From Nitrospinae bacterium bin107 (GTDB lineage: Bacteria > UBA8248): 64,000 nucleotides of DNA. Numbering within the stretch: position 1 is the first letter of the stretch; each line of letters begins with the position of its first letter. The stretch covers positions 62,001 through 126,000 of the forward strand of contig MPNJ01000009.1 in NCBI GenBank assembly GCA_002238965.1, given 5' to 3'. The notes below the pieces were generated by a model, which ran no database searches, was not told the origin of the DNA, and was given only the letters and a program-made list of their open reading frames with translations. The translations under genes were made by a program, and so were the position numbers. Shown one piece after another: positions 1 through 64,000 of the stretch.

Positions 1-513
1 GCAGGTCACGCGGAATCTGCGAATGCGAAATACGGCGTCGTAAACATTCAGCGCGTTTTACAAACTTCAAAAGGCGGGCGGACCGCGCGGTCGTTATTGG
101 AAAGGGAGAAAAAGAGGCTCCAAACCACGATTCAAAAGAGGCGCGAAGATTTAGCTGCAATTGCGAAAAAAGTACGGGAGTTGCAATTGGAGATTGAGCA
201 GAAAAGCGCAATTTGGCGCCAGGAAGAAAAAGAGCGCAAGGCGTTCGACTTGAGGTCTCAAAAAAGGGAGTTCGCGCGTGAGCAGGACAACTTGAGACGA
301 TTGGTGCGAGAGAGCGAACGAGACCTTCAGGATCGCGGAAGAACCGCCACTAATACGGTTTTGAAGGAAGTTCGTGTCATCGTTGAGGAACTAGGGAAAC
401 AAGAAGGTTTGGATGTCATTGTAGACGAAGCCTCTGGCGGTGTCTTGTTCTTTAACCCGGGAGTGGATCTAACTGAGAGGGTGATCAAGCTATACGACCA
501 GAAGAAGAAATAA
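1..513 (+). CDS. skp: Skp/OmpH-family periplasmic chaperone, 5' truncated by window edge
   Basis: The reading frame is open from base 1, so the N-terminus and signal peptide lie outside the window. The visible start of the mature part reads [17 protein letters not shown], the usual OmpH opening strand. A long charged coiled coil (K/R/E-rich, about residues 30-120) follows, then a short return strand ([18 protein letters not shown]) that packs on the first one. In the family this trimeric jellyfish-shaped chaperone binds unfolded outer-membrane proteins in the periplasm and hands them to BAM. It is separated from lpxD by one base, the standard bamA-skp-lpxD-fabZ-lpxA order, so bamA is expected just upstream (inference). 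Confidence 0.9.
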
Positions 514-514
514 A

Positions 515-1522
515 ATGCTTCTCGCAGACATCGCAAATCTGCTCGGCGGGGAACTTACCGGCGACGGTAACGTAGACTTACACGACGTGGCCGAGTATGA
601 AAAGGCCACGCCAACGGATTTAAGCTATATTGATTCGGCGAAAAAGCTGAGTACGCATTCCAACGCAGGCGCCCTCATCGTTCCCCAGGGTATGGAAACC
701 AATCGCCCGTCTATTTCCACCAGTAACCCCCGGTTATCTTTCGCTCGTGCGGTATCGCTGTTTCGACCACCTCGAAAATTCCAGCCGGGAATTGATGACG
801 ACGCCAGAATTTCCGATACGGCGCGCCTGGGTGACGGTGTATATGTAGGCCCGTTCGCGTCCCTCGCCGGTGGTGTTGTGCTGGGCGACGGTTCATATAT
901 CGGGGCGGGTGTGCATGTCGGCGAAAACGTGAACATCGGTTCGGGGTGTTTCATACATCCGAATTGTGTTTTGTGCGCTGATGTGGAAATCGGAGCGCGG
1001 GTGACCCTCCATGCCGGAGTCGTCGTAGGGGCGGATGGGTTTGGATATATTCCCGATGAGGAGGGACGTTTTTTCAAATACCCGCAGACGGGCACGGTTG
1101 TCATCGAGGATGATGTCGAAATCGGGGCGAACACTACGATTGATCGGGCCACGCTCACGGAAACGAGAATCGGCCGTGGCACGAAAATCGACAACCAGGT
1201 CCAAATAGCGCACAACGTCGTGATTGGGGAGGATTGCATACTAGCGAGCCAGGTGGGCATTGCGGGTAGTGTGACGATCGGACGGGGCGTCATGATGGGT
1301 GGGCGTGTCGGGGTGGCGGATCATGTCGAAATTGGTGATGACGCCAAGCTGGGTGCGAATTCCGGCGTGCTGAATAGTCTGGAGGGCGGGAAAACATATA
1401 TGCACTTTCCGGCGACGGAAATTCGCGATGCGCGTAGGCGAATTGCGGTATTGAAGAATTTGCCAAGGCTCTCGAAAAGAGTAAATCGACTCGAAAGAAA
1501 GATTGGTGAATTAGAATCATGA
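515..1522 (+). CDS. lpxD: UDP-3-O-acylglucosamine N-acyltransferase LpxD
   Basis: Third step of lipid A synthesis: transfers a 3-hydroxyacyl chain from ACP to the 2-amine of UDP-3-O-acyl-GlcN. The 335 aa match the family length. An N-terminal uridine-binding domain (about 1-95) is followed by many hexapeptide repeats of the [IV]-G-x-x left-handed beta-helix type (about 100-285). The catalytic histidine is H233 in QIAHNVVIG, and a helical C-terminal tail ([13 protein letters not shown]) ends the protein. The ATG starts one base after the skp stop, and the end overlaps fabZ by 4 nt, so translation is coupled. Cytoplasmic homotrimer by family. Confidence 0.97.
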
Positions 1523-1959
1523 TCGATAGTCAGCGGATTCAGGAACTAATCCCGCATAGAGATCCGTTTCTATTCGTCGATCAGGTAACGAATATCGACA
1601 CGGAAGAAAATTCTGTCGTAGCCCAGAAAAAAATTTCGATTGATGAACCTTTTTTCAGAGGGCATTTCCCTGGTAATCCCATCATGCCGGGTGTGTTGAT
1701 AATCGAAGCGTTGGCGCAGACCGGTTTGATTTGCCTGTTCGAGTTGAAATTGGCCGAGCCGGAGGCTGAATTTTTCTTCACGGGCATCGAGCAGGTAAAA
1801 TTCAGGCGTCCCGTTGTACCCGGCGATTTGTTGGAGTTGCACGCAAAACTCCTGAAAAACAGAAGGACTTTGTGGAAGTTCGAAGGGCGGGCATTTGCAG
1901 GGGGTCAAATAGCCGCCGAAGGTGTTTTCACTGCTTACGCCACTCCCCGTGCACGATAA
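1519..1959 (+). CDS. fabZ: 3-hydroxyacyl-ACP dehydratase FabZ
   Basis: 146 aa hot-dog-fold dehydratase of fatty acid synthesis, converting (3R)-hydroxyacyl-ACP to trans-2-enoyl-ACP. It competes with LpxD and LpxA for 3-hydroxyacyl-ACP, which explains its place between them. The catalytic pair is visible: H49 in [12 protein letters not shown] and E63 in IIEALAQTG. The N-terminal [13 protein letters not shown] motif is typical. The ATG overlaps the lpxD stop (ATGA). Confidence 0.97.
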
Positions 1960-1962
1960 AAA

Positions 1963-2745
1963 TTGAGCGACATAGCCCCCACTTCTCATATCCATCCGGA
2001 ATCGCAACTCGGGCAGGATTTGAAAATCGGCCCGGGCGCTTTCGTGGGCGCCGATGTGATTCTTCGAGACGGATGCGAAATCGGACAAAACGCAACCATC
2101 CAGGGTCCTGCCGTAATAGGGGAGGGGTGCCGGATTTTTCCGAATGCCGTCATCGGCTTGGAAGCGCAGGTTGTTGATTTGCAGTCGGACTCGGGCGGGG
2201 TTGAAATCGGAGCGGGTACGATTATCCGCGAGACGGCGACGATTCATCGTTCGATGTATTCGGGTCAGAATACGGTGATCGGAAGTGGGTGCTACGTCAT
2301 GGTCGGCGCGCATGTGAGCCATGATTGCCGCGTGGGCGATGGGGTGATTCTGGTGAACCATTGCTCCTTGGGAGGGCATGTGGAAGTTGGGGACAATAGC
2401 TTCATCTCCAATTTCATCGGCGTGCATCAGCGGATGCGGGTTGGGGAAGGGGCGATACTGGTAGGTCCCATTGCGGTGAGGAAAGATGTGCCTCCCTTCG
2501 TCAAGATGGCGGGTGCTCCATTTCGTGTGGTTGGACTGAATGTGGTCGGCTTGCGCAGAAGGGGCGTTTCGGCCGAAGTGAGAGCGGAAATAAAGCGTGT
2601 GTATGGAATTCTTTTCGATGAGCCTGGTACGATGGCTCAGAAATTAGAGAAAATGGAAGCGCAAGCGCCGTTAGGAGCGGAAATCCGTTCCGTGGTAGAA
2701 TTCGTGCGCAATTCGAAGAATGGCATTTATCAAGGCCGCGTATAA
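1963..2745 (+). CDS. lpxA: UDP-N-acetylglucosamine O-acyltransferase LpxA
   Basis: First enzyme of lipid A synthesis. 260 aa: a left-handed beta-helix of hexapeptide repeats (about 10-190) plus the C-terminal helical domain (GLRRRGVSAEVRAEIKRVY). H120 in HVSHDCRVGD corresponds to the catalytic His125 of E. coli. The start is TTG, 3 nt after the fabZ stop. No ATG lies nearby in frame before the conserved ISPTSHIHPES-like opening, so translation probably depends on reinitiation after fabZ. Confidence 0.96.
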   Translation: MSDIAPTSHIHPESQLGQDLKIGPGAFVGADVILRDGCEIGQNATIQGPAVIGEGCRIFPNAVIGLEAQVVDLQSDSGGVEIGAGTIIRETATIHRSMYSGQNTVIGSGCYVMVGAHVSHDCRVGDGVILVNHCSLGGHVEVGDNSFISNFIGVHQRMRVGEGAILVGPIAVRKDVPPFVKMAGAPFRVVGLNVVGLRRRGVSAEVRAEIKRVYGILFDEPGTMAQKLEKMEAQAPLGAEIRSVVEFVRNSKNGIYQGRV

Positions 2746-2774
2746 GAGTAGGTTTTTTAAGAGGTTAAAGGCCC

Positions 2775-3746
2775 ATGCTGGATTCACTGCGAGTTGGCGT
2801 CGTCGGTGTCGGCCATATGGGAAGTTACCATGTAGCTGCGCTTTCTGAACTATTGGGCGCGAATCTGGTAGCTGTATGCGATTTGGTGCCGAGCCGCGCC
2901 CGAGAATTGGCAGATAGATTCGGGGCGGAAGCGTTTTCAGATCCCACAGATCTGATCGGTCGGGTAGATGCGGTTACCATCGCTGTTCCCACCATGCAGC
3001 ATTTTGCAGTGTCCCGGATCTTCCTCGAAAATGGCGTTCATGCGTTGGTGGAAAAGCCCGTTTGCACGAAGATGGAAGAGGCCCGGATACTGTTTGACCT
3101 GGCCACCAGAAACAATCTGGTGCTTCACATTGGCCATGTGGAGCGATTCAACGGAGCCGTACAGGAGTTGGGTAACATTTTGGATGCGCCCACCCTGATT
3201 GAATGCCGCAGGCTGGGCCCCTTCTCGCCGAGAGTGAAGGAAGACGGCGTCGTGCTCGACTTGATGATTCACGATCTCGACATCGTTTTGCGGTTGGTGG
3301 ATGAGGAGATTGATTTGCTTTCGGCAACCGGCGCAAGCGTCCTCTCTGACCGGGATGACGTGGCGAATGTGCAGATTGGTTTTGCAGGTGGATGCGTGGC
3401 GAACCTTACCGCAAGCCGGGTGACGCAGAACAAGATCAGGACGCTATCCGTATCACAACCGGACGCGTTCATTACACTCGATTATGCGGACCAGGAGCTC
3501 AGGATCCACCGCCAGGCGAAGAGTGAGCATCAGTTGACGAGAGAGGAACTCAAGTACCGCGAACAATTCCAGGTGGAAAGAGTGTTTGTCCACAAAGGCA
3601 ATCCACTCAAGTTGGAATTGCGGCATTTCCTGCAATCGATACAGCTCCAGGATGTTGTTTCCGATCCGGAGAGAGAATTGCGGTCTTTGGATATTGCCCT
3701 GCGTATCGTAGATATGCTGAAAAGCACCATGCCCTCAACCCACTAA
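2775..3746 (+). CDS. Gfo/Idh/MocA-family NAD(P)-dependent oxidoreductase
   Basis: 323 aa. The N-terminal Rossmann fold begins GVVGVGHMGSYHVAAL (GxGxxG). The EKP motif of the family (LVEKPVC) lies near residue 98, followed by the alpha/beta substrate domain. It sits inside the lpx cluster between lpxA (29 nt gap) and lpxI (8 nt gap). In some bacteria a Gfo/Idh enzyme, GnnA, oxidises UDP-GlcNAc at C3 for a GnnB aminotransferase, giving GlcN3N lipid A. Position makes a GnnA-like role conceivable, but no aminotransferase gene is adjacent. Substrate unknown. Confidence 0.9.
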   Translation: MLDSLRVGVVGVGHMGSYHVAALSELLGANLVAVCDLVPSRARELADRFGAEAFSDPTDLIGRVDAVTIAVPTMQHFAVSRIFLENGVHALVEKPVCTKMEEARILFDLATRNNLVLHIGHVERFNGAVQELGNILDAPTLIECRRLGPFSPRVKEDGVVLDLMIHDLDIVLRLVDEEIDLLSATGASVLSDRDDVANVQIGFAGGCVANLTASRVTQNKIRTLSVSQPDAFITLDYADQELRIHRQAKSEHQLTREELKYREQFQVERVFVHKGNPLKLELRHFLQSIQLQDVVSDPERELRSLDIALRIVDMLKSTMPSTH

Positions 3747-3754
3747 AATTTGCC

Positions 3755-4585
3755 ATGCCGAATTCCCTGGGAAGAATTGGCCTCGTCGCAGGTTCGGGCA
3801 GTCTGTCATCCGAGTTTGTTTCCAGTGCGAAGAAACGGGGCAAGCACGTGTCCGTGGTGGCTTTGTCCGCTGAGGTCAAGGAAACATTATCAAATGAGGC
3901 GGATTCCGTAGTTCACATCCCTCCCACCCAGCCGAATAAAATCATCCGGTTTTTCAGTGATGAGAATGTTGGAGAGATAGGGCTCGTGGGAAAGGTGGAG
4001 AAAAGTATCTTGTTTCAATCCTGGCGCTTCGATTTGACAGTCCTGCGCTTCATGAAGAATGCCAAGAATACGGCTGATGCAACGGTCATGGATGCCGTAA
4101 TTGAGTTTGTGGAAGAAAACGGGATGAAAGTGATGCCCCAGACGGAGTATCTCGATCATCTCATCACACCGCGCGGGAGCATAACGAAAAAAAACTTGCG
4201 CCAAAATCAACGGAAAGACGCGGAATATGCGTTCCAGATGGCCCGGAGCATTGCAACGCTGGATATCGGCCAGACGCTGGTGGTTCACAAGGGAACGGTG
4301 GTTGCCGTGGAGGGTATCGAAGGTACGAACGAGGCGATTCGCAGGGGATGCGCTCTCGCCGGGAAAGGGGCCGTTGTATGCAAGGTGGCCCGTCCCGATC
4401 AGGACATGCGCTACGATGTTCCCACCGTGGGGCCCGAAACCTTGCAGGTGATGCGCGAGGGTGGCGCTTCGGCGTTGATCCTGGAGGCGGAGCGGACTTT
4501 TCTTATCGATCGCGAACGCTTGATACGGGAAGCCGAGGCAACGGGCATCATCGTTGTCGGCTGGTCGGAAAATGAGCTCGGATGA
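3755..4585 (+). CDS. lpxI: UDP-2,3-diacylglucosamine pyrophosphatase LpxI
   Basis: 276 aa DUF1009 protein; hydrolyses UDP-2,3-diacyl-GlcN to lipid X plus UMP, replacing LpxH. The N-terminal domain begins IGLVAGSGSLSSEFV. The C-terminal domain carries the typical stretches TLVVHKGTVVAVEGIEGT, VVCKVARPDQDMRYDVPTVG and LIDRERLIREAEATGI. It is placed between the Gfo/Idh gene and lpxB, with a 14-nt overlap into lpxB. LpxI in place of LpxH is common in alpha- and deltaproteobacteria and several other phyla. Confidence 0.95.
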   Translation: MPNSLGRIGLVAGSGSLSSEFVSSAKKRGKHVSVVALSAEVKETLSNEADSVVHIPPTQPNKIIRFFSDENVGEIGLVGKVEKSILFQSWRFDLTVLRFMKNAKNTADATVMDAVIEFVEENGMKVMPQTEYLDHLITPRGSITKKNLRQNQRKDAEYAFQMARSIATLDIGQTLVVHKGTVVAVEGIEGTNEAIRRGCALAGKGAVVCKVARPDQDMRYDVPTVGPETLQVMREGGASALILEAERTFLIDRERLIREAEATGIIVVGWSENELG

Positions 4586-5759
4586 GCGCTCGACGAATGA
4601 CGTCATGGTGCTCGCCGGAGAGCAATCCGGAGATGTTCACGCCGCGAATCTGGTGAAAGCGCTTGCCGAGAGGGTGCCGAACCTCCGTCTATCCGGGATG
4701 GGTGGGCAATTGATGGCCGAGGCGGGCGTGGAGATTCTCCATGATATCGGCGAGATATCCATTGTCGGTTTCGCCGGCATTCCCCGCATCTACCCCAAAT
4801 TGAAAAAAATCAAGAAAGATTTGTTGCGGAGGATCCAGGATCACAAGCCGAAGGCTGTGATTTTTGTCGATTATCCGGGTTTTAATCTTTCGTGCGCGCG
4901 CGCGGTGCGCAAACTGCCAAATCCGCCCAAATGCATATATTTCATCACCCCCCAGGTATGGGCCTGGTGGAAGGGCCGCGCCCGGACCATTGCGGATGTT
5001 TTCGATCTGGCCCTGAACATATTTCCGTTCGAGCCCCGAATTTTTAACGAATTGGGCGGAAAAGCCATGTTCGTCGGCAACCCTATTGCTTACGAACTTC
5101 GAGATGCGCCCTCGAAAGAAAGCGCCCGGCTCTCGCTGGGCATATCGATGAGCGATAAGGTGATTTCGCTTCTCCCGGGCAGTCGCCTCAAGGAAATCGA
5201 CTCTCACGTGGACGCCATGGTGGATGCGCTGAAGATTATCCATGCGCAATCACCGGGGCTGCGCTTTTTGATTTCAGAGGCGATTTCCCTGCCGGATGGA
5301 TACGTTGCGAACCGTCTGAAGTCGTCCGGCATCGAGATACGAGCCGTGAGGGGTGATGCAGCAAAAGTCATTCGCGCGGCCGACGCCGTAGTCGTGGCGA
5401 GCGGTACGGCTTCTCTCGAAACGGCTCTCCTGGGTGTGCCGATGGTGGTTCTGTATGCCGGGGATATCTTTTTCTATTCGCTGGTCAGGTATTTTTTGTT
5501 GCAAGTGGACTATATCAGCCTGGCGAATCTGTTGTCCGGCTATGAGGCGGTTCCCGAGTTGTGCCAGAAACAGGTGCGCGCGCAGCCCATTGCGGATGCC
5601 TTGAGGGAAGTGCTCATGGATGATGACGTGAGAGCAAGGCAAGTCAGGGCTTTCGAGAGGATTCAAAACACACTGGAAGGGATGAACCCCTATGAATGCG
5701 CCGCGGCGCATATCGCGGCGGAACTCGGTTACGAGGCGCAGGACGCTTTGCATGAATGA
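4572..5759 (+). CDS. lpxB: Lipid-A-disaccharide synthase LpxB
   Basis: Condenses lipid X with UDP-2,3-diacyl-GlcN to form the lipid A disaccharide. GT19, GT-B fold, membrane-associated. Motifs seen: VMVLAGEQSGDVHAANLV (N-terminal glycine loop), YFITPQVWAWWKGRA, LLPGSRLKEI and VASGTASLETALLGVPMVV (donor-binding end). I chose the ATG at 4572, 14 nt inside lpxI; an in-frame TTG at 4554 would add only six residues. Its 395 aa fit the family. The stop overlaps the next gene's ATG by 8 nt. Confidence 0.95.
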   Translation: MSSDERSTNDVMVLAGEQSGDVHAANLVKALAERVPNLRLSGMGGQLMAEAGVEILHDIGEISIVGFAGIPRIYPKLKKIKKDLLRRIQDHKPKAVIFVDYPGFNLSCARAVRKLPNPPKCIYFITPQVWAWWKGRARTIADVFDLALNIFPFEPRIFNELGGKAMFVGNPIAYELRDAPSKESARLSLGISMSDKVISLLPGSRLKEIDSHVDAMVDALKIIHAQSPGLRFLISEAISLPDGYVANRLKSSGIEIRAVRGDAAKVIRAADAVVVASGTASLETALLGVPMVVLYAGDIFFYSLVRYFLLQVDYISLANLLSGYEAVPELCQKQVRAQPIADALREVLMDDDVRARQVRAFERIQNTLEGMNPYECAAAHIAAELGYEAQDALHE

Positions 5760-6483
5760 AGATTCAATCGCCTATGATGAATGGGGCCGGGACCCCGATG
5801 CGCCGCTTTCGGCGTGGTTGGGCGGCATGGTCATCGCGGGTTATCTGAAGGCGGTGTATGCCACCTCGTCGATGATCGTTCCGAAAACGGAATCGAATGA
5901 AAAAATAGAGCGGAGGCGCAACCAGAAATTTATCTGGGCGCTCTGGCATCATCATTTGGGGCTGCCTTGCTTCTTTAATACGTATCATTCTCACCGCACG
6001 TGCATGGCGAGCAGAAGCCGCGACGGAGAATTGCTCGCCCAGGTGATGTCGCGGCTCGATACCCATTGTGTGAGAGGCTCTTCCGCAGCGCTGGATGGAA
6101 GGGATAAAGGTGGAACCGCTGCGGTTCGGCAGATGATCAGGGTGGCGAAACAAGGGGAACACCAACTCGTCATCACGCCGGATGGCCCGAAGGGCCCGCC
6201 TCAGAAAGTGAAAATGGGTATCATATCTTTGGCGAGCCTCACGGGATATCCGATTTGCCCGGTCGCTTTTGCGGCGTCGCGCTTCTTTACCATCCCCACG
6301 TGGGACAAGACGATTTTGCCACTGCCGTTCGGGAGAATCGCTGTTTGTTGTGGAGAGCCTCTGGAAGTGCCGCGAACCCGGGATAAGGGAGTGCTGGAGG
6401 GGAGGCGCGCAGAAATCGAAAGGCGGCTCATTCATGCGAATGAGGAGGCGCAGTACCACCTGAAGAACACGGCGAGGACGTAA
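5752..6483 (+). CDS. DUF374/COG2121 lysophospholipid-acyltransferase-like protein
   Basis: 243 aa. Features of the DUF374 (LPLAT superfamily) group are FIWALWHHHLGLPCFF near the N-terminus, MASRSRDGELLAQVMSRL, GSSAALDGRDKGGTAAVRQM and ITPDGPKGPPQKVKMGII. Family members often stand in lpx/waaA clusters, and some probably add acyl chains to lipid A (secondary acyltransferase role); that is inference here. The ATG at 5752 was preferred to one 60 nt upstream because the upstream residues are basic junk overlapping lpxB. It is followed by waaA after 6 nt. Confidence 0.9.
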   Translation: MNEDSIAYDEWGRDPDAPLSAWLGGMVIAGYLKAVYATSSMIVPKTESNEKIERRRNQKFIWALWHHHLGLPCFFNTYHSHRTCMASRSRDGELLAQVMSRLDTHCVRGSSAALDGRDKGGTAAVRQMIRVAKQGEHQLVITPDGPKGPPQKVKMGIISLASLTGYPICPVAFAASRFFTIPTWDKTILPLPFGRIAVCCGEPLEVPRTRDKGVLEGRRAEIERRLIHANEEAQYHLKNTART

Positions 6484-6489
6484 CCGCTC

Positions 6490-7761
6490 ATGCTGTTTCT
6501 CTACAATGTCGTCATTCTTCTCATCTCACCTGTATTGCTCGTGTATTTTCTGGTTCGCCTGTGGATTCGTGGGTTCGACTTGCGGGCGGTTCGTGAAAGG
6601 TTCGGGTTTCTGCCCGGGTTGCCCGATGCGGAGGGGGGGCGTCTTTGGCTGCACGCCGTCTCCGTGGGGGAAGTGGGCGTGGCCGCCGTCTTGGTGCCTG
6701 CGCTCTTGAAAAAAAAGCCGGGGCTCAGGATTGTCCTTTCCACGGTGACGCCAACAGGCAGAAACGAAGCCGGAAAAATCTCAGGCCTGGAGCAACTCAT
6801 CTACTTGCCCCTGGATTTCCCTTTGATTATCCGCTCCGCCTTGAAACGCATCCGGCCGTCGATGATCACGCTTATCGAGACGGAGATATGGCCGAATCTC
6901 GTGGCGGAGGCGGCAAGACAGGATATTCCCGTATCCATCGTCAACGGGCGGCTTTCCGAGCGGTCGTATCATAAGTACAAGCGCTTTCAGTTTTTCTTTT
7001 CTTCGCTCCTCAAGCGTTTCACGGACGTGCTGGCGCGCGGGGAAAGGGACGCCGAACGGTTTTTGGATTTGGGTGCGACTTCCGTGCGGGTTTCGGGGAA
7101 CGTGAAATATGATACCCCTGCGCCGCCGAAGGAATCCCCGCATCTAGCGTATGGTCTTGGCGCGTGCAGACACGTCATCGTGGCCGGCAGCACGCACCCG
7201 GGGGAGGAGAAACTGATTGGGGAGGTGTTGGTATCCGTTGATCGCAAAATGCCGGGTGTAGGACTCCTCCTCGCGCCCCGCCATCTGGAAAGGGTGGCCC
7301 AGGTGGAAGCGGACCTGCAAGACGCCGGCATCTCTCCCGTGAGGTGGAGCCAGGTAAAAGATAAGGATGGCGAGCATCAAGCAGTCATCCTGGATGTGAT
7401 GGGTGAACTGGCGGATGCGTATGGGTGCGCTGCAATGGCGATCATCGGCGGAAGTTTTATTCCCCATGGCGGTCAGAACCCGATAGAAGCGGCGCGCTGG
7501 GCGGTGCCATGCCTGTGCGGCCCCCACATGGAGAATTTCGCCGAGGTGACATGCGAGATGGTGAAACAAGGCGGTGCGATTCAACTGAGCGGGCGGGAGA
7601 ATCTGGAGACGGCCGTCATGAAGTGGCTGAACGATCCGGAATTGCGGAATCTCGCAGGTGAGGCGGCCCGCCGGGTGGTGCAGAACAACCGGGGCGCTTC
7701 CGAGCGTACCGCGGAATACATCGTTCAAGTCCTGGCGGGATCGGATAAGGGTGCCGCATGA
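6490..7761 (+). CDS. waaA: 3-deoxy-D-manno-octulosonic acid transferase WaaA (KdtA)
   Basis: 423 aa GT30 enzyme that transfers Kdo from CMP-Kdo to lipid IVA on the inner face of the inner membrane. An N-terminal hydrophobic anchor (about 2-22) precedes the ERFG motif carrying the proposed catalytic Glu. Then come LWLHAVSVGEVGVA, MITLIETEIWPNL, VAGSTHPGEE and IIGGSFIPHGGQNPIEAARW, all characteristic. The end overlaps lpxK by 4 nt. Confidence 0.96.
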   Translation: MLFLYNVVILLISPVLLVYFLVRLWIRGFDLRAVRERFGFLPGLPDAEGGRLWLHAVSVGEVGVAAVLVPALLKKKPGLRIVLSTVTPTGRNEAGKISGLEQLIYLPLDFPLIIRSALKRIRPSMITLIETEIWPNLVAEAARQDIPVSIVNGRLSERSYHKYKRFQFFFSSLLKRFTDVLARGERDAERFLDLGATSVRVSGNVKYDTPAPPKESPHLAYGLGACRHVIVAGSTHPGEEKLIGEVLVSVDRKMPGVGLLLAPRHLERVAQVEADLQDAGISPVRWSQVKDKDGEHQAVILDVMGELADAYGCAAMAIIGGSFIPHGGQNPIEAARWAVPCLCGPHMENFAEVTCEMVKQGGAIQLSGRENLETAVMKWLNDPELRNLAGEAARRVVQNNRGASERTAEYIVQVLAGSDKGAA

Positions 7762-8843
7762 GTTTTCGAAGCGGAATCCTGCAGGCCTGGGAGGGCAATC
7801 CCTCATCCCCGGCCTGGTCTCGTGTATTGACGAGGAGCCTCGGCCCTCTGGGAAGTCTCTATGGCGCCGTCATGGCGCGCCGTCGCCGTCGTTATGAATC
7901 CGGGAAGGCCGGTGTCTCGAAAATTCCCGTACCTGTCATTTCGATTGGCAACATCACCTTGGGGGGGACGGGGAAAACGCCCACGGTCGCCTGGCTCGCG
8001 GAAAAACTGGCCTTGAAAGGCCGGAAGCCCGCTGTGGTGAGCAGGGGCTATGGCGGAAGACCCAAGGATGTGATGGTTGTGGGCGATGGGAAGGGGCGTT
8101 TGATGGACGCGCCACCGGCCGCTGATGAAGCGGCGATGCTTGCCCGCCGCTATCCCGGCCTCCTCGTTTTAACGGGTGCGGAACGTTCGTTTGTCGCAAA
8201 AAAGGCGGTCGAGGAATTCGAGGCGGACGTTATCGTGCTCGACGATGGGTTTCAACACATGGCGCTTCATCGGGATGTGGACGTGGTGGCTTTGCGAGGA
8301 GATTGTCCTTTTGGAAACGGCAAGGTGGTTCCCGCAGGTGTCCTCCGGGAGCCGGTTTCGGCCCTGAGGCGTGCAGACGCCATTTTAATAACGGGCGAAT
8401 GCGCCGACCGTACAAGAGAGAATATACAGTCTCTCATCCCGGATATCCCGATGTTCACAGGCCACCTTGAGCCCGATGCGTTCCTTGATTCTCGAGGCGA
8501 GATAACGGGCGCACCGGATGAATTGAAAGGCGCCAGGGTCGTTGCTGTCAGCGGCCTGGGGAATCCGCATGGATTCGAGAAGATGCTTGAATCGCTGGAT
8601 ATCGAGATCGTCGTGCATCACGAATATCCGGATCATGCCCATTACGCGTTGGCGGATGGCGTGCGGCTCGTTGCGTCGCTGCAGAAGGCCGGGGCCGATT
8701 TCATTCTCACGACGGAGAAAGATGCGGCAAAGCTGTCTCCTTTGTTGCGTGAAGCGCCGTTTCGTGTTCTTCGGGTGGTGATGAAGATTGATGACGAGAT
8801 GAATTTGGCTGGTTTGATCGAGAAAAGCGCATTTTCGTCCTGA
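7758..8843 (+). CDS. lpxK: Tetraacyldisaccharide 4'-kinase LpxK
   Basis: 361 aa; phosphorylates the 4' position of the lipid A disaccharide with ATP. The P-loop lies in SIGNITLGGTGKTPTV (about residue 62). VIVLDDGFQHMALHRDVDV and the C-terminal DFILTTEKDAAKLSPL are family signatures. The ATG overlaps the waaA stop (ATGA). This ends the first + strand run; the next gene is convergent after 9 bp. Confidence 0.96.
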   Translation: MSFRSGILQAWEGNPSSPAWSRVLTRSLGPLGSLYGAVMARRRRRYESGKAGVSKIPVPVISIGNITLGGTGKTPTVAWLAEKLALKGRKPAVVSRGYGGRPKDVMVVGDGKGRLMDAPPAADEAAMLARRYPGLLVLTGAERSFVAKKAVEEFEADVIVLDDGFQHMALHRDVDVVALRGDCPFGNGKVVPAGVLREPVSALRRADAILITGECADRTRENIQSLIPDIPMFTGHLEPDAFLDSRGEITGAPDELKGARVVAVSGLGNPHGFEKMLESLDIEIVVHHEYPDHAHYALADGVRLVASLQKAGADFILTTEKDAAKLSPLLREAPFRVLRVVMKIDDEMNLAGLIEKSAFSS

Positions 8844-8852
8844 ACTGGCGCC

Positions 8853-9941
8853 TTATCCCTTTATGGAGGCGAGAAAGTAAGCCCCTCCCGCGAGGAAAAT
8901 CGCATTTGGCCCCCAGGCCGCCAGGATAGGCGGGAGGCGTCCGGCGTGTCCGAACGATAGGCTTGCATGGAAAAGTACGAGGTAGATGGCGCCGATAGCG
9001 ATGGCGATGGCGACTCCCAGGGCGGCTCCTCCGCTTCTGCTGCTTCGAATGGAGAAAGCCACACCCACGATGGCCAGCACGAAACTGATGAACGGAGCAG
9101 AAATTTTAGCCCACATATCTACGATGTAACGGGTGGCGTTAACGCCGCTTTTTCGCAAGTTTTCAATGTAGCGACCGAGTTCCTGATAATTCATTGTCTC
9201 CGGGTTTCTGCCTGTTTCCTTGAAATCTTTCGGTTTTTCCGCAAGCGGAAACACTTTCTTTTCAAAGGTTTCTTGTTTGATTTTTCCCCCGCCTGCAAAG
9301 TCGTGGATCACGCCTTTGTGGAATTCCCAATGTTGTTCTGCAGGAAGCCAAACCACCTCGGTCGCGTCAATACGTTGCGTTAAGCGGTTTTGCGGGTCCA
9401 ATCGGTACAGGGTAATGCCTCTCATTTTTTCCGAAGATGGATCGTAGTGTGTGATTTGCCAGATCGTGTTGTTTTCCGAGCGATACCAGATTTTGTCTCT
9501 CTGTGTATGCGTGTGTAAGCCGGTTTTCTGGATCTTGACCCGCCGTATGTATTCTCCGCGCTTGTTGGCGAATGGAACGATGTATTCATTCGCCAGGAAG
9601 GTGAGGAAGCTGATTCCCAGGCATGCGATCAGGATTGGCGTTATGATTCGGTAGAGACTTAAGCCCCCTGCGCGCATGGCGAGAACCTCGTTTTCTCTGG
9701 AGAAAAGAATCAGCGTGAATGTGCTCGCCAGCAGCACGGTGAGCGGAACGGAGAGAAAAACGAGATGGGGTATTTTATATAGGAAATACAGGGTTGCGTC
9801 GCTTACGGCTGCATTCTCTTCGATAAAATCATCGATGCGTTCGATAAACTCCGCGGTGAGGAAGAGAGTGATGGCTCCCGACTGGCATAGAACCAACATT
9901 CTCAAGAATTGTTTCGTGATGTATCGGCTCAGTATGGTCAT
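8853..9941 (-). CDS. lptG: LPS export permease LptG
   Basis: 362 aa, YjgP/YjgQ family. Four or more N-terminal and C-terminal hydrophobic helices surround a periplasmic beta-jellyroll (about 115-255). Typical elements are MTILSRYITKQFLRM at the N-terminus and FSRENEVLAMRAGGLSLYRII in the coupling-helix loop. With LptF and the LptB ATPase (not in this window) it extracts LPS from the inner membrane. It follows lptF by 9 nt on the same strand, so the two are one operon. Confidence 0.94.
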   Translation of the reverse strand: MTILSRYITKQFLRMLVLCQSGAITLFLTAEFIERIDDFIEENAAVSDATLYFLYKIPHLVFLSVPLTVLLASTFTLILFSRENEVLAMRAGGLSLYRIITPILIACLGISFLTFLANEYIVPFANKRGEYIRRVKIQKTGLHTHTQRDKIWYRSENNTIWQITHYDPSSEKMRGITLYRLDPQNRLTQRIDATEVVWLPAEQHWEFHKGVIHDFAGGGKIKQETFEKKVFPLAEKPKDFKETGRNPETMNYQELGRYIENLRKSGVNATRYIVDMWAKISAPFISFVLAIVGVAFSIRSSRSGGAALGVAIAIAIGAIYLVLFHASLSFGHAGRLPPILAAWGPNAIFLAGGAYFLASIKG

Positions 9942-9950
9942 GGCGGGAAT

Positions 9951-11168
9951 TTATGATTTGCTTCGGTGAAAGAGGGAAAACGGTTTGAGAAGCAAACCCC
10001 GGATGTCGATGGCGTAGAGCAAGCCAGCGGTTCGTACCATGTATCCCGCGAGTAGGGCCAATAATACGTTCGGGCTCCAGACGGCGACGGCAGCGCTGAT
10101 TTGCCCGCTTTCCGCCACTCCCTCCGTGAAGGTGACGAGCAGGTAATAAAGGATCAGAACACCCAGGCTCAGGGCAAAACCGCCGTGGCGTCCCGATCGT
10201 CTGTTCTGTACGCCGAGAGGTGCCCCCAGGAACGCCAGAATGAGGCAGGTGAAAGGCACCGCGAATTTCTTGTGCAACTCCACGAGAATGGCGTTGTACC
10301 TGCTTGTTCCGGGCTCGTGTTCTGTTAGTTTGTTTCTAAGCTCATGGAACGGAAAAGCTCGCAGGCTTGTGCGAAGCGCCTTTGTTTTTCCGATAGATTT
10401 CGTAAGATCAAAATTGAGGTCGTGGCGCTCAAAGCGCGCGATTTGATAATTGTTTCTTGCGAGGAGAGAGTCATCCTGCGCGCCAGTTTTCTTACTGGAG
10501 ACCTTCTCGGGTTTGCTGACCGTATGGACAGTTCCTCTGACGAGGCGCAACCATACTTTCGGAGATGTGGTGGATTTTATCAGCCGGCCACGATCGGCAA
10601 AAATGACCCGATTCGTCCCGGCCTCTCTCGTATCTGAAATCATAATGCCTTTCATCACCTTGCCCGACGGTTCGATTTCTCGCACGTAGAACATGATTCC
10701 ATCGAAACCGTCATGAAAAACCTGCTCTCGAAGGTCGAATGTAGCGACTCGACTATGGAGCATCTGTTGGCGGACTTCCAAAGTGGTGTTTTGACTCCAG
10801 GGAAGCCCGAACATCATGAGGAATCCGCTCAGGAGGGCGGTGGCTATCCCCACCACTCCCACGGGGATGAGTTGTGAGTGGAAGGTCATGCCGGAGGCGG
10901 TCATCGCCAGGGATTCGCTGTCGCTCGAGAGTCGGCTGAATACCATGATGCTCGAAATCAGGGTGGACATGGGCAGGGTAACAAGAAGCAAAACGGGCAG
11001 GGCGGCGATAAGAAATTGCGCCACGATGGAAATTGGCACACCGCGGTTCACCACCAAATCTGTGAATAGAAACATTCTGTGGAGCAGGAGCACGAATGTA
11101 AGGAAAAACAAGGATATGAGCAGATAGGACACCAATTCACCCAGGATATATCGGTGCAGTGTTTTCAA
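9951..11168 (-). CDS. lptF: LPS export permease LptF
   Basis: 405 aa paralogue of LptG. It has an N-terminal membrane bundle (LISLFFLTFVLLLHRMFLF and following), the coupling loop FSRLSSDSESLAMTASGM, a periplasmic jellyroll (about 120-300) and three C-terminal helices with FLGAPLGVQNRRSGRHGGF. It is divergent from the heptosyltransferase gene. The 189-bp space 11169-11357 must hold the promoters for both directions, but I could not pick out convincing -35/-10 pairs. Confidence 0.94.
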   Translation of the reverse strand: MKTLHRYILGELVSYLLISLFFLTFVLLLHRMFLFTDLVVNRGVPISIVAQFLIAALPVLLLVTLPMSTLISSIMVFSRLSSDSESLAMTASGMTFHSQLIPVGVVGIATALLSGFLMMFGLPWSQNTTLEVRQQMLHSRVATFDLREQVFHDGFDGIMFYVREIEPSGKVMKGIMISDTREAGTNRVIFADRGRLIKSTTSPKVWLRLVRGTVHTVSKPEKVSSKKTGAQDDSLLARNNYQIARFERHDLNFDLTKSIGKTKALRTSLRAFPFHELRNKLTEHEPGTSRYNAILVELHKKFAVPFTCLILAFLGAPLGVQNRRSGRHGGFALSLGVLILYYLLVTFTEGVAESGQISAAVAVWSPNVLLALLAGYMVRTAGLLYAIDIRGLLLKPFSLFHRSKS

Positions 11169-11357
11169 GGGGATTCCTCTGGGAGACGGGCACTCGATAC
11201 ACTTGCATCACACTATATGAGCGTTTGCAGGAATGCAAAACGTGTTTTTATGCTCATTGACGCCCATTACACCGGTTGATAGCGTTGAAAAAAGGGCTGT
11301 TTTCGTTCTATTTCCCCGTGACTCAAGGTGCGGAAACGCATCGGGGAGGAATCGAGT

Positions 11358-12410
11358 TTGTCCGGCGATGCCAATCGGGAGGAGTTGCACCTCGTAGTGA
11401 CGCCTACATGGATTGGTGATACGGCCATGTCCGCTCCTTTTTTTGCATCCCTGAGGAGAGCGCACCCTGGGGCGAGGGTGGCGGCGGCGGCAGGTCCCTG
11501 GACTGCCGGATTGCTCCGCTGCTTTCCCTGGATCGATCGGGTCTTGTCTCTCGATGGAGGAAAGTGGAGCAGCTTCTTTTCCTTGAGGAGGATGTTAAGA
11601 AACGAGACGGTGGATTATGCGTGGGTTTTGCCCAATAGCTTTCGTGCGGCCCTGATGGCGAAATGGATAGGAGCAAGGCGGCGAATCGGGTATGGGAGCG
11701 ATAGTCGGGGCTGGCTTTTGACCAGCAGTGTGGCGCCTCCGAGAGATATTTCTCATTTGGTGGATTGGTATCTTTACCTTCTTGAGGCGCAAGGATATGA
11801 AACCCGGACTGGGGTTGACGATTTCTGCATCAAACCGAAGGCGCAAGAATTCGCGGAAAATCTGCTGAAACCGCATCGTACGGGGAAAGATGCGCCAATG
11901 GTGGGAATTCATCCCGGGGCTTTTTTCGGTGAATCCAAGATGTGGCCGCTGGAACATTTCACAACACTTATTCACCGGCTCGTCGATCGCGAGGGGGCGC
12001 AGGTTTTCATATTGGGCGGGCCGGATGAGTTGGCCCTCACGGGGAAATTGGAACAGACGTCCGGGGGGCGGGCGGTGAATCTGGCCGGAAAAGATACCCT
12101 GGATACGCTGCCCGCTTTGCTGTCTCGTCTGGATGTATTCATCTCAGGCGATACGGGTCCGCTCCATGTGGCCGCGCTCGCCGGGACAGCGACGATTGCG
12201 CTGTTCGGACCCACGGACTATCGTCGAACAGGCACGAGAGGGACTTGGAACAGAATCATTCACAGGGGACTCGAATGCAGCCCATGCTTTGCGAGAACGT
12301 GTCCACTCGGCCATCACGACTGCATGAAGCGGATTTCGCCCGAGCTAGTGGCGAGCGAAGCCGTTAAGCTGCTGAACGAAAAACCGGGGGTCGACAGGGA
12401 TGGGAACTGA
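11358..12410 (+). CDS. waaF: ADP-heptose:LPS heptosyltransferase II
   Basis: GT9 enzyme that adds the second heptose of the LPS inner core. Motifs: VVTPTWIGDTAMSAPFFASL, GIHPGAFFGESKMWPLEHF, FISGDTGPLHVAALAGT and the Cys-rich end ECSPCFARTCPLGHHDCMK typical of heptosyltransferase II. The start is uncertain. I prefer TTG at 11358 because GGGGAGGA (11343-11350) lies 7 nt before it; a GTG at 11328 lacks a Shine-Dalgarno sequence. The end overlaps gmhB by 11 nt. Confidence 0.9.
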   Translation: MSGDANREELHLVVTPTWIGDTAMSAPFFASLRRAHPGARVAAAAGPWTAGLLRCFPWIDRVLSLDGGKWSSFFSLRRMLRNETVDYAWVLPNSFRAALMAKWIGARRRIGYGSDSRGWLLTSSVAPPRDISHLVDWYLYLLEAQGYETRTGVDDFCIKPKAQEFAENLLKPHRTGKDAPMVGIHPGAFFGESKMWPLEHFTTLIHRLVDREGAQVFILGGPDELALTGKLEQTSGGRAVNLAGKDTLDTLPALLSRLDVFISGDTGPLHVAALAGTATIALFGPTDYRRTGTRGTWNRIIHRGLECSPCFARTCPLGHHDCMKRISPELVASEAVKLLNEKPGVDRDGN

Positions 12411-13002
12411 GACAGGCGCTGCAAAGAAACCGGCGGTATTTTTTGACAGGGACGGCACCCTGAATCGTGACGTGGGCTACGTCACTCACCTCGACTTGTA
12501 TGAACTGCTACCCAGGGCGGCGGCGGCCGTCCGTAAGGTGAACGAGGCGGGATGGCTGGCTATCCTGATCACGAATCAGGCCGGCGTGGCGCGAGGCTAC
12601 TTCCCTGAAATCATGATCGATAAGGTGCATCGCAAACTTCAGGAAGAGCTGGGCGGCAAAAGCGCGCGGCTCGACGCCATCTATTATTGCCCGCACGTCC
12701 CGAACGGAGACGACCCCGGGTACGCGCTCGACTGCCAGATGCGGAAACCCTATCCGGGAATGATTTTGAAAGCAGCGGCGGAGCACGGCGTCGACTTGGA
12801 AAAATCCGTCATGCTGGGGGACAAGTATTCCGATTTGGAGGCAGGCTGGCGTGCGGGTTGTAAGTCAGGCCTTGTGCTCTCAGGGTATGGCCGGGGAGAA
12901 AGAGAACTTCGCGGTGCGCAGTGGCCCCGCCGGCCCGATTTCGTGGCGCAAGACGCCTATCATGCGGTGGAAATCATCCTGAACGAAGTCGGGAATCACT
13001 AG
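12400..13002 (+). CDS. gmhB: D-glycero-beta-D-manno-heptose-1,7-bisphosphate 7-phosphatase GmhB
   Basis: 200 aa HAD phosphatase of the ADP-heptose pathway. HAD motif I is FFDRDGTLNRD (nucleophile Asp), motif II ILITNQAGVARGY, motif IV MLGDKYSDLEAG. The family zinc site normally reads C-x-H ... C-x-C. Here C97, H99 and C112 are present, but the fourth ligand position is Met114 (DCQMRKP), so zinc binding may be altered. It lies in an operon with waaF and the heptose kinase. Confidence 0.92.
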   Translation: MGTETGAAKKPAVFFDRDGTLNRDVGYVTHLDLYELLPRAAAAVRKVNEAGWLAILITNQAGVARGYFPEIMIDKVHRKLQEELGGKSARLDAIYYCPHVPNGDDPGYALDCQMRKPYPGMILKAAAEHGVDLEKSVMLGDKYSDLEAGWRAGCKSGLVLSGYGRGERELRGAQWPRRPDFVAQDAYHAVEIILNEVGNH

Positions 13003-13003
13003 C

Positions 13004-13996
13004 ATGAGTTCACCACTCAAGGAATATATTCAAAGATTCTCGTCCATGCGCATGGCGGTGCTGGGGGATTTCATCGCGGATGAATTCATCCATGGCGCCA
13101 CCTCTCGCATCAGCCGCGAAGCGCCGGTACTTGTCCTGGATTTCATCCGCCGCGAGGTCGTACCCGGTGGAGGGGGCAATGCGGCGATGAACGCGGCGGC
13201 CCTGGGCGGAAACGTGCGGGCCATCGGCGCGTTGGGGGCCGATGAAGCGGGCGAGGAACTCCGCCGCGCAATGGAAAAATGCCGAATCGATACCGGACTG
13301 TTGTTGGCGGATCCCGAACGCATCACCCCCACGAAAACGCGCGTGATGGCGGGGGGCCGAAACACCAAGCGCCAGCAGGTGATCCGCGTGGACCACGAAA
13401 AGAAGCTGGGATTGAGCGAGAGCCTCGAATCCCGGTTAGTTCGTGAAATCGAGCAGTTGGCGAATGACGGCCTGGATGCTCTCTTGATTTCAGACTACGG
13501 CCTGGGCGTCGTGACGAAAGGCGTCAAGGAGGCGCTCCGCAAATTGCCTGCCGAATTCATCGTCACGGTAGACAGCCGCTATGCGGGAGGTTCGTTTCTG
13601 GGGGTCACGGCCATTACGCCGAATGAGGAGGAAGTGGCGGGTTTGCTGGGGTATTGGCCCGATGAGGAGCGTCTCGATAAGGCAGGAACTTCTCTGCTTG
13701 AAAAAACGGGGTCGCGGGCGATCTTGCTCACCCGGGGAGACAAGGGGATGAGTCTTTTTGAAAAGGATACCCCAAGGACTGATATTCCCATCTATGGCTC
13801 GGATCAGGTGCTCGACGTGACCGGGGCGGGGGATACGGTGATTGCGACGTTCACGCTCTCCCTGGCAGCGGGAGCCTCGATGTGCGAGGCGGCGGAACTC
13901 GCGAATCGCGCGGCGGGGTTGGTGGTGATGAAGGCGGGAACGACGGTAGTGGAGCCCCATGAACTCCTGGCGACATTCGAGGGGGAGAGCGGGTGA
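13004..13996 (+). CDS. rfaE1: D-glycero-beta-D-manno-heptose-7-phosphate kinase (RfaE1, kinase domain only)
   Basis: 330 aa PfkB/ribokinase-fold kinase. Features: LGDFIADEFIHG, VPGGGGNAAMNAAALG, the anion-hole/catalytic VLDVTGAGDTVIATF near the C-terminus and LLTRGDKGMSLF. The length equals only the N-terminal half of bifunctional HldE, so the nucleotidyltransferase half (RfaE2) must be encoded elsewhere. Starts 2 nt after gmhB. The stop overlaps the GTG of a small ORF. Confidence 0.93.
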   Translation: MSSPLKEYIQRFSSMRMAVLGDFIADEFIHGATSRISREAPVLVLDFIRREVVPGGGGNAAMNAAALGGNVRAIGALGADEAGEELRRAMEKCRIDTGLLLADPERITPTKTRVMAGGRNTKRQQVIRVDHEKKLGLSESLESRLVREIEQLANDGLDALLISDYGLGVVTKGVKEALRKLPAEFIVTVDSRYAGGSFLGVTAITPNEEEVAGLLGYWPDEERLDKAGTSLLEKTGSRAILLTRGDKGMSLFEKDTPRTDIPIYGSDQVLDVTGAGDTVIATFTLSLAAGASMCEAAELANRAAGLVVMKAGTTVVEPHELLATFEGESG

Positions 13997-14112
13997 GCAT
14001 CCAGGGGAAAGGCTATCGGTATAAATGGATGCGAGTGGATTCCCTGAATCCGGTTCTGGAGAAGTGGCGAGTAGACGGCAAGAACATCGGGAGAACGGGC
14101 CCGGATGGGTGA
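13993..14112 (+). CDS. Small ORF (39 aa) bridging rfaE1 and the GT9 gene
   Basis: A GTG at 13993 overlaps the rfaE1 stop as GTGA. It is preceded by a purine-rich GGGGGAGAG and reads through 39 codons to TGA at 14110-14112, overlapping the next gene's ATG by 8 nt. The product begins with SIQGKGYRYKWMRVD and is basic, with several aromatic residues (Y, W). It has no signal peptide or membrane segment. I do not recognise it. Coupling at both ends is what a real small gene would show, but a filler between overlapping genes cannot be excluded. Confidence 0.4.
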   Translation: MSIQGKGYRYKWMRVDSLNPVLEKWRVDGKNIGRTGPDG

Positions 14113-15154
14113 GCGATTCCTCATCATCCGCCTGGGTGCGATAGGTGACGTCGTTCATACCCTCCCCCTGGCGGCGGCCATCAAGGATGCGCGGCCAGAT
14201 TCTCATATCACCTGGGCGGTCGAGCCTGCCCCGCGAGAAGTTCTTCTCGGAAATCCGGGTATCGATGAAATCTTGACCATTGATACCAAGAGGTGGCGTA
14301 AAAATTTACTCTCCGGTGGATTCGTTGCCCTCAGACGCGACCTGCTCTCCGTGAGGAATGTTGGCGCCGACGTGGCCCTCGACGCTCAGGGGCTGATCAA
14401 AAGCGGTTTTTTGGCGTGGGCGTCGGGAGCGCCTGTTCGCATCGGGTTCGAACATCGTTATTGCAGAGAAGGGATGAACGTACTTTTTACGACGCATCAC
14501 GTAGTGCCCCCGAAAAATCCTCACCACGTGGTGGAGAAGAATTTATCGCTTCTCGATCCGCTGGGTTTGCCGATTCCGTTGAAGGAGAATTACCGTTTTC
14601 CTCTCCATGAAACGCAGCATGAAGGGGAGCAGGCGGAAGAATGCCTGAAGAGCGTGGGGCACGAGGACGGTCGCCCCTTGTTGGTCATCCATCCCGGGGG
14701 CGGGTGGGTGACGAAACGCTGGGCGCCGGATCGTTTTGCGCAACTCGCGGATCATTGGCATGAGACTGATATGGGGGACGTTCTCCTCATCTGGGGTCCT
14801 GGAGAGGAAAAGATGGTGGAAGAAGTGGTGGCTTTCATGAGAACGCAGCCTTTGGTTGCGCCTGCGACGAGCATTCGGGAAATGATGGCCTTGATTCGGC
14901 GCGGTTCTTGCTTTGTGGGCGGCGACTCCGGCCCCATGCATCTCGCTGCAGCCATGGGGATTCGATGTCTGGCGATTATGGGGCCTACGGAACCCGTGAG
15001 AAATGGTCCGTGGGGCGCAGGGAATTCGGTGTTGCATCACCGACTCGCTTGCAGTGGCTGTTATGCGAGAAAATGCCCCGATATCGAGTGCCTGGAGCGT
15101 GTGAAGGCCGAAGATGCGATAGATGTGCTGAACCGGCTTCATCCGGCCCCATGA
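14105..15154 (+). CDS. Glycosyltransferase family 9 protein, heptosyltransferase I-like
   Basis: 349 aa. The opening FLIIRLGAIGDVVHTLPLA, ALDAQGLIKSGFLAW, VIHPGGGWVTKRWAPDRFAQL and GGDSGPMHLAAAMG mark a GT9 ADP-heptose transferase. The Cys-containing end resembles the waaF product. Given that heptosyltransferase II is already present at 11358, this is probably WaaC (adds heptose I to Kdo), but assignment within GT9 rests on context. It follows the heptose kinase in the same run. Confidence 0.88.
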   Translation: MGERFLIIRLGAIGDVVHTLPLAAAIKDARPDSHITWAVEPAPREVLLGNPGIDEILTIDTKRWRKNLLSGGFVALRRDLLSVRNVGADVALDAQGLIKSGFLAWASGAPVRIGFEHRYCREGMNVLFTTHHVVPPKNPHHVVEKNLSLLDPLGLPIPLKENYRFPLHETQHEGEQAEECLKSVGHEDGRPLLVIHPGGGWVTKRWAPDRFAQLADHWHETDMGDVLLIWGPGEEKMVEEVVAFMRTQPLVAPATSIREMMALIRRGSCFVGGDSGPMHLAAAMGIRCLAIMGPTEPVRNGPWGAGNSVLHHRLACSGCYARKCPDIECLERVKAEDAIDVLNRLHPAP

Positions 15155-15291
15155 AAAACATGACGATCTATGCGAAACTAAGACAGTTTATTGAACGAAG
15201 CAGGAGTTGTTTCCGTTTTTGATGTGATGCACGACCCGAAAATGCACGAATCGTTCCAGGGTTTTGATTGAAAATTGGAGATCAACGGAAG

Positions 15292-15489
15292 ATGAGCGTG
15301 GATAAAGAGTTGTTGGAGATATTGGCGTGCCCCGTCACCAAGACACCGCTGGAGTTGAGCGAGGATGGGAATTTTTTGATCGCCCGGGAATCGGGATTGG
15401 TCTATAAGATCGAAGATGATATCCCAATCATGCTCGTAGACGAAGCCGTCCCGCTTGATGAGTGGGAAAAGACCCAGGGGAAAGGTTAG
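15292..15489 (+). CDS. Trm112/YcaR-family small protein
   Basis: 65 aa. The opening DKELLEILACPVTKTPLEL and the later ESGLVYKIEDDIPIMLVDEA match the bacterial Trm112 (UPF0434) fold. The usual CPxC zinc knuckle is reduced to CPVT, so zinc binding is doubtful. Bacterial members are often found next to LPS genes (beside lpxK/kdsB in enterics), and their role is unsettled. The ATG at 15292 follows a CGGAAG Shine-Dalgarno; 137 bp separate it from the GT9 gene. Confidence 0.85.
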   Translation: MSVDKELLEILACPVTKTPLELSEDGNFLIARESGLVYKIEDDIPIMLVDEAVPLDEWEKTQGKG

Positions 15490-15493
15490 GAGG

Positions 15494-16318
15494 ATGTCTG
15501 GCTTGGCGGAAACATCTGCCGAAGCCGGCACAGGCAGGGTGCCTGACTCCGAATCTGCCAGAAAACCGATTAGCGTTACGATTGTCGCCCACAATGAGGC
15601 GGAACGAATTGGCACATGTATCGACAGCGTTTCGTGGGCGGATGAAATCATCGTAGTGGACGCCGGCAGTACGGATGACACCCAGGAAATATGCCGAAAA
15701 CGCGGCGCGCTGCTCATTCAACATCCCTGGGGAGGATATGCGGCGCAAAAAAATTTCGCCCTCTCGAAAGCGAGTCACTCCTGGATATTGAGTCTGGATG
15801 CGGATGAATGCGTAAGTCCGGAACTTTCCGAGGAAATTTTCTCCGTTTTGTCTGACGATGCTCCTGCACAGGGGTATCGGATTCCCCGAAAAAACATATT
15901 CTTCGGCCGTTGGCTTCGCCACGGCGACCTTTGGCCGGATCATCAGCTCCGGTTGTTTCGGCGCGATGCCGGAGCGTTTAACGAGAAAAGCGTTCACGAA
16001 TCCGTAGTGGTGGAAGGGCGGGTGGGTGTACTTTCATCCCCCATGGAACACTACAGCTATGATTCACTCTTCGATTTTTTCCAAAGACAGGTGAAATACG
16101 CCAGGCTTTCCGCGGAAGATTTATCTTCCAAGGGGGTGCAACCAGGAATAGCCGATTTCGTCATTCGACCTCTTTGGCGTTTTTTCAAAAGCTATATCTT
16201 GAAGATGGGCCTTCGCGATGGCGTAAAGGGATTTTGCGTTTCGGCGGGTTCAGCCTATTACGTGTTCTTGCGAGCCGCCTTTTTGTGGGAGCTGTGTCGA
16301 GGACGTGAACGCCCTTAG
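15494..16318 (+). CDS. Glycosyltransferase family 2 (WaaE/KdtX-like)
   Basis: 274 aa. GT-A elements: ISVTIVAHNEAERIGTCIDS, EIIVVDAGSTDDTQEI and the DxD-like SLDADECVS. FFGRWLRHGDLWPDHQLRLF and the C-terminal FIRPLWRFFKSYILKMGLRDG are typical of the WaaE beta-1,4-glucosyltransferase-like group that decorates heptose I. The start ATG is 4 nt after the Trm112 stop with an AGGAGG immediately upstream, which is tight spacing. The next certain gene is msbA. Confidence 0.87.
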   Translation: MSGLAETSAEAGTGRVPDSESARKPISVTIVAHNEAERIGTCIDSVSWADEIIVVDAGSTDDTQEICRKRGALLIQHPWGGYAAQKNFALSKASHSWILSLDADECVSPELSEEIFSVLSDDAPAQGYRIPRKNIFFGRWLRHGDLWPDHQLRLFRRDAGAFNEKSVHESVVVEGRVGVLSSPMEHYSYDSLFDFFQRQVKYARLSAEDLSSKGVQPGIADFVIRPLWRFFKSYILKMGLRDGVKGFCVSAGSAYYVFLRAAFLWELCRGRERP

Positions 16319-16526
16319 CGTTGTTCATAAGGAAGCCTCTCCGGGTATGGGCGGACAGGGGGAAAGAATTCCCTTACAGCCCATCACCCATATTAATAGT
16401 GGATGCAAGGTTCAACTCATCGCGCCACCGGATGGCGAACCGATGGGCAGGACGAATGAGGCAGGAACGTTAAACAAGTCGATTCCTGTGACGCCTGGGT
16501 TGGCTTTACGAGAGATTCCCGGATGA
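16305..16526 (+). CDS. Doubtful small ORF (73 aa) between GT2 and msbA
   Basis: A GTG at 16305 overlaps the GT2 stop by 14 nt, and the TGA overlaps the msbA ATG as ATGA. The product has no recognised motif, is rich in G, P and N, and has no membrane segment. Its only support is that it fills a 204-bp gap between coupled genes with exact overlaps at both ends. An ATG at 16347 is an alternative start. It may equally be non-coding. Confidence 0.25.
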   Translation: MNALSVVHKEASPGMGGQGERIPLQPITHINSGCKVQLIAPPDGEPMGRTNEAGTLNKSIPVTPGLALREIPG

Positions 16527-18310
16527 GCCGCACACGGGTATACCTCAGGCTCTTGAAATATTTGCGTCCCTACCGGTTTCGGTTCGGGGTCGCCGTCGCC
16601 TGCACAATCATTGTGGGCGGTCTGAATGCGTATCCCGCATACCTCGTTCAGCACGTCATCAATGACATCTTGATCTCGAAGCGGTCCGATATCGTACTGT
16701 TGATTTGCCTGTCCCTTGTCGTCGTCTATCTGGTGAAAGGCCTCGCCGCATATTGCCAGAACTATTTCATGCTCTGGGTCGGTCAGCATGTGGTGATGGA
16801 CGTCAGAAACGGGCTTCACAGGCATCTGCTGAATTTGCCCCTTCGGTTTTTCGAGGTGAAGACGACCGGAGAGTTGATGTCGAAAGTCATATACGACATC
16901 TCCTTGATGCAGCATGCGGCGACGGAGTCCATTCGGGATTTACTCCGGCATGGGTTCACCTTCATCGCATTGCTCTGCGTGGCGATTTACCAGAGCCCCC
17001 ATATGGCGCTGATATTCGTCGTGCTCATTCCGCTGGTGGCGGTTCTGGTTGTCATGATGGGAGAGAAGATTCGCCGAATCACGCGGAGGAGTCAGGCGCG
17101 CATGGGGGACATGAGCAGCCTGATGAAGGAAACCTACGCGGGAATTCGCGTCGTCAAGGCATTTGGAACCGAAGATGAGGAAGAAGGCCGTTTCATGGGC
17201 ACCACCCGTTCGTTCTTCGACACCATCATGCGGGCCATGCGGGTTCGCTCGCTGGCGCCTCCCATAGTGGAGATCATCGGTGGTTTGATGGGAGCGGGAA
17301 TTCTGTGGTTCGGCGCCCAGGCGGTAATCTATGGAAACATGGATCCGGGAAGGCTGATGAGTTTCGCCGTCGCCCTCGGTATGGCCTACAACCCGCTGAA
17401 ATCTTTCACCCGGGTGTTTCATAGCCTGGTGGAGGGAATTGCGGGCGCCCAGTCGGTTTTCGAGGTACTGGACGAGCATGCTCCGGAAGATAAGAATCCC
17501 GATGGCGAGGAGATGGGACGGCTTTCCCGGCATATCCGATTCGAGGGCGTGCATTTCTCCTATTCGGACGAGGCGACGCTCGAGGATATCAACATAGAAG
17601 TACCGGCAGGCTGCACACTTGCCGTTGTGGGGATGAGCGGTGCGGGGAAAAGCACATTCCTGGATTTGATCCCGCGGTTTTATCCGCCCGCCCGGGGGCG
17701 CATTTCATTCGACGGAAAAGAAGCGTCCCGGTATTCACTGAGCAGCTTACGCGCCCAGATCGCCGTGGTAACCCAGCAGGTCATTCTGTTCAATGATACG
17801 GCGGAAAATAACATTGCCTATGGGGAGAAAAGATCCGTCAGCCGTGAAGAAATCATATCGGCGGCGAAAGCGGCCAACGCCCATGATTTCATTATGGAGC
17901 TTGAAAACGGGTATGAGACCATGCTGGGCGAGGAGGGAGTACGCCTTTCCGGCGGCGAACGCCAGCGCATCGCCATTGCGCGCGCGATTTTGAGGGATCC
18001 TTCCATTCTGCTGCTCGATGAAGCCACGAGCGCGCTCGACACGGAAAGCGAGCAGTTGATTCAGGATGCTCTGGAGCCTTTGATGAAGGATCGCACCACG
18101 TTTGTGGTGGCTCATAGACTCTCCACGGTCCGAAACGCCGATTTAATCATCGTGCTCGATGGGGGGCGAATCGTGGAGAGGGGAACGCACGATGAGTTGA
18201 TGAAGCGGGGCGGCCTTTACCAAAGACTCTACGAAATGCAGTTTGTGAGCGAGGAAATGTCCCTTTCCGATGAAATCAAAAGCGCAACGCATGGCGGAAA
18301 CATTTCGTAA
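16523..18310 (+). CDS. msbA: Lipid A ABC exporter, MsbA-like (fused TMD-NBD)
   Basis: 595 aa half-transporter that flips lipid A-core across the inner membrane as a homodimer. A six-helix ABC type I exporter domain spans about 1-320. The NBD has Walker A GMSGAGKST (about 370), signature LSGGERQRIAIARA (about 475), Walker B ILLLDEATSALD and H-loop FVVAHRLSTV. It stands inside an LPS run, which supports lipid A rather than a drug as substrate. Confidence 0.92.
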   Translation: MSRTRVYLRLLKYLRPYRFRFGVAVACTIIVGGLNAYPAYLVQHVINDILISKRSDIVLLICLSLVVVYLVKGLAAYCQNYFMLWVGQHVVMDVRNGLHRHLLNLPLRFFEVKTTGELMSKVIYDISLMQHAATESIRDLLRHGFTFIALLCVAIYQSPHMALIFVVLIPLVAVLVVMMGEKIRRITRRSQARMGDMSSLMKETYAGIRVVKAFGTEDEEEGRFMGTTRSFFDTIMRAMRVRSLAPPIVEIIGGLMGAGILWFGAQAVIYGNMDPGRLMSFAVALGMAYNPLKSFTRVFHSLVEGIAGAQSVFEVLDEHAPEDKNPDGEEMGRLSRHIRFEGVHFSYSDEATLEDINIEVPAGCTLAVVGMSGAGKSTFLDLIPRFYPPARGRISFDGKEASRYSLSSLRAQIAVVTQQVILFNDTAENNIAYGEKRSVSREEIISAAKAANAHDFIMELENGYETMLGEEGVRLSGGERQRIAIARAILRDPSILLLDEATSALDTESEQLIQDALEPLMKDRTTFVVAHRLSTVRNADLIIVLDGGRIVERGTHDELMKRGGLYQRLYEMQFVSEEMSLSDEIKSATHGGNIS

Positions 18311-18445
18311 AATTGTTCGCATCATACATTCATGAGTTGGAGTTTCCGCTTTTTGGATCCTGATTCGATCCACAATGATGAGTCGCAAAATACGTTGAGA
18401 TATAACAACCAAGTGCATTCGGCTCTTAGTTGAGAGAACAATCTC

Positions 18446-19666
18446 ATGCACAAGCTAAAAGTCTATTTTTCCGAACTGGAGGAGCGCTTCAGGAGGCGTT
18501 CACCGGCGTCACGGGTGGCGTTTGGCGGTCTTATAGGATTTGTCGTTACCGCCCCGATTTCGATTTCACTCGCTCAAATTTTCGTGTTCACCGCCGTGGT
18601 GACATGGCTGGCTTCCATGACCAAGGCGGCTCCCTTGGTGACACAAAAATTTCCGTTGTGGATGCCCTGGCTTTTTTTCGCGCTGTTTACTCTCGCCAGC
18701 GCCTTCCACGCGCCCGATTCGACCAAAAGCCTGATCAAGTCGAGGGAATTGACGCAAATCATGATTTTTTATTTGACCTTGAACGTCGTCCGGGATGACT
18801 GGGAAGCGCTATGGTTGGTGAAAGCGCTCCTTGTGGCCACAAGCATATCCGCCTTGTATGCCCTGGGCGTTTCGCAGCCAGGGACATTGTCGCTGGCGAA
18901 TCGAGCGTCGGGATTTTTCAGCATATACATGACGTTCGGCGGGTTTCTGCTTGTAGCCGGTCTGTTGGCGCTGTCTTACCTCCTGGTGCCGACTCGGGAA
19001 CGCAAGAGCGTGTGGGTCTATGCGCCGACCCTCCTGATCCTCACAGCATTGATGACGACTTTGAGTCGCAGCGCCTGGATAGGGCTTGTCGTCGGGACGG
19101 CGGTTATAGCGGTGGCGAGCCGGCGCAAAATGGTGGGTTTGTGTTTGGCGCTTGTAGCGGTACTGGTGATATTCATCGCGCCAAATTCCATAAGCCGGCG
19201 CGTGAAGAGCATGGTGAATCCACAGGACAAAACGGCCGTGGAGCGGATAAACATGTGGCAAAGTGGCGTTAATATGTTCATGGATAAGAAACTTCTGGGT
19301 TTTGGACCCGGCCGAATCAAATACGATTACGCCCGCTATGCGAGCCCCGACGCGACCAAGAAATCACCGTCCCATTTACACAACAATGTGGTTCAACTGG
19401 CAGCCGAGCGAGGAATTTTTGCGCTGGGCGCTTGGATTTGGGTTTGGATTGGATATTTCGTCATGGTGATTCTGCGAATTCGGGATACGAAAGACGCGCC
19501 TTTTGGGACGCGATTTCGCATGATAGGCGGTTTGGCCGTAGCTGCGGGTTTTTTGAGTGCCGGGATGTTCGAATACAACTTTGGCGATTCCGAAGTGGCG
19601 ATGCTGATGTTCATGGCCATTGCTATGCCATTTGCAGGCAGGACGAACGAAGTCTATTCGGGATAA
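18446..19666 (+). CDS. O-antigen ligase / Wzy-family polymerase-like membrane protein
   Basis: 406 aa with about 10-12 hydrophobic helices. The Wzy_C (PF04932) region includes LSRSAWIGLVVG (about 210), MWQSGVNMFMDKKLLGFGPG and the loop HLHNNVVQLAAERGIFAL with its conserved His. The latter is the large periplasmic loop that carries the catalytic His in WaaL. Position after msbA and core glycosyltransferases favours ligase over polymerase. A 135-bp gap upstream may hold a separate promoter. Confidence 0.88.
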   Translation: MHKLKVYFSELEERFRRRSPASRVAFGGLIGFVVTAPISISLAQIFVFTAVVTWLASMTKAAPLVTQKFPLWMPWLFFALFTLASAFHAPDSTKSLIKSRELTQIMIFYLTLNVVRDDWEALWLVKALLVATSISALYALGVSQPGTLSLANRASGFFSIYMTFGGFLLVAGLLALSYLLVPTRERKSVWVYAPTLLILTALMTTLSRSAWIGLVVGTAVIAVASRRKMVGLCLALVAVLVIFIAPNSISRRVKSMVNPQDKTAVERINMWQSGVNMFMDKKLLGFGPGRIKYDYARYASPDATKKSPSHLHNNVVQLAAERGIFALGAWIWVWIGYFVMVILRIRDTKDAPFGTRFRMIGGLAVAAGFLSAGMFEYNFGDSEVAMLMFMAIAMPFAGRTNEVYSG

Positions 19667-19685
19667 AGCGATTTGCGTTGCACGT

Positions 19686-20870
19686 TTACCGGAAGCGTAT
19701 CAAAGATTGGAAAAAGCCTAATTTTTTGACTGAATCGACAGCCACGAGGTCAGTCCCGCCGAGTTTGTTGCCTCCCAGTTCGTAAGTGACGCGGCCGACT
19801 TTTTGGCCGGCCTTGACGGGTGCGGTTATTTCTTTCGGCAACTCTAGTTTCATGGAAATACGTTTTTCTTCACTCCTTCTGACCAATGCCGCGACACTTT
19901 CCTTGAGCCGGATGCGCACCATCCTTTTTTGGCCCTTCAGCACCTTGATCTGCTGGGGCTTCGGTTTTTTCGTTTTGCTCAAATTAATCCACCGGTACTG
20001 ATTAAACCCCCATGCGAGCAGACGTGTGGCCTCTTTGAATCGGCGTCGGGAGTGGCTCGAACCCATCACGACGGCGATAAGTCTTAGATTTTTACGTTTT
20101 GCCGTGGCGACGATGCTGAACCCCGCTCTTCGGTGATAGCCTGTTTTGAGGCCATCCATCCCGCGAAACCGCCCGAGGAGAGTGTTCGTGTTAGTCAGGA
20201 TGAAGCTCCCGTTGCGGAATGGAGCGTTCTTGGTGGCGCTCCACTTCATGATGAGTGGATACTTTATCAACTCGCGGGCCAGGATGCCTGCATCTCTCGC
20301 GCTCATTTGGTTGGTCGGCTTTTTTCCGCCCGGTGGAAGCCCGTTGACGTTCACGAATCGGGTGTTCGACATGCCGAGTTCTTTAGCGCGCTGGTTCATC
20401 AAATCGACGAAGGCTTCGGCGTCACCGGCAATGTGTTCCGCCACGGCGTAGGATGAGTCGTTTGCGGAACTGATGATGATGGATTTCATCAAATCTCGCA
20501 GGGAAAATTTTTCTCCCTGCTTCAAATACACCTGCTGACCTCCGATTCGCGAGGCGCGTCTGCTGGTGGTGATGATATCGTCGAGATTGATGATGTTTCT
20601 TTTAATCTGTTCCATGGTGATTAACGCCGTCATCATTTTCACGACGGAGGCGGGCTTCGTTGGAAGCCGTTCATTGCGCGCTTTCAGGACTCGCCCTGTA
20701 TTTGCCTCAATCAACAAGATCGAGCGATAAGGGATGGCTTTTTTTCGGGAGCGTTTCCGGCGCGCGGAAGCGGAATCTAAGCCGAGCGTAAGAGAAAATG
20801 TGAAGAACAGCAACAAGAATGCGATGATGGACAAACGGAATCGCCGACGGCGGTCCATAGCGAGTAACAT
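19686..20870 (-). CDS. D-alanyl-D-alanine carboxypeptidase (PBP5/6 family, S11)
   Basis: 394 aa. An N-terminal basic and hydrophobic signal segment spans about 8-35. The penicillin-binding triad is S75-x-x-K78 (SVVK in KPASVVKMMTALI), S135-A-N137 and K242-T-G244 (DGLKTGYHRRAGFS). The C-terminal PBP5_C-type beta domain (about 290-390) ends with an amphipathic stretch (LGFFQSLIRFR) likely to hold it on the inner membrane. It trims pentapeptide stems in the periplasm. Convergent with the ligase gene (19 bp between stops). Confidence 0.95.
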   Translation of the reverse strand: MLLAMDRRRRFRLSIIAFLLLFFTFSLTLGLDSASARRKRSRKKAIPYRSILLIEANTGRVLKARNERLPTKPASVVKMMTALITMEQIKRNIINLDDIITTSRRASRIGGQQVYLKQGEKFSLRDLMKSIIISSANDSSYAVAEHIAGDAEAFVDLMNQRAKELGMSNTRFVNVNGLPPGGKKPTNQMSARDAGILARELIKYPLIMKWSATKNAPFRNGSFILTNTNTLLGRFRGMDGLKTGYHRRAGFSIVATAKRKNLRLIAVVMGSSHSRRRFKEATRLLAWGFNQYRWINLSKTKKPKPQQIKVLKGQKRMVRIRLKESVAALVRRSEEKRISMKLELPKEITAPVKAGQKVGRVTYELGGNKLGGTDLVAVDSVKKLGFFQSLIRFR

Positions 20871-21246
20871 GCGCTTTCCTTATCGTCTTCTGGGCGGGTT
20901 CAGGTGGGTTTCATGAAAAGTCCCGGGAATGATAGTTGCCCCGTTTGACTCCAGCCTATTAAAAACCTTTTCCTGGCGTTTGTCAAAATGGGGTATTTGG
21001 GGGGCAATTGAAGATTCGCTCAGATGCACATGTCTTTGATAATAATGGTGATAACTCAGGACGCGCCATACTCTTCAATTCCATTTCTTGCGTCTGTTCG
21101 GTTGCTCTGATAGGATTTGCGCTACCAAAGGGATATGGATCGAATCCTCGGTTCACAATGGAGATACACGTCAAGCGTGCCCTGTCTGGAAATGGGGTAT
21201 GACATTCTTTTTTGCCGCATCGGCGGAAGGAGAAGGAGGTCTTCTC
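20871..21246. other. Intergenic region upstream of dapA and the carboxypeptidase
   Basis: 376 bp between divergent genes. It must contain both promoters, but I see no clear sigma-70 pair and no recognisable riboswitch. The dapA frame stays open back to 21088, but those residues do not resemble DapA. The only firm element is the strong GGAGAAGGAGG Shine-Dalgarno just before 21247. Confidence 0.5.
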
Positions 21247-22140
21247 ATGTTTAAGGGTTCTTATGTCGCGATGGTCACTCCGTTCCGCGACGGAAAGCTC
21301 GACGAAGAGGGCATTCGCTCTCTGGTGGAATTTCATGTTGAAAACGGAACACACGGGATTGTAGCGTGTGGAACCACGGGAGAGTCCGCTACGCTGAGCC
21401 ATGAAGAGCACGACCGGGTAGTAGAGTTGGTGATCGAGCAGGTGAACGGAAGAATCCCGGTCATCGCCGGCTCCGGCTCGAACAGCACCGCAGAGGCCGT
21501 TCAGCGTACTCAGTACGCTATGCGGGCCGGTGCGGACGGTGCGCTCCTGGTGGCGCCTTACTACAACAAGCCTACGCAGGAAGGCCTTTATCAGCATTTC
21601 CGGGCAATTGCGGAATCCGCGGACATCCCGATCGTTCTCTACAACGTGCCGGGCCGTACGGTGGTGCAGATTGCGCCCGACACGGTGGCCCGCCTCTCGG
21701 AGATTCCCAACATCGTGGGCATCAAGGAGGCGACCGGGAATCTGGCGAATTGCTGCGACATCGTATCCCGCGTGCCGGACGATTTCATCGTGCTTTCAGG
21801 CGATGATTTCGTCACGCTGCCGATGATGGCGATGGGTGGCGTGGGCACGATTTCGGTGACGGCGAACGTGGCGCCCGCGGACGTGGCCCGGATGTGTCAG
21901 GCGCAACTCGATGGAGATTCCGCCACGGCGAAAGCGCTGCACTACAAGATGTGGGAACTCAACCACATGATGTTCTGCGAGACGAACCCGATTCCGGCGA
22001 AAGCGACCCTGGCGATTATGGGGCGCATTGCGCTGGAATACAGATTGCCGCTCTGCGCGCCGTCTGACGCCAACATGAAAAAGCTTGAGACGTTTGCCAG
22101 GGAATATGGCCTGGTCGAAGAAGCGGTGGCGGCGTCGTAA
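21247..22140 (+). CDS. dapA: 4-hydroxy-tetrahydrodipicolinate synthase DapA
   Basis: 297 aa TIM barrel that condenses pyruvate and aspartate semialdehyde (lysine and diaminopimelate synthesis). Catalytic residues are all present: T43-T44 (GTTGESATL), Y132 and R137 (LYNVPGRT), Schiff-base K160 (VGIKEATGN). The ATG at 21247 was chosen for its AGGAGG 8 nt upstream and because MFKGSYVAMVTPF is the family N-terminus. Monocistronic by its flanks, with a strong terminator downstream. Confidence 0.95.
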   Translation: MFKGSYVAMVTPFRDGKLDEEGIRSLVEFHVENGTHGIVACGTTGESATLSHEEHDRVVELVIEQVNGRIPVIAGSGSNSTAEAVQRTQYAMRAGADGALLVAPYYNKPTQEGLYQHFRAIAESADIPIVLYNVPGRTVVQIAPDTVARLSEIPNIVGIKEATGNLANCCDIVSRVPDDFIVLSGDDFVTLPMMAMGGVGTISVTANVAPADVARMCQAQLDGDSATAKALHYKMWELNHMMFCETNPIPAKATLAIMGRIALEYRLPLCAPSDANMKKLETFAREYGLVEEAVAAS

Positions 22141-22170
22141 ATTTACCAAGAACGACAGGATCAGAAAGAA

Positions 22171-22203
22171 AAAGCGGGAGTGGTTAAAACTCCCGCTTTT
22201 TTT
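22171..22203. terminator. Bidirectional rho-independent terminator after dapA
   Basis: AAAGCGGGAGT (22171-22181), a 7-nt loop and ACTCCCGCTTT (22189-22199) form an 11-bp hairpin. It has a T run on the + side and an A run (T run on -) on the other. It serves dapA and the convergent amidohydrolase gene. Confidence 0.9.
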
Positions 22204-22215
22204 GTATTTGAACGC

Positions 22216-23094
22216 TTATTCTTCCAGTCCCAACACCTTGAGAGCGTTTCCGCCGAACCAGAGTCGTTTCACGTCGTCTTTCAGCGGGAACTTGTCGAAT
22301 TCGGCCAGACTTTCCCTGGGGCTGATCATCGGCCAGTTCGATGCCCAGAGAATCTTGTTCTTGAGAACCGAGTTCCCGTAGCGAATCAGCGGCTCCCAGC
22401 CGGTGTCGGGCGTGGCGATGTATTTGGGCATCGTGCCGCTGACTTCGATGTAGAGATTGGGGTGTCGCCAGCTCACGGCGATCATCTCCAGTATCCACGG
22501 CCAGCCTCCGTGCACCGCCACGATGCGAAGCTCGGGGAAATCCTTCGCCACCTCGTCCAGGTAGATCGGACGCCCGAAATCAAGCAGATTCGAGCTTGAG
22601 AGGTTCATCGACGTGTGGAGCAAAACGGGGATATCCAACTCCACGCATTTGGCGTAAACGGGGTAGAACTTCTTGTCGTTTGCATGGAGCCCGAGCTCCC
22701 AAGGCCCCATGTTCACGCCCCGGAGGCCGTATTCTTTCACGTCGCGCTCCAAATCGCGCAGCGCGTCCATGCCGCGAAACGGGTCGCACCCGGCCGTTCC
22801 GATGAGGCGCTCCGGATAATCCTTGATGTAATCGTGCAAAACGTCGGCGGGAAATTTCGTGCCCAAGATCGTCGACATGTCGGACGTCTTGATCACGGCC
22901 TTGTCCACCCCTTGTTCATCCAAAAAGGCGACGAACTCCTCCGGCTTCATATAGCGGTGTTCTTCCTCGTTGCCGAACACCCTTTCCCCATAGTGTCTGG
23001 CGTAGTCCGCAAGTCGGCCCGTCGGCTTCAAATACCTGTCCAGACCCTCGGGAATGGGGCATGAGATTCTGAAATCAATAACGGGTGTAGGCAT
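22216..23094 (-). CDS. Amidohydrolase-2 family metal-dependent hydrolase
   Basis: 292 aa. Typical amidohydrolase_2 (PF04909) features are PVIDFRISCP at the N-terminus (the usual HxH is replaced by FRI), DIPVLLHTSM, RIVAVHGGWPWILEMIAVSWRHPNLYIEVSG and KILWASNWPM. The family includes ACMSD-like decarboxylases and 2-pyrone hydrolases; the substrate is unknown. I chose the ATG at 23094 because GGAG lies 7 nt upstream; an in-frame start at 23121 lacks this. Confidence 0.85.
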   Translation of the reverse strand: MPTPVIDFRISCPIPEGLDRYLKPTGRLADYARHYGERVFGNEEEHRYMKPEEFVAFLDEQGVDKAVIKTSDMSTILGTKFPADVLHDYIKDYPERLIGTAGCDPFRGMDALRDLERDVKEYGLRGVNMGPWELGLHANDKKFYPVYAKCVELDIPVLLHTSMNLSSSNLLDFGRPIYLDEVAKDFPELRIVAVHGGWPWILEMIAVSWRHPNLYIEVSGTMPKYIATPDTGWEPLIRYGNSVLKNKILWASNWPMISPRESLAEFDKFPLKDDVKRLWFGGNALKVLGLEE

Positions 23095-23243
23095 CGCTAG
23101 GCTCCGTGAAATTGGAATCATATATGGGCGCAGAGTACATCAGGATGCTCGTTTTCGGGTAGTCGGGAGATAAAAGCCCGCTCTCTCGCCAGAGGGAGTC
23201 GAATCCTTTATCCTCTTTTTCATTCCGGGACCAGAGGATTTGT

Positions 23244-24512
23244 ATGAATAAGCATGACGGAACATCAACCCATTGGCTTTGGGCGATTTGCGCGGCACAG
23301 GTGCCGATGATGTTCGTCTATGCGAATTATGTGGCGGCGCTTCCGCTGTTCAAGGCGGAATGGAACCTCACGAACGTGCAGGCCGGTACGATATATACGG
23401 CGTTTTATGTGGGCTACATCCTCGCTGCGGCCGTGCTGGCGACCGCTACGGACTACATGAGCGCGAAAAAGATATATCTGGCCTCGAGCCTTTGGCTGGC
23501 GCTCCTGAATTTCATGTTTCCCCTTCTTGCCGATGGTTTCGTGAGCGCATCGGTGTTTCGCGGCCTCACGGGCGTCGGGCTGGCCGGTACGTATGCGCCT
23601 GCGTTGAGGCTGGTGGCGGAGTACGCCCCGGAGGGGAGGCGTGCTCGCATGGTGGGAATCTATACGTTTTTTTATACCGTGGGCGTCGCCACCTCGATTT
23701 ATGTGACGGGCGCGCTCGTCGCGAATTTCGAGTGGCGCACCGCGTTCGCGTTGACCTCTCTGGGACCCGCCGCCGGTTTCCTGGCCATGGTGTTTCTGCT
23801 TCCCGCTCTGCCCTCGCCGAGGAGGGATGGAGACGCCGGGTTTGAACTTCCCAGGCTGCCGGCTCCCGTGTGGGTGCTCATCGGTGTCGTGGGCGCGCAC
23901 CGGTGGGAGGTATTCGCATTCAGAGGCTGGATAGTCACATTCCTGGCGGCGTCCTTGGTGATGACGGGAACGGAAACGCGCGAGAGCGCCTTGCAAGTCG
24001 CTTCCTCAGCCGCCGCCATGATCATCGGGCTGAGCGCGGTTTCGAAGCTCATCGGCGGTTGGTTTGCCGATCGCATCGGCAGGCCGCCCACGATTATCGC
24101 GAGCCTTTTTCTAAGCGGCCTCATCTCGGTTTCCATCGGACTCGCTTTCGGGACGCCATTCGCAATCCTGCAGATTCTATGCCTGATCTGGGTAATCGTG
24201 ATGCACGTGGACGCCCCCGTGCTGGTGGTGTTGACCACGGAACTCACGCCCAGACGCCACCTCGGCTCGGCGCTGGGCATTCAATCGGGTTTGGGTTTTC
24301 TGCTTGGTTCTCTTGCGCCCATGGTAGTGGGGATATTTTTAGATATGAGTAATGATTCGAGTACTGGTGAACTGCCGCTCAATTGGGACTGGGCGTTCAT
24401 CGGTCCGGGAGTCGCGGCCATCCTGGGAGGGGTCGCCACGATTCTTGTTGCCCGGCGCTACATGGGCGGCGAAGTGCCGCAAGAGGACGGAGCAGAGGTT
24501 TCACGGCCATGA
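23244..24512 (+). CDS. Major facilitator superfamily transporter
   Basis: 422 aa with 12 predicted hydrophobic helices in two halves. The interhelical loop DYMSAKKIYLASSLW and the second-half equivalent GGWFADRIGRPPTIIASLF are MFS motif A variants. R/E-bearing helix 4 (LTGVGLAGTYAPALRLVAEY) is typical. The substrate may be a small organic acid, given the surrounding catabolic genes, but this is a guess. Divergent from the amidohydrolase (149 bp). Confidence 0.88.
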   Translation: MNKHDGTSTHWLWAICAAQVPMMFVYANYVAALPLFKAEWNLTNVQAGTIYTAFYVGYILAAAVLATATDYMSAKKIYLASSLWLALLNFMFPLLADGFVSASVFRGLTGVGLAGTYAPALRLVAEYAPEGRRARMVGIYTFFYTVGVATSIYVTGALVANFEWRTAFALTSLGPAAGFLAMVFLLPALPSPRRDGDAGFELPRLPAPVWVLIGVVGAHRWEVFAFRGWIVTFLAASLVMTGTETRESALQVASSAAAMIIGLSAVSKLIGGWFADRIGRPPTIIASLFLSGLISVSIGLAFGTPFAILQILCLIWVIVMHVDAPVLVVLTTELTPRRHLGSALGIQSGLGFLLGSLAPMVVGIFLDMSNDSSTGELPLNWDWAFIGPGVAAILGGVATILVARRYMGGEVPQEDGAEVSRP

Positions 24513-24701
24513 AAATCCCTGCACGCCCCGGATGGAGATTCCATGTGAAGATCTGTGTGCTTGACGATGCGGGCAGTTTTGATATGATTCGTACCACCTT
24601 ATGAAACGAACATTACATGCTGGCTGTATCTAAACCGAGTGTATTCTGAAGAGAGGGTTTCTTCGCACTCTTTTGAACTGCTACTTAACGAGCAGAGGAG
24701 A

Positions 24702-25721
24702 ATGAAAATGCTGAAAGGAATCATTGCTGGTCTGTTGGCGGTGGCTTTTCTGAGCGCGCCGGCGTTCGCCGCGGATGAGGCGACCATGCGCGCCGCCAAG
24801 AAAGAAGGGAAAGTAACCTGGTATACTTCCATTACTCTGAACATCGCGCAGGATCTCTGCAACCGTTACAACAAGAAAAAAACGGGTGTTAAGTGCATCG
24901 TACATCGTGACGGCTCGGGCAAGCTCTACCGCCGTTATCTGCAAGAGCGCAAGGGCGGCATTTACGTCGCAGACGTGATACACACATCGAACCTGGGCCA
25001 TTTCCTGAACTTAAAAGCCAAGAAAATCATCACGCCCTACAAGCCTGCCGGAACGGACAACTTCAACGAGAAGTTCGTTACCAAAGACAACTCCTGGACG
25101 ATCCTTCGCGCAGGCGTTTTGATGCCCTTTTACAACACCAAGAAAGTCAGCGAGAAAGACGCGCCCAAGACGTATGCGGATTTCCTCGATCCCAAATGGA
25201 AGGGCAAAATAGTTCATTCGCATCCCAGCTACAGCGGGTTTGTCACGAACGGCATGATCAACATCGTGAACAGATTCGGCTGGGATTATTACAAGAAGAT
25301 GGCCAAGCAAAAGCCCAAGATCGTGCAATCGGCGGCCGGGGGCATTCCTCTCGTTGCGCGTGGGGAAGCCTGGCTGGGGGCCGGCACGACCTCGTATTCG
25401 CTACTCAAACTGATGCAGAAAGGCGAGCCGCTCAAGCCCGTCATCCCGCCGACGGGTCTGGCTTTGGTGACCTCGCCGAACGGCGTATTCACGAAGGCCC
25501 CGAACCCCAACGCCGCGCGCGTGTTCACTGATTATCTATTCAGCCGCGAGGCCATGCAGCTTCTGGCGGATTACTTCCTCTATGTGGGTGATCCCGGCGT
25601 GAAGTATCCCAAAGGATTGCCTGCGCTCAAGGACATCAACCTGATGGCCATCGGCGGAGATGAACTGAAGAAGAAGAACAAGCCGACGCGCAAAATGTTC
25701 AAGAAGCTCTTCGGCGTATAA
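24702..25721 (+). CDS. ABC transporter periplasmic substrate-binding protein (Fbp/SBP_bac_6 type)
   Basis: 339 aa. The signal peptide MKMLKGIIAGLLAVAFLSA ends at AFA|ADEA. The mature protein has KVTWYTSITLNIAQDLCNRY, the family's first strand, and later YADFLDPKWKGKIVHSHPSY and ALVTSPNGVFTKAPNPNAARVF, typical of ferric/thiamine/phosphonate-type binding proteins. A second ATG at 24708 has better spacing to the GAGGAG. First gene of an importer operon; a hairpin follows that may raise its level relative to the permease. Confidence 0.88.
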   Translation: MKMLKGIIAGLLAVAFLSAPAFAADEATMRAAKKEGKVTWYTSITLNIAQDLCNRYNKKKTGVKCIVHRDGSGKLYRRYLQERKGGIYVADVIHTSNLGHFLNLKAKKIITPYKPAGTDNFNEKFVTKDNSWTILRAGVLMPFYNTKKVSEKDAPKTYADFLDPKWKGKIVHSHPSYSGFVTNGMINIVNRFGWDYYKKMAKQKPKIVQSAAGGIPLVARGEAWLGAGTTSYSLLKLMQKGEPLKPVIPPTGLALVTSPNGVFTKAPNPNAARVFTDYLFSREAMQLLADYFLYVGDPGVKYPKGLPALKDINLMAIGGDELKKKNKPTRKMFKKLFGV

Positions 25722-25733
25722 ATCAAGTATGAG

Positions 25734-25790
25734 CGGGAGCGGTTTCTTGCGTAAAATCGAGGAATCGCTCCCGTTTCATTTTTATTTATA
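25734..25790 (+). terminator. Hairpin between binding protein and permease (attenuator or terminator)
   Basis: CGGGAGCG (25734-25741) pairs with CGCTCCCG (25766-25773), followed by a T-rich TTTCATTTTTATTT. Such partial terminators after binding-protein genes commonly keep binding protein in excess over the membrane components. Confidence 0.65.
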
Positions 25791-25848
25791 ACCGACTGAA
25801 TTTTTCGAAATCAGCTTAAGTTTAACATTAAAATGGAAAGATGAGGAT

Positions 25849-27594
25849 ATGACGCAAGATGCTCAACAGCTGCCCGGAACGATATCGGGTGGCGAGCCCT
25901 CAGCCACCAAGAAATTCGACTATACCATCATCGTCTGGGTAGTACTGCTCATCCTACTCATCATCCTGGTGGCGAATCCCATCTTCCAACTCTTCAAGGA
26001 AAGTTTCTTTGTTTCCGAGGATGAGGCCGGCGGCTTCACTTTCCAGAATTATATCGACGCTTTCGAAACCGATGAATACTACAAGCCGATGTACATCACG
26101 ATGATGCTTGCCGTCTCCGTGGGCAGCATTTCCCTGGTGGTGGGAGCCGTGATGGCCTGGGTGGTCAGCCGAACGGACATCCCATTTCCGAATTTAATCA
26201 GGAACGGCATCCTGGCCTCTTTCGTGACACCTCCCTTCCTGGGCGCCATCGCCTGGATATTCCTGGCGGGAAGAAACGAAGGGTGGCTGAATAAATGGAT
26301 TCGCGGGATATTTCAGTTGAGTGACGAGTTTTATCTGTTCGATATTTTTACGATGAAGGGCGTCGTTTTCGCCATGTCGCTCTACACGTTCCCCCTCGTC
26401 TTTATCGTTGTTTTAGCAGGCCTGAACAATATTTCCTCGGACGTGGAAGACGCGGCCAACGTAGCGGGCGGCGGCACGTTCAACACCATGTTCAGCATCA
26501 CTTTGCCTCTGGTGGCGCCTTCTCTGTTCGCGGGTTTCATTCTGGCGGCGCTTGAGGCCATGATTCTTTTCGGCATCCCGGCCGTATTGGCGATACCGGC
26601 GGGCCAGCACACGATGACGACCCAGCTCCGCGCTTTTATGGTATCGGAAGACGACCTGCTTGGTTTGGCCTCCGCCTACGCAATGCCCATGCTTATTCTG
26701 GCGATAGGGATGGTCTGGACTCGAGGCATTGTATTGGGCCGCAGGGGTTACGCCACCGTCGGCGGTAAGGGAGGGCAGAGGCGGCCGCAAAAGCTGGGCG
26801 TTTGGCGGCTCCCGATATTCGTGCTGTGCATGGTTCCGCTCGTGTGTGCCATTGTGTTGCCTTCGCTCGCTTTGCTTACCACGTCGTTCATGAAAAACCT
26901 GGGCGGCGGATTGGTATGGTCAAACTTCACCTTATGGAATTATCATTTCATATTGACGAATGATGCGGTGAGGGAATCCATATACAATACGATATTGCTG
27001 GCCATCATGGCGGCGACCGGCGCCACTATCGTGGCTGCGATTTCCGCTTTCATCTCACAGCGCAAGCTCATCAAGGGACATCAATACATGGGGTTCATGG
27101 CGACCGCGCCCATCGGGATTCCCGGCATCGTCCTGGCGGTGGGTCTGTTCGCGGCCTATACAAAACAGCCCTTTGTGCTGTATGGGACGCTGTGGATCAT
27201 GTTCCTGGCCTATCTCACCAAATACTTGCCCCTTGCGTATCAGACGGCGAACGCAGGCCTCACGAGCATTCATCCCGAGCTCGAGGAGAGTTGCCGCATC
27301 ATGGGGGCGAATCGGCTTCAGGTATTCAAGGACGTGACGATCCCCTTGTTCAAGACGGCCGTCATCGCGTCATGGATATTGGTGTTCATGCCCTCGCTCA
27401 GGGAATTGAGCGCGTCGGTTCTGCTTTGGACGACGAACACGAAGGTCATCTCGGTCGTCATCGTCGATTTCTATGAAGAAACGCTGTTGGGTCCCATATC
27501 GGCCCTGGGGGTTTTGCTCTTGCTCATCACCTTGGTGGCGATTGCAGTCGGTTTCCGCGTGGCGGGACGGGACTTCATGCGTTCCGCTGGATAA
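25849..27594 (+). CDS. ABC transporter permease, fused double-domain (FbpB type)
   Basis: 581 aa with about 12 membrane helices and two BPD_transp_1 modules, as in FbpB/ThiP. The first EAA-like loop is EDAANVAGGGTFNTMFSITLPL, split here by its variable middle, and the second is EESCRIMGANRLQVFKDV followed by TIPLF. The pair contacts the ATPase dimer. The gene lies between the binding protein and the ATPase, 16 nt before the latter. Confidence 0.92.
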   Translation: MTQDAQQLPGTISGGEPSATKKFDYTIIVWVVLLILLIILVANPIFQLFKESFFVSEDEAGGFTFQNYIDAFETDEYYKPMYITMMLAVSVGSISLVVGAVMAWVVSRTDIPFPNLIRNGILASFVTPPFLGAIAWIFLAGRNEGWLNKWIRGIFQLSDEFYLFDIFTMKGVVFAMSLYTFPLVFIVVLAGLNNISSDVEDAANVAGGGTFNTMFSITLPLVAPSLFAGFILAALEAMILFGIPAVLAIPAGQHTMTTQLRAFMVSEDDLLGLASAYAMPMLILAIGMVWTRGIVLGRRGYATVGGKGGQRRPQKLGVWRLPIFVLCMVPLVCAIVLPSLALLTTSFMKNLGGGLVWSNFTLWNYHFILTNDAVRESIYNTILLAIMAATGATIVAAISAFISQRKLIKGHQYMGFMATAPIGIPGIVLAVGLFAAYTKQPFVLYGTLWIMFLAYLTKYLPLAYQTANAGLTSIHPELEESCRIMGANRLQVFKDVTIPLFKTAVIASWILVFMPSLRELSASVLLWTTNTKVISVVIVDFYEETLLGPISALGVLLLLITLVAIAVGFRVAGRDFMRSAG

Positions 27595-27610
27595 AGAAGG
27601 GAGATTTACG

Positions 27611-28690
27611 TTGGCTGTTTTAGACTTAAAAGGTCTATTGAAGATTTTCGGCACAGACGTTCGGGCGGTGGATGAGATAGACCTGCACATCGAACATGGG
27701 GAGTTGATCTCTCTTCTGGGACCATCTGGTTGCGGTAAGACGACGACGTTGCGCCTCGTGGCCGGTTTCATCGAGCCGAACGGCGGTGAAATCATCATGG
27801 ATGGGGAGACCGTATCGAACGAAAGCAGTGTCATACCGCCCGAGCGCCGCAACATGAGTATGATTTTTCAGAGCTACGCAATCTGGCCGCACAAGACGGT
27901 GGCCCAAAATGTGGGTTATGGATTGAAATTCCGCGGTATTACGGGCGCCGAGGCGGACAAGCGCGTGAAGAGCCTACTTTCCGTCGTGCAAATGGATCAT
28001 CTGGGCGCCCGGTATCCGGGAGAACTCTCGGGTGGCCAGCAGCAACGCGTGGCGCTGGCCCGCGCTCTCGTGGTCGAGCCGGCCGTGTTGCTGCTTGATG
28101 AGCCGCTCTCGAACCTCGACGCCAACCTGCGCGAGGAGATGCGCTTCGAGATCAGGCGCCTGCACGATGAATTTAACATAACGAGTATTTATGTGACCCA
28201 CGATCAGGCCGAGGCTATGGTCACCAGCGACAGAATCTGCGTCATGAACAGCGGGAAGATCGAGCAAGTGGGCAAGCCGTCTGATATTTACGATATTCCG
28301 GCGACGAAGTTCGTCGCCGAATTTGTCGGCGTGACGAACTCGATCCCAGGAAAGATCAGTTCTCCGGAACTTTTCGAGGCCGACGACGGCGCAAAATTCA
28401 TGATGAACCCGGACGGCGGAAAAACGGGAGAGCTCGTCTCGATACGGCCCCACCGCATTCAGGTACATTCCGAGAATGCCGATGTGGGTGGTTCGGACGC
28501 CCAGAACGTGCTCGATGGCGAGGTGACGCGCGGCTATTATTTCGGCAGCACGGTGGATTACCTCGTAAAGGTGCCGGGTCTGAATGAACCGCTTCGCGTC
28601 ATCGGCGATCCGCATGAGTTCTTCGGCGTAGGCAGCAAGGTCCGGTTGACGATCGAAAAAGCGGCGGTCATTCTCGTGAGCGACAGTTAA
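27611..28690 (+). CDS. ABC transporter ATP-binding protein (FbpC/PotA type)
   Basis: 359 aa. Walker A GPSGCGKTT (about 37-45), Q-loop MSMIFQSYAIWPHKTV, signature LSGGQQQRVALARAL, Walker B VLLLDEPLSNLD, H-loop VTHDQAEAM. A C-terminal TOBE-type beta domain (about 240-355) follows. The start is TTG at 27611 with AAGGGAG 7 nt upstream; the frame is open further back, but that sequence overlaps the permease and is not ABC-like. Substrate not predictable from the ATPase. Confidence 0.93.
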   Translation: MAVLDLKGLLKIFGTDVRAVDEIDLHIEHGELISLLGPSGCGKTTTLRLVAGFIEPNGGEIIMDGETVSNESSVIPPERRNMSMIFQSYAIWPHKTVAQNVGYGLKFRGITGAEADKRVKSLLSVVQMDHLGARYPGELSGGQQQRVALARALVVEPAVLLLDEPLSNLDANLREEMRFEIRRLHDEFNITSIYVTHDQAEAMVTSDRICVMNSGKIEQVGKPSDIYDIPATKFVAEFVGVTNSIPGKISSPELFEADDGAKFMMNPDGGKTGELVSIRPHRIQVHSENADVGGSDAQNVLDGEVTRGYYFGSTVDYLVKVPGLNEPLRVIGDPHEFFGVGSKVRLTIEKAAVILVSDS

Positions 28691-28700
28691 AGACTCATCG

Positions 28701-29663
28701 ATGCAAATCGTTATTCCAGACGATTGCTACCAGTTGTTCGAAGGTTCCGAATCTCTCGGGCGATTGCGCGCCCTGGGCGACGTACATTACTACACTGACA
28801 ATGCTGATAGCGAAGAATTGCTCCGCGATCGCCTCGAAAACGCGGAAATCATCCTCACGACCAGATATCAGACCGACTTCAAGACGACCGACTTGCTGGA
28901 TCATATTCCCCACCTCAAGATGATTTCCGTGATGGGCACGCGCCCGCGCATGATCGACATGGAGCGCGTGAACGAACGCGGGATCGTGGTGAGCACGACG
29001 CCGGCGGCGAGCGCCTCATCCGTGGCCGAGCACACGATGATGCTCATCCTGGCGTTGACGAAAAGGATACCGCTCATGTTTCCCGCCATGAGAGAAGGAG
29101 GCTGGCCTCAGGATCAAGGAGTCGAGCTTGCCGGAAAGACCTTGGGACTCATCGGTTTCGGTCATATCGCCCGTTTGGTCTGCCGCATGGCCCTGGGCTT
29201 CGGGATGCGGGTCGTCACCTGCTCACCTTCGATGACGCCTGAGCGCGCGCAGGCGGAGGGGGCGGAAGCGGCATCCGTCGAGGAATGTCTCGCGTCAGAC
29301 GTGGTGTCGATCCATCTTCATCTGCCGGCGGGAGCCGCGCCATTCATGACCAGAGAGAAATTCGTGCAGATGAAGGAAACGGCGTTTTTCATCAATACGG
29401 CGCGCGCTCAGATTGTGGATGAAGATGCGCTGCTGGATGCCTTGCGAAACCGGCGCATCGCAGGCGCAGGCCTCGATGTATTCGAGCCTTTCGAGCCGTT
29501 GCCGAAGGATTCGATATATCGTTCTCTGGATAACGTCATCATCACGCCGCATTCGGCGTGGATTACAGACGGCACCTACGCGAGGTTCCGCGACGTGCCC
29601 GTAGCGAACATCGAAGCGTTTTTGAGGGGTGCACCCGCCAACGTCGTGAGGGAAAATGCTTAA
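28701..29663 (+). CDS. D-2-hydroxyacid dehydrogenase (NAD-binding), copy 1
   Basis: 320 aa of the D-isomer 2-hydroxyacid dehydrogenase family. The nucleotide loop is TLGLIGFGHIARLVCRMALG. Catalytic Arg lies in FINTARAQIVDEDALLDAL, Glu in DVFEPFEPLP and His in ITPHSAWIT. It starts 10 nt after the ABC ATPase gene, so it is likely co-transcribed with the importer, suggesting the imported compound is a hydroxy- or keto-acid or is metabolised to one (inference). A terminator follows. Confidence 0.9.
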   Translation: MQIVIPDDCYQLFEGSESLGRLRALGDVHYYTDNADSEELLRDRLENAEIILTTRYQTDFKTTDLLDHIPHLKMISVMGTRPRMIDMERVNERGIVVSTTPAASASSVAEHTMMLILALTKRIPLMFPAMREGGWPQDQGVELAGKTLGLIGFGHIARLVCRMALGFGMRVVTCSPSMTPERAQAEGAEAASVEECLASDVVSIHLHLPAGAAPFMTREKFVQMKETAFFINTARAQIVDEDALLDALRNRRIAGAGLDVFEPFEPLPKDSIYRSLDNVIITPHSAWITDGTYARFRDVPVANIEAFLRGAPANVVRENA

Positions 29664-29677
29664 GCAACCAGAAGAAT

Positions 29678-29715
29678 CCGCCCCGGCAGGTAGAGTGCCG
29701 CCGGGGCGGTTTTTT
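29678..29715 (+). terminator. Rho-independent terminator after the importer operon
   Basis: CCGCCCCGGC (29678-29687), a 12-nt loop and GCCGGGGCGG (29700-29709) are followed by TTTTTT. A 10-bp perfect GC stem at the end of the + operon; it abuts the stop of the convergent aquaporin gene. Confidence 0.92.
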
Positions 29716-29716
29716 A

Positions 29717-30397
29717 TTACTCTTTTTTGATCAGGATGTTGTTGTACACCAAGGCCGCAGCCACGCCGCCGATGATGGGCCCTATCCAATAGACGAGGTG
29801 GTTGATGCCGTCGAAGCCGCCCCCGGCCAGAGCGGGGCCGAATGTGCGCGCCGGATTCATGGATGCACCTGTGAGTGGACCTCCCATCAGAATGTCCGCG
29901 GCGATGGTGAGACCGATCGCGAAGCCCCCCACATCGGGGTGTCTGTCGTCCACGGCGGAACCCCAGATAGCGGTGACGAGGAAGAACGTGAGAATGATCT
30001 CGATCAGAATCCCCATGCCGAAGCTCACGTCACTCGCCAAGGTCGGGGTTCCCAGATTCACCTTTTGCCAAACGTCGGCGGCAAAGATGATTCTCAACAG
30101 AATTCCGGCCACGGTTCCACCAACCAGTTGGCTGATGATGTAGGAAATGCCTGTGCCGCCGTCTGTCCTTTTGGTGACCATAAAGCCGATTGTGACGGCC
30201 GGATTGAAATGACCGCCCGATACGTGCCCCATGGCGGAAATCATAACCGAGAGGATCAATCCGTGGGCCAGGGCGATGCCGATGAGACCTACGGCTCCAC
30301 CCGTCTTCTGATTTAAGATGATGGCGCCGGCGCCTATGAAGCACAGCGCAAACGTGCCGATGGCTTCCGCGACGCAGGCCCTTCCTGTAGGACTCAT
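29717..30397 (-). CDS. Aquaporin (MIP family)
   Basis: 226 aa with six hydrophobic helices and both half-helix NPA boxes: GGHFNPAVTIGFM and GASMNPARTFGPALAG. The residues after the second NPA (R) and the absence of the long GlpF loops suggest a water- rather than glycerol-selective channel, but this is not decisive. The start at 30397 follows TAAGGAGAAG on the minus strand. Terminates against the hydroxyacid dehydrogenase operon. Confidence 0.93.
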   Translation of the reverse strand: MSPTGRACVAEAIGTFALCFIGAGAIILNQKTGGAVGLIGIALAHGLILSVMISAMGHVSGGHFNPAVTIGFMVTKRTDGGTGISYIISQLVGGTVAGILLRIIFAADVWQKVNLGTPTLASDVSFGMGILIEIILTFFLVTAIWGSAVDDRHPDVGGFAIGLTIAADILMGGPLTGASMNPARTFGPALAGGGFDGINHLVYWIGPIIGGVAAALVYNNILIKKE

Positions 30398-30515
30398 TTT
30401 CTTCTCCTTATTCGTTCGGGCGAAAGAATTGGAGGAAAATTCATGCCGCCATAGACTCGATCCGAAGGACTCCAAGCGCTAAAAACAGTTTATCTATATG
30501 CCTCATTATAGCAAA

Positions 30516-31475
30516 TCATGATGGATGCACCACGTTTTGAGGGTTGCCCGAGAATGCGGCGGCAATGTTTTCCACCGACATCAGAAGTCCTGCTTCCGTC
30601 ACCTCGGGCGTGATGCCCGCATTGTGCGGGGAGAGAACCACGTTGTTCAGTTTCCCGAGTGGATGGTTCGGGGGCAGAGGCTCCTGGTCGAATACGTCGA
30701 GACCCGCCGCAGCCAGAGCTCCGTTTTCCAAAGCCGAAATGAGCGCCGCTTCATCTACTATGGGTCCACGGGCGGTGTTCACCAGAATGGTATCCGGCCC
30801 CATTTGGGAGAACGCCTCGGCGCCGACCATGCCGATTGTGTCCGCCGATTGCCGTACGTGTATCGAGACGACATCGGACCGTTCATACAAAGTGTTCAAG
30901 TCGACGAACTCAAGACCTACCTCCGCAGCGAACTCATCGTCTGGATGAAAAGTCCAGGCGATGAGTTTCATCCCGATACCGGCGGCGATGCGGGCTGTCT
31001 GACGGCCGATGGCGCCAAGGCCGATGAGGCCGAGCGTTTTTCCGTTCAATTGCGTCATCTGCCCCCGCGGCCACTCGTCTGCCCGCATGGCGGTATCGTT
31101 TCCGGGTATCTGGCGCGCCGCCGCCATCATCAGGGCCAGGGTGTGCTCGGCCACAGAAACGGCGGCCACGCCCGGCGTGTTCGATATAATGACGCCTGCG
31201 CTCTCGGCCGCGCCTAAATCGACGTGGTCCGTGCCCGTTCCCCAAATTGAAAGTACCTTGAGAGCACCGCTATTCGAGAAAAAATCCGCGTCGAACTTGC
31301 AAAAAGCACGGATGTTGATGATGCCGTCCGCGCCTGAAACGCGCTTCAGCAACTCTTCAGGCGTTTGCGGGTTTGAGATGTGGATATCCGCGTCCCCGAT
31401 TTCCCGCAACCGGGTTTCAGCGGCGCTTCCCATGAAAACGGAAGGATAGTCATCTGGTACGACGATTCGGTTCAT
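30516..31475 (-). CDS. D-2-hydroxyacid dehydrogenase (NAD-binding), copy 2
   Basis: 319 aa. Nucleotide loop TLGLIGLGAIGRQTARIAAG. Catalytic Arg in LVNTARGPIVDEAALISAL, Glu in LDVFDQEPLPPNHPL and His in LSPHNAGITPEV. The N-terminus MNRIVVPDDYPSVFMGS resembles that of copy 1 (MQIVIPDDCYQLFEGS), so the two are paralogues of the same subgroup. It is transcribed away from the OsmC gene. Confidence 0.9.
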   Translation of the reverse strand: MNRIVVPDDYPSVFMGSAAETRLREIGDADIHISNPQTPEELLKRVSGADGIINIRAFCKFDADFFSNSGALKVLSIWGTGTDHVDLGAAESAGVIISNTPGVAAVSVAEHTLALMMAAARQIPGNDTAMRADEWPRGQMTQLNGKTLGLIGLGAIGRQTARIAAGIGMKLIAWTFHPDDEFAAEVGLEFVDLNTLYERSDVVSIHVRQSADTIGMVGAEAFSQMGPDTILVNTARGPIVDEAALISALENGALAAAGLDVFDQEPLPPNHPLGKLNNVVLSPHNAGITPEVTEAGLLMSVENIAAAFSGNPQNVVHPS

Positions 31476-31595
31476 AAAATTGCCCCTTAATAATCACGAG
31501 AATACGAGTGTTCCAGCGGTTCTCTTACATCGCCCTTGCGTGCATAATATCGTCTTTCTTCCGCCATTCTTATGACACCAAAGGAGACAAGACAA

Positions 31596-32150
31596 GTGGA
31601 ACCACTCGATCCGCGTAAAGACAGTACTGTTCCCGGTGAGCGTGCCATCGACAAGCCCGAACTCCCCACGCAGGGCTATGCTTTCACCATGTCCGCCGAC
31701 ACCGAAACGATAGAGGGAAAGGGACAGCTCAAGCTGGGGACGCACAGGCATTTCGAGGTGTATTGCGACGAGCCGCCCCGCATCGGCGGGGAGGATTCCT
31801 ACCCCCAACCGCTTTGCTATATCGCCATGGGAGTCGGGTTCTGACTCCTCACCCAGCTTGCGCGGTACGCGCACATGATGAAAGTGTCCTTCACGCACGC
31901 CAAGGTGCAAGTGGATTTCGATTATTTTTTGAGGGGTTCCGTTCTCAAAGGCACGGTAAATTCCGGCTGCAACGAGGTACGTACGCACTTTGAGGTGGAA
32001 TCCGATGAATCGGCGGAGAAAATACTCGCGGTGATCAAGAATGCGAAGCAAGGATGCTTCGCCGAACAAATGGTGACGGCCGCCGTTCCACTGAAAAGCA
32101 CAGTGAACTTGAATGGCGAATCGGTCTCGCTGAGCGGCGTCACGGCATAA
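31596..32150 (+). CDS. OsmC-family peroxiredoxin-like protein, predicted selenoprotein (in-frame TGA = Sec83)
   Basis: Read through the TGA at 31842-31844, the frame gives 184 aa of one OsmC-family protein. The first part ends SYPQPLCYIAMGVGF, the next residue is the TGA, and LLTQLARYAHMMKVSF continues in the same frame. In OsmC proteins the residue at this point of the central helix is the reactive Cys; the second conserved Cys is C154 (AKQGCFAEQM). No frameshift is involved. GTG at 31596 has AAAGGAG 9 nt upstream; an ATG at 31572 is the alternative. By family it would reduce organic hydroperoxides with a thiol/selenol. An ordinary reading gives two truncated pieces (to 31844, and from 31875). 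If it is not a selenoprotein, it is a single-point pseudogene. Confidence 0.65.
31842..31880 (+). promoter_or_regulatory. Candidate bacterial SECIS element
   Basis: Directly after the TGA, TGCGCG (31859-31864) pairs perfectly with CGCGCA (31868-31873) around the 3-nt loop GTA. The distance from TGA to the loop is 20 nt and the first loop base is G. Both agree with the known bSECIS pattern (loop about 16-37 nt downstream, G in the first two loop bases). The hairpin is inside coding sequence, as bacterial SECIS elements are. Confidence 0.6.
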
Positions 32151-32172
32151 AACGCATGACTTCCTGACTTTG

Positions 32173-32190
32173 GAAGCAAGCTTTTGCTTC
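32173..32190 (+). terminator. Weak hairpin after the OsmC gene
   Basis: GAAGCAA (32173-32179), loop GCTT, TTGCTTC (32184-32190). No T run follows, so termination is uncertain. Confidence 0.35.
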
Positions 32191-32256
32191 TCGTGATTCC
32201 AGGAGCCCGCCACTTGAACCTGGAGAGGGCCGCTTCGTCCTCCCTGGAAGGGGGAT

Positions 32257-33765
32257 TTACGCGGTGTCCGCGTTCGCCTGGGCGGCGCATTGTCCCGCTG
32301 CGGTGCCCGCCAGCTTGCCGTAGACGGAGCCCAGGGTAAGCCCCGCGCCTCCCGGGTAGTTGAAGTAGTAGACGCCGCCCACGAGTTCGCCCGCAGCGAA
32401 CAGCCCGGGGATTATTTCATTTTCGGTGCTCATGACTTCCGCTTTGGGCGTCACGCGGATGCCGCCGAAGGTGAACGTGATTCCCGTGGTGACTGCGAAT
32501 CCGATGTAGGGCGGTTCGTCGATGGGAAGCGCCCAGTTCGATTTCGGGGGGTCGATGCCTTTCGTGCCTTTTCCGTCTTTGATGGTCGGGTTGTATTCAC
32601 CCGGCTGGATGGCGGCGTTGTATTCCTGAACGGTTTTGACGAACTCGTCGACATCGATCTCGAGTTGACTCGCGAGTTCTTCCAACGTGTTGGCCTCGCC
32701 CTTGGTGACTTCGCGGATACGATATTCGTCGCGCAGCATATGAACCGTTTTCTGGTCGAATATCTGAAAGGCGGCCCGCTGGGGTTGCTGGAGAATGTTC
32801 CGGCCGTATTTGGCGTAGGTATAGTTTCTGAAATCGGCTCCCTCATCCACGAAGCGCTTCCCCTCGATGTTCACGATGATGCCAAACGGATAGGAGTGTT
32901 TCTGGTAGGATTCTCCTACCGTGAGGTCACCGAAGGGCGGGGCGTTCAAGTCCCAGGCGACGGCGTGGCACCCGCTCCAGTTGCCATAGGGCTGCGCTCC
33001 GATATCGAGCGCCATCTTGATGCCGTCGCCCGTGTTGTAAGGGGTGCCGCGGACTTTTGCGAGTTCCCAGCCCGGACCCAGGTAGCGGCAGCGCATCTCC
33101 GCATTCGCCTCGAAACCGCCCGACGCCAGAACGACCCCGTGGGTTTCGACCGTGTAGGGTCCATCGGGGCCTTTGACTTCCACACCCGTCACGCCGCCCA
33201 TCGGGTCCGTGATCAGGCGCATCGCCTTCGAAGCGTAGCGAATATCCACTCCGGCATTGTTCGCGGCATCGAGGAGTGAATCGATGAGGCCCCGTCCACC
33301 GCCGACGATCTCGAGAACCAGTCCTCCCCAGAAGCGCATCTTGCCGTCGACTTTGAATGCCTGCCGCCCGCTTGCGAGGATGAGCCGCAGGCCCTTGGAC
33401 TGCATCCATTTCAGTGTCGGAAACGACTCGTGGATGAGGACGGAGGCGAGGTCGCCGTCGGTCTGGTATTCGGTCAGCAGGGCAAGATCGTCAAAGAATT
33501 TCTCCGACGTGTAGGGGTCGATCTCGATGTTTTCCTTCTCGGCGTCGGAAAGATCGGGTACGAGCGAGTAGATGTCTTCGATACTGTTGAAGGCGAAGCG
33601 GAAGAGGCCTCCCGAGAAAGCGGAATTCCCGCCGCGCCATGCTTCGGGTGCTTTCTCGAGCACCAGCACATTGGCCCCCTGGTCCCGCGCCGCCAGCGAT
33701 GCGCAAAGAGCGGCGTTGCCGCAGCCCACGACGACGACATCATATTTCTCTGTAGCTTTCGGCAT
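32257..33765 (-). CDS. FAD-dependent oxidoreductase, tricarballylate dehydrogenase (TcuA)-like
   Basis: 502 aa FAD_binding_2 flavoprotein. The dinucleotide motif VVVVGCGNAALCASLAARDQG and LEKAPEAWRGGNSAFSGGLF resemble TcuA and KstD/FRD-type enzymes. GVVLASGGFEANAEM and the C-terminal FAAGELVGGVYYFNYPGGAGLTLG complete the FAD site. TcuA oxidises tricarballylate to cis-aconitate and passes electrons to an Fe-S partner. The divergent Fe-S gene at 34044 could be such a partner, though it is not a TcuB. GAGGAGGT lies 7 nt before the start. Confidence 0.82.
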   Translation of the reverse strand: MPKATEKYDVVVVGCGNAALCASLAARDQGANVLVLEKAPEAWRGGNSAFSGGLFRFAFNSIEDIYSLVPDLSDAEKENIEIDPYTSEKFFDDLALLTEYQTDGDLASVLIHESFPTLKWMQSKGLRLILASGRQAFKVDGKMRFWGGLVLEIVGGGRGLIDSLLDAANNAGVDIRYASKAMRLITDPMGGVTGVEVKGPDGPYTVETHGVVLASGGFEANAEMRCRYLGPGWELAKVRGTPYNTGDGIKMALDIGAQPYGNWSGCHAVAWDLNAPPFGDLTVGESYQKHSYPFGIIVNIEGKRFVDEGADFRNYTYAKYGRNILQQPQRAAFQIFDQKTVHMLRDEYRIREVTKGEANTLEELASQLEIDVDEFVKTVQEYNAAIQPGEYNPTIKDGKGTKGIDPPKSNWALPIDEPPYIGFAVTTGITFTFGGIRVTPKAEVMSTENEIIPGLFAAGELVGGVYYFNYPGGAGLTLGSVYGKLAGTAAGQCAAQANADTA

Positions 33766-34043
33766 TTCTCAAAACCTCCTCGAGGCCTTGGGTTCAAGGC
33801 GACTCATGTTTTTCGGATATGGGGGTGAGACCATTCCATGGGGGTTTTCCATCAAATCCGGCAGTCGGAAAAACAGCTTCTTAACTAGCATATTGTCGGG
33901 GCTTGGTCAAAAACACCCGGAATGAGGTGACTATTCACTGCATCGCGCTATCACAAGTAGCGTGGAGCCGCCCGTCATCTGTTCGGTTGACCATCCCGGT
34001 CGGCTCCCATAAAATTTTCTCTTCACCTTCATGAAGGAGAGTC

Positions 34044-35360
34044 ATGGAAGCGACTGCCTACCAGAGTTTCATGGAAGAGCGAATCACGCATATCACCGAA
34101 GCCTGTACGCACTGCGGAAAGTGTTACGAAGTCTGCCCGATGGTCTCGTATTCAGAAGCCAAGGGAGCAGAACCCGAGCGGGTGACGAAATCGGTGATCG
34201 ACATCATCAATGATCGCCCTCATGAGCCGGATGGGGCGTTTTGGGCCAAAGCCTGTCAGAAAAGCGGCGTTTGCATCGAGGCCTGCCCGGAGGACGTCAA
34301 CCCGCGTGAAATGCTCTCCTATGCCAAGCTCAAGCTCCAGAACGTCGAATCTGAGAAAGCGGACATTCAAGAGGCCGGAAAGACTTATTTTCAGGATATG
34401 AGCCGCAAGATCCGTTTCATGGCCGCGCTCCAGCTCGAACCCGAGCTATTCAGAGGTCTCACTGCCGTGCGGGGCCCCGGGGCAAGCAAAGTGGATGCGG
34501 TGTTTTATTTCGGATGCAACATCCTCCAGACGCCTCACATCCTGCTCTCCTGTATCGATGTTTTCGACCGGCTCGGGCTGGACTATGAGGTCGCCGGCGG
34601 CGTGGGCCATTGTTGCGGCATCAACCACATCAGGCGAGGGGATCTTGAGTCGGGAGGAGAGATGGGGGCGCGTTCGCTTGCGCATTTCAAATCTTATGAG
34701 CCGGAACGGGTCATTACGTTTTGCCCCACTTGCCAGATGCAGTATTCCGAATATCAACACCTCTACACTGGAAAGCCGGTTCTCCCGATGGCGGGTGACT
34801 TTGATCATAGCGAGGAGGAAGTCCTGCCGTTCATCCACATCACGCAATACCTGGTGGATAATCTGGAAACTTTACGGGGAGAATTCACGCAAAAGGTCGA
34901 AAAGCGCGTAGCCGTGCACCTGCACGGGGGAACCGATGGCGTCGAGGAGAACGTCATAAAAATCCTGCGAGCGGTCCCCGGACTCGATTTCGTGGAGATT
35001 GAACAGTTGTCGGATCATGCCTATCAGTGCCCCACGCTCGTCATTCCCGAGGCGAAAGCGGCGATGCGCGAGAAGCTTATGGACTCGGCGCGCCGCGCCG
35101 GGGTGGATTCCCTGCTCACCGTTTACCATAGCTGCCACCGGGAGCTATGTGATCTCGAAAAGGGGGAGCCCTTTGAAATCGAGAATTTCATGACGATTCT
35201 CGGCCAGGCCATGGGTTTTGAGTATCCCGATTACACGAAGACGTACAAAATCTATGAGGATATCGATCTGGTCATTCAGGAGGCGGAGGACACGCTGCGC
35301 GCTTTTGGCATGGCGCCCGAGAAAATGCGGGAGCAGCTTCAAACGGCGCTCTACGGCTGA
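34044..35360 (+). CDS. (Fe-S)-binding protein with two CCG domains (HdrD/GlpC-like)
   Basis: 438 aa. Two N-terminal 4Fe-4S motifs: CTHCGKCYEVCP and, with altered spacing, CQKSGVCIEACP. Then come two cysteine-rich CCG modules: YFGCNILQTP with GVGHCCGINH and FCPTCQMQ, and a second with VYHSCHRELC. Such proteins move electrons between a flavoprotein and a quinone or disulfide. No membrane helix is seen, so it is cytoplasmic or peripheral. It is divergent from the TcuA-like gene (278 bp apart, no recognisable operator). Function unproven. Confidence 0.82.
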   Translation: MEATAYQSFMEERITHITEACTHCGKCYEVCPMVSYSEAKGAEPERVTKSVIDIINDRPHEPDGAFWAKACQKSGVCIEACPEDVNPREMLSYAKLKLQNVESEKADIQEAGKTYFQDMSRKIRFMAALQLEPELFRGLTAVRGPGASKVDAVFYFGCNILQTPHILLSCIDVFDRLGLDYEVAGGVGHCCGINHIRRGDLESGGEMGARSLAHFKSYEPERVITFCPTCQMQYSEYQHLYTGKPVLPMAGDFDHSEEEVLPFIHITQYLVDNLETLRGEFTQKVEKRVAVHLHGGTDGVEENVIKILRAVPGLDFVEIEQLSDHAYQCPTLVIPEAKAAMREKLMDSARRAGVDSLLTVYHSCHRELCDLEKGEPFEIENFMTILGQAMGFEYPDYTKTYKIYEDIDLVIQEAEDTLRAFGMAPEKMREQLQTALYG

Positions 35361-35410
35361 GAGCCGGTTAATCCAGCTTTTCTAACATGTTGAAAACGCG
35401 CGGATATTCC

Positions 35411-36097
35411 TTATTTGCGCGCCAGAACGATGTCGAAATTTCCCAGTTGATAGGTTTTTCCCCAGGAGACTTTCTTGAGCGAAATGATCAGAGAAGGTCT
35501 CGAGCGTTCATGGTCGCCCAGTCTCGGGTCGCCCCGAAAATACAACTGCGTCACCAGGGGCTGATAATCGGGATGGCGGATATAGAAATGAATGTGTGAG
35601 GGCCTCGCCCAGAAGCCGAATCCGTAGCGTCCCGGATGCACGGTCTCGAACTGATACAGGCCTCGCCTTGTGGTGCGCATACGCGCCCTGTAGAGGTAAT
35701 TCTCCTTCTCGTCCATGCCGTGGTAGCTGCCGCCGTCATCCGCCTGCCATACGTCCACAGTCGCGCCCTCGAGCGTTTTCTGGGTGTCGTGTCCATATAC
35801 GTGGCCGCGGATGATCATGGGCGTGCCCGGCGCGCCCTGGGGCATCAGGCGGCCGCGGAACGGAGCCCCTTCCTTGTAGTAGGGTCCCATGGAGTCCGAG
35901 GCGGTCGGCTTTCGCGCTATTGGAGGCGCCTCATCCGGTTTCTCGCCTCGCGCAATCAGAAACTTCCCGAATTCTCCCAGTTCTCCATAGGCGGGCGTGG
36001 GGGCAAGGGTTTGCCTGAACGCGAAGGCGCCCGTGCCCAGTGCAGATAGGCCGATCAGGGTGTTTTTCAGCAGTTCCCGTCTGTTCCATTTCTTCAT
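35411..36097 (-). CDS. Intradiol ring-cleavage dioxygenase-like protein with Tat-type leader
   Basis: 228 aa. The N-terminus MKKWNRRELLKNTLIGLSAL has the RR-x-L-L-K pattern plus a hydrophobic stretch, so periplasmic export is likely; cytoplasmic catechol or protocatechuate dioxygenases lack this. The non-haem Fe(III) ligands appear intact: Tyr in KENYLYRARM, Tyr in HPGRYGFG, and both His in RPSHIHFYI. VDVWQADDGGSYHG is the family signature strand. Substrate unknown. Confidence 0.85.
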   Translation of the reverse strand: MKKWNRRELLKNTLIGLSALGTGAFAFRQTLAPTPAYGELGEFGKFLIARGEKPDEAPPIARKPTASDSMGPYYKEGAPFRGRLMPQGAPGTPMIIRGHVYGHDTQKTLEGATVDVWQADDGGSYHGMDEKENYLYRARMRTTRRGLYQFETVHPGRYGFGFWARPSHIHFYIRHPDYQPLVTQLYFRGDPRLGDHERSRPSLIISLKKVSWGKTYQLGNFDIVLARK

Positions 36098-36294
36098 GGC
36101 GAAATACCTGCGGCGGCGGGGCCAAGTTTCTTGAAGCAGACTATCACTTCAGAGCGAGAAGGTTCCAGTGCCGGAAATTCACCCGCCATATTGACGCGAT
36201 GGCGTCACCTCGCCACCGGCGCGAGAGTGCTTGAAAATACTGGCTTTCCGGCGCATTCTCCTCCCCGGCGCGCCTCATCGTGGAGACGACGGAA

Positions 36295-36681
36295 TCAACC
36301 CCGCTGCGCCATCTCGATGCTGATGTTGTCAGGCCCCTTGATGAAGGCGATCTTAACCCCCGGGCGTATCTCCCAGGGCTCGCAAATCCACTCGGCGCCC
36401 TTTTCGGTCAGCTCTTTTTGCGCCTCGTCCATGTCGTCGACCCGGAGCCCGAAATGGTCCAGTCCGTAGCGGGGGTCTGAGCCCGTCCGCACCGGGTCTT
36501 CTCCCTCCGCCCGGCCCGAGACGAGGAACACCATGCCGTTCAGGTCCATGTTGAACGAGGGCGCGCCGCCCAGCTTTCGCTCCTCCACGACGGTGGCGCC
36601 GAACATGTCGATCCAGAAATCGCGGGCGGCGTGCGGGTCTTCGCTCCTGAAGTGAAGGTGGTCGTATGAGTATCTGGCCAT
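36295..36681 (-). CDS. VOC-superfamily (glyoxalase/extradiol-like) protein
   Basis: 128 aa, the two beta-alpha-beta-beta-beta modules of the vicinal oxygen chelate fold. Likely metal ligands are His in YDHLHFRSED, His in GLDHFGLRVDDMDEA and Glu in NISIEMAQRG. Substrate not predictable. Stands alone, 197 bp downstream of the dioxygenase start on the same strand. Confidence 0.85.
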   Translation of the reverse strand: MARYSYDHLHFRSEDPHAARDFWIDMFGATVVEERKLGGAPSFNMDLNGMVFLVSGRAEGEDPVRTGSDPRYGLDHFGLRVDDMDEAQKELTEKGAEWICEPWEIRPGVKIAFIKGPDNISIEMAQRG

Positions 36682-36806
36682 GCGGTAATCCCCTCTCGAT
36701 AAGCTGTGAACCTCGTGTCTGACGACGAGTCCGGTTGTCTATCGGCTTGATAAGCCTTGGATTGTAAGGATTGCGGCCGGGAGTGGCAAGGGGCTGGAAG
36801 CCAGGT

Positions 36807-37448
36807 CTAGCCAGGCCCGCCCTCTTCTTCCTGTATGAGTTTCTCCGCCTCGGCCATCTCGTGGAAAAGCGCGCAAGTAGCTGAAAAATCACGTTCCAGC
36901 TTGTCGAAAAGCTCCCTGATTTGCCCGGGCGAGGCGACTTTCGAGAGCTGGCCGTGAACCGCCTCCCAGGAGAGCGTCCCGTGTTCTCCGCGCTTGAAAT
37001 CCGTCTCCTCGCTCGCCGTGATGGCGTCGTACAGCTCGTTTTCGTGTTCGAGTATATCCCGGAGCACCGGCTCGTAGTTCGGGTCGTTCGATTCCAGGTA
37101 GCGCTTGAGGTAGTGCCTGAAAGCGGGCTCTTTTTCCACCGGCTGCGGGTCGGACATCTCGCGCATGATCCGGCATGTTACGGAGAAATCCTTCTCCAGG
37201 CGCTCGAAGAGCTGCTCGATGTGGAAGGGGGTGAGAATGTCCGTAAGTTCCGTAAAAACAACGTGCCACATGTGGGAAAGCCGCTCTCCGCGGGCCGATT
37301 CCGCGCCCTCGCCGATGGTGCTCTCGTCATAGATTTCGTGCTCGTGTTCGAGCAAATCCATGAGCACCGGCTCGTAGTTCGGGTCGGCCGAATGGAGGTA
37401 GCGCATGAGATAGGGCTTGTATTTCCGTACTTTATGGCGTCTGGGCAT
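36807..37448 (-). CDS. Hypothetical protein made of two tandem copies of a ~90-residue module
   Basis: 213 aa, soluble, acidic and helical. Residues 10-99 and 109-198 align without gaps of note. The first has RYLHSADPNYEPVLMDLLEH, the second RYLESNDPNYEPVLRDILEH. Both modules then carry a polar linker, a W-containing helix and FERLEKDFSVTCRIM versus FDKLERDFSATCALF. The ATG at 37448 follows AGAGGA. I do not recognise the module; recurrence of D-P-N-Y-E-P and E-K/R-D-F-S suggests a fixed binding surface. The DNA also repeats, so the duplication is relatively recent or under constraint. Confidence 0.8.
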   Translation of the reverse strand: MPRRHKVRKYKPYLMRYLHSADPNYEPVLMDLLEHEHEIYDESTIGEGAESARGERLSHMWHVVFTELTDILTPFHIEQLFERLEKDFSVTCRIMREMSDPQPVEKEPAFRHYLKRYLESNDPNYEPVLRDILEHENELYDAITASEETDFKRGEHGTLSWEAVHGQLSKVASPGQIRELFDKLERDFSATCALFHEMAEAEKLIQEEEGGPG

Positions 37449-38311
37449 TGCGGGTTCCTCTGATGAAAAGCTACCGGATATGACGTCCCAGTATACCACC
37501 AAACCGGGGCGCCTCGCTACGGGAAGATGCGCGGCGACGGGGCGATTCCCCGTAACCTGCTGATATGAAAGAGGATACTGTCTCTAAAAAAATGGAAGCC
37601 GGTTTTCGTGTCCGGGGGAATATCACCACGGCAAGTCACAGCATTTGCGCGCATTTGCCGTCATCGCGCAAGGCGCGGCTCATGGCAGAATTCCCCTGCG
37701 CCGCACTTCCGCGGCGTCATTTCCCCAAAAATTTAATTTCCGGAAATTTATCGAAAAACCCCGTGAATTTATCGATATTTATCTAATTTATCGGTTACAA
37801 AACCCGACCGGGGAGGAAGTGTTTGACCCGAGCGGGGAGGGTTTCCCTGTTCTCGAACGAACCGCGCGGCTCCGCCATCATACGCGGATTCTTCCTCCGG
37901 CCCTTGACCGCAAATGCGGGAAATTGCGCGCCGGACGCTGCCGGGAAACTCGATTCCGACTGGAGAAGCAGGGGCTGCAACGCCCCCGGGAGGGGCCGTC
38001 ATACGGCGCGCCAACCCCTCAGGATACCTCCTTGCGATTCATCCAGGCGCACCGCAAATGCGGGCAAATGCGGTAGCCGTCGTGACGTAGTTCGTCCCGG
38101 GAAAATCCATCCCGACCGGAAAGGGAACGTTGATAAAGCCCCGATTTCGTGATTCCAAATATGAAGCCGACAAAGGAGGGATGAAACTTTACTCCTTCCT
38201 TGCAGAGCGCCAACCAACTACTCCCCCCTTGCGGGGGGTGTTGAAAATGCCCCATTGACGGTAAACCCCTATAGGATCAACCCGCTCTGGCCGCTTTGCA
38301 GGGGATAAAGG

Positions 38312-38423
38312 CAACCCCCCCTACCCCCCCTTGTCAGGGGGGTAAGAAAAAACAAAACCTCTCTACCCGGTGGGGGGTGTTGCCTTTTTATACCCCCCTG
38401 ACAAGGGGGGGTAGGGGGGGTTG
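38312..38423. repeat. 33-bp perfect inverted repeat built of G/C tracts
   Basis: Arm 38312-38344 is the exact reverse complement of 38391-38423 (core CTGACAAGGGGGGGTAGG). The 46-bp spacer contains a GTGGGGGGTGTTGCC segment. The arms carry runs of seven G, so G-quadruplex or very stable hairpin formation is possible. Confidence 0.85.
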
Positions 38424-38487
38424 ATTCTGACGAGGGGAGTTCATATGGAAGCGGACCTACCCCGCTCCCGGTAACGGGTTTTTCAAC

Positions 38488-38517
38488 TACCCTGACAAGG
38501 GGGGGTAGGGGGGGTTG
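38488..38517 (+). repeat. Third copy of the G-tract repeat
   Basis: Direct copy of the right arm of the inverted repeat at 38391-38423, slightly shortened on its left (TACCCTGACAAGG then the two G7 tracts). It is preceded by GGGTTTTTCAACTA; similar TTTTTCAAC sequences recur at 38535 and, inverted, at 62241. Confidence 0.8.
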
Positions 38518-38907
38518 CTCTTTGGACAAAGGCTTTTTCAACAGCTCCGAAGAGGGGGGGGTGATCCTCAGGCGGCGGTGCTCGCCGTGGCCGCAGGCCG
38601 CCTATAGCCCGCCGCGGGTATGAAGCGCACCGGCGGAGGGGATTCTCGGGCTCTCCTGGCGAAGGTCAAGCCTGACTGGAGGCAGGCTGTTGCGGGTCGA
38701 GATTTGGAAGACGCTCCGACAGGGACTCGCCGGGATGCGCGGGAATGATAATGAGTCCGCTTTCGCTTTGATAACATGGCATGCAAGGCGGGTTTCGAAC
38801 GAAAATGGGATTAAAGAACTTTACCTCATGATATCAATGGGATAGAAAGGTACTACCGCCGATGAATAAGACTCGACGCATGTGAGCGGGTCAAACAGAC
38901 ATACAAA

Positions 38908-39224
38908 CGCCCTCCTGCGATCTCTGGCAAGTATCACAGGAGGGCGCTATGAGGCCGCTCCCTTGTGCGGCCGTTTCCGTCCGGTATTCAGGAGGACTCA
39001 ACTCCTTGAAACACGGGACAGCATTTCGTGAAGGGGAGCCGGAAATCAGGCATCGTGAAGGAAGGCTGCGACACTATCCATGCGAGGCGCAGTTTCCGGC
39101 TCCCAATAGCGTGTTGAGTAGGGGGCTGCCCGTTGTTCCCGTTCCCGGCTCGAGGACTCAAACTCATAGCAAGGAGCGGTACAGTTTGCTCTATCACGAG
39201 GGAAGCAACCAACGGGCAACCCCC
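38908..39224. ncRNA. Candidate structured RNA region (nested inverted repeats)
   Basis: Pairs seen by eye: CGCCCTCCTG 38908-38917 with 38937-38946; GGCCGC 38953-38958 with 38967-38972; AGGAG 38990-38994 with 39002-39006; GGGAGCCGGAAA 39034-39045 with 39093-39104; TTGAGT 39114-39119 with 39156-39161; a 15-nt arm 39121-39135 with 39210-39224 (one G-T). The last two cross, as in a pseudoknot. The family is not recognised; the strand is undetermined. Confidence 0.35.
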
Positions 39225-39298
39225 TTTTCGCTCTCCTTCTCTCGCCTCCGGCCCCGGGGCGGTAAGCCCCGAGGCTAAAGGCGTCATGCTCTTCGCTA

Positions 39299-41452
39299 TT
39301 ACTGCTTGTTCGCGCCGAACGCGCCGACCAACCGGCCGAAGGAGCTGAACTCGGAATAGAACGTGCCGGTCACAGTGGTCGGGATGGTGCTGCCGTCGCC
39401 GGGAGGAGTAGAGTCGGTATTGCCCGGCGATTCGTCGTGCATCCTACCGCTCCAGTCGCCGGATGCATCCGCCTTGTTGCCGTTCATCGACCAGACCGTG
39501 GCATCGGACGTGGGGCCTGTGATTAACCCGTCGTCGCCCCAGGCAGAAGAGCGGTTCAGCGACACGCTCCAGCCCGGATCTTCGGTCCCGTCGTTCAGCC
39601 GGAAGTTGTCGATCGTGCCGGTCACACCGTTCTCATTGTCCGCTGCGATGGCCCCGAACTTGGCGGTCAGTTCGGCGTCCGCCGTGAAGTGGCCGCCGTT
39701 GCCCGTGCTGTCGATCGGATTGCTCATGGCGAACTTGCCGACGGCTTTGCCGGCATAAGTCGCCGAGCCGGTCAGATTTACACCGTTAGCAGTATCGGTG
39801 ATAGTTCCGGCATTATCGACATCGCCAAATTCCCCGACGAACGCGCTGGCGGCCGTCGGCTCGCCGTCATTGTCCTTGCTCACCCACCAGCCGAAATACA
39901 GGTAGTTTTCATCGGGCAGGGACGCCATCGCGCCCGCGTCGGGTTTGAAGTGCCAGGTTCCGCCCAATGCGCTCGGGCCACCCTTGCCATCATTGGTCGA
40001 GGTGCAATCCCCCGTGCAGAGTAATTCGCCCGGTGCGCCTTTGAAGGTGCCACGGACTTTGAGCGCGACATTATTGTCGGGTATCTGATGAGTCTGTCTA
40101 CCCGAGTGCTCGAAAGCGGCGGCCATGACATCCGCGAGATCGATACCTTGTACGGTAGACCCGGCGTTAACTAACTCAACAGAACCCGCGTTGGGATTGC
40201 CCGGTGCGATAATGGTGTTTCCCGCATCGGTGAAGGGGATCGACCTCGCTGGACCCTTGTTCGTGTAGACCCTGGCTTCGTTGGTGACCTTCGAGGAGCC
40301 GGTACCCGTGGAACGGGCATAGTCCGTGCCGTTCCAGCTGCCCAACGCACCGGCGGAATCGCCGGCCTTGAGTTCCACGGAAGGAGGGTCTGTTCCATCG
40401 GCGATCGCTCCCGCGCCGTCAGCGGCATCAATCGTGAGACCTGTCGTCGCCAGGACAGGTGCGGCAATGTTAGTCAGCGGGGTCGGGCCACCCATATTGG
40501 GCCCCAGCGCCGCGTGCAATAACTTGCCCGTTTCCGCCCTGGCATCGGCCTCTTCTTCCTCCTTGGCCTCGCGCTCCTCGTCCGCTTTTTTCTCCCTGGC
40601 CAATCGGTCCTTTTCCTCGCGATCATTGTTGGCCATGAGGGTCTTCTTCGCTTGGTCGATCCGAGACTCGGCGTTGGCCACCGCCGTCGTATAGGAGTTC
40701 TTCTCCGCGTCGGTCAGGTCCGCGCCGGCCTCGATCGCCGCGTTCAGCTCGTTGACCGCTGTCTGGACGGTGTCGATCTGCTCCTGCGTGGGTTCACCGG
40801 AAAGCGCCGCGAGGGCCGTCTCGAGCGTCCCGGAAGCAGTCATGAGTACGCCCATCTGTTCGGTCCGGCGCGTTTCGGTGTCGAGATTGGTCTGTGCCGT
40901 TGCCACTTTCGTCTTGGCGGTGTCGAGTTGCGACTGATACATGGCCTTGTCGGCATCGCTCACGTCGACTGCTTCGTCCAGCGCCTGCTGAAGCGCGGCG
41001 ATGTCGTCGTTCGCATCGGCGATGTCATCCGCAGTCGACAGGTCGGACGTGTCGATCATGCCGGCGGCCGTCGTCAGCGCCATTTTCTGCTCTTCGGCCC
41101 GAGCCATCGTCGCGAGCTCATCCACGCGGGCATCGACCGCTGCCTGAAGCATCTCACCCGCCGAGGCAGTAATGTCGTCCTTCACGGCATCGTAAGCCGC
41201 TTGGGCGTCTTCCGCCGTGGTGGCCGCATTGATGGCCGCGAGCGCCGTGTTAAACGTCACCTGTGCGGGCGTCAGGCACTCACCGCCCACCCAGCTATTG
41301 CCCGCGTCCGCGCACAACTCTTCCTGGGTCGGCATCGGGGGCGGCGGTTCCTCAGCCGTCCCGCCGCCGCCGCCGCCGCAGCCGGCGATCGTGAGGCTCG
41401 CCGCAATCAGAAGGGCGATAAAGATGTTCCCGAACTTTCCTGAGTTTCTCAT
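39299..41452 (-). CDS. Surface lipoprotein with helical-repeat stalk and transferrin-binding-protein-like C-terminal barrel
   Basis: 717 aa. A lipoprotein signal ends at LTIAGC, followed by a six-Gly tether and a two-Cys PTQEELCADAGNSWVGGEC segment. Residues about 60-300 are Ala-rich helices with repeated units (AVDVSDADKAMYQSQLDTAK and AGADLTDAEKNSYTTAVANA) and a charged coiled coil. The C-terminal about 380 residues are beta-rich and end GTFYSEFSSFGRLVGAFGAN, the hallmark of TbpB-like (Slam-type) lipoprotein barrels. The ATG at 41452 has AAGGAG upstream. Probably exposed on the outer membrane; ligand unknown. No Slam or TonB-receptor gene is nearby. Confidence 0.8.
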   Translation of the reverse strand: MRNSGKFGNIFIALLIAASLTIAGCGGGGGGTAEEPPPPMPTQEELCADAGNSWVGGECLTPAQVTFNTALAAINAATTAEDAQAAYDAVKDDITASAGEMLQAAVDARVDELATMARAEEQKMALTTAAGMIDTSDLSTADDIADANDDIAALQQALDEAVDVSDADKAMYQSQLDTAKTKVATAQTNLDTETRRTEQMGVLMTASGTLETALAALSGEPTQEQIDTVQTAVNELNAAIEAGADLTDAEKNSYTTAVANAESRIDQAKKTLMANNDREEKDRLAREKKADEEREAKEEEEADARAETGKLLHAALGPNMGGPTPLTNIAAPVLATTGLTIDAADGAGAIADGTDPPSVELKAGDSAGALGSWNGTDYARSTGTGSSKVTNEARVYTNKGPARSIPFTDAGNTIIAPGNPNAGSVELVNAGSTVQGIDLADVMAAAFEHSGRQTHQIPDNNVALKVRGTFKGAPGELLCTGDCTSTNDGKGGPSALGGTWHFKPDAGAMASLPDENYLYFGWWVSKDNDGEPTAASAFVGEFGDVDNAGTITDTANGVNLTGSATYAGKAVGKFAMSNPIDSTGNGGHFTADAELTAKFGAIAADNENGVTGTIDNFRLNDGTEDPGWSVSLNRSSAWGDDGLITGPTSDATVWSMNGNKADASGDWSGRMHDESPGNTDSTPPGDGSTIPTTVTGTFYSEFSSFGRLVGAFGANKQ

Positions 41453-41591
41453 CTTGTTGTTCTCCTTGTTGATGTAAAGTGAAACTGCCGCTTCTTCTTT
41501 TTGCTTCATTCTTCTTGCTTCATTCTTCTTGGTGGCTTTGGAACGCTGGAACGCACCACGTCCTGGCCAGAAGTCATTTGCAATTTAGTCA

Positions 41592-41611
41592 AGTATACAA
41601 TAGTAATATGT
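41592..41611 (+). repeat. Promoter-like repeat, copy A (in front of the decayed kinase)
   Basis: AGTATACAATAGTAATATGT; 18 of 20 bases match copy B at 42194-42213. Each lies a short distance before a kinase-related sequence, in AT-rich surroundings that contrast with the GC-rich coding parts. Confidence 0.6.
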
Positions 41612-41626
41612 ATTTAATGTGAGGAT

Positions 41627-42208
41627 ATGGACATAGATGATGTTATTATCGTGAGGATATTCGTTTTAGTGCATTTTTGTAGCCGACACGGCTTCTCCTG
41701 TGCCGGGAACCGCTCTCTCCAGTCCGGTCCGGGCGTGGCCGTCGACAGGCAGGGGCGGAGTGAAATTCGCCCCGGCGCGCAAAGCAGTGTGCGGGGTCCA
41801 GGGAAACCGGCCCGCCGAGGCGGGAGATCGAGGCGCTTCGCACGCCGGGTTCGCTCTGCGGTGGCACTGCGCAAGGCGCCGGCATCGCGCCTCGACAACG
41901 GATGCGAGGTTATCCTCGAAAATCCCAGGAACACCGGGACGCTGCGCGCCGGGCAGGTCGAACTTCCGGTACGCGACGGGCGCAACATCCGGATGCCGAT
42001 CAACGCGATCCCGATCCGCTCAGGCGACGCTGAGGTCAATACGGAGACAGTCACCATGCAGGCTCTGGCGCCGCTTGAGGAACTCGAGCGGTTGCGGGCG
42101 GAGTACCCGGGCATGCCGAGCTGCGAACCGACCGCGGCGAACGGCCGCCAATCTGCCCTGCAACCACGCAAACGACTTCCGCCATTGCATGGGAGTATAC
42201 AAAAGTGA
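41627..42208 (+). pseudogene. Decayed fragment of a sensor histidine kinase paralogous to the gene at 42291
   Basis: The open frame encodes, near 41970-42110, INAIPIRSGDAEVNTETV followed by TMQALAPLEELERLRAEYPG. This parallels VNATPIRLEEDAVSSVVV and TMQDLKPLDDLERLRAEFLG of the adjacent intact kinase (its PAS end and the start of the dimerisation helix). The GAF domain, the His box and everything after are missing, and the upstream part is no longer recognisable. A degenerate copy left by tandem duplication. Confidence 0.7.
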
Positions 42209-42213
42209 TATGT
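42194..42213 (+). promoter_or_regulatory. Promoter-like repeat, copy B (in front of the intact kinase)
   Basis: AGTATACAAAAGTGATATGT, nearly identical to copy A at 41592. It lies 78 bp before the kinase start in an AT-rich leader (42194-42290). A role as promoter or regulator site for the kinase gene is inferred from its conservation between the two copies. Confidence 0.5.
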
Positions 42214-42290
42214 TATAAACGTGTTTTATCGGATTGAAATAATGTGTATATCGTGTGGAATAGGGTTAAAGCACATTTATTCCTCATTCT

Positions 42291-44654
42291 ATGGAGGGTG
42301 CGGCGTTGAAAGAAACCGACCGGCTGAAGCAGGAAATCGAGGTGTTGCGCGAGCGGATCTCCAGGCTGAGCACCGCAAGCTTGCGCATCAGCGCCAGCCT
42401 CGACCTCGACACCGTGCTCAACGAGATCGCGGACAGCGCCCGCACGCTGACCGGCGCACGCTACTGCGCCATCGCCACCATGGACGAGGCGGGAGAACCC
42501 GTGGACTTCGTCACCTCGGGCTTCACCGCCGACGAGCACCGGGCCATGCTGGAGTGGGCCGACGGGCCGCGGCTGTTCGAGCACTTCCGTGACCTGGAAG
42601 GCCCGCTCCGCATCGCCGACGCTCCGGCCTACATCCGCTCGCTGGGCTTCTCGCCCGAGCTGCTGCCGTGGGGGACCTTCCAGGGCACGCCGATGCGCCA
42701 CCGCGGAACGCACGTGGGCAACTTCTACCTCGTGGTGAAAGAAGACGGCACGGCGTTCACCGACGATGACGAGGAGGTCCTGGTGCTGTTCGCGTCGCAG
42801 GCGGCGGCGGCTATCGCGCATGCGCGCGCCTTTGAGGAGGAGCGTCACGTGCGGGCGGGTCTGGAGGCGCTGGTGGAGACCTCGCCGGTGGGGGTGGTCG
42901 TGTTCGACGCGCAAAGCGGGCGCCCGACCTCCATGAACCGCGAGGCGCGCCGGATCGTCGAGGACCTCCGCCTGCCAGGTCGTCCGGCAGTGGAGTTGCT
43001 CGAGGTGATAACCTGCCGGTTCGCCGACGGTCGCGAAATCGCGCTCGAGGAGTTTTCGCTCGCGAGCTTGATGGGCAACGCCGAGACGGTGCGGGCCGAG
43101 GAGATCGAGCTTTCGACACCCGACGGGCGGAGCGTGAAGGTGCTGGTGAACGCGACCCCGATCCGCTTGGAAGAGGACGCGGTCTCCTCGGTGGTGGTGA
43201 CCATGCAGGATCTCAAGCCGCTCGATGATCTCGAACGGCTGCGGGCGGAGTTCCTGGGGATGGTGAGCCACGAACTGCGCGTGCCGCTGACTTCCATCAA
43301 GGGCTCTGCCAGTACCGTGCTGGACGCCACGCTGGTACCGACCCCTGCCGAGATGTTCCAGTTCTTCCGCATCATCAACGAGCAGGCCGACCACATGCGG
43401 AACCTGATCAGCAACCTGCTCGACGCGGGGCGCATCGACGCGGGCACGCTGTCGGTCTCACCGGAGCTCTCGGAGGTGGCTGCGCTCGTGGACCAGGCGA
43501 GGAACACGTTCCTGAGCAGCGGCGGCCGGCACACCGTGCTCATCGACCTGCCGCCGGACCTGCCCCGGGTGATGGCGGACCGCCAGCGTATTGTGCAGGT
43601 CCTGAACAACCTCCTCTCGAACGCGGCGAGGAACTCGCCGGAATCCTCCCCCATCCGGATCGCCGCGGCCCGCGAGGAGGCGCACGTCGCGATCTCGGTC
43701 ACCGACGAGGGCCGGGGCGTGGCGCCCGAGGTACTGCCCCGCCTGTTCGAGAAGCGCACCGGCATCGACGGTAAAGGAGGTTACGCCGGGACCGGCCTGG
43801 GTCTCGCCATCTGCAAGGGCCTGGTGGAGGCGCACGGGGGCCGGATCCGGGCGGAGAGCGATGGGCCGGGCCAGGGGACCTGCTTCACCTTCACCATCGC
43901 GGTGGCCGGGGAGAAGGACGAGAGCGCTGAGGACGGCAGCCCGGGCCCGCCCAGGGAAACGCGCGCGCAGGCGCGCATCCTCGTGGTGGACGACGACCCG
44001 CAGACGCTGCGCTTCGCTCGCGACGCGCTGGGGGCTGCGGGCTACGCCACGATCGTCACGGGCGAGGCGGGGGATCTGTCCCGGCTCATCCGGGTCGAGA
44101 AGCCCCGCCTGGTCCTGCTCGACCTGGTGCTGCCCGAGACCGACGGGATCGAGCTGATGGAAACCGTGCCCGAACTCGCCGAATTGCCGGTGATCTTCAT
44201 TTCGGGCTACGGACGGGACGAAACCATCGCCAGGGCGCTTGAGATCGGAGCCGTGGACTACATTGTCAAGCCCTTCTCGGCGACCGAGCTGACCGCGCGT
44301 GTCGGGGCTGCCCTGCGCCGCAGCGCCGAGCCCGAACCCTTCCTCCTCGGAGATCTGGCCATCCACTACGAGCAGCGCCTGGTGACCCTGGCCGGGCGCC
44401 GGGTGGAACTGACTGCGACCGAATACGAACTCCTGCGCCTGCTCTCGGTGAACGCGGGACGGGTGGTGACGAACGAATCGCTGCTGCGCCGGGTGTGGGG
44501 CAACCACGACTCGAACGACGCGAAGCCGGTGCGCACGTTCGTGAAGCAGCTGCGCCGCAAGCTCGGCGACGACGCGTCCCGGCCCGCCTACATCCTGACC
44601 GAGCGCGGGGTCGGCTACCGGATGGTCCGGCCCGGCGAGCCACCCACGCCCTGA
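42291..44654 (+). CDS. Hybrid regulator: GAF-PAS-histidine kinase fused to receiver and OmpR-type DNA-binding domain
   Basis: 787 aa single chain. N-terminal coiled coil (5-35), GAF (about 35-180), PAS (about 190-305), HisKA with H327 (GMVSHELRVPLTS), HATPase (NNLLSNAARNSP, DEGRGVAP, GYAGTGLGLAI; to about 545). Then a receiver (LVVDDDP at 563, phospho-Asp about 612 in LLDLVLPETDG, Lys in VKPFS) and a winged helix (about 690-783, ELTATEYELLRLLSVNAGR to YILTERGVGYRM). There is no membrane segment, so sensing is cytoplasmic. A whole KdpD/KdpE-like pathway in one protein that can bind DNA itself. Start alternative: TTG 42306 after GGAGGG. Clearly GC-richer than the LPS genes; transfer likely. Confidence 0.9.
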   Translation: MEGAALKETDRLKQEIEVLRERISRLSTASLRISASLDLDTVLNEIADSARTLTGARYCAIATMDEAGEPVDFVTSGFTADEHRAMLEWADGPRLFEHFRDLEGPLRIADAPAYIRSLGFSPELLPWGTFQGTPMRHRGTHVGNFYLVVKEDGTAFTDDDEEVLVLFASQAAAAIAHARAFEEERHVRAGLEALVETSPVGVVVFDAQSGRPTSMNREARRIVEDLRLPGRPAVELLEVITCRFADGREIALEEFSLASLMGNAETVRAEEIELSTPDGRSVKVLVNATPIRLEEDAVSSVVVTMQDLKPLDDLERLRAEFLGMVSHELRVPLTSIKGSASTVLDATLVPTPAEMFQFFRIINEQADHMRNLISNLLDAGRIDAGTLSVSPELSEVAALVDQARNTFLSSGGRHTVLIDLPPDLPRVMADRQRIVQVLNNLLSNAARNSPESSPIRIAAAREEAHVAISVTDEGRGVAPEVLPRLFEKRTGIDGKGGYAGTGLGLAICKGLVEAHGGRIRAESDGPGQGTCFTFTIAVAGEKDESAEDGSPGPPRETRAQARILVVDDDPQTLRFARDALGAAGYATIVTGEAGDLSRLIRVEKPRLVLLDLVLPETDGIELMETVPELAELPVIFISGYGRDETIARALEIGAVDYIVKPFSATELTARVGAALRRSAEPEPFLLGDLAIHYEQRLVTLAGRRVELTATEYELLRLLSVNAGRVVTNESLLRRVWGNHDSNDAKPVRTFVKQLRRKLGDDASRPAYILTERGVGYRMVRPGEPPTP

Positions 44655-45135
44655 CGGCCGGTTCAGCCGCCGTGCCCTCGCAGGCCTGCCGCCGCGAGAA
44701 AGAACGCACATAGAGAATCACATCCACGTAAACCGCCCGTTTCGCCCTCCAGGGCCGGCATCACCGTCAGGGCGTTTTCCGTCATCCGCTGCTGTGCGTC
44801 CTCCACGTGTTCGTCCGGCCATGTGTTCAGCTCGGTTTTTCGCGCGACCTTGCCGAGCGGGAGGCGTCGGCGCCTGCTCGCGGAAGGGCGTGAAGCGACG
44901 GATTACCGGGGAAGCGAACGTGAGAGAGAGGTTGTTCGGTGGAAGGACCCGCAATAGCCCGAAACCGGGATATTCAACAGCCCCCGAAGCGGTGTTCGGC
45001 GTCTTTCACCGGCGCCCTTTTTTGTTTATTGTAGCCGATGGCGGCGTGCCGGGACCTTCGTTTCAGAACCATTTGGCGCGGCAGGCGCGTCGCGACCGGT
45101 TCTTCATGTATCCCTTATTCCGAGGATGATGGAAA
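44655..45135. other. Intergenic region between the hybrid regulator and the binding-protein gene
   Basis: 481 bp. Contains the CBS fragment (44741-44857, minus) and a TATTCAACAGCCCCCGAAG sequence (44969-44987) related to repeats at 38.5 kb. No gene seen otherwise. Confidence 0.6.
44741..44857 (-). pseudogene. Fragment of a CBS domain from a second antiporter copy
   Basis: On the minus strand this 117-bp block matches 61986-62102 of the antiporter gene at about 101 of 117 positions (hand count) with no gap. It encodes ARKTELNTWPDEHVEDAQQR and ENALTVMPALEGE against ENALTVLPVLEGE. Nothing before or after matches, so it is a remnant tail, placed tail-to-tail with the kinase fusion. Confidence 0.75.
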
Positions 45136-46329
45136 ATGAAAGTGACTCGAAGTTTAGTGGCAATCGCGTTCCTGGGGGCGGCGACGCTCCTCACCGGCAC
45201 GGCCCTGGCGGCCGGTGAAATCACCATCGGCGGGTCCATCTCCCATACGGGCCGTTACGCGGAGCCGGCTGGCCGGTTCGTCAACGCCTATCGTCTGTTC
45301 GCCGAGCGGCAAAACGCGAGAGGCGGCCTGCTGGGCAGGAAGGTGAAACTGGTTCTCCTGGACGACAAATCGGACAAGCAGACCAGCATCAAGCTCTATG
45401 AGAGGCTCATCACGCAGGAGAAGATCGATTTCACGCTCGGTCCCTACTCCAGCGGCATCACCGACGCGGTGGCCAACCTCTTTGAAAGGCACGAATACCC
45501 CACGCTGGCGCCGGGCGCTTCCTCCAGAGGGCTGTGGGAGAAGGGGAGAAAATACCTTTTCAACCAGAACGCCGTAGCCCAGAAAAACCACAAGGGCGCA
45601 CTGCACATCGCCAGGGACATCGGGGTGAAGCGAATCGCCATCATCGGCGAGGACAGCCTCTTTCCCCGGCAGTCGGCGGAGGGCGCCGTGGAGTGGGCGA
45701 AGGAACTCGGCCTCCAGGTGGTGCTGAACGAGAACTATCCGCGCAAGCAGACCGACTTCACCGCGCTGCTGCAAAAAATCAAGGCGCGCCGGGCGGAGGC
45801 GCTTTTCTCGAACAGCTACTTCGCGGACGCCGCCGCGCAGATCCGCCAGCTCAGGGAGCTCAACATCAACCTCGAGATTTTCGCCGGAACCATCGGCCCC
45901 GGCCTCCCTGAATTCGCCAGGCAACTCGGCGCCACGGCAGAGTACGTTCTGGGCTTCAGCCAGTGGGAGCCGCAACCCGGCGCCCTGAAGTTTCCGGGTA
46001 TGAGAGAACTCATCGCCTCCTATGAGAAGCGCTACGGGGTGAAGCCCAGCGATCATGTCGCCATGGCCTACGGGGCGATTGAGGTGGTGAGTCAGGCGAT
46101 TCTGAAAGCGGGGTCCCATGATCGCGAAAAAGTCTGGAAGACGCTGCGCGCCTCGGCGTTCCAGACCGTGATGGGAAGATGGAAGGTGGATGAGAACAAC
46201 CTCAATGATCGCGACGGCCTGACGTTCCAGATTCTCGACGGCAGGCGCAGAATCGTCTGGCCGAAAGAACTCGCGGAAGTTCCCTACAAGCTGCCGATGC
46301 CCGGATGGAAGGAGAGAGGCAAACGCTGA
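45136..46329 (+). CDS. Branched-chain amino-acid-type ABC substrate-binding protein (Peripla_BP_6), orphan
   Basis: 397 aa. Signal peptide MKVTRSLVAIAFLGAATLL ending ALA|AGEI. The mature start EITIGGSISHTGRYAEPAGR and the hinge TLGPYSSGITDAVANLFERH are typical of LivK/AmiC-type proteins. Ligands range from amino acids to aromatic acids and urea; not predictable here. No permease or ATPase gene is adjacent, so it works with a distant transporter or as a sensor. Confidence 0.88.
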   Translation: MKVTRSLVAIAFLGAATLLTGTALAAGEITIGGSISHTGRYAEPAGRFVNAYRLFAERQNARGGLLGRKVKLVLLDDKSDKQTSIKLYERLITQEKIDFTLGPYSSGITDAVANLFERHEYPTLAPGASSRGLWEKGRKYLFNQNAVAQKNHKGALHIARDIGVKRIAIIGEDSLFPRQSAEGAVEWAKELGLQVVLNENYPRKQTDFTALLQKIKARRAEALFSNSYFADAAAQIRQLRELNINLEIFAGTIGPGLPEFARQLGATAEYVLGFSQWEPQPGALKFPGMRELIASYEKRYGVKPSDHVAMAYGAIEVVSQAILKAGSHDREKVWKTLRASAFQTVMGRWKVDENNLNDRDGLTFQILDGRRRIVWPKELAEVPYKLPMPGWKERGKR

Positions 46330-47237
46330 AGATGATTTTCCGGGACGCTTCGCGACTCGTTGACCACGCGGGCGGAAGCCTTCGTTTCGTCCTGCCGGGA
46401 AAAATTCGAGAGGAGGCTTTGCGCCTGATGACCATCCACGGGGTCGGTGCTGGTCGTCTGCACGGCCGGCGCGTGGATAAGGCCGGGAGGATGAGAGCAG
46501 GACGGAGGACAGGTAAGGGCGTAAGCGTTCGGTTAAGCGGTGAGATTGTCTCTGACAACGGAAGCATTTGTTGATTTAGTACGGTGCAATTGGTTTGGAA
46601 CCCTGCTTTGTTGACATCCATCACCCTCCCGCCGAACGCTTACCATCGCGCTCCGGCAGCGACGCGCAGGTTCGCGCTGACCTTTGAATTTATCCGCTTC
46701 CGATTTGATGACGTACCGGGGAAGATGGATGCCGAATGAAGTCTGGAAAAGTAAACTACTCCAATGATATCAACGAAATAGCGGAATTCCTCACCCGTCG
46801 GATATCCCCCACTGCCTGTAAACGGGCGAAAAGCCCCGTGAATTTATAGAATTTTTCGGAAATACCGAGTGATGAAACCCGACTAAGGAGGGGGGCGGGT
46901 TTGACGGCCATTGCGGGATAGATTGCCAAGCGATTAAGAAGCGATGGTCGTACCCGTCCACCGCCTCGAACCGCCTGAGCAGAGTCTCGTCGCCGTCGAG
47001 GAATCTGAACGCCCACACGTCGTCGGCACCGGTGGCAATCGTCCCCCCAAGCCGCCCGTCCGGCTTCGCTCCGCCGACCTAGAAAAAAATGGTGAAGCAA
47101 TCCGTCTGTGTGCTAACATACCCACCGGTTAATCGTTGTGGTCGGTTAATGAAGCCAAGAGCTTCGTCGGCGGAACGGGTGATGGCGACTCTGACGATGG
47201 GTTCGTCGTTTCTGCAACGCCCAAGAAAGGGTATTTC
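46330..47237. other. 908-bp region without a convincing gene
   Basis: Holds a diverged repeat (46693-46850) shared with 63.57 kb. On the minus strand 46900-47075 is an open stretch reading GADDVWAFRFLDGDETLLRR and FEAVDGYDHRFLIAWQSIPQ, which looks protein-like but starts after a stop and has no identifiable family. It is possibly a gene remnant. No RNA gene seen. Confidence 0.5.
46693..46850 (+). repeat. Dispersed repeat, copy 1
   Basis: TCCGCTTCCGATTTGAT at 46693 and TCCCCCACTG..TAAACGGGCG at 46805. The same two motifs occur at 63568 and 63681, spaced 112 versus 113 bp, with diverged sequence between. The following CCCCGTGAATTTAT also occurs at 37.76 kb. Possibly remnants of one mobile or regulatory element. 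Confidence 0.5.
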
Positions 47238-48515
47238 GTGGAAGCGAACCTCACTGTCATTCTGATCGTGGCGGTTTGCTCCGGTCTCTATATGGCCTGG
47301 GGGATCGGCGCCAACGACGTTGCGAATTCGATGGGAACCTCGGTCGGGTCGGGGGCCATCACGGTAGGCACCGCCATCGTGATCGCGGGCGTATTCGAAT
47401 TCCTCGGGGCGTTTCTGGCCGGCGGCGAAGTTACCTCGACGATCCGCAAGGGCATCATCGACGCGGATGCGCTCGGCCAGGATTCGGACCTGCTCGTCAT
47501 CGGCATGCTGTCGGCGCTCCTGGCGGCCGCCGTCTGGCTGACGGTCGCCTCCAGATTCGGCTGGCCCGTCTCTACCACGCACTCGATAGTCGGCGCGATC
47601 ATCGGATTCGCGGTTGTGGCGGTCGGGTTCGAGGCCGTCCGCTGGTGGGGCGTGGCGAAGATTGTCGCGAGCTGGGTCGTCACGCCCATCCTCGCCGGAA
47701 CGATCTCGTTTCTGCTGGTTCTGAGCGTGCAGTGGCTGATCTTCAATAAAGACGATCCTGCAAAGTACGCGCGCCGTTATGTGCCGGTCTACATCTTCGC
47801 CGCGGTGCTCATCACCTCGGTCGTGACGTTCGTCAAGGGCTTGAAGCACGTCGGCCTTGATCTGGGTACACCCCTGGCGATCTTCTATTCGGTGCTGTTT
47901 GCCGCCGCCATCGCGTGCGCCGGCCGCGCCGTCATCAACCGCATGAGCTTCGAGAGCGGCGATTCTCACTCGGGGGGAGGGTCGCGCTTCGCTAACGTCG
48001 AGCGGGCATTCGGAATCCTGATGATCGTCACCGCGTCGGGCATGGCGTTTGCCCACGGCTCCAACGACGTCGCCAACGCCATCGGGCCGCTGGCCGCAAT
48101 CATCGCCGTGGCGACGACCGGCGCGGTCGCCTCGAAGTCGGCGGTTCCACCCTGGCTTCTGCTGGTCGGCGCCTTCGGCATCGTCGTCGGCCTGGCGACG
48201 TTCGGGTACCGGGTAATGGCGACGATCGGGAGGAAGATCACGGAGCTGACGCCGAGCCGCGGGTTCGCCGCCGAGTTCGCCGCCGCGTCGACGGTGGTGG
48301 TGGCGAGCGGTACGGGGCTGCCGGTCTCGACGACGCAGACGCTCGTGGGCGCGGTGATCGGAGTCGGCCTTGCCCGTGGCGTGGGCGCCCTCGACTTCGG
48401 CGTGGTGCGCACGATCTTCGTGTCCTGGGTTGTGACGCTTCCCGCCGGGGCCGCGCTCGCGGTGTTCTTCTACTCCATCCTGAGCCTGATCTTGGGCGGG
48501 AGCGCCGGGCCATGA
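47238..48515 (+). CDS. pit: Inorganic phosphate transporter, PiT family
   Basis: 425 aa with about ten membrane helices and the duplicated Pho4 signature: AWGIGANDVANSMGTSVGSG near the N-terminus and AFAHGSNDVANAIGPLAA in the second half. Low-affinity metal-phosphate/H+ or Na+ symport by family. GTG at 47238 follows AAGAAAGG at 7 nt; the frame extends back to 47136, but the extra 34 residues are polar and not PiT-like. It overlaps the GPP34 gene by 4 nt. Confidence 0.9.
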   Translation: MEANLTVILIVAVCSGLYMAWGIGANDVANSMGTSVGSGAITVGTAIVIAGVFEFLGAFLAGGEVTSTIRKGIIDADALGQDSDLLVIGMLSALLAAAVWLTVASRFGWPVSTTHSIVGAIIGFAVVAVGFEAVRWWGVAKIVASWVVTPILAGTISFLLVLSVQWLIFNKDDPAKYARRYVPVYIFAAVLITSVVTFVKGLKHVGLDLGTPLAIFYSVLFAAAIACAGRAVINRMSFESGDSHSGGGSRFANVERAFGILMIVTASGMAFAHGSNDVANAIGPLAAIIAVATTGAVASKSAVPPWLLLVGAFGIVVGLATFGYRVMATIGRKITELTPSRGFAAEFAAASTVVVASGTGLPVSTTQTLVGAVIGVGLARGVGALDFGVVRTIFVSWVVTLPAGAALAVFFYSILSLILGGSAGP

Positions 48516-49153
48516 GATTCGCCGAGGAATTCCTGCTCCTGCTCCGCGCCGAGGACGGAACGCTCTCGAGGGCGGCGGAATGGCTGGTGCGGGCCGCGCT
48601 CGGCGCCGCCGTGTTGATGGATCTCGCGCTCGAGAACCGCATCGACACCGACCCCGACGGGTTGTTCCTCACCGATTCGACGCCGGTCGGCGACCCTCTG
48701 CTCGATCCGATGCTCGCCGAGATTGCGCGGGAGGAAACGACCCATGACGCCCTCTACTGGGTGGATCACGCCACCCGGCACGCCGACGATATCCGCGAAA
48801 CCGCATTGGAGCAGCTCATCGGGAACGGGGTACTGGAACTGAAGGATGACCGCTTCCTCTGGATATTCGGGACGCGACGCTACCTGGTCGCGGATGAGAA
48901 GGTCGAGCGTGCGTTGGTGAAACGGATCAGAACGGTGCTCTTGAGCGAGGTGATTCCCGACCCTGAGGATATCATCATCATCACCCTCGCGGACGGCTGC
49001 GGCCTCATCGGCCCGCTGTTGTCTTCCGACGAACTGGTCCGGGCTGCGCCGCGGCTCGAACTGGTGCGGATGATGGACCTGATCGGGCGGGCGTTCCTGA
49101 ACGCCATGGACGTGGCCGTCCAGCCTGCCGCGGGCAAACTCGATCAAAGTTGA
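48512..49153 (+). CDS. GPP34/GOLPH3-family protein
   Basis: 213 aa. All-helical GPP34 features: EEFLLLLRAEDGTL, LGAAVLMDLALENRI, DSTPVGDPLLDPMLAEIA, DIRETALEQLIGNGVLE and FGTRRYLVAD. Eukaryotic members bind PI4P and Golgi glycosyltransferases; bacterial members occur mainly in actinobacteria and their function is unknown. The ATG overlaps the Pit stop (ATGA), so it is translationally coupled to a phosphate carrier, where DUF47/PhoU-like partners usually stand. A membrane-peripheral regulator of the transporter is a reasonable inference only. Confidence 0.82.
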   Translation: MRFAEEFLLLLRAEDGTLSRAAEWLVRAALGAAVLMDLALENRIDTDPDGLFLTDSTPVGDPLLDPMLAEIAREETTHDALYWVDHATRHADDIRETALEQLIGNGVLELKDDRFLWIFGTRRYLVADEKVERALVKRIRTVLLSEVIPDPEDIIIITLADGCGLIGPLLSSDELVRAAPRLELVRMMDLIGRAFLNAMDVAVQPAAGKLDQS

Positions 49154-49287
49154 TTCCGCAAGCCCCCGTCGATTCGCCTTGCAATGCAAGATCGGGATTG
49201 CGCCCCCACGACGCACGGCTCGGTCGACCACGGCCACCCGTTCGGCAGGGTCAACCGCAGGCGTCTGCGGCTGATGACGATCGGAAA

Positions 49288-49776
49288 CTAGAAGAAGAGA
49301 ATCAACAGGAAGAGGCTTACCAGTCCGCCGATCATGAAACAGGCGGCGCTGACGGTGCCGGCCACCGTGGTGTAGTCCGCGATGCGAAACGTCTCACTGT
49401 TCACCGTGAAGAGCACTTTCGTGCGATCCAGGTTACCGTCGACGAACTGCTTGAGCCCGTCTTCCGCCCCGTGGGCTTCTTTCACCGAGACCAGGGTCAC
49501 CAGAACGAGGGTAAGAGCCGCCATGAGAACGCCGGTTCCGAACACGACCAGAGCCAGCAGGAGCATCCAGTGGTAGAACGCATTCTCAGCCTTCGCGTTA
49601 TTGCTCATGAACCCGATGATCAACGCGGTGCCGCCCGCGTTTCCGTAGAGCAGCATGCGCCCCGACTCGGTGATGAGCCGGAACATGGTGCCGCGCCGCA
49701 GGGCGATGACCTTGTAGAGTTCGCGCAGCCACTCCTCTCCGACTTCTTCGGTGGAAAACTCATCTACCTTTTTCAA
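49288..49776 (-). CDS. Small membrane protein of unknown function, last gene of the SPFH operon
   Basis: 162 aa. A charged N-terminus (1-40) is followed by hydrophobic segments at about 47-60 (short), 69-98 (probably one long or two short helices) and 137-161 (VSAACFMIGGLVSLFLLILF). It lacks a signal peptide. It overlaps the preceding binding-protein gene by 4 nt on the minus strand, so the two are made together. No family recognised. Confidence 0.8.
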   Translation of the reverse strand: MKKVDEFSTEEVGEEWLRELYKVIALRRGTMFRLITESGRMLLYGNAGGTALIIGFMSNNAKAENAFYHWMLLLALVVFGTGVLMAALTLVLVTLVSVKEAHGAEDGLKQFVDGNLDRTKVLFTVNSETFRIADYTTVAGTVSAACFMIGGLVSLFLLILFF

Positions 49777-50969
49777 GGCCGCCTTCTCCTTTCGTGGAAT
49801 CGCCGCAGTTCCCGAGATTCGGTCATCCTGACGTATTTCGAGCCGAAGTTGGTCCCAGGCTTGAATTCAACGGCCCAGTCGTCAATGCGTATTTCGCCGG
49901 CGGCCAAAGCCTCCTGCAGGAATCTCTTCCGCGTAACTTCCCCGCCCGTGCGTTCCAGCACGGCGATGACGAAGCGCCCGAGAATGTAGCCCTCCAGAGA
50001 CAACTGGCTGAAGGCGGGCTGAACGGAGCCGTCGCGCTTCTCCTTCGCTCTCGCCAGCATGGCGCGCTGAAAACTTCTGACGATTTTTCTGCTCGCGTCG
50101 TTCGCGTCCGGCAGCACCTCGCTCATCATGATTTTGCCGCTCGGCGCTTTCAGCCTCCGCCTCAAACTCTCGGATTGGGCGATGGACAGAATCGTCATGA
50201 TGTAACCGTATCCCAGGTCGTTCGCGAGATTGATGATCTCCGCACTGGCCCCACCCGTCCCGCCGATCATCAAGACGTCGAGGTCGGCTTTTTGCAGGAC
50301 GAAAAGGCCCGCGTGAACGGCATGGGTGTTGCGCGAAAAACTCGCTTTCGCCAGGACGCGGAGTTTGTGCCCGGCGAGCGCCGCCCGGTAGCTCTTCAAT
50401 ATGGAGCGCCCGAAAGCGTCGTCCTGATAGATGATGCCGAAGCGCTTCTTCCCATGGTAACGAACGATGTGGTCCACCAAGGCGCGGACCTCCTGGGAAT
50501 AGCTCGCCCTCAGGTGGACGAGGTTGGGATACCGCTTGGCGTCGCGCAGAAAGTCGGCGCCGCTCAGGACGCCCACCAACGGGATACCGGCGTTTCGCAG
50601 CACCGGCGCGGCGCGCTTCGTCGTAGGGGTTCCCGTTCCGCCGATCAAGGCGAGCACGTCGTTTTCGGCGGCGAACCTCTTCGCGTTCGCCGCGGCTCTT
50701 TGCGGCTCATATCCGTCGTCGAGCGAAATCAACTTCAACACCCTCCCGCCTACGCCCCCGCGGGCGTTGCGCTCATCGAGCGCCGCGTTGAGGCCGCTTT
50801 GGAAGAGCAAACCCGCGCGCCTGGCCGGCCCCGAGATGCTGACGGTCTGGCCGAAAACCACCGCCTCCGCACTCACGCCCGGCGCCGCCGCCGAGAGCGA
50901 CGGGGCCAGCAGCAGCGCCAGCGCCAGAAAGGGCGCCGCCCGAAGCATTCCGAGGAGTCGATCCATCAT
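49773..50969 (-). CDS. Branched-chain amino-acid-type ABC substrate-binding protein (Peripla_BP_6) within the SPFH operon
   Basis: 398 aa. Signal peptide MMDRLLGMLRAAPFLALAL running to about 30 (SLSAAAPG). The mature protein has VFGQTVSISGPARRAGLLFQ, GVGGRVLKLISLDDGYEPQR, ALIGGTGTPTTKRAAPVLRN and FGIIYQDDAFGRSILKSYRA, matching LivK/AmiC types. ATG pair at 50969/50966 just after the HflK stop (TAAG-ATG-ATG); the further upstream in-frame start at 50993 would lie inside hflK. No permease or ATPase of the LIV type is nearby. Its tight coupling to SPFH genes is unusual. Confidence 0.88.
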   Translation of the reverse strand: MMDRLLGMLRAAPFLALALLLAPSLSAAAPGVSAEAVVFGQTVSISGPARRAGLLFQSGLNAALDERNARGGVGGRVLKLISLDDGYEPQRAAANAKRFAAENDVLALIGGTGTPTTKRAAPVLRNAGIPLVGVLSGADFLRDAKRYPNLVHLRASYSQEVRALVDHIVRYHGKKRFGIIYQDDAFGRSILKSYRAALAGHKLRVLAKASFSRNTHAVHAGLFVLQKADLDVLMIGGTGGASAEIINLANDLGYGYIMTILSIAQSESLRRRLKAPSGKIMMSEVLPDANDASRKIVRSFQRAMLARAKEKRDGSVQPAFSQLSLEGYILGRFVIAVLERTGGEVTRKRFLQEALAAGEIRIDDWAVEFKPGTNFGSKYVRMTESRELRRFHERRRRP

Positions 50970-50970
50970 C

Positions 50971-52287
50971 TTATTTTCCCGTCTTACGCCCATGGTTGTT
51001 CCCGCCCGCGCCGAGCATCTTCTCCGTCATCGGCCTCTGGTCCGCCCGGTTTCCGAGTCCCCTGCGGCCGCGCGCGCCGTGGCGATGGGAGAATATGGAG
51101 GGGGTATCGAATATGAGAGAGCGAGGATTGGCCACCCGCGCGTGATCGCGCTCCGAGCGCCTTTTGTGGAACTGGCCTTGCATCAGCGGCTTGTCCGACC
51201 GGGTGGTTTCGAACTGGTGGATGTAGGGCGGCATCGTGGCCCTGCTCAATCGCCCATCGCCGTCGGCGGACGTATGCGGCATTCGCGTCACCATTTCCGC
51301 CCGGGCATGGCCTGCCCCTTCCGCCGGGCCGAACCCGGCCACGCCGTCGAGCATGTTGATGTCGATGGTCGAGTCCTTGCCCGGATTCACCACCGACAGG
51401 GTCGCCTCGGTGAATATCGCGCGCATGCGCTGCCAATAACGCGTGATAGCCACCTGTTTCGGGTTCTTCCTGTATTCAGCCAGCAACGCCTTGAAGGCGC
51501 GGACACTGCCGCGCGCCTGAACGAGGCGTTCGCGGGCGTTCGCCTTCGCGTTCATGATCAGCGCCACGGCCTGCCCCTTGCTGCGAGCGAGGAGTTTTTC
51601 CCTCTGGCTGTTCGCCCGGCTCACGACCTGCTCGCGCTCGGCGATGGCGTCGTTGACGTCGCGGAACGCCTGGAGGGTCTCGGGGATCGGGCGCACCTCG
51701 ACGATGTTCAGCGTGACGAGTTCAACCCCGACGCCCAGCGATTCGAGGCGTTTACGCACGATATCGGACAACTGCCGTTGAATGACGTCGCGATTCGAGG
51801 TGAAGATCAAGTCGATGTAGTTTTCCCCCAGTATCTTCACCAATCCCTCCCGGACGAGCATGGTGAGCATCGTGCGGGGGTCGGAGGCCGCAAAGAGGTA
51901 GGAGCGCAGGTTCTTGATCTTGTATTGAACGGCCACATCCGCTTCGAGGAGATTCATGTCTCCGGAGAGTATCGTAAAGTTGATCGTGCCGCCGCGCCTG
52001 CTCCCTACCTGGTACCCGACGATTCTCTTAACCTGGCGAACGTACGCTTGTTCGATGAGCGGGACGGCGTAGCCCAGCCCCGGGCCGATTTCGGCGTCGA
52101 CCACTTTCCCGAAGCGGGTGCGTACGGCTTGCTCTTCTTTCTTGACGACGTAGAAGCCGCTCGCCAGGAATCCGAGCACGCAGACGGCGATGAGACAGCC
52201 GATAATCTTCTTGTAGTTCCGCCCGAAATAGTCGAATACGGCGTATATGATTCGCGTGCTCGGCGGCTTTGCTTGGTCTTCGTTCAT
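50971..52287 (-). CDS. hflK: SPFH/Band 7 protein, HflK-like
   Basis: 438 aa. One N-terminal TM (about 28-50), then the SPFH domain: VVKKEEQAVRTRFGKVVDAE, LSGDMNLLEADVAVQYKIKN, REGLVKILGENYIDLIFTSN. A long helix (about 215-275) ends VLVQARGS-type sequence, with ITRYWQRMRAIFTEATLSVV and KDSTIDINMLDG. The C-terminal about 95 residues are polar, disordered and rich in R/H. HflK/HflC assemble a cage around FtsH in E. coli. Overlaps hflC by 4 nt. This is the second HflK-type domain of the operon. Confidence 0.9.
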   Translation of the reverse strand: MNEDQAKPPSTRIIYAVFDYFGRNYKKIIGCLIAVCVLGFLASGFYVVKKEEQAVRTRFGKVVDAEIGPGLGYAVPLIEQAYVRQVKRIVGYQVGSRRGGTINFTILSGDMNLLEADVAVQYKIKNLRSYLFAASDPRTMLTMLVREGLVKILGENYIDLIFTSNRDVIQRQLSDIVRKRLESLGVGVELVTLNIVEVRPIPETLQAFRDVNDAIAEREQVVSRANSQREKLLARSKGQAVALIMNAKANARERLVQARGSVRAFKALLAEYRKNPKQVAITRYWQRMRAIFTEATLSVVNPGKDSTIDINMLDGVAGFGPAEGAGHARAEMVTRMPHTSADGDGRLSRATMPPYIHQFETTRSDKPLMQGQFHKRRSERDHARVANPRSLIFDTPSIFSHRHGARGRRGLGNRADQRPMTEKMLGAGGNNHGRKTGK

Positions 52288-53195
52288 CGGCCCGTCCCGT
52301 CCTGGCGGGGCATCTCCTTGCTGTCGAGGTATTTGAACAGTTCATTGTCCGCCGGCAGCATGAGAGTCGTGTTCCGGTCGATTATCAGATCATAGCTGTC
52401 GAGGGCGCGGATGAACTTGTAGAACTCCGGATCCGCCTTGTACGCCGCACCTAGCAGCGCCATCGCCTCGGCTTCCGCCTTGCCCAGAATGATCGTCGCC
52501 TCGGCGTGGGCGTCGGCGAGGAGTTTTTCGTGCTCGTTGATGGCGCGGGCCTCGATGCGGATCGCCGTCTCCTCCCCCTCGCTCCGGTAGCGGGCGGCGA
52601 TGCGGGCGCGCTCGGAGATCATCCGCTGAATCACGCTCGGCCGGTTCGCCACCGGCAGCGTGTATTCGACGATTCCGGTCCGCACCACCTCCACGCCGTA
52701 ATTCTTCCTCGCGGTGGGCGCGATGAGGCCCAGAATATTCTGAGACGCCTCGCTCAGGTCTTCATGCTCCAGACCCAGACCGATGAAGGCGTCGCGCGCC
52801 TTGTTGGAGATGATGATGCCGCTGCTCGACATGTAGAGGTCCTTGAGCCGATTCGTCGCGCTCTTGCCGGTACGGATGGACTCGACGAAGAGAATGGGGT
52901 CCCGCACGCGCCAGAGCAGGTATCCGTCGATGAGAACGCTCTTCTGATCTTCGGTAATCAACTCCTGGGTGAGGCCGGTCATGGCGTGAATGCGCCGATC
53001 GACCTTATAGACCCTGGATATGGGCCGGGGCCATTTCATGTGGAGACCGGGCTGTCTGGCGGGAGGCGAAATCTTGCCGAAGTGGGTCAGCACGCCCTGC
53101 TGCGTCTCCTCGACGACGTAGAAGCAGTCGTAGGCTACGACGAGCAGGACAACCACGGCGATGGCCGTGACGATTCTCTTTGCGCTGAGGGTCAT
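52284..53195 (-). CDS. hflC: SPFH/Band 7 protein, HflC-like
   Basis: 303 aa. N-terminal TM (about 7-25), YVVEETQQGVLTHFGKISPP, GLHMKWPRPISRVYKVDRR, IDGYLLWRVRDPILFVESI, RARIAARYRSEGEETAIRIE and the HflC ending EFYKFIRALDSYDLIIDRNT. It is predicted to alternate with an HflK-type partner in a ring. Lies between two HflK-type proteins with 4-nt overlaps on both sides. Confidence 0.92.
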   Translation of the reverse strand: MTLSAKRIVTAIAVVVLLVVAYDCFYVVEETQQGVLTHFGKISPPARQPGLHMKWPRPISRVYKVDRRIHAMTGLTQELITEDQKSVLIDGYLLWRVRDPILFVESIRTGKSATNRLKDLYMSSSGIIISNKARDAFIGLGLEHEDLSEASQNILGLIAPTARKNYGVEVVRTGIVEYTLPVANRPSVIQRMISERARIAARYRSEGEETAIRIEARAINEHEKLLADAHAEATIILGKAEAEAMALLGAAYKADPEFYKFIRALDSYDLIIDRNTTLMLPADNELFKYLDSKEMPRQDGTGR

Positions 53196-56005
53196 CTCTT
53201 TTCTCTCCCCGTGTCATTCGCTCCGGCGATGGAAGCATTGCGCGCGACGTTCGATTTCGCCGCCGCGGCGTGGGCGCCGCTTCTCTCATTTCCGCTATTG
53301 TTCCCGCCTTGGGCCGCTTCGCCTTCCGATTTTTCCGATTTGGCTGCGTCGTCCTTCTCTTTCTTGCCGTTTTTCTCTATATGGGCGGCGGTATTCCCAT
53401 CCCCTGCATTCTTCCCTGCATGAGCGGCGCCGCCCGCTGATTTCGCCGATTCGCCGTGGCCGCCGCCGGTTTGCTTCTCGCCGCTTCCACCACCGTGGCC
53501 CGCGCCGCCTTTGGATTTTTCCGATTCGCCGCCGCTCTTGCCGTCCCCGCCGTCTTTCGCGCCATGGCCCTTATCTTCGCCGGGGCCGTTCCTCCCGCGC
53601 GCGGTCTCGTGGGTTCCATGCCTCGTCCCCAACGACTTCCTCTTCCAAAGCGCGACCTTGGCCAGACTGCCCTTTTCGGGAACGATGATCTTGGAGTTAT
53701 GCGAGAGCGCGATTTCGAGTTTCTCGCGCCACAGCATGTTCCGGAGGACCTCCGGAGCGCTTTGCACGGCCTTGGCCACCCGCCGGAGGGCATCGGCCTC
53801 CGCCCCGGCGCCCTTCACCCTCCGGTACGCCTCGCCGTCGGCCTGCTTCACTTCGTAATCGGCGTTGCCGTGCGCCTGGGGAGTGAGCGACACCAGGAGC
53901 CGCTGCGCGTTGACGATGATGCGCTCCTTGTCCTCCTGAGCGCTCGATACCTCCCGGAACGCGCTTATCGTCTCTTTCACGGGGCGGATGGACGCCAGGT
54001 TCACCTTGACCAGTTCAACGCTCCCGAACGCCGAGGCTCCCACGTCCGGATGCCCCGATTCCGCCCTGGTGGACAAATGCGCGAACAAATGGGTGACCTG
54101 CTTCTCCAGGGATTCGCGGTGAACATTGAGCAACTGCTCCAGACCCCGGGCGGATACGAAAGAGCGCAGGTGATCCCTGACGCCGTCCTCGATGATCTTC
54201 GGCGCGTTCAGGACCCGATAATGGTAGGTGAAGGGGTCTTTCACCCGGTACTGCACGTTAACGGTGAGGGAAACCAGATTCAGATCACCGGACACGTATT
54301 CGTGGACGTCGCCGGACATGATGGACTTCACTTCCCGAACCGGCCATTTATCCACTTCCACGAAGGGCCAGGGAGCGAGATAGTGCAACCCCGGCCCCAG
54401 ACCCTTCCAATAAACCTTGCCGAACAATCGGCCGTAGCCGACTGTACCGGGAGGCACGGTCGTGAAGCCGGTGCCGAGGAAGATGAGAAGAATCAGGCCC
54501 GAGAGCATGAGGCCCATCGGCGTTTTCAGGGAGAAGGCGCCTCGTATGGGCCGGCCCCGGGTGAGGCGCTCCCATAGGCGTTTGCAGGGCTCGGACATGG
54601 AGCGGATGTTCTGCATCAGATCCTCGTATCCCGTCCGGAAGGCGCCGGCGCGGAAACGCCATATGATGAGGGCTAAAAAGGCCAGTGCGCTGCCGTATTG
54701 CAGGAACAGGATGGCGGGGGAGTCCGAGGCGTCGAGATTCACAGGGAGCGCGAAGCCGGTGGCGAAGAAAAAGGAGTCGATCAAAACGGCGAAGATGACG
54801 GTTACGACGATGACGACGCCGACGTAGATGGACGCGAAGCGCGTGCCGAACTGGTTCATGATGACCGCGATGGTGCCCGTGTTGGTCGCCGGGCCCGTCA
54901 TGAGAAAAATCAGCGCAGCACCGGGGCTGAAGCCCTTGGCGACGAGCGCTGCGGCGATGGGCGTGCTCGCGGATGCGCATATGTAGAGGGGAATCCCGAT
55001 GATGACCATGATCGGGTAGGACGCCCAGCGGGCGTACTCGTTCTGCATCAGGTCGCTTGGGATCACCAGAAAGAGCAATCCGCCCACGAAGACGCCGAAG
55101 AGCAGCGAGAAGAGGATGTCGTCCGCGATTTCGATGAAGCCGTAGCTGAATATGTGCCTGACGATCGTCCTGAAGCCCGGCAGCTGATCCTCCTCGGGCG
55201 CAGGGGCGAGGGCGGCCTCGGCCGATTCCTCATCGACGAGCAATTCCTCCTGATAGAAGTCCGGCTTCACCCAGGAGGCGGCACGCCAGTTTCGCACCGA
55301 TACGGCGACGCCTCCCAGCCAGCGGCGCATAGCGTATTTCAGTTGTGTGGGGCTGATATAGCAGTCCTCCGAGCCCGGCATGAGCGGCTCGTGCACGCCG
55401 TGGTCGTGGCCGTGATCATGGCCGTGGCCATGATCATGCCCGTGATCATGCCCGTGGTCATGGTCGTGATCGTGATCGCCTTCCTTCGCTTCGCCCTGGT
55501 CGCTTCTGATGAGGCCGATGCAGAAAATGCCCGCGACGACCGCGGTGACGAAGCTGATGAGGGGCCGCACTATCGCCGCTATCCATCCGAAGAAGGCGTT
55601 CGTCACGAGGATCGAATCGGCGCCCGTTTCGGGAGCCGTTATCAGGAAGGACATGCACGAGGAGCGGGACGCCCCTTTCCTTCTCATCTCGGCCACCACG
55701 GGCACGACCGAACAACTGCACAGCGGCACCGGCACGCCGACGGCGGAACTGACGCTTACCGATTTCAGGCTGTCGTCGCGAAGCCACCGCAAAATGGCCT
55801 GGCGGGAGATGAATACGTGGATGAGGCCGGAGAGGAACAGCCCGAGCAGCAGCATGGGCGAGAGCAGAAGGAACGACATCCACAGAAAGTAGAAAAAATC
55901 AGCGAATCTGCTCGCCAACTCGGCAGTCAAAGGATCATCCCCCAATGAAGGGGTTCCACAAAAAAAACTTTCGTGGAGCGCCTCGTGTAACACCCCAACC
56001 AACAT
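53192..56005 (-). CDS. Fusion of a DUF318/SO_0444-type metal permease with an HflK-like SPFH domain
   Basis: 937 aa. Residues 1-165: permease half 1 with PVPLCSCSVVPVVAEMRRKG (CSC at 96-98) and FLITAPETGADSILV. Residues 177-205: loop of alternating His with Asp/Gly. Residues 285-450: permease half 2 with CASASTPIAAALVAKG and MTGPATNTGTIAVI. Residues 497-515: another TM, then SPFH (520-780) with FGKVYWKGLGPGLHYLAPWP, SGDLNLVSLTVNVQYRVKDP and IRPVKETISAFREVSSAQED. Residues about 790-937: low-complexity G/K/E/A/H tail. The permease half belongs to a Cu/Zn efflux-type family, the SPFH half to FtsH-associated scaffolds. One uninterrupted frame and compatible topology argue against a sequencing artefact. 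Confidence 0.88.
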   Translation of the reverse strand: MLVGVLHEALHESFFCGTPSLGDDPLTAELASRFADFFYFLWMSFLLLSPMLLLGLFLSGLIHVFISRQAILRWLRDDSLKSVSVSSAVGVPVPLCSCSVVPVVAEMRRKGASRSSCMSFLITAPETGADSILVTNAFFGWIAAIVRPLISFVTAVVAGIFCIGLIRSDQGEAKEGDHDHDHDHGHDHGHDHGHGHDHGHDHGVHEPLMPGSEDCYISPTQLKYAMRRWLGGVAVSVRNWRAASWVKPDFYQEELLVDEESAEAALAPAPEEDQLPGFRTIVRHIFSYGFIEIADDILFSLLFGVFVGGLLFLVIPSDLMQNEYARWASYPIMVIIGIPLYICASASTPIAAALVAKGFSPGAALIFLMTGPATNTGTIAVIMNQFGTRFASIYVGVVIVVTVIFAVLIDSFFFATGFALPVNLDASDSPAILFLQYGSALAFLALIIWRFRAGAFRTGYEDLMQNIRSMSEPCKRLWERLTRGRPIRGAFSLKTPMGLMLSGLILLIFLGTGFTTVPPGTVGYGRLFGKVYWKGLGPGLHYLAPWPFVEVDKWPVREVKSIMSGDVHEYVSGDLNLVSLTVNVQYRVKDPFTYHYRVLNAPKIIEDGVRDHLRSFVSARGLEQLLNVHRESLEKQVTHLFAHLSTRAESGHPDVGASAFGSVELVKVNLASIRPVKETISAFREVSSAQEDKERIIVNAQRLLVSLTPQAHGNADYEVKQADGEAYRRVKGAGAEADALRRVAKAVQSAPEVLRNMLWREKLEIALSHNSKIIVPEKGSLAKVALWKRKSLGTRHGTHETARGRNGPGEDKGHGAKDGGDGKSGGESEKSKGGAGHGGGSGEKQTGGGHGESAKSAGGAAHAGKNAGDGNTAAHIEKNGKKEKDDAAKSEKSEGEAAQGGNNSGNERSGAHAAAAKSNVARNASIAGANDTGREKR

Positions 56006-56077
56006 AGTGGTAATTCGTCAAGTTACAAGGCGAAAGGGGGTATGTCAACGAATTTCTTCAGGCGCACTTATATAGTT

Positions 56078-56122
56078 TTCGCAGAAAGGTGTTCTGCGAA
56101 GAGGGGGCGGGAAAATTTCCCG
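56078..56122. promoter_or_regulatory. Hairpin and palindrome upstream of the permease-SPFH gene
   Basis: TTCGCAGAA (56078-56086), loop AGGTG, TTCTGCGAA (56092-56100), then the palindrome CGGGAAAATTTCCCG (56108-56122). Both lie in the 242-bp gap between the znuA stop and the fusion gene. No T run follows on either strand, so an operator or RNA-level element is more likely than a terminator. Confidence 0.45.
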
Positions 56123-56247
56123 TCAAAACCATCTGCCGCGGCATCCGACCAGTGAACGCCGCTACTACGAAAATTCAGGCGCAGGCTACCGGGTATACGC
56201 GGGGAGCCGGGCAGGCTCGTTCATATCCCCGGGAAACGCCGCCCAAA

Positions 56248-57390
56248 TTATTTCCCCGATAGGCACGTCCCGAGCGATTTCGCCATGTTGCGCATGAGGG
56301 TGAAATACGCGTCCTCCCCGGCGGGGATTCCCGTGCCCAGCGGGTCGAGCACGCCGGTTCCGGCCCCCGTGCCCTCCATGATGACCTTCACGAGCCTGGG
56401 CTGGAACTGCGGTTCGGTGAACACGCAGATCGACTTCGTGTCCCTGATCTTCTTGCGTATCGCCACCAGGCGCGCCGAGCCCGGCTTCTTCTCGGGCGAG
56501 AGGGTCACCGAACCGATGGGGGTCAGTCCGTAGCGTTTCTCCATGTATTGATACGCATCGTGAAAGACGATGTAGGGCGCGCCTTTCACGGGGGCCAGCG
56601 CCTGCGCGAGTTCCTTGTGCAAGGCGTCGATGCGGGCCTTGAGATTTTGCGCGTTCGACTCGTATTTTTTCTTGTTCGCAGGATCCACCTCTTCGAGCTC
56701 ATGGGCGATTGATTCCACCCACCTACGGGCGTTCATGGGGTCGAGCCAGATGTGCGCGTCGAAGCCTCCGTGATCCTCCTCATCTCCATGATCACCCTTG
56801 GCCTCGGCCTTCTCGTGATGATCGTCGTCTTTCGCCTTGGCTTCCATTTTCTCGTGGTCGTCATCCTTCGCCCCGGTTTTTTCCTTCTCGTCATGATGAT
56901 CATCTTCAGCTTTCCCGCGTTTCTCCTTGTCGTGATCATCGTCCCCGTCTTTCGCCTCTTTGCCCTCATCATGATGATCGCCTTCGGCCTTTTTCTCTCC
57001 GCCGTGATCATCGTCGTGCCCTTCCCACAAACCGCCTTCCCTGAGCTTCAACAACTCCAGTCCTTTCAATTCTCCCAGGGCGACGACGTTCGCCCTTTTC
57101 GGCAGAATTTCGAGAGGCCGCTCGAGGCCCGGGGCGAGCACATCGCCCACCCAGAAAATCACGCGCGCTCTTTCGAGCTCTCTGGCGTCGGAGGGTTTGA
57201 GGGAAAACGTATGGGGCGAGGCAACGCCCTTTATCAGAAGATAGGGTTCGCCGATCCCTTTCATGACTCCCGAAACCAGCGAATGAAGCGGTTTGATAGA
57301 AGTCACCACCCTTGGGGCGGCCGATGCGGGAGCGGCATGGTGAGCTGTCAAGACTATTGCCAGAAACCCGACGGTCAATAAATTTTTCAT
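56248..57390 (-). CDS. znuA: Zinc ABC transporter periplasmic binding protein ZnuA with very long His/Asp-rich loop
   Basis: 380 aa. Signal peptide MKNLLTVGFLAIVLTAHHAA to about 24. Zinc ligands expected at H60 (VASPHTFSLKPSDA) and H213 (FDAHIWLDPMNAR), plus the His in YIVFHDAYQYMEKRYG. Between 124 and 208 lies an 85-residue D/H/K/E linker with over 15 His, far longer than in most ZnuA; it probably collects or buffers Zn2+. The ATG at 57390 has AAGGGA 8 nt upstream. Divergent from zur-znuCB with a shared 92-bp control region. Confidence 0.94.
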   Translation of the reverse strand: MKNLLTVGFLAIVLTAHHAAPASAAPRVVTSIKPLHSLVSGVMKGIGEPYLLIKGVASPHTFSLKPSDARELERARVIFWVGDVLAPGLERPLEILPKRANVVALGELKGLELLKLREGGLWEGHDDDHGGEKKAEGDHHDEGKEAKDGDDDHDKEKRGKAEDDHHDEKEKTGAKDDDHEKMEAKAKDDDHHEKAEAKGDHGDEEDHGGFDAHIWLDPMNARRWVESIAHELEEVDPANKKKYESNAQNLKARIDALHKELAQALAPVKGAPYIVFHDAYQYMEKRYGLTPIGSVTLSPEKKPGSARLVAIRKKIRDTKSICVFTEPQFQPRLVKVIMEGTGAGTGVLDPLGTGIPAGEDAYFTLMRNMAKSLGTCLSGK

Positions 57391-57444
57391 GAATAATATC
57401 CCTTTTGGCCTGGAATGTGATTGAAGACAATGCAATAATGGTAT

Positions 57445-57457
57445 GGTATAATATATC
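57445..57457. promoter_or_regulatory. Candidate Zur operator
   Basis: GGTATAATATATC is an imperfect palindrome (G-n-TATA-n-TATA-n-C) centred between the divergent znuA and zur starts. AT-rich palindromes of this shape in such a position are typical Zur boxes and would control both directions. It also resembles a -10 element on the + strand. Confidence 0.5.
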
Positions 57458-57482
57458 TATTTTCTGATCAAGGAATAATTAA

Positions 57483-57971
57483 ATGCCATCAAGCAACAAT
57501 AATTTTCCCAACAGACATCACGACCATGCGGTCTGTATCGAGAGCGCGCTGGTACAAGCCGAATTGCTTTGCAGGGAACGCGGAGTAAGGCTCACGCCGC
57601 TCAGGAGGCGCGTTCTAGAAATCGTGTGGGAGAGCCACGCGCCGCTTGGCGCCTACGACGCGCTCCAGCGCATGAACGCAGGCGGGGAGCGAAACGCTCC
57701 ACCCACCGTCTACCGGGCGCTGGATTTTCTCCTGAAGCACGGCCTCATTCACCGCATCGAGAGCATGAACGCGTTCGTGGGATGTGCCACACCGGAGTAT
57801 ACTCACAAAGGCCAGTTCTTCATCTGCCGAGATTGTGGAAACGTGGCCGAGGCGCACAGCAAGGAAATCAGCGAGGCCATCGAGGCAAGCGCCACCCGAA
57901 CCGGTTTTCTGGTGGAAACGCCAGTCGTGGAAATCAGCGGTCAGTGCCTGGAGTGTCATGACAATGAATGA
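57483..57971 (+). CDS. zur: Zinc uptake regulator, Fur family (Zur)
   Basis: 162 aa. The winged helix (about 25-95) carries GVRLTPLRRRVLEIVWESHA and PPTVYRALDFLLKHGLIHRI. The dimerisation domain has structural-zinc Cys pairs CRDC and CLEC, which in Fur proteins favour Zur. The His-containing N-terminus HHDH is unusual. It represses zinc uptake genes when Zn2+ is sufficient. Overlaps znuC by 8 nt. Confidence 0.92.
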   Translation: MPSSNNNFPNRHHDHAVCIESALVQAELLCRERGVRLTPLRRRVLEIVWESHAPLGAYDALQRMNAGGERNAPPTVYRALDFLLKHGLIHRIESMNAFVGCATPEYTHKGQFFICRDCGNVAEAHSKEISEAIEASATRTGFLVETPVVEISGQCLECHDNE

Positions 57972-58749
57972 ATCGCGACCTCCCCTCATTTCCGTTGCGA
58001 ACCTCAACTTCGGCATCGGGGAGACGACGATTCTCCAAAACATCAACCTCGAAATATCGGCGGGCGAAATCCTCACTCTTGTCGGCCCTAACGGCGCGGG
58101 CAAAACCACCTTGGTCCGCGTGCTGCTCGGACTGCTCAAGCCCGACTCGGGCGAGATCCGCCGAAAGGAGGGCATTTCGGTCGGCTACCTTCCCCAGGCT
58201 TTCGAGGTGGATCCCTCGCTTCCGCTCACAGTGCGCAGGTTGTTAAGCCTCACGCAAAAGCCGTCGCTCAAGCAGATGGAGGCGCATCTCGAAGAGGTGG
58301 GCGCGAGAAACCTGCTGGATCATCCCGTCCAGAGCCTCTCGGGTGGAGAGCGCCAGCGCGTGCTTCTCGCCCGCGCCTTGCTGCGCAATCCCGAACTTCT
58401 CGTTCTCGACGAACCCATCCAGAACGTGGACATCAACGGACAGACCGAACTCTACCGACTCATCATGAAGATCAGAGACAACAGGGGCTGCGGTGTTCTC
58501 ATGATCTCGCACGACCTCCACCTCGTTATGGCGTTCACCGACCTCGTGGTGTGCCTCAACAAGCACATCTGCTGCTCTGGACATCCCGAAGCCGTGAGCA
58601 AGCACCCCGAATACCTCGCCCTGTTTGGAAAGCAGGCGGCTGAGAGCCTGGCGGTCTACACACACAGGCACGACCACGTTCACGGACCAGAAGGGGAGAT
58701 ACTCCCCATCGAGCCCGAAGAAATCCATCACCATCATGGAGACACCTGA
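57964..58749 (+). CDS. znuC: Zinc ABC transporter ATP-binding protein ZnuC
   Basis: 261 aa. Walker A VGPNGAGKTTLVRVLLGLL, signature LSGGERQRVLLARALLR, Walker B LLVLDEPIQNVD, H-loop MISHDLHLVM. The C-terminus is His-rich (HRHDHVHG and HHHHGDT), as in several ZnuC. Two near starts exist (ATG 57958 and 57964); GGAG at 57950 is 4 or 10 nt away. It overlaps zur upstream and znuB by one base (TGATG). Confidence 0.94.
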   Translation: MNESRPPLISVANLNFGIGETTILQNINLEISAGEILTLVGPNGAGKTTLVRVLLGLLKPDSGEIRRKEGISVGYLPQAFEVDPSLPLTVRRLLSLTQKPSLKQMEAHLEEVGARNLLDHPVQSLSGGERQRVLLARALLRNPELLVLDEPIQNVDINGQTELYRLIMKIRDNRGCGVLMISHDLHLVMAFTDLVVCLNKHICCSGHPEAVSKHPEYLALFGKQAAESLAVYTHRHDHVHGPEGEILPIEPEEIHHHHGDT

Positions 58750-59540
58750 TGGAGGATTTCATGCTCAGAGGTCTCATGGGCGGGGTGGGCGTCGCCCTGG
58801 TCACGGGCCCCGTGGGCTGTTTCATCGTCTGGCGCAAGATGGCCTATTTCGGGAATTCCATGTCCCACACGGCTCTCCTCGGCGTGGCGATAGGGTTCGC
58901 CTTCGGGGTGGATCTCAGGCTCGGCATCCTCATCTCCTGCATCGGCCTCGCGCTCATCCTCCTGATGCTGCAAAGCCGGAAAACACTCTCCACCGATACG
59001 CTGCTGGGCATCCTGGCGCACACGGCGCTTTCGGTGGGCATCATCGCCGTCAGCGTGCTGGAGACGCTCCGGGTCGATTTGATGGGCTATCTCTTCGGCG
59101 ACATCCTCGCGGTCGGCCCGCTGGATTTGTGGTGGATCTACCTCGGCGGGGCGGCGGCGCTGGGTACGCTCGCGTGGCTGTGGCGAGGCCTTCTCGCCGT
59201 CACGGTGAACGAAGAACTCGCGAGCGCCGAGGGGATACCGACATTCGCCGTGAAACTCGTCTTCATGCTCCTGATCGCCTTCATCATCTCCATCGCCATG
59301 AAGTTGATAGGAATACTGCTCATCACCTCGATGCTCATCATACCGGCGGCGGCGGCGCGGCGATTCTCCAAAACACCCGAGCAGATGGCGGCGCTCGCCG
59401 CCCTGGCGGGGACCGTATCAGTAGTGGCGGGTCTGTGGGTGTCGGTCGCATGGAACGCGCCCGCAGGGCCGTGCATCGTTGTGGTGGCGGCGGCGCTGTT
59501 CCTTTTCAGCCATACTTGGGAGATGCTGACCGGTAGGTGA
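58749..59540 (+). CDS. znuB: Zinc ABC transporter permease ZnuB
   Basis: 263 aa ABC-3 family membrane protein with about eight helices. ALVTGPVGCFIVWRKMAYFG and MSHTALLGVAIGFAFG are the family start, and EELASAEGIPTFAVKLVFML the cytoplasmic coupling region. LLITSMLIIPAAAARRFSKT is typical of ZnuB/MntB. Last gene of zur-znuC-znuB. Confidence 0.94.
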   Translation: MEDFMLRGLMGGVGVALVTGPVGCFIVWRKMAYFGNSMSHTALLGVAIGFAFGVDLRLGILISCIGLALILLMLQSRKTLSTDTLLGILAHTALSVGIIAVSVLETLRVDLMGYLFGDILAVGPLDLWWIYLGGAAALGTLAWLWRGLLAVTVNEELASAEGIPTFAVKLVFMLLIAFIISIAMKLIGILLITSMLIIPAAAARRFSKTPEQMAALAALAGTVSVVAGLWVSVAWNAPAGPCIVVVAAALFLFSHTWEMLTGR

Positions 59541-60557
59541 TGAACGGCGCGGCGTTCTTGTGTGAGTTCCTTGAGACCGTATGGCTTTGATGATTACTCA
59601 TGAATGCACTTACTGGTGCCAAGCATTTCCGGAACCGAACAGATACAAGCCAGACTACATGGCTGGGTTTCGAAATTCTTCGACTGGCGACAGAGTAATC
59701 GTTCTGTGGAGGGGTGATGTCGTAGCCGGCGCTAGAGACTGTTGTTGGTACTATGCAGCATGGTTGGTTTGAACCCGCGCTATATTGACCCTTATCACTC
59801 TACTACTGAACTATTTGTATTCGATGGGATGGACGCACCCTCCCGGCAACTTCACACTACGGGCAGGTGATATGGCTTACCGCCCTGCAGGAGGGTTGCC
59901 CATAGAACAGGTTCACATCATTGGTATCGATCTGGCGAAACATGGTTTTCAACTCCACGGCGCGCCCCCGGTCGGGTAGGTCGCGTTCCGCAAGAAGCTA
60001 ACTCGAGGGATGGAATTAGGCTTTCTGGCATTGCAGCCGCGGTGCCAGGTTGCGATGGAGGTATGTGGAAGCGCGAGATTAGCGAATTCGGCCATGAGGT
60101 GAAGATCATACCACCGCTTTATGTGAAAGTGTACGTGAAGCGTCAGTCATACCAAGTCACTCATCTAGGTTATTGAAAACAAAAGGTTTTCTGTTCACCA
60201 TCCGATGCTGGCGAGTATGCTCCCTTTTTCAGCGCCAGGGCAACTTCCGGCAGTTCGAGCGCATCTGCGGTCTACGCCCTTGAACGGTACTGCCAACCGA
60301 AGAAAGGGAAGAGAACCATTCCCCCTTTGAAGGTCATTTCCGATTGAGGAAGGAGGGGCTACTCGTATTAAAAAAGGCGCAATCGCTCCTCCATCAGTCG
60401 CGATTGACTCCTCACCGACGAGAAAAAAACTTGCGCGGTCGGCGCGAGTCGCGGTAGATTGCCCGCAAAATTGAGCAAACCTAGGTTGACACCGGTGGTG
60501 TAGTTCATTCGATTTCAACGGGCGGGCGCCGTTCCGCCTTCGACTGCGGAATTCGAC
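59541..60557. other. 1-kb intergenic region with an IS110 remnant
   Basis: Apart from the transposase fragment at 59911-60147, no gene is supported. A 63-codon open stretch at 59581-59772 has no recognisable motif. The last 100 bp must hold the antiporter promoter; TTGACACCGG (60484) is a possible -35. Confidence 0.55.
59911..60147 (+). pseudogene. IS110-family transposase, N-terminal remnant
   Basis: Successive pieces match the IS110 DEDD domain: IIGIDLAKHGFQLHGAPPVG, then a TAG stop, VAFRKKLTRG, FLALQPRCQVAMEVCGSARL, then a frameshift to GHEVKIIPPLYVKVYVKRQ. One stop, at least one frameshift, an internal deletion and no C-terminal domain: an old, inactive fragment. Confidence 0.8.
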
Positions 60558-62180
60558 ATGCTTGAAGATGCGATATTGACCGTCGGCCTGTTGATCGTCG
60601 TCGCCAAACTGGCCGAGGGCGTTTTCCGGCGTTTCCGGCTGAATTCGATCGTCGCATATATGGCGACCGGCGTCCTCCTCGGACCCGTTCTGGGATTCGT
60701 TGAGCTCACGGGCCATTTACACGTCTTCCTGACTCTCGGCATCTTCCTCTATTTCTTTCTCATCGGTCTGGACGAAATCGACGTCACCGCATTCATGGCG
60801 GCCATTCGCGGCCGGTTCTTCGTGGCTGCGCTCATTGGGGTCATCATTCCCCTCCTGGCCTCGCTGCTCGTGACCATGAACTTGTTCTACGATTTCGGGC
60901 TGCAGCTCGACTTCGACGGCGCACTGGCTCTCGCGGGGGTTTTGTCTCTGACCAGCCTGGGCGTCCTCGCCAAGGTGCTGATCGACACCGACCGTTTGCG
61001 GGAACCCATCGGGATCGAGTTGTTCACGACCGCGCTCATCGCCGAGTTGCTGATGCTGCTGCTCGTGGGACTGACCATCGGCGAGCACTCTCACGACCTG
61101 AGCTGGATGGGGGTGCTTATCCTGCTGGGGCAGATCGCCGCCTTCACCATAGTGACCTGGGTGCTGGCGGGACAGGTCATTCCGCGGCTGATCGAGATTC
61201 TGGAGCGCCTGCTTCGCGTCCCCCAGCTCTCTTTCGGCCTGATCCTGGGCATCCTGCTCGTCGCGGTCGTGTGCGCCGAAAGGCTCGGCCTTCACGGTTC
61301 TCTGGGCGCGCTGCTCCTGGGCGTCGCCTTATCCAGGCTGCCTCACCAGGTGCAGCGCGACATCATCCCGAGCCTGAAGAGCATCGCCGACGGGTTTTTC
61401 GTACCCCTTTTCTTCTCCTCGGCCGGGTTGCATCTAAGCCTGTCCTTCACCGAGTTGCCGGGGCTGACCATTGCGGCGCTGGCGGTGATCCCCCTGATAG
61501 GGAAGTTCGCCGGAGCGTCTCTGGGCGCGCTGGTGGCACGGCTCGACTCGCCTTTCACCATCGCGACAGGACTCATGGCCAAGGGCGTCGCCGAAATCGC
61601 CGTCCTTCTGGTGCTCTTGGAACATGACGTCATCGGGCAGGCCGTCTTCTCGCTGTTCGTTCTTTTGATGCTTGCCTATATCCTTTTCGCGCCGCCGATC
61701 ATCAGTTTCGCGGTAAGCCGCGCTAGGCCTCACGGACGGTTCAAACCGCCGCAACCCCTTCCGCCCAATCTGCTCCGGTTCGCCCTGGACGACATCACCA
61801 TCGGCGAAGTGATCGACCGCACGCACGCCCATCCCGGTCCCGATCTCACGGTGCGCGAATTCGCGGACGAGTGGCTCGCGTCCAACCAGCACGACTACGT
61901 GGTCGCGGAAGGGGGCGAGCTGGTCGGGGTCGTGTCGCTCGCGATGCTCCGCTATCTGCCCAAGCACTCGTGGTTCGACACCCCGCTCAGGAAGATCGCG
62001 CGAAAGACCGAACTGAACACATGGCCGGACGAGCACGTGGAAGACGCCTTACAGCGGATGACGGAAAACGCCCTGACGGTTTTACCGGTGCTGGAGGGCG
62101 AATCTCAGGAGTTCGTGGGCGCGATAACCAGCCAGGAAATCCTGGAGCTCATCATGGCCGAAGCCCGAGGCGGGCATTAG
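60558..62180 (+). CDS. CPA2-family cation:proton antiporter with C-terminal CBS domains
   Basis: 540 aa. About 12-13 helices (1-390) of the Na_H_Exchanger fold. FLIGLDEIDVTAFMAAIRG, ALAGVLSLTSLGVLAKVLID and FFVPLFFSSAGLHL are KefB/KefC-like motifs. The cytoplasmic CBS pair (about 415-535) has DYVVAEGGELVGVVSLAML and ENALTVLPVLEGESQEFVGA. No RCK/KTN domain is present; the CBS pair may gate transport by adenine nucleotides. K+/H+ or Na+/H+ specificity not decided. A fragment of a second copy lies at 44741. Confidence 0.88.
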   Translation: MLEDAILTVGLLIVVAKLAEGVFRRFRLNSIVAYMATGVLLGPVLGFVELTGHLHVFLTLGIFLYFFLIGLDEIDVTAFMAAIRGRFFVAALIGVIIPLLASLLVTMNLFYDFGLQLDFDGALALAGVLSLTSLGVLAKVLIDTDRLREPIGIELFTTALIAELLMLLLVGLTIGEHSHDLSWMGVLILLGQIAAFTIVTWVLAGQVIPRLIEILERLLRVPQLSFGLILGILLVAVVCAERLGLHGSLGALLLGVALSRLPHQVQRDIIPSLKSIADGFFVPLFFSSAGLHLSLSFTELPGLTIAALAVIPLIGKFAGASLGALVARLDSPFTIATGLMAKGVAEIAVLLVLLEHDVIGQAVFSLFVLLMLAYILFAPPIISFAVSRARPHGRFKPPQPLPPNLLRFALDDITIGEVIDRTHAHPGPDLTVREFADEWLASNQHDYVVAEGGELVGVVSLAMLRYLPKHSWFDTPLRKIARKTELNTWPDEHVEDALQRMTENALTVLPVLEGESQEFVGAITSQEILELIMAEARGGH

Positions 62181-62866
62181 GACGACGGAGGCAACGGCAG
62201 GCGGTACGGCCCTTGAGGATCGAACCCGACCGACGAGAGACTGTTGAAAAACCCTTCCTCGCTTGGAATGGGCTACCCCCGACATTCCGGCGAAAGCCGG
62301 AATCCATTGCCGAACGGAATGACAATATTCCGGTTTTTCATCTCCCCGCCATTGGAGGGAATCAATCGAAAAAAAAACATAGACAAAACAAATGGATTTC
62401 GCCGAATCCTCACTCCCCGGGATTGATGAATAACCCCGTTTCGGAAGTGGGTGGTATGGGGACTCACGCGGCGGCGGAGAGGAAGCCCGCGTGCGCGGGT
62501 AGGTGCGATGGACGCGCAGACGGCGTCTACGGGCGCACCAAGACCCCTCCACAGAGTGCATAAACCGACGACTACGGCAGCGGAGAGCCGCTTGAGGTTG
62601 ACTGCCGCCGTCAGTTAGGACTGGATATTCGTATCATTGAGTCCGCGACGCACAGCGCGCGCAAGGCCGTGCCATGTCTTCGCCTCGTCGTGGAAATCCT
62701 CCGTGCTTAGGGGACCGGTAATCGGGAGACGGCTCTCGTTCGGCTCCGTGAGCGAGGCCGGCGCCAGGTTCACGGCGATGATGTACTCGGTTCTCGGTAC
62801 ACTCTCCTCGAACGGTACCGACCCTCTCCGCGTGGCTGCCCTGGTCGATCGGCGCACGATGACGCC
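62181..62866. other. 686-bp intergenic region
   Basis: Contains an ATTCCGGC-GAAA-GCCGGAAT hairpin repeat (62284-62303) and an inverted TGTTGAAAAACCC (62241-62253). On the minus strand 62615-62880 is an open stretch (RTEYIIAVNLAPASLTEPNE, RLPITGPLSTEDFHDEAKTW) that reads like the end of a real protein whose front has been lost. No RNA gene found. Confidence 0.5.
62284..62303. repeat. Palindromic repeat with GAAA tetraloop
   Basis: ATTCCGGC, GAAA, GCCGGAAT: an 8-bp perfect stem. This sequence (and its extension to GGAATCC) is a widespread REP-like intergenic palindrome in bacteria. Single copy here. Confidence 0.7.
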
Positions 62867-63508
62867 ATGACCGAGTGCTGTTACTACGGACGCGACTTCA
62901 CGACGGAAGAGATGGCGCTTCTGCGTGCGCTCTCGAAGGAGTTCTGCCCCCTCGGGATGCGCGTTGTCGCGTGCGGAACCCGTGAGGGCAGACTCTGGAA
63001 CGAGTTCGTCGCCCGCTACCATTACCTGGATTACAAGATCCTCGTCGGCGCGCAGATGCGCTACGCCGTCCACGACCGCGACGGCAGGCCCCTCGCCATG
63101 CTCGGCTTCTCCACCGCCGCGTGGAAGCTCGCCCCGCGCGATGCCTTCATCGGGTGGACGCCGAAATTGCGCGAGAAGAACCTCCCCCTCATGATCGACA
63201 ACCCGAGGTTCCTCATACTGCCGTGGATCAAAATCCCCAACCTCGACTCGCATCTCCTCGCCATTGTCCGCAGGCGCCTGCCCGGAGACTGGACCGAGCG
63301 CTATGGCGTCACTCCCGTGCTCATCGAGACCTTCGTCGAGACACCCCGCTACACCGGCGCCGTCTACAGGGCATCGGGGTGGATCCATGTGGGAACCACA
63401 CAAGTACGTGGACGATACGACAGGCACACGAGGCGCGCCCTACCGAAAAAGGATATCTGGTCCGACCCCTTAACAGCTAAAACCGGCCTTCCATTACGGC
63501 CTGGATGA
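62867..63508 (+). CDS. DUF4338-family protein (DruA-like), stand-alone
   Basis: 213 aa. VARYHYLDYKILVGAQMRYA, AMLGFSTAAWKLAPRDAFIG, NPRFLILPWIKIPNLDSHLL and LIETFVETPRYTGAVYRASG are DUF4338 signatures. DUF4338 proteins include DruA of the Druantia phage-defence system, but most occur alone or with transposases. The other dru genes are absent and the protein is shorter than full-length relatives, whose N-terminal domain is largely missing. Function open; possibly a mobile-element protein or a remnant. Confidence 0.72.
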   Translation: MTECCYYGRDFTTEEMALLRALSKEFCPLGMRVVACGTREGRLWNEFVARYHYLDYKILVGAQMRYAVHDRDGRPLAMLGFSTAAWKLAPRDAFIGWTPKLREKNLPLMIDNPRFLILPWIKIPNLDSHLLAIVRRRLPGDWTERYGVTPVLIETFVETPRYTGAVYRASGWIHVGTTQVRGRYDRHTRRALPKKDIWSDPLTAKTGLPLRPG

Positions 63509-63925
63509 ACGATTACCGGAAACCTGTCCGACATGAACGCGCCAAGCTACGCAAGAGTTATAATTCATCCGCTTCCGATTTGATTACGTATCCCAGATAA
63601 GCAAATCCCCAACCAAGCTCGAAAAAACAAATATCCACAACAATTTCAATGATCTATCAGGACTTCACAACCGTTGAAAATCCCCCACTGTCTCTAAACG
63701 GGCGTTATCGGTTCGAGATGAATCACTCGTTGCTGAAATTGACTCCTCTGACTCGACTCAAGGCTTTTGTTGGCGTCCACGAAGTTTTTCGCGTGGAAAA
63801 TGAAAGTATACCCCCGGTGCGTTTAGGCCTCCTCCCGAAACCTGCTAAGATGCGCCCAAACACTCATAAATCGTGAAAGTTGCTCAAAACCCGGATGTTC
63901 CCTCACATCAGGTGGAGTCTCCATC
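63509..63925. other. Intergenic region with dispersed repeat copy 2
   Basis: 417 bp. Carries the repeat at 63568-63705. A 75-codon open frame at 63649-63876 overlaps the repeat and has no recognisable family, so I do not call it a gene. Upstream of the CoA-transferase start there is GGTGGAG (63911-63917). Confidence 0.5.
63568..63705 (+). repeat. Dispersed repeat, copy 2
   Basis: TCCGCTTCCGATTTGATTACGTA at 63568 (first 17 bases identical to 46693) and TCCCCCACTGTCTCTAAACG at 63681, in the same order and spacing as at 46693/46805. Confidence 0.5.
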
Positions 63926-64000
63926 GTGACCGAACCGTATCTGCCGCTCGCTCGCTTCAAGGTGCTCGACCTCACTCAGGCCCGCTCTGGACCCACGGCG
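63926..64000 (+). CDS. CaiB/BaiF-family CoA-transferase (class III), N-terminus only
   Basis: A GTG at 63926, 8 nt after GGTGGAG, opens a frame that runs off the window. The 25 visible residues include LARFKVLDLTQARSGPTA, matching the family N-terminus (L-x-G-x-x-V-L-D-L-T ... G-P). Members move CoA between organic acids. No more can be said from this fragment. Confidence 0.75.
   Translation, partial: MTEPYLPLARFKVLDLTQARSGPTA

Follow-up and report, generated by a model that had tools for sequence, protein, structure and literature searches.

The window, that is, the whole stretch of 64,000 nucleotides from Nitrospinae bacterium bin107 that was analysed, carries near its centre an OsmC-like gene with an in-frame TGA, preceded by two genes on the opposite strand (Table 1). 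Direct reading of the window established that the TGA is the sole internal stop between GTG 31596 and TAA 32150, which agrees with the statement of the preliminary description that two open pieces share one frame. GTG 31596 is preferred over ATG 31572 as the start because a putative ribosome-binding site lies 9 nt 5' of the former. The context of the TGA, MGVGF-U-LLTQLARYA with U at residue 83, and the intact second Cys also proved to be as first described. Translated through the TGA, the protein matches the Pfam OsmC domain PF02566 (E 1.9e-12) and scores 181.2 bits on the NCBIfam model NF041052, above its curated cut-off of 95. Among seven same-genus copies compared in 21 pairs, the pooled pN/pS amounts to 0.032 for the part that precedes the TGA and to 0.103 for the part that follows, so that purifying selection is strong in both parts and less so in the second. 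A codon-usage scan of both window strands for TGAs between coding-like flanks, run with thresholds set by the authors, ranked TGA 31842 first among the five that passed. The other four TGAs, with weakly coding-like flanks, are located at 36478, 49151 and 56710 on the forward strand and at 893 on the reverse strand.

Table 1. Features of the OsmC-like locus, in coordinates of the window
Feature	Position	Strand	Evidence or remark
Aquaporin-family (MIP) channel gene, conserved neighbour	29717..30475	-	PF00230, E 1.7e-56
D-2-hydroxyacid dehydrogenase gene, divergent upstream neighbour	30516..31475	-	PF02826/PF00389; in 10 of 15 loci L001-L015
Putative ribosome-binding site AAAGGAG	31580..31586	+	Read directly; 9 nt 5' of GTG
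OsmC-like selenoprotein gene (predicted)	31596..32150	+	GTG start to TAA; 184 aa with Sec83
In-frame TGA, predicted Sec codon 83, first reactive Cys position of OsmC	31842..31844	+	TGA in 75/75 copies; TGC/TGT in 16/16 distant OsmC
Thr86 of the UxxT motif	31851..31853	+	Invariant in 73/73; published OsmC-like selenoproteins have the motif UxxT
Bacterial SECIS hairpin (predicted)	31859..31873	+	6-bp stem (31859-31864 with 31868-31873), loop GUA 31865-31867; covariation, synonymous compensation, -7.8 kcal/mol
Cys154, predicted resolving thiol	32055..32057	+	Invariant in 73/73; counterpart of the second Cys in the alignment with PDB 3cje

The read-through protein was matched in 30 of 98 genomes at E <= 0.001. 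After removal of duplicates and ten partial tblastn rows, 75 distinct copies that are more than 40% identical and cover the site were retained, and every one of them has TGA in one shared column. Two of these rows, under 150 aa, were left out of the alignment, and in the 73 copies aligned U83, L84, L85, T86, R90, G153 and C154 are invariant, the two reactive positions of the Ohr/OsmC peroxidases (U83 and C154) being among them. In the window's phylum, the family was found in all 18 genomes searched, at 1 to 11 matched places each. TGA is present in 74 of these 76 places, a few of which contain another stop too; the two without it are each half of a copy with a broken frame and do not reach the site. 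The figure of 11 belongs to G012, with one place interrupted by a contig end; the same genome counts eight copies in a broader sample of 386 genomes, where at most eight candidates were scored per genome. The window's own genome (G000) harbors three TGA copies, each scoring 162-181 bits on NF041052 (cut-off 95).

The 16 named relatives comprise Nitrospinota and Candidatus Tectomicrobia MAGs, three "bacterium" MAGs, two Chloroflexota and two betaproteobacteria; the samples for G048's class, for the phylum of G383 and for that of G065 numbered just 1, 5 and 1 genomes, respectively, and led no further. Diverged Sec-OsmC genes are arranged in tandem pairs in G010 (L090), G015 (L012), G013 (L014) and G012 (L107), and frame-split copies, probably pseudogenes or assembly errors, occur in G017 (L132 on C212) and G008 (L134/L044 on C280). 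Viral contigs gave 14 pattern matches with no relative among them, and six plasmid records reached only 28-33% identity and belong to the OsmC family wherever annotation exists.

The TGA had been proposed to occupy the place where OsmC proteins keep their first reactive Cys, and the distant OsmC genes bear this out: all 16 distinct ones examined, which are 22-30% identical where tblastn aligned them, have TGC or TGT exactly in the TGA column. These 16 rows are a subset of the weak matches, namely the distant matches that were returned as loci or fetched. The window's own genome also possesses a distant OsmC gene without an internal stop, and its codon in the column is TGC. Four distant members carry TGA, namely L019 (already within the 75), L159, L160 and L161. 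In a quick tree of 89 rows, which left out two short Sec rows and three of the 16 Cys rows (L081, L138 and L030, short or gapped), 76 Sec rows fall on one side of a branch with an SH-aLRT of 95, long branches being flagged. The nearest solved structure by sequence, PDB 3cje (58.4 bits), has Cys at both reactive positions, and its CVMTQ and KGCF align with ULLTQ and QGCF of the window protein.

A perfect 6-bp hairpin with loop GTA had been described 20 nt downstream of the TGA. The stem and the loop were confirmed, with a correction of the distance: the 20 nt are those between the TGA and the GUA loop, and the stem begins 14 nt after the TGA, at 31859. The rules for bacterial SECIS elements printed in a passage of PMC13188914 call for a loop of 3-9 nt, a stem of 4-16 bp, a G in the first two loop positions, a UGA-to-loop distance of 16-37 nt and an MFE <= -7.5. 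As had been expected, the hairpin falls within all of them, with a 3-nt loop that opens on G, 6 bp, 20 nt and -7.8 kcal/mol when folded alone. In single-sequence folding the region is unremarkable (z -0.66 for 49 nt, with 54 of 200 shuffles folding equally well, and z -1.11 for 91 nt, neither significant), and the support for the hairpin therefore comes from comparison more than from energy; the isolated 15-nt hairpin has a z of -3.05.

In the first set of 70 distinct rows, 93.3% of the cells are paired and the covariation amounts to 0.257 versus a shuffled mean of 0.064, a value reached by none of 500 shuffles, with the outermost stem pair open in 19 rows. Where residue 92 is Ala, in 73 copies, the third base of its codon can change synonymously, and in 72 of them it pairs with the middle base of codon 89, as G with C (57), C with G (11), T with A (3) and one G-T, the last copy having A-C, and the Arg90 codon is CGG in all 75 copies. 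Counted as independent events, the stem changes are few; for pair 20-30, there are two independent row pairs on the starred branches (both co-changing) and four on the best tree, numbers too small for a sign test.

The hairpin was further examined in Chloroflexota copies held out from the first set. Loci L170-L192 yielded 22 aligned loci (21 with TGA and one with TGC), L172 being a non-member, and the held-out 18 are the 21 TGA loci minus L170, L171 and L174, which are repeat copies already used; the Cys locus, L178, was kept apart. In these 18 copies, 85.2% of the cells are paired and the covariation is 0.512 versus 0.183 (0 of 500 shuffles as high), and two of the five measures are not above shuffles, namely both-side changes (99 of 500) and further pair types (161 of 500). 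The two innermost pairs, invariant in the first set, vary here on both sides (C-G to A-U and G-C to A-U). All six pairs are possible in 13 copies and five in two more, which gives 15 of 18 with at least five of six, and the stem is not formed in L175, L176 and L188. The minimum-energy fold contains the stem in nine of the 13 six-pair copies, L177, L182, L187 and L189 folding otherwise.

A natural Cys version was also encountered. A search of 400 Chloroflexota genomes gave matches above the NF041052 cut-off in 27. A single TGA interrupts 26 of these matches, and the one from G684 has no stop; the codon at the site was checked for 20 of them (19 TGA and 1 TGC), and the other seven are known by stop count. 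The stop-free match, L178 (1480-1929), has TGC in the column, only three of its six stem positions can pair, and 48 nt of it fold at -1.8 kcal/mol. In L184, a relative with 50% identity to it, TGA stands at the site and the six stem pairs are complete. Judged by its sequence, L178 is what SECIS loss after a Sec-to-Cys replacement looks like, in one case only. Of the 38 Chloroflexota matches under the cut-off, 36 are stop-free, as a stop count and not as the codon at the site, and the best of them reaches 93.8 bits, so that stop-free relatives stand near the border of the family. The idea of a "Sec-only" family, which came from the 386-genome sample where each site-covering match above about 100 bits has TGA, was rejected, as L178 has TGC above the cut-off.

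The complete set of SelA, SelB, SelD and tRNA-Sec, recommended in the preliminary description as a check, is present in the window's own genome. The tRNA-Sec (C32:49578-49670) spans 93 nt in the Rfam match and has the anticodon TCA, an 8-bp acceptor and a 5-bp T stem. SelA (C14:174444-175829) scores 576 bits versus a cut-off of 267.9, SelB (C14:176770-178656), situated near SelA, 385.7 bits versus 242.25, and SelD (C32:206681-207643, L084) 333.9 bits versus 125. This SelD is itself a selenoprotein candidate: its TGA lies at GGU, and a hairpin of 6 bp with loop GGA comes after it. In 13 family genomes searched, matches over the cut-off were obtained for tRNA-Sec in 13, SelA in 12, SelB in 12 and SelD in 10; SelD was missed in G004, G010 and G011, and both SelA and SelB were missed in G004, which is 79% complete. 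Among the genomes outside the family that carry a TGA-OsmC gene, SelA is over the cut-off in four of six.

In an AlphaFold2 model built from 19 sequences (pLDDT 77.8, pTM 0.71), a long helix spans residues 72-94 and contains residue 83, and residue 154 lies between two helices. Foldseek, too, ranks 3cje first among PDB entries; this OsmC-like protein of hydroperoxide resistance matches with an E of 2.8e-7 and a TM, on the query, of 0.59, and the overall superposition is poor, given the rmsd of 13.8. In fold and in the two reactive positions, the protein resembles the Ohr/OsmC/YhfA thiol peroxidases, of which 3cje (Jann_2040) is an example, and it differs from them in that Sec would replace the first Cys and that the Glu expected ten residues earlier is absent. 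The Glu of active Ohr/OsmC enzymes, which we take to lie about ten residues before the Cys, would be at position 73 here, and this position, so placed, is Leu or Met in 73 of 73 copies. The enzyme may accordingly be YhfA-like, since the Glu is not conserved where expected, and a peroxidase function is, for the same reason, plausible as a prediction. A section of PMC8945050 describes Ohr and OsmC as reducing peroxides by two Cys with recycling by lipoyl systems, and YhfA proteins as devoid of the neighbouring Arg and Glu, with their biochemistry not worked out.

The following course is proposed for the insertion of selenocysteine, for the reaction as a peroxidase and its reductant, and for the parts played by Sec83 and Cys154. 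The hairpin, with its loop 20 nt after the UGA, would recruit SelB and Sec-tRNA-Sec(UCA) in translation, and selenocysteine would go in at residue 83. Sec83, in its UxxT motif, would then attack a peroxide or another electrophile, Cys154 would resolve the resulting selenenic acid through a Se-S bond, and a cellular dithiol would reduce this bond.

An aquaporin-family gene is found beside the OsmC gene in 11 of the 15 loci L001-L015, seven of the 11 being from the window's genus and several genera being represented; with flanks this short, some misses may be cut off. Downstream, 32257-35360 encodes a TcuA-like FAD dehydrogenase (NF006130, 582 bits versus a cut-off of 369) and a divergent 4Fe-4S/cysteine-rich protein, which may be the electron partner of the dehydrogenase, and both are seen in the window's genus only, as far as the flanks reach. 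That the OsmC gene is functionally linked to its neighbours is a guess, and the aquaporin might admit H2O2 or another small substrate. The second Sec-OsmC copy of the window's genome (L079:2143-4568, G000:C24) is followed by two genes, one for a SelD/HypE/ThiL-like AIR-synthase protein that reaches the curated cut-off in none of the listed models, the other for a HAD phosphatase; judged by matched coordinates, about 315-330 nt separate the AIRS gene from the second copy in 7 of 7 genomes of the genus.

A lone TGA at a Cys codon resembles a nonsense mutation, and a pseudogene or sequencing error, in which TGC or TGT became TGA in this strain, had to be considered, the more so as two frame-split copies, those of G008 and G017, probably are real pseudogenes or errors of assembly. 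This account is refuted by the conservation of the TGA over genera and phyla: the codon is common to all 75 distinct copies, which come from many genomes, the pN/pS stays far under 1 before and after it, and, because the relatives keep the TGA with a covarying hairpin, it is not a private point mutation, which leaves the account a negligible probability. Reading of the UGA as a residue other than selenocysteine, either Cys by a tRNA with a UCA anticodon or Trp by a change of code, is only slightly less improbable. Homologues have Cys at the position, and the Sec machinery can be recoded in some bacteria; selenocysteine itself is about 47 Da heavier than cysteine and has the selenium isotope pattern. 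Against such a reading, this genome has SelA, SelB and SelD together with a tRNA-Sec whose acceptor measures 8 bp and whose T stem measures 5 bp, and the UGA is tied to the covarying SECIS hairpin. A general reassignment of UGA was rejected, since several family copies end on a UGA stop, by which UGA is not reassigned genome-wide.

A weightier alternative concerns the chemistry: the protein would be a real selenoprotein and an OsmC-fold thiol/selenol enzyme acting on another substrate, such as an electrophile, an organic acid peroxide made nearby, or arsenic or selenium species. The typical Ohr/OsmC Glu is absent at the position expected for it, and several diverged paralogs exist per genome; a review passage, moreover, assigns the OsmC-like selenoprotein to COG1765 YhfA (PMC9312934). 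Sec at the peroxidatic position together with an invariant second Cys is, in contrast, what a peroxidase needs, and we regard the alternative as a serious possibility with somewhat the smaller share of the probability. The TGA itself is almost certainly read by the cell as selenocysteine at the reactive OsmC position. The best explanation of the whole, drawing on the frame, the TGA conservation, the Cys counterpart, the covarying hairpin, the same-genome machinery and the hairpin-less natural Cys version computed here, is a genuine NF041052 selenoprotein, an OsmC/YhfA-like redox enzyme with hairpin-directed Sec at residue 83, at a probability of about 95%. The selenoprotein interpretation of the preliminary description is thus supported, and the outcomes that it had named beforehand as contrary were all looked for and none was found.

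The family is not new, and the gene is a real member of a known selenoprotein family. The precedent in marine metagenomes that had been invoked for it does exist: three OsmC-like selenoprotein sequences with UxxT from the Sargasso Sea have been in print since 2005 (PMC1088965), the GOS survey contains five (PMC2398784), and the OsmC-like selenoprotein is listed in passages of two reviews (PMC9312934 and PMC13188914). The window protein shares with them the Pfam OsmC domain or COG1765, the UxxT motif and a stem-loop after the UGA (PMC1088965, PMC2398784, PMC13188914). What the present copies add to those metagenome sequences is a view of the host lineage, of the full machinery within a single genome and of the number of paralogs. 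Also among the closest known systems is NF041052, "OsmC_like_Se", "OsmC-related (seleno)protein", over whose cut-off the copies of the window's genome score and in which Sec and Cys members both exist; nothing defines a new family against it, and the Nitrospinota/Tectomicrobia copies are its many-paralog branch. With this curated model in NCBIfam, the two-fragment outcome that had been foreseen for automated annotation is in principle outdated, and it still holds for pipelines without selenoprotein models. In the literature searched, neither "selenoprotein" together with "Nitrospinota" nor "NF041052" was found; "selenocysteine" and "Tectomicrobia" co-occur in PMC12858407 and PMC5649159, the passage concerned in the former being unrelated to OsmC.

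What is new is the presence of the family in 18 of 18 genomes of the phylum, with 1 to 11 copies each, and the natural Cys control. A more far-reaching picture, tentative and as a whole rather unlikely, would have Sec-OsmC fixed in Nitrospinota/Tectomicrobia, with up to 11 diverged paralogs per genome, which retain the UGA and, for the most part, the hairpin and form a specialised set for selenium-dependent defence against peroxides or electrophiles, the window copy being perhaps paired with an aquaporin that admits H2O2 or a small substrate. A family first met on metagenome fragments is now placed in lineages whose genomes carry the Sec machinery, and the synonymous compensatory changes in the hairpin, together with a natural Cys replacement without it, make the evidence unusually clean for a gene that pipelines without selenoprotein models would call as fragments. 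The paralog set would make the reason for many Sec copies of one redox enzyme testable.
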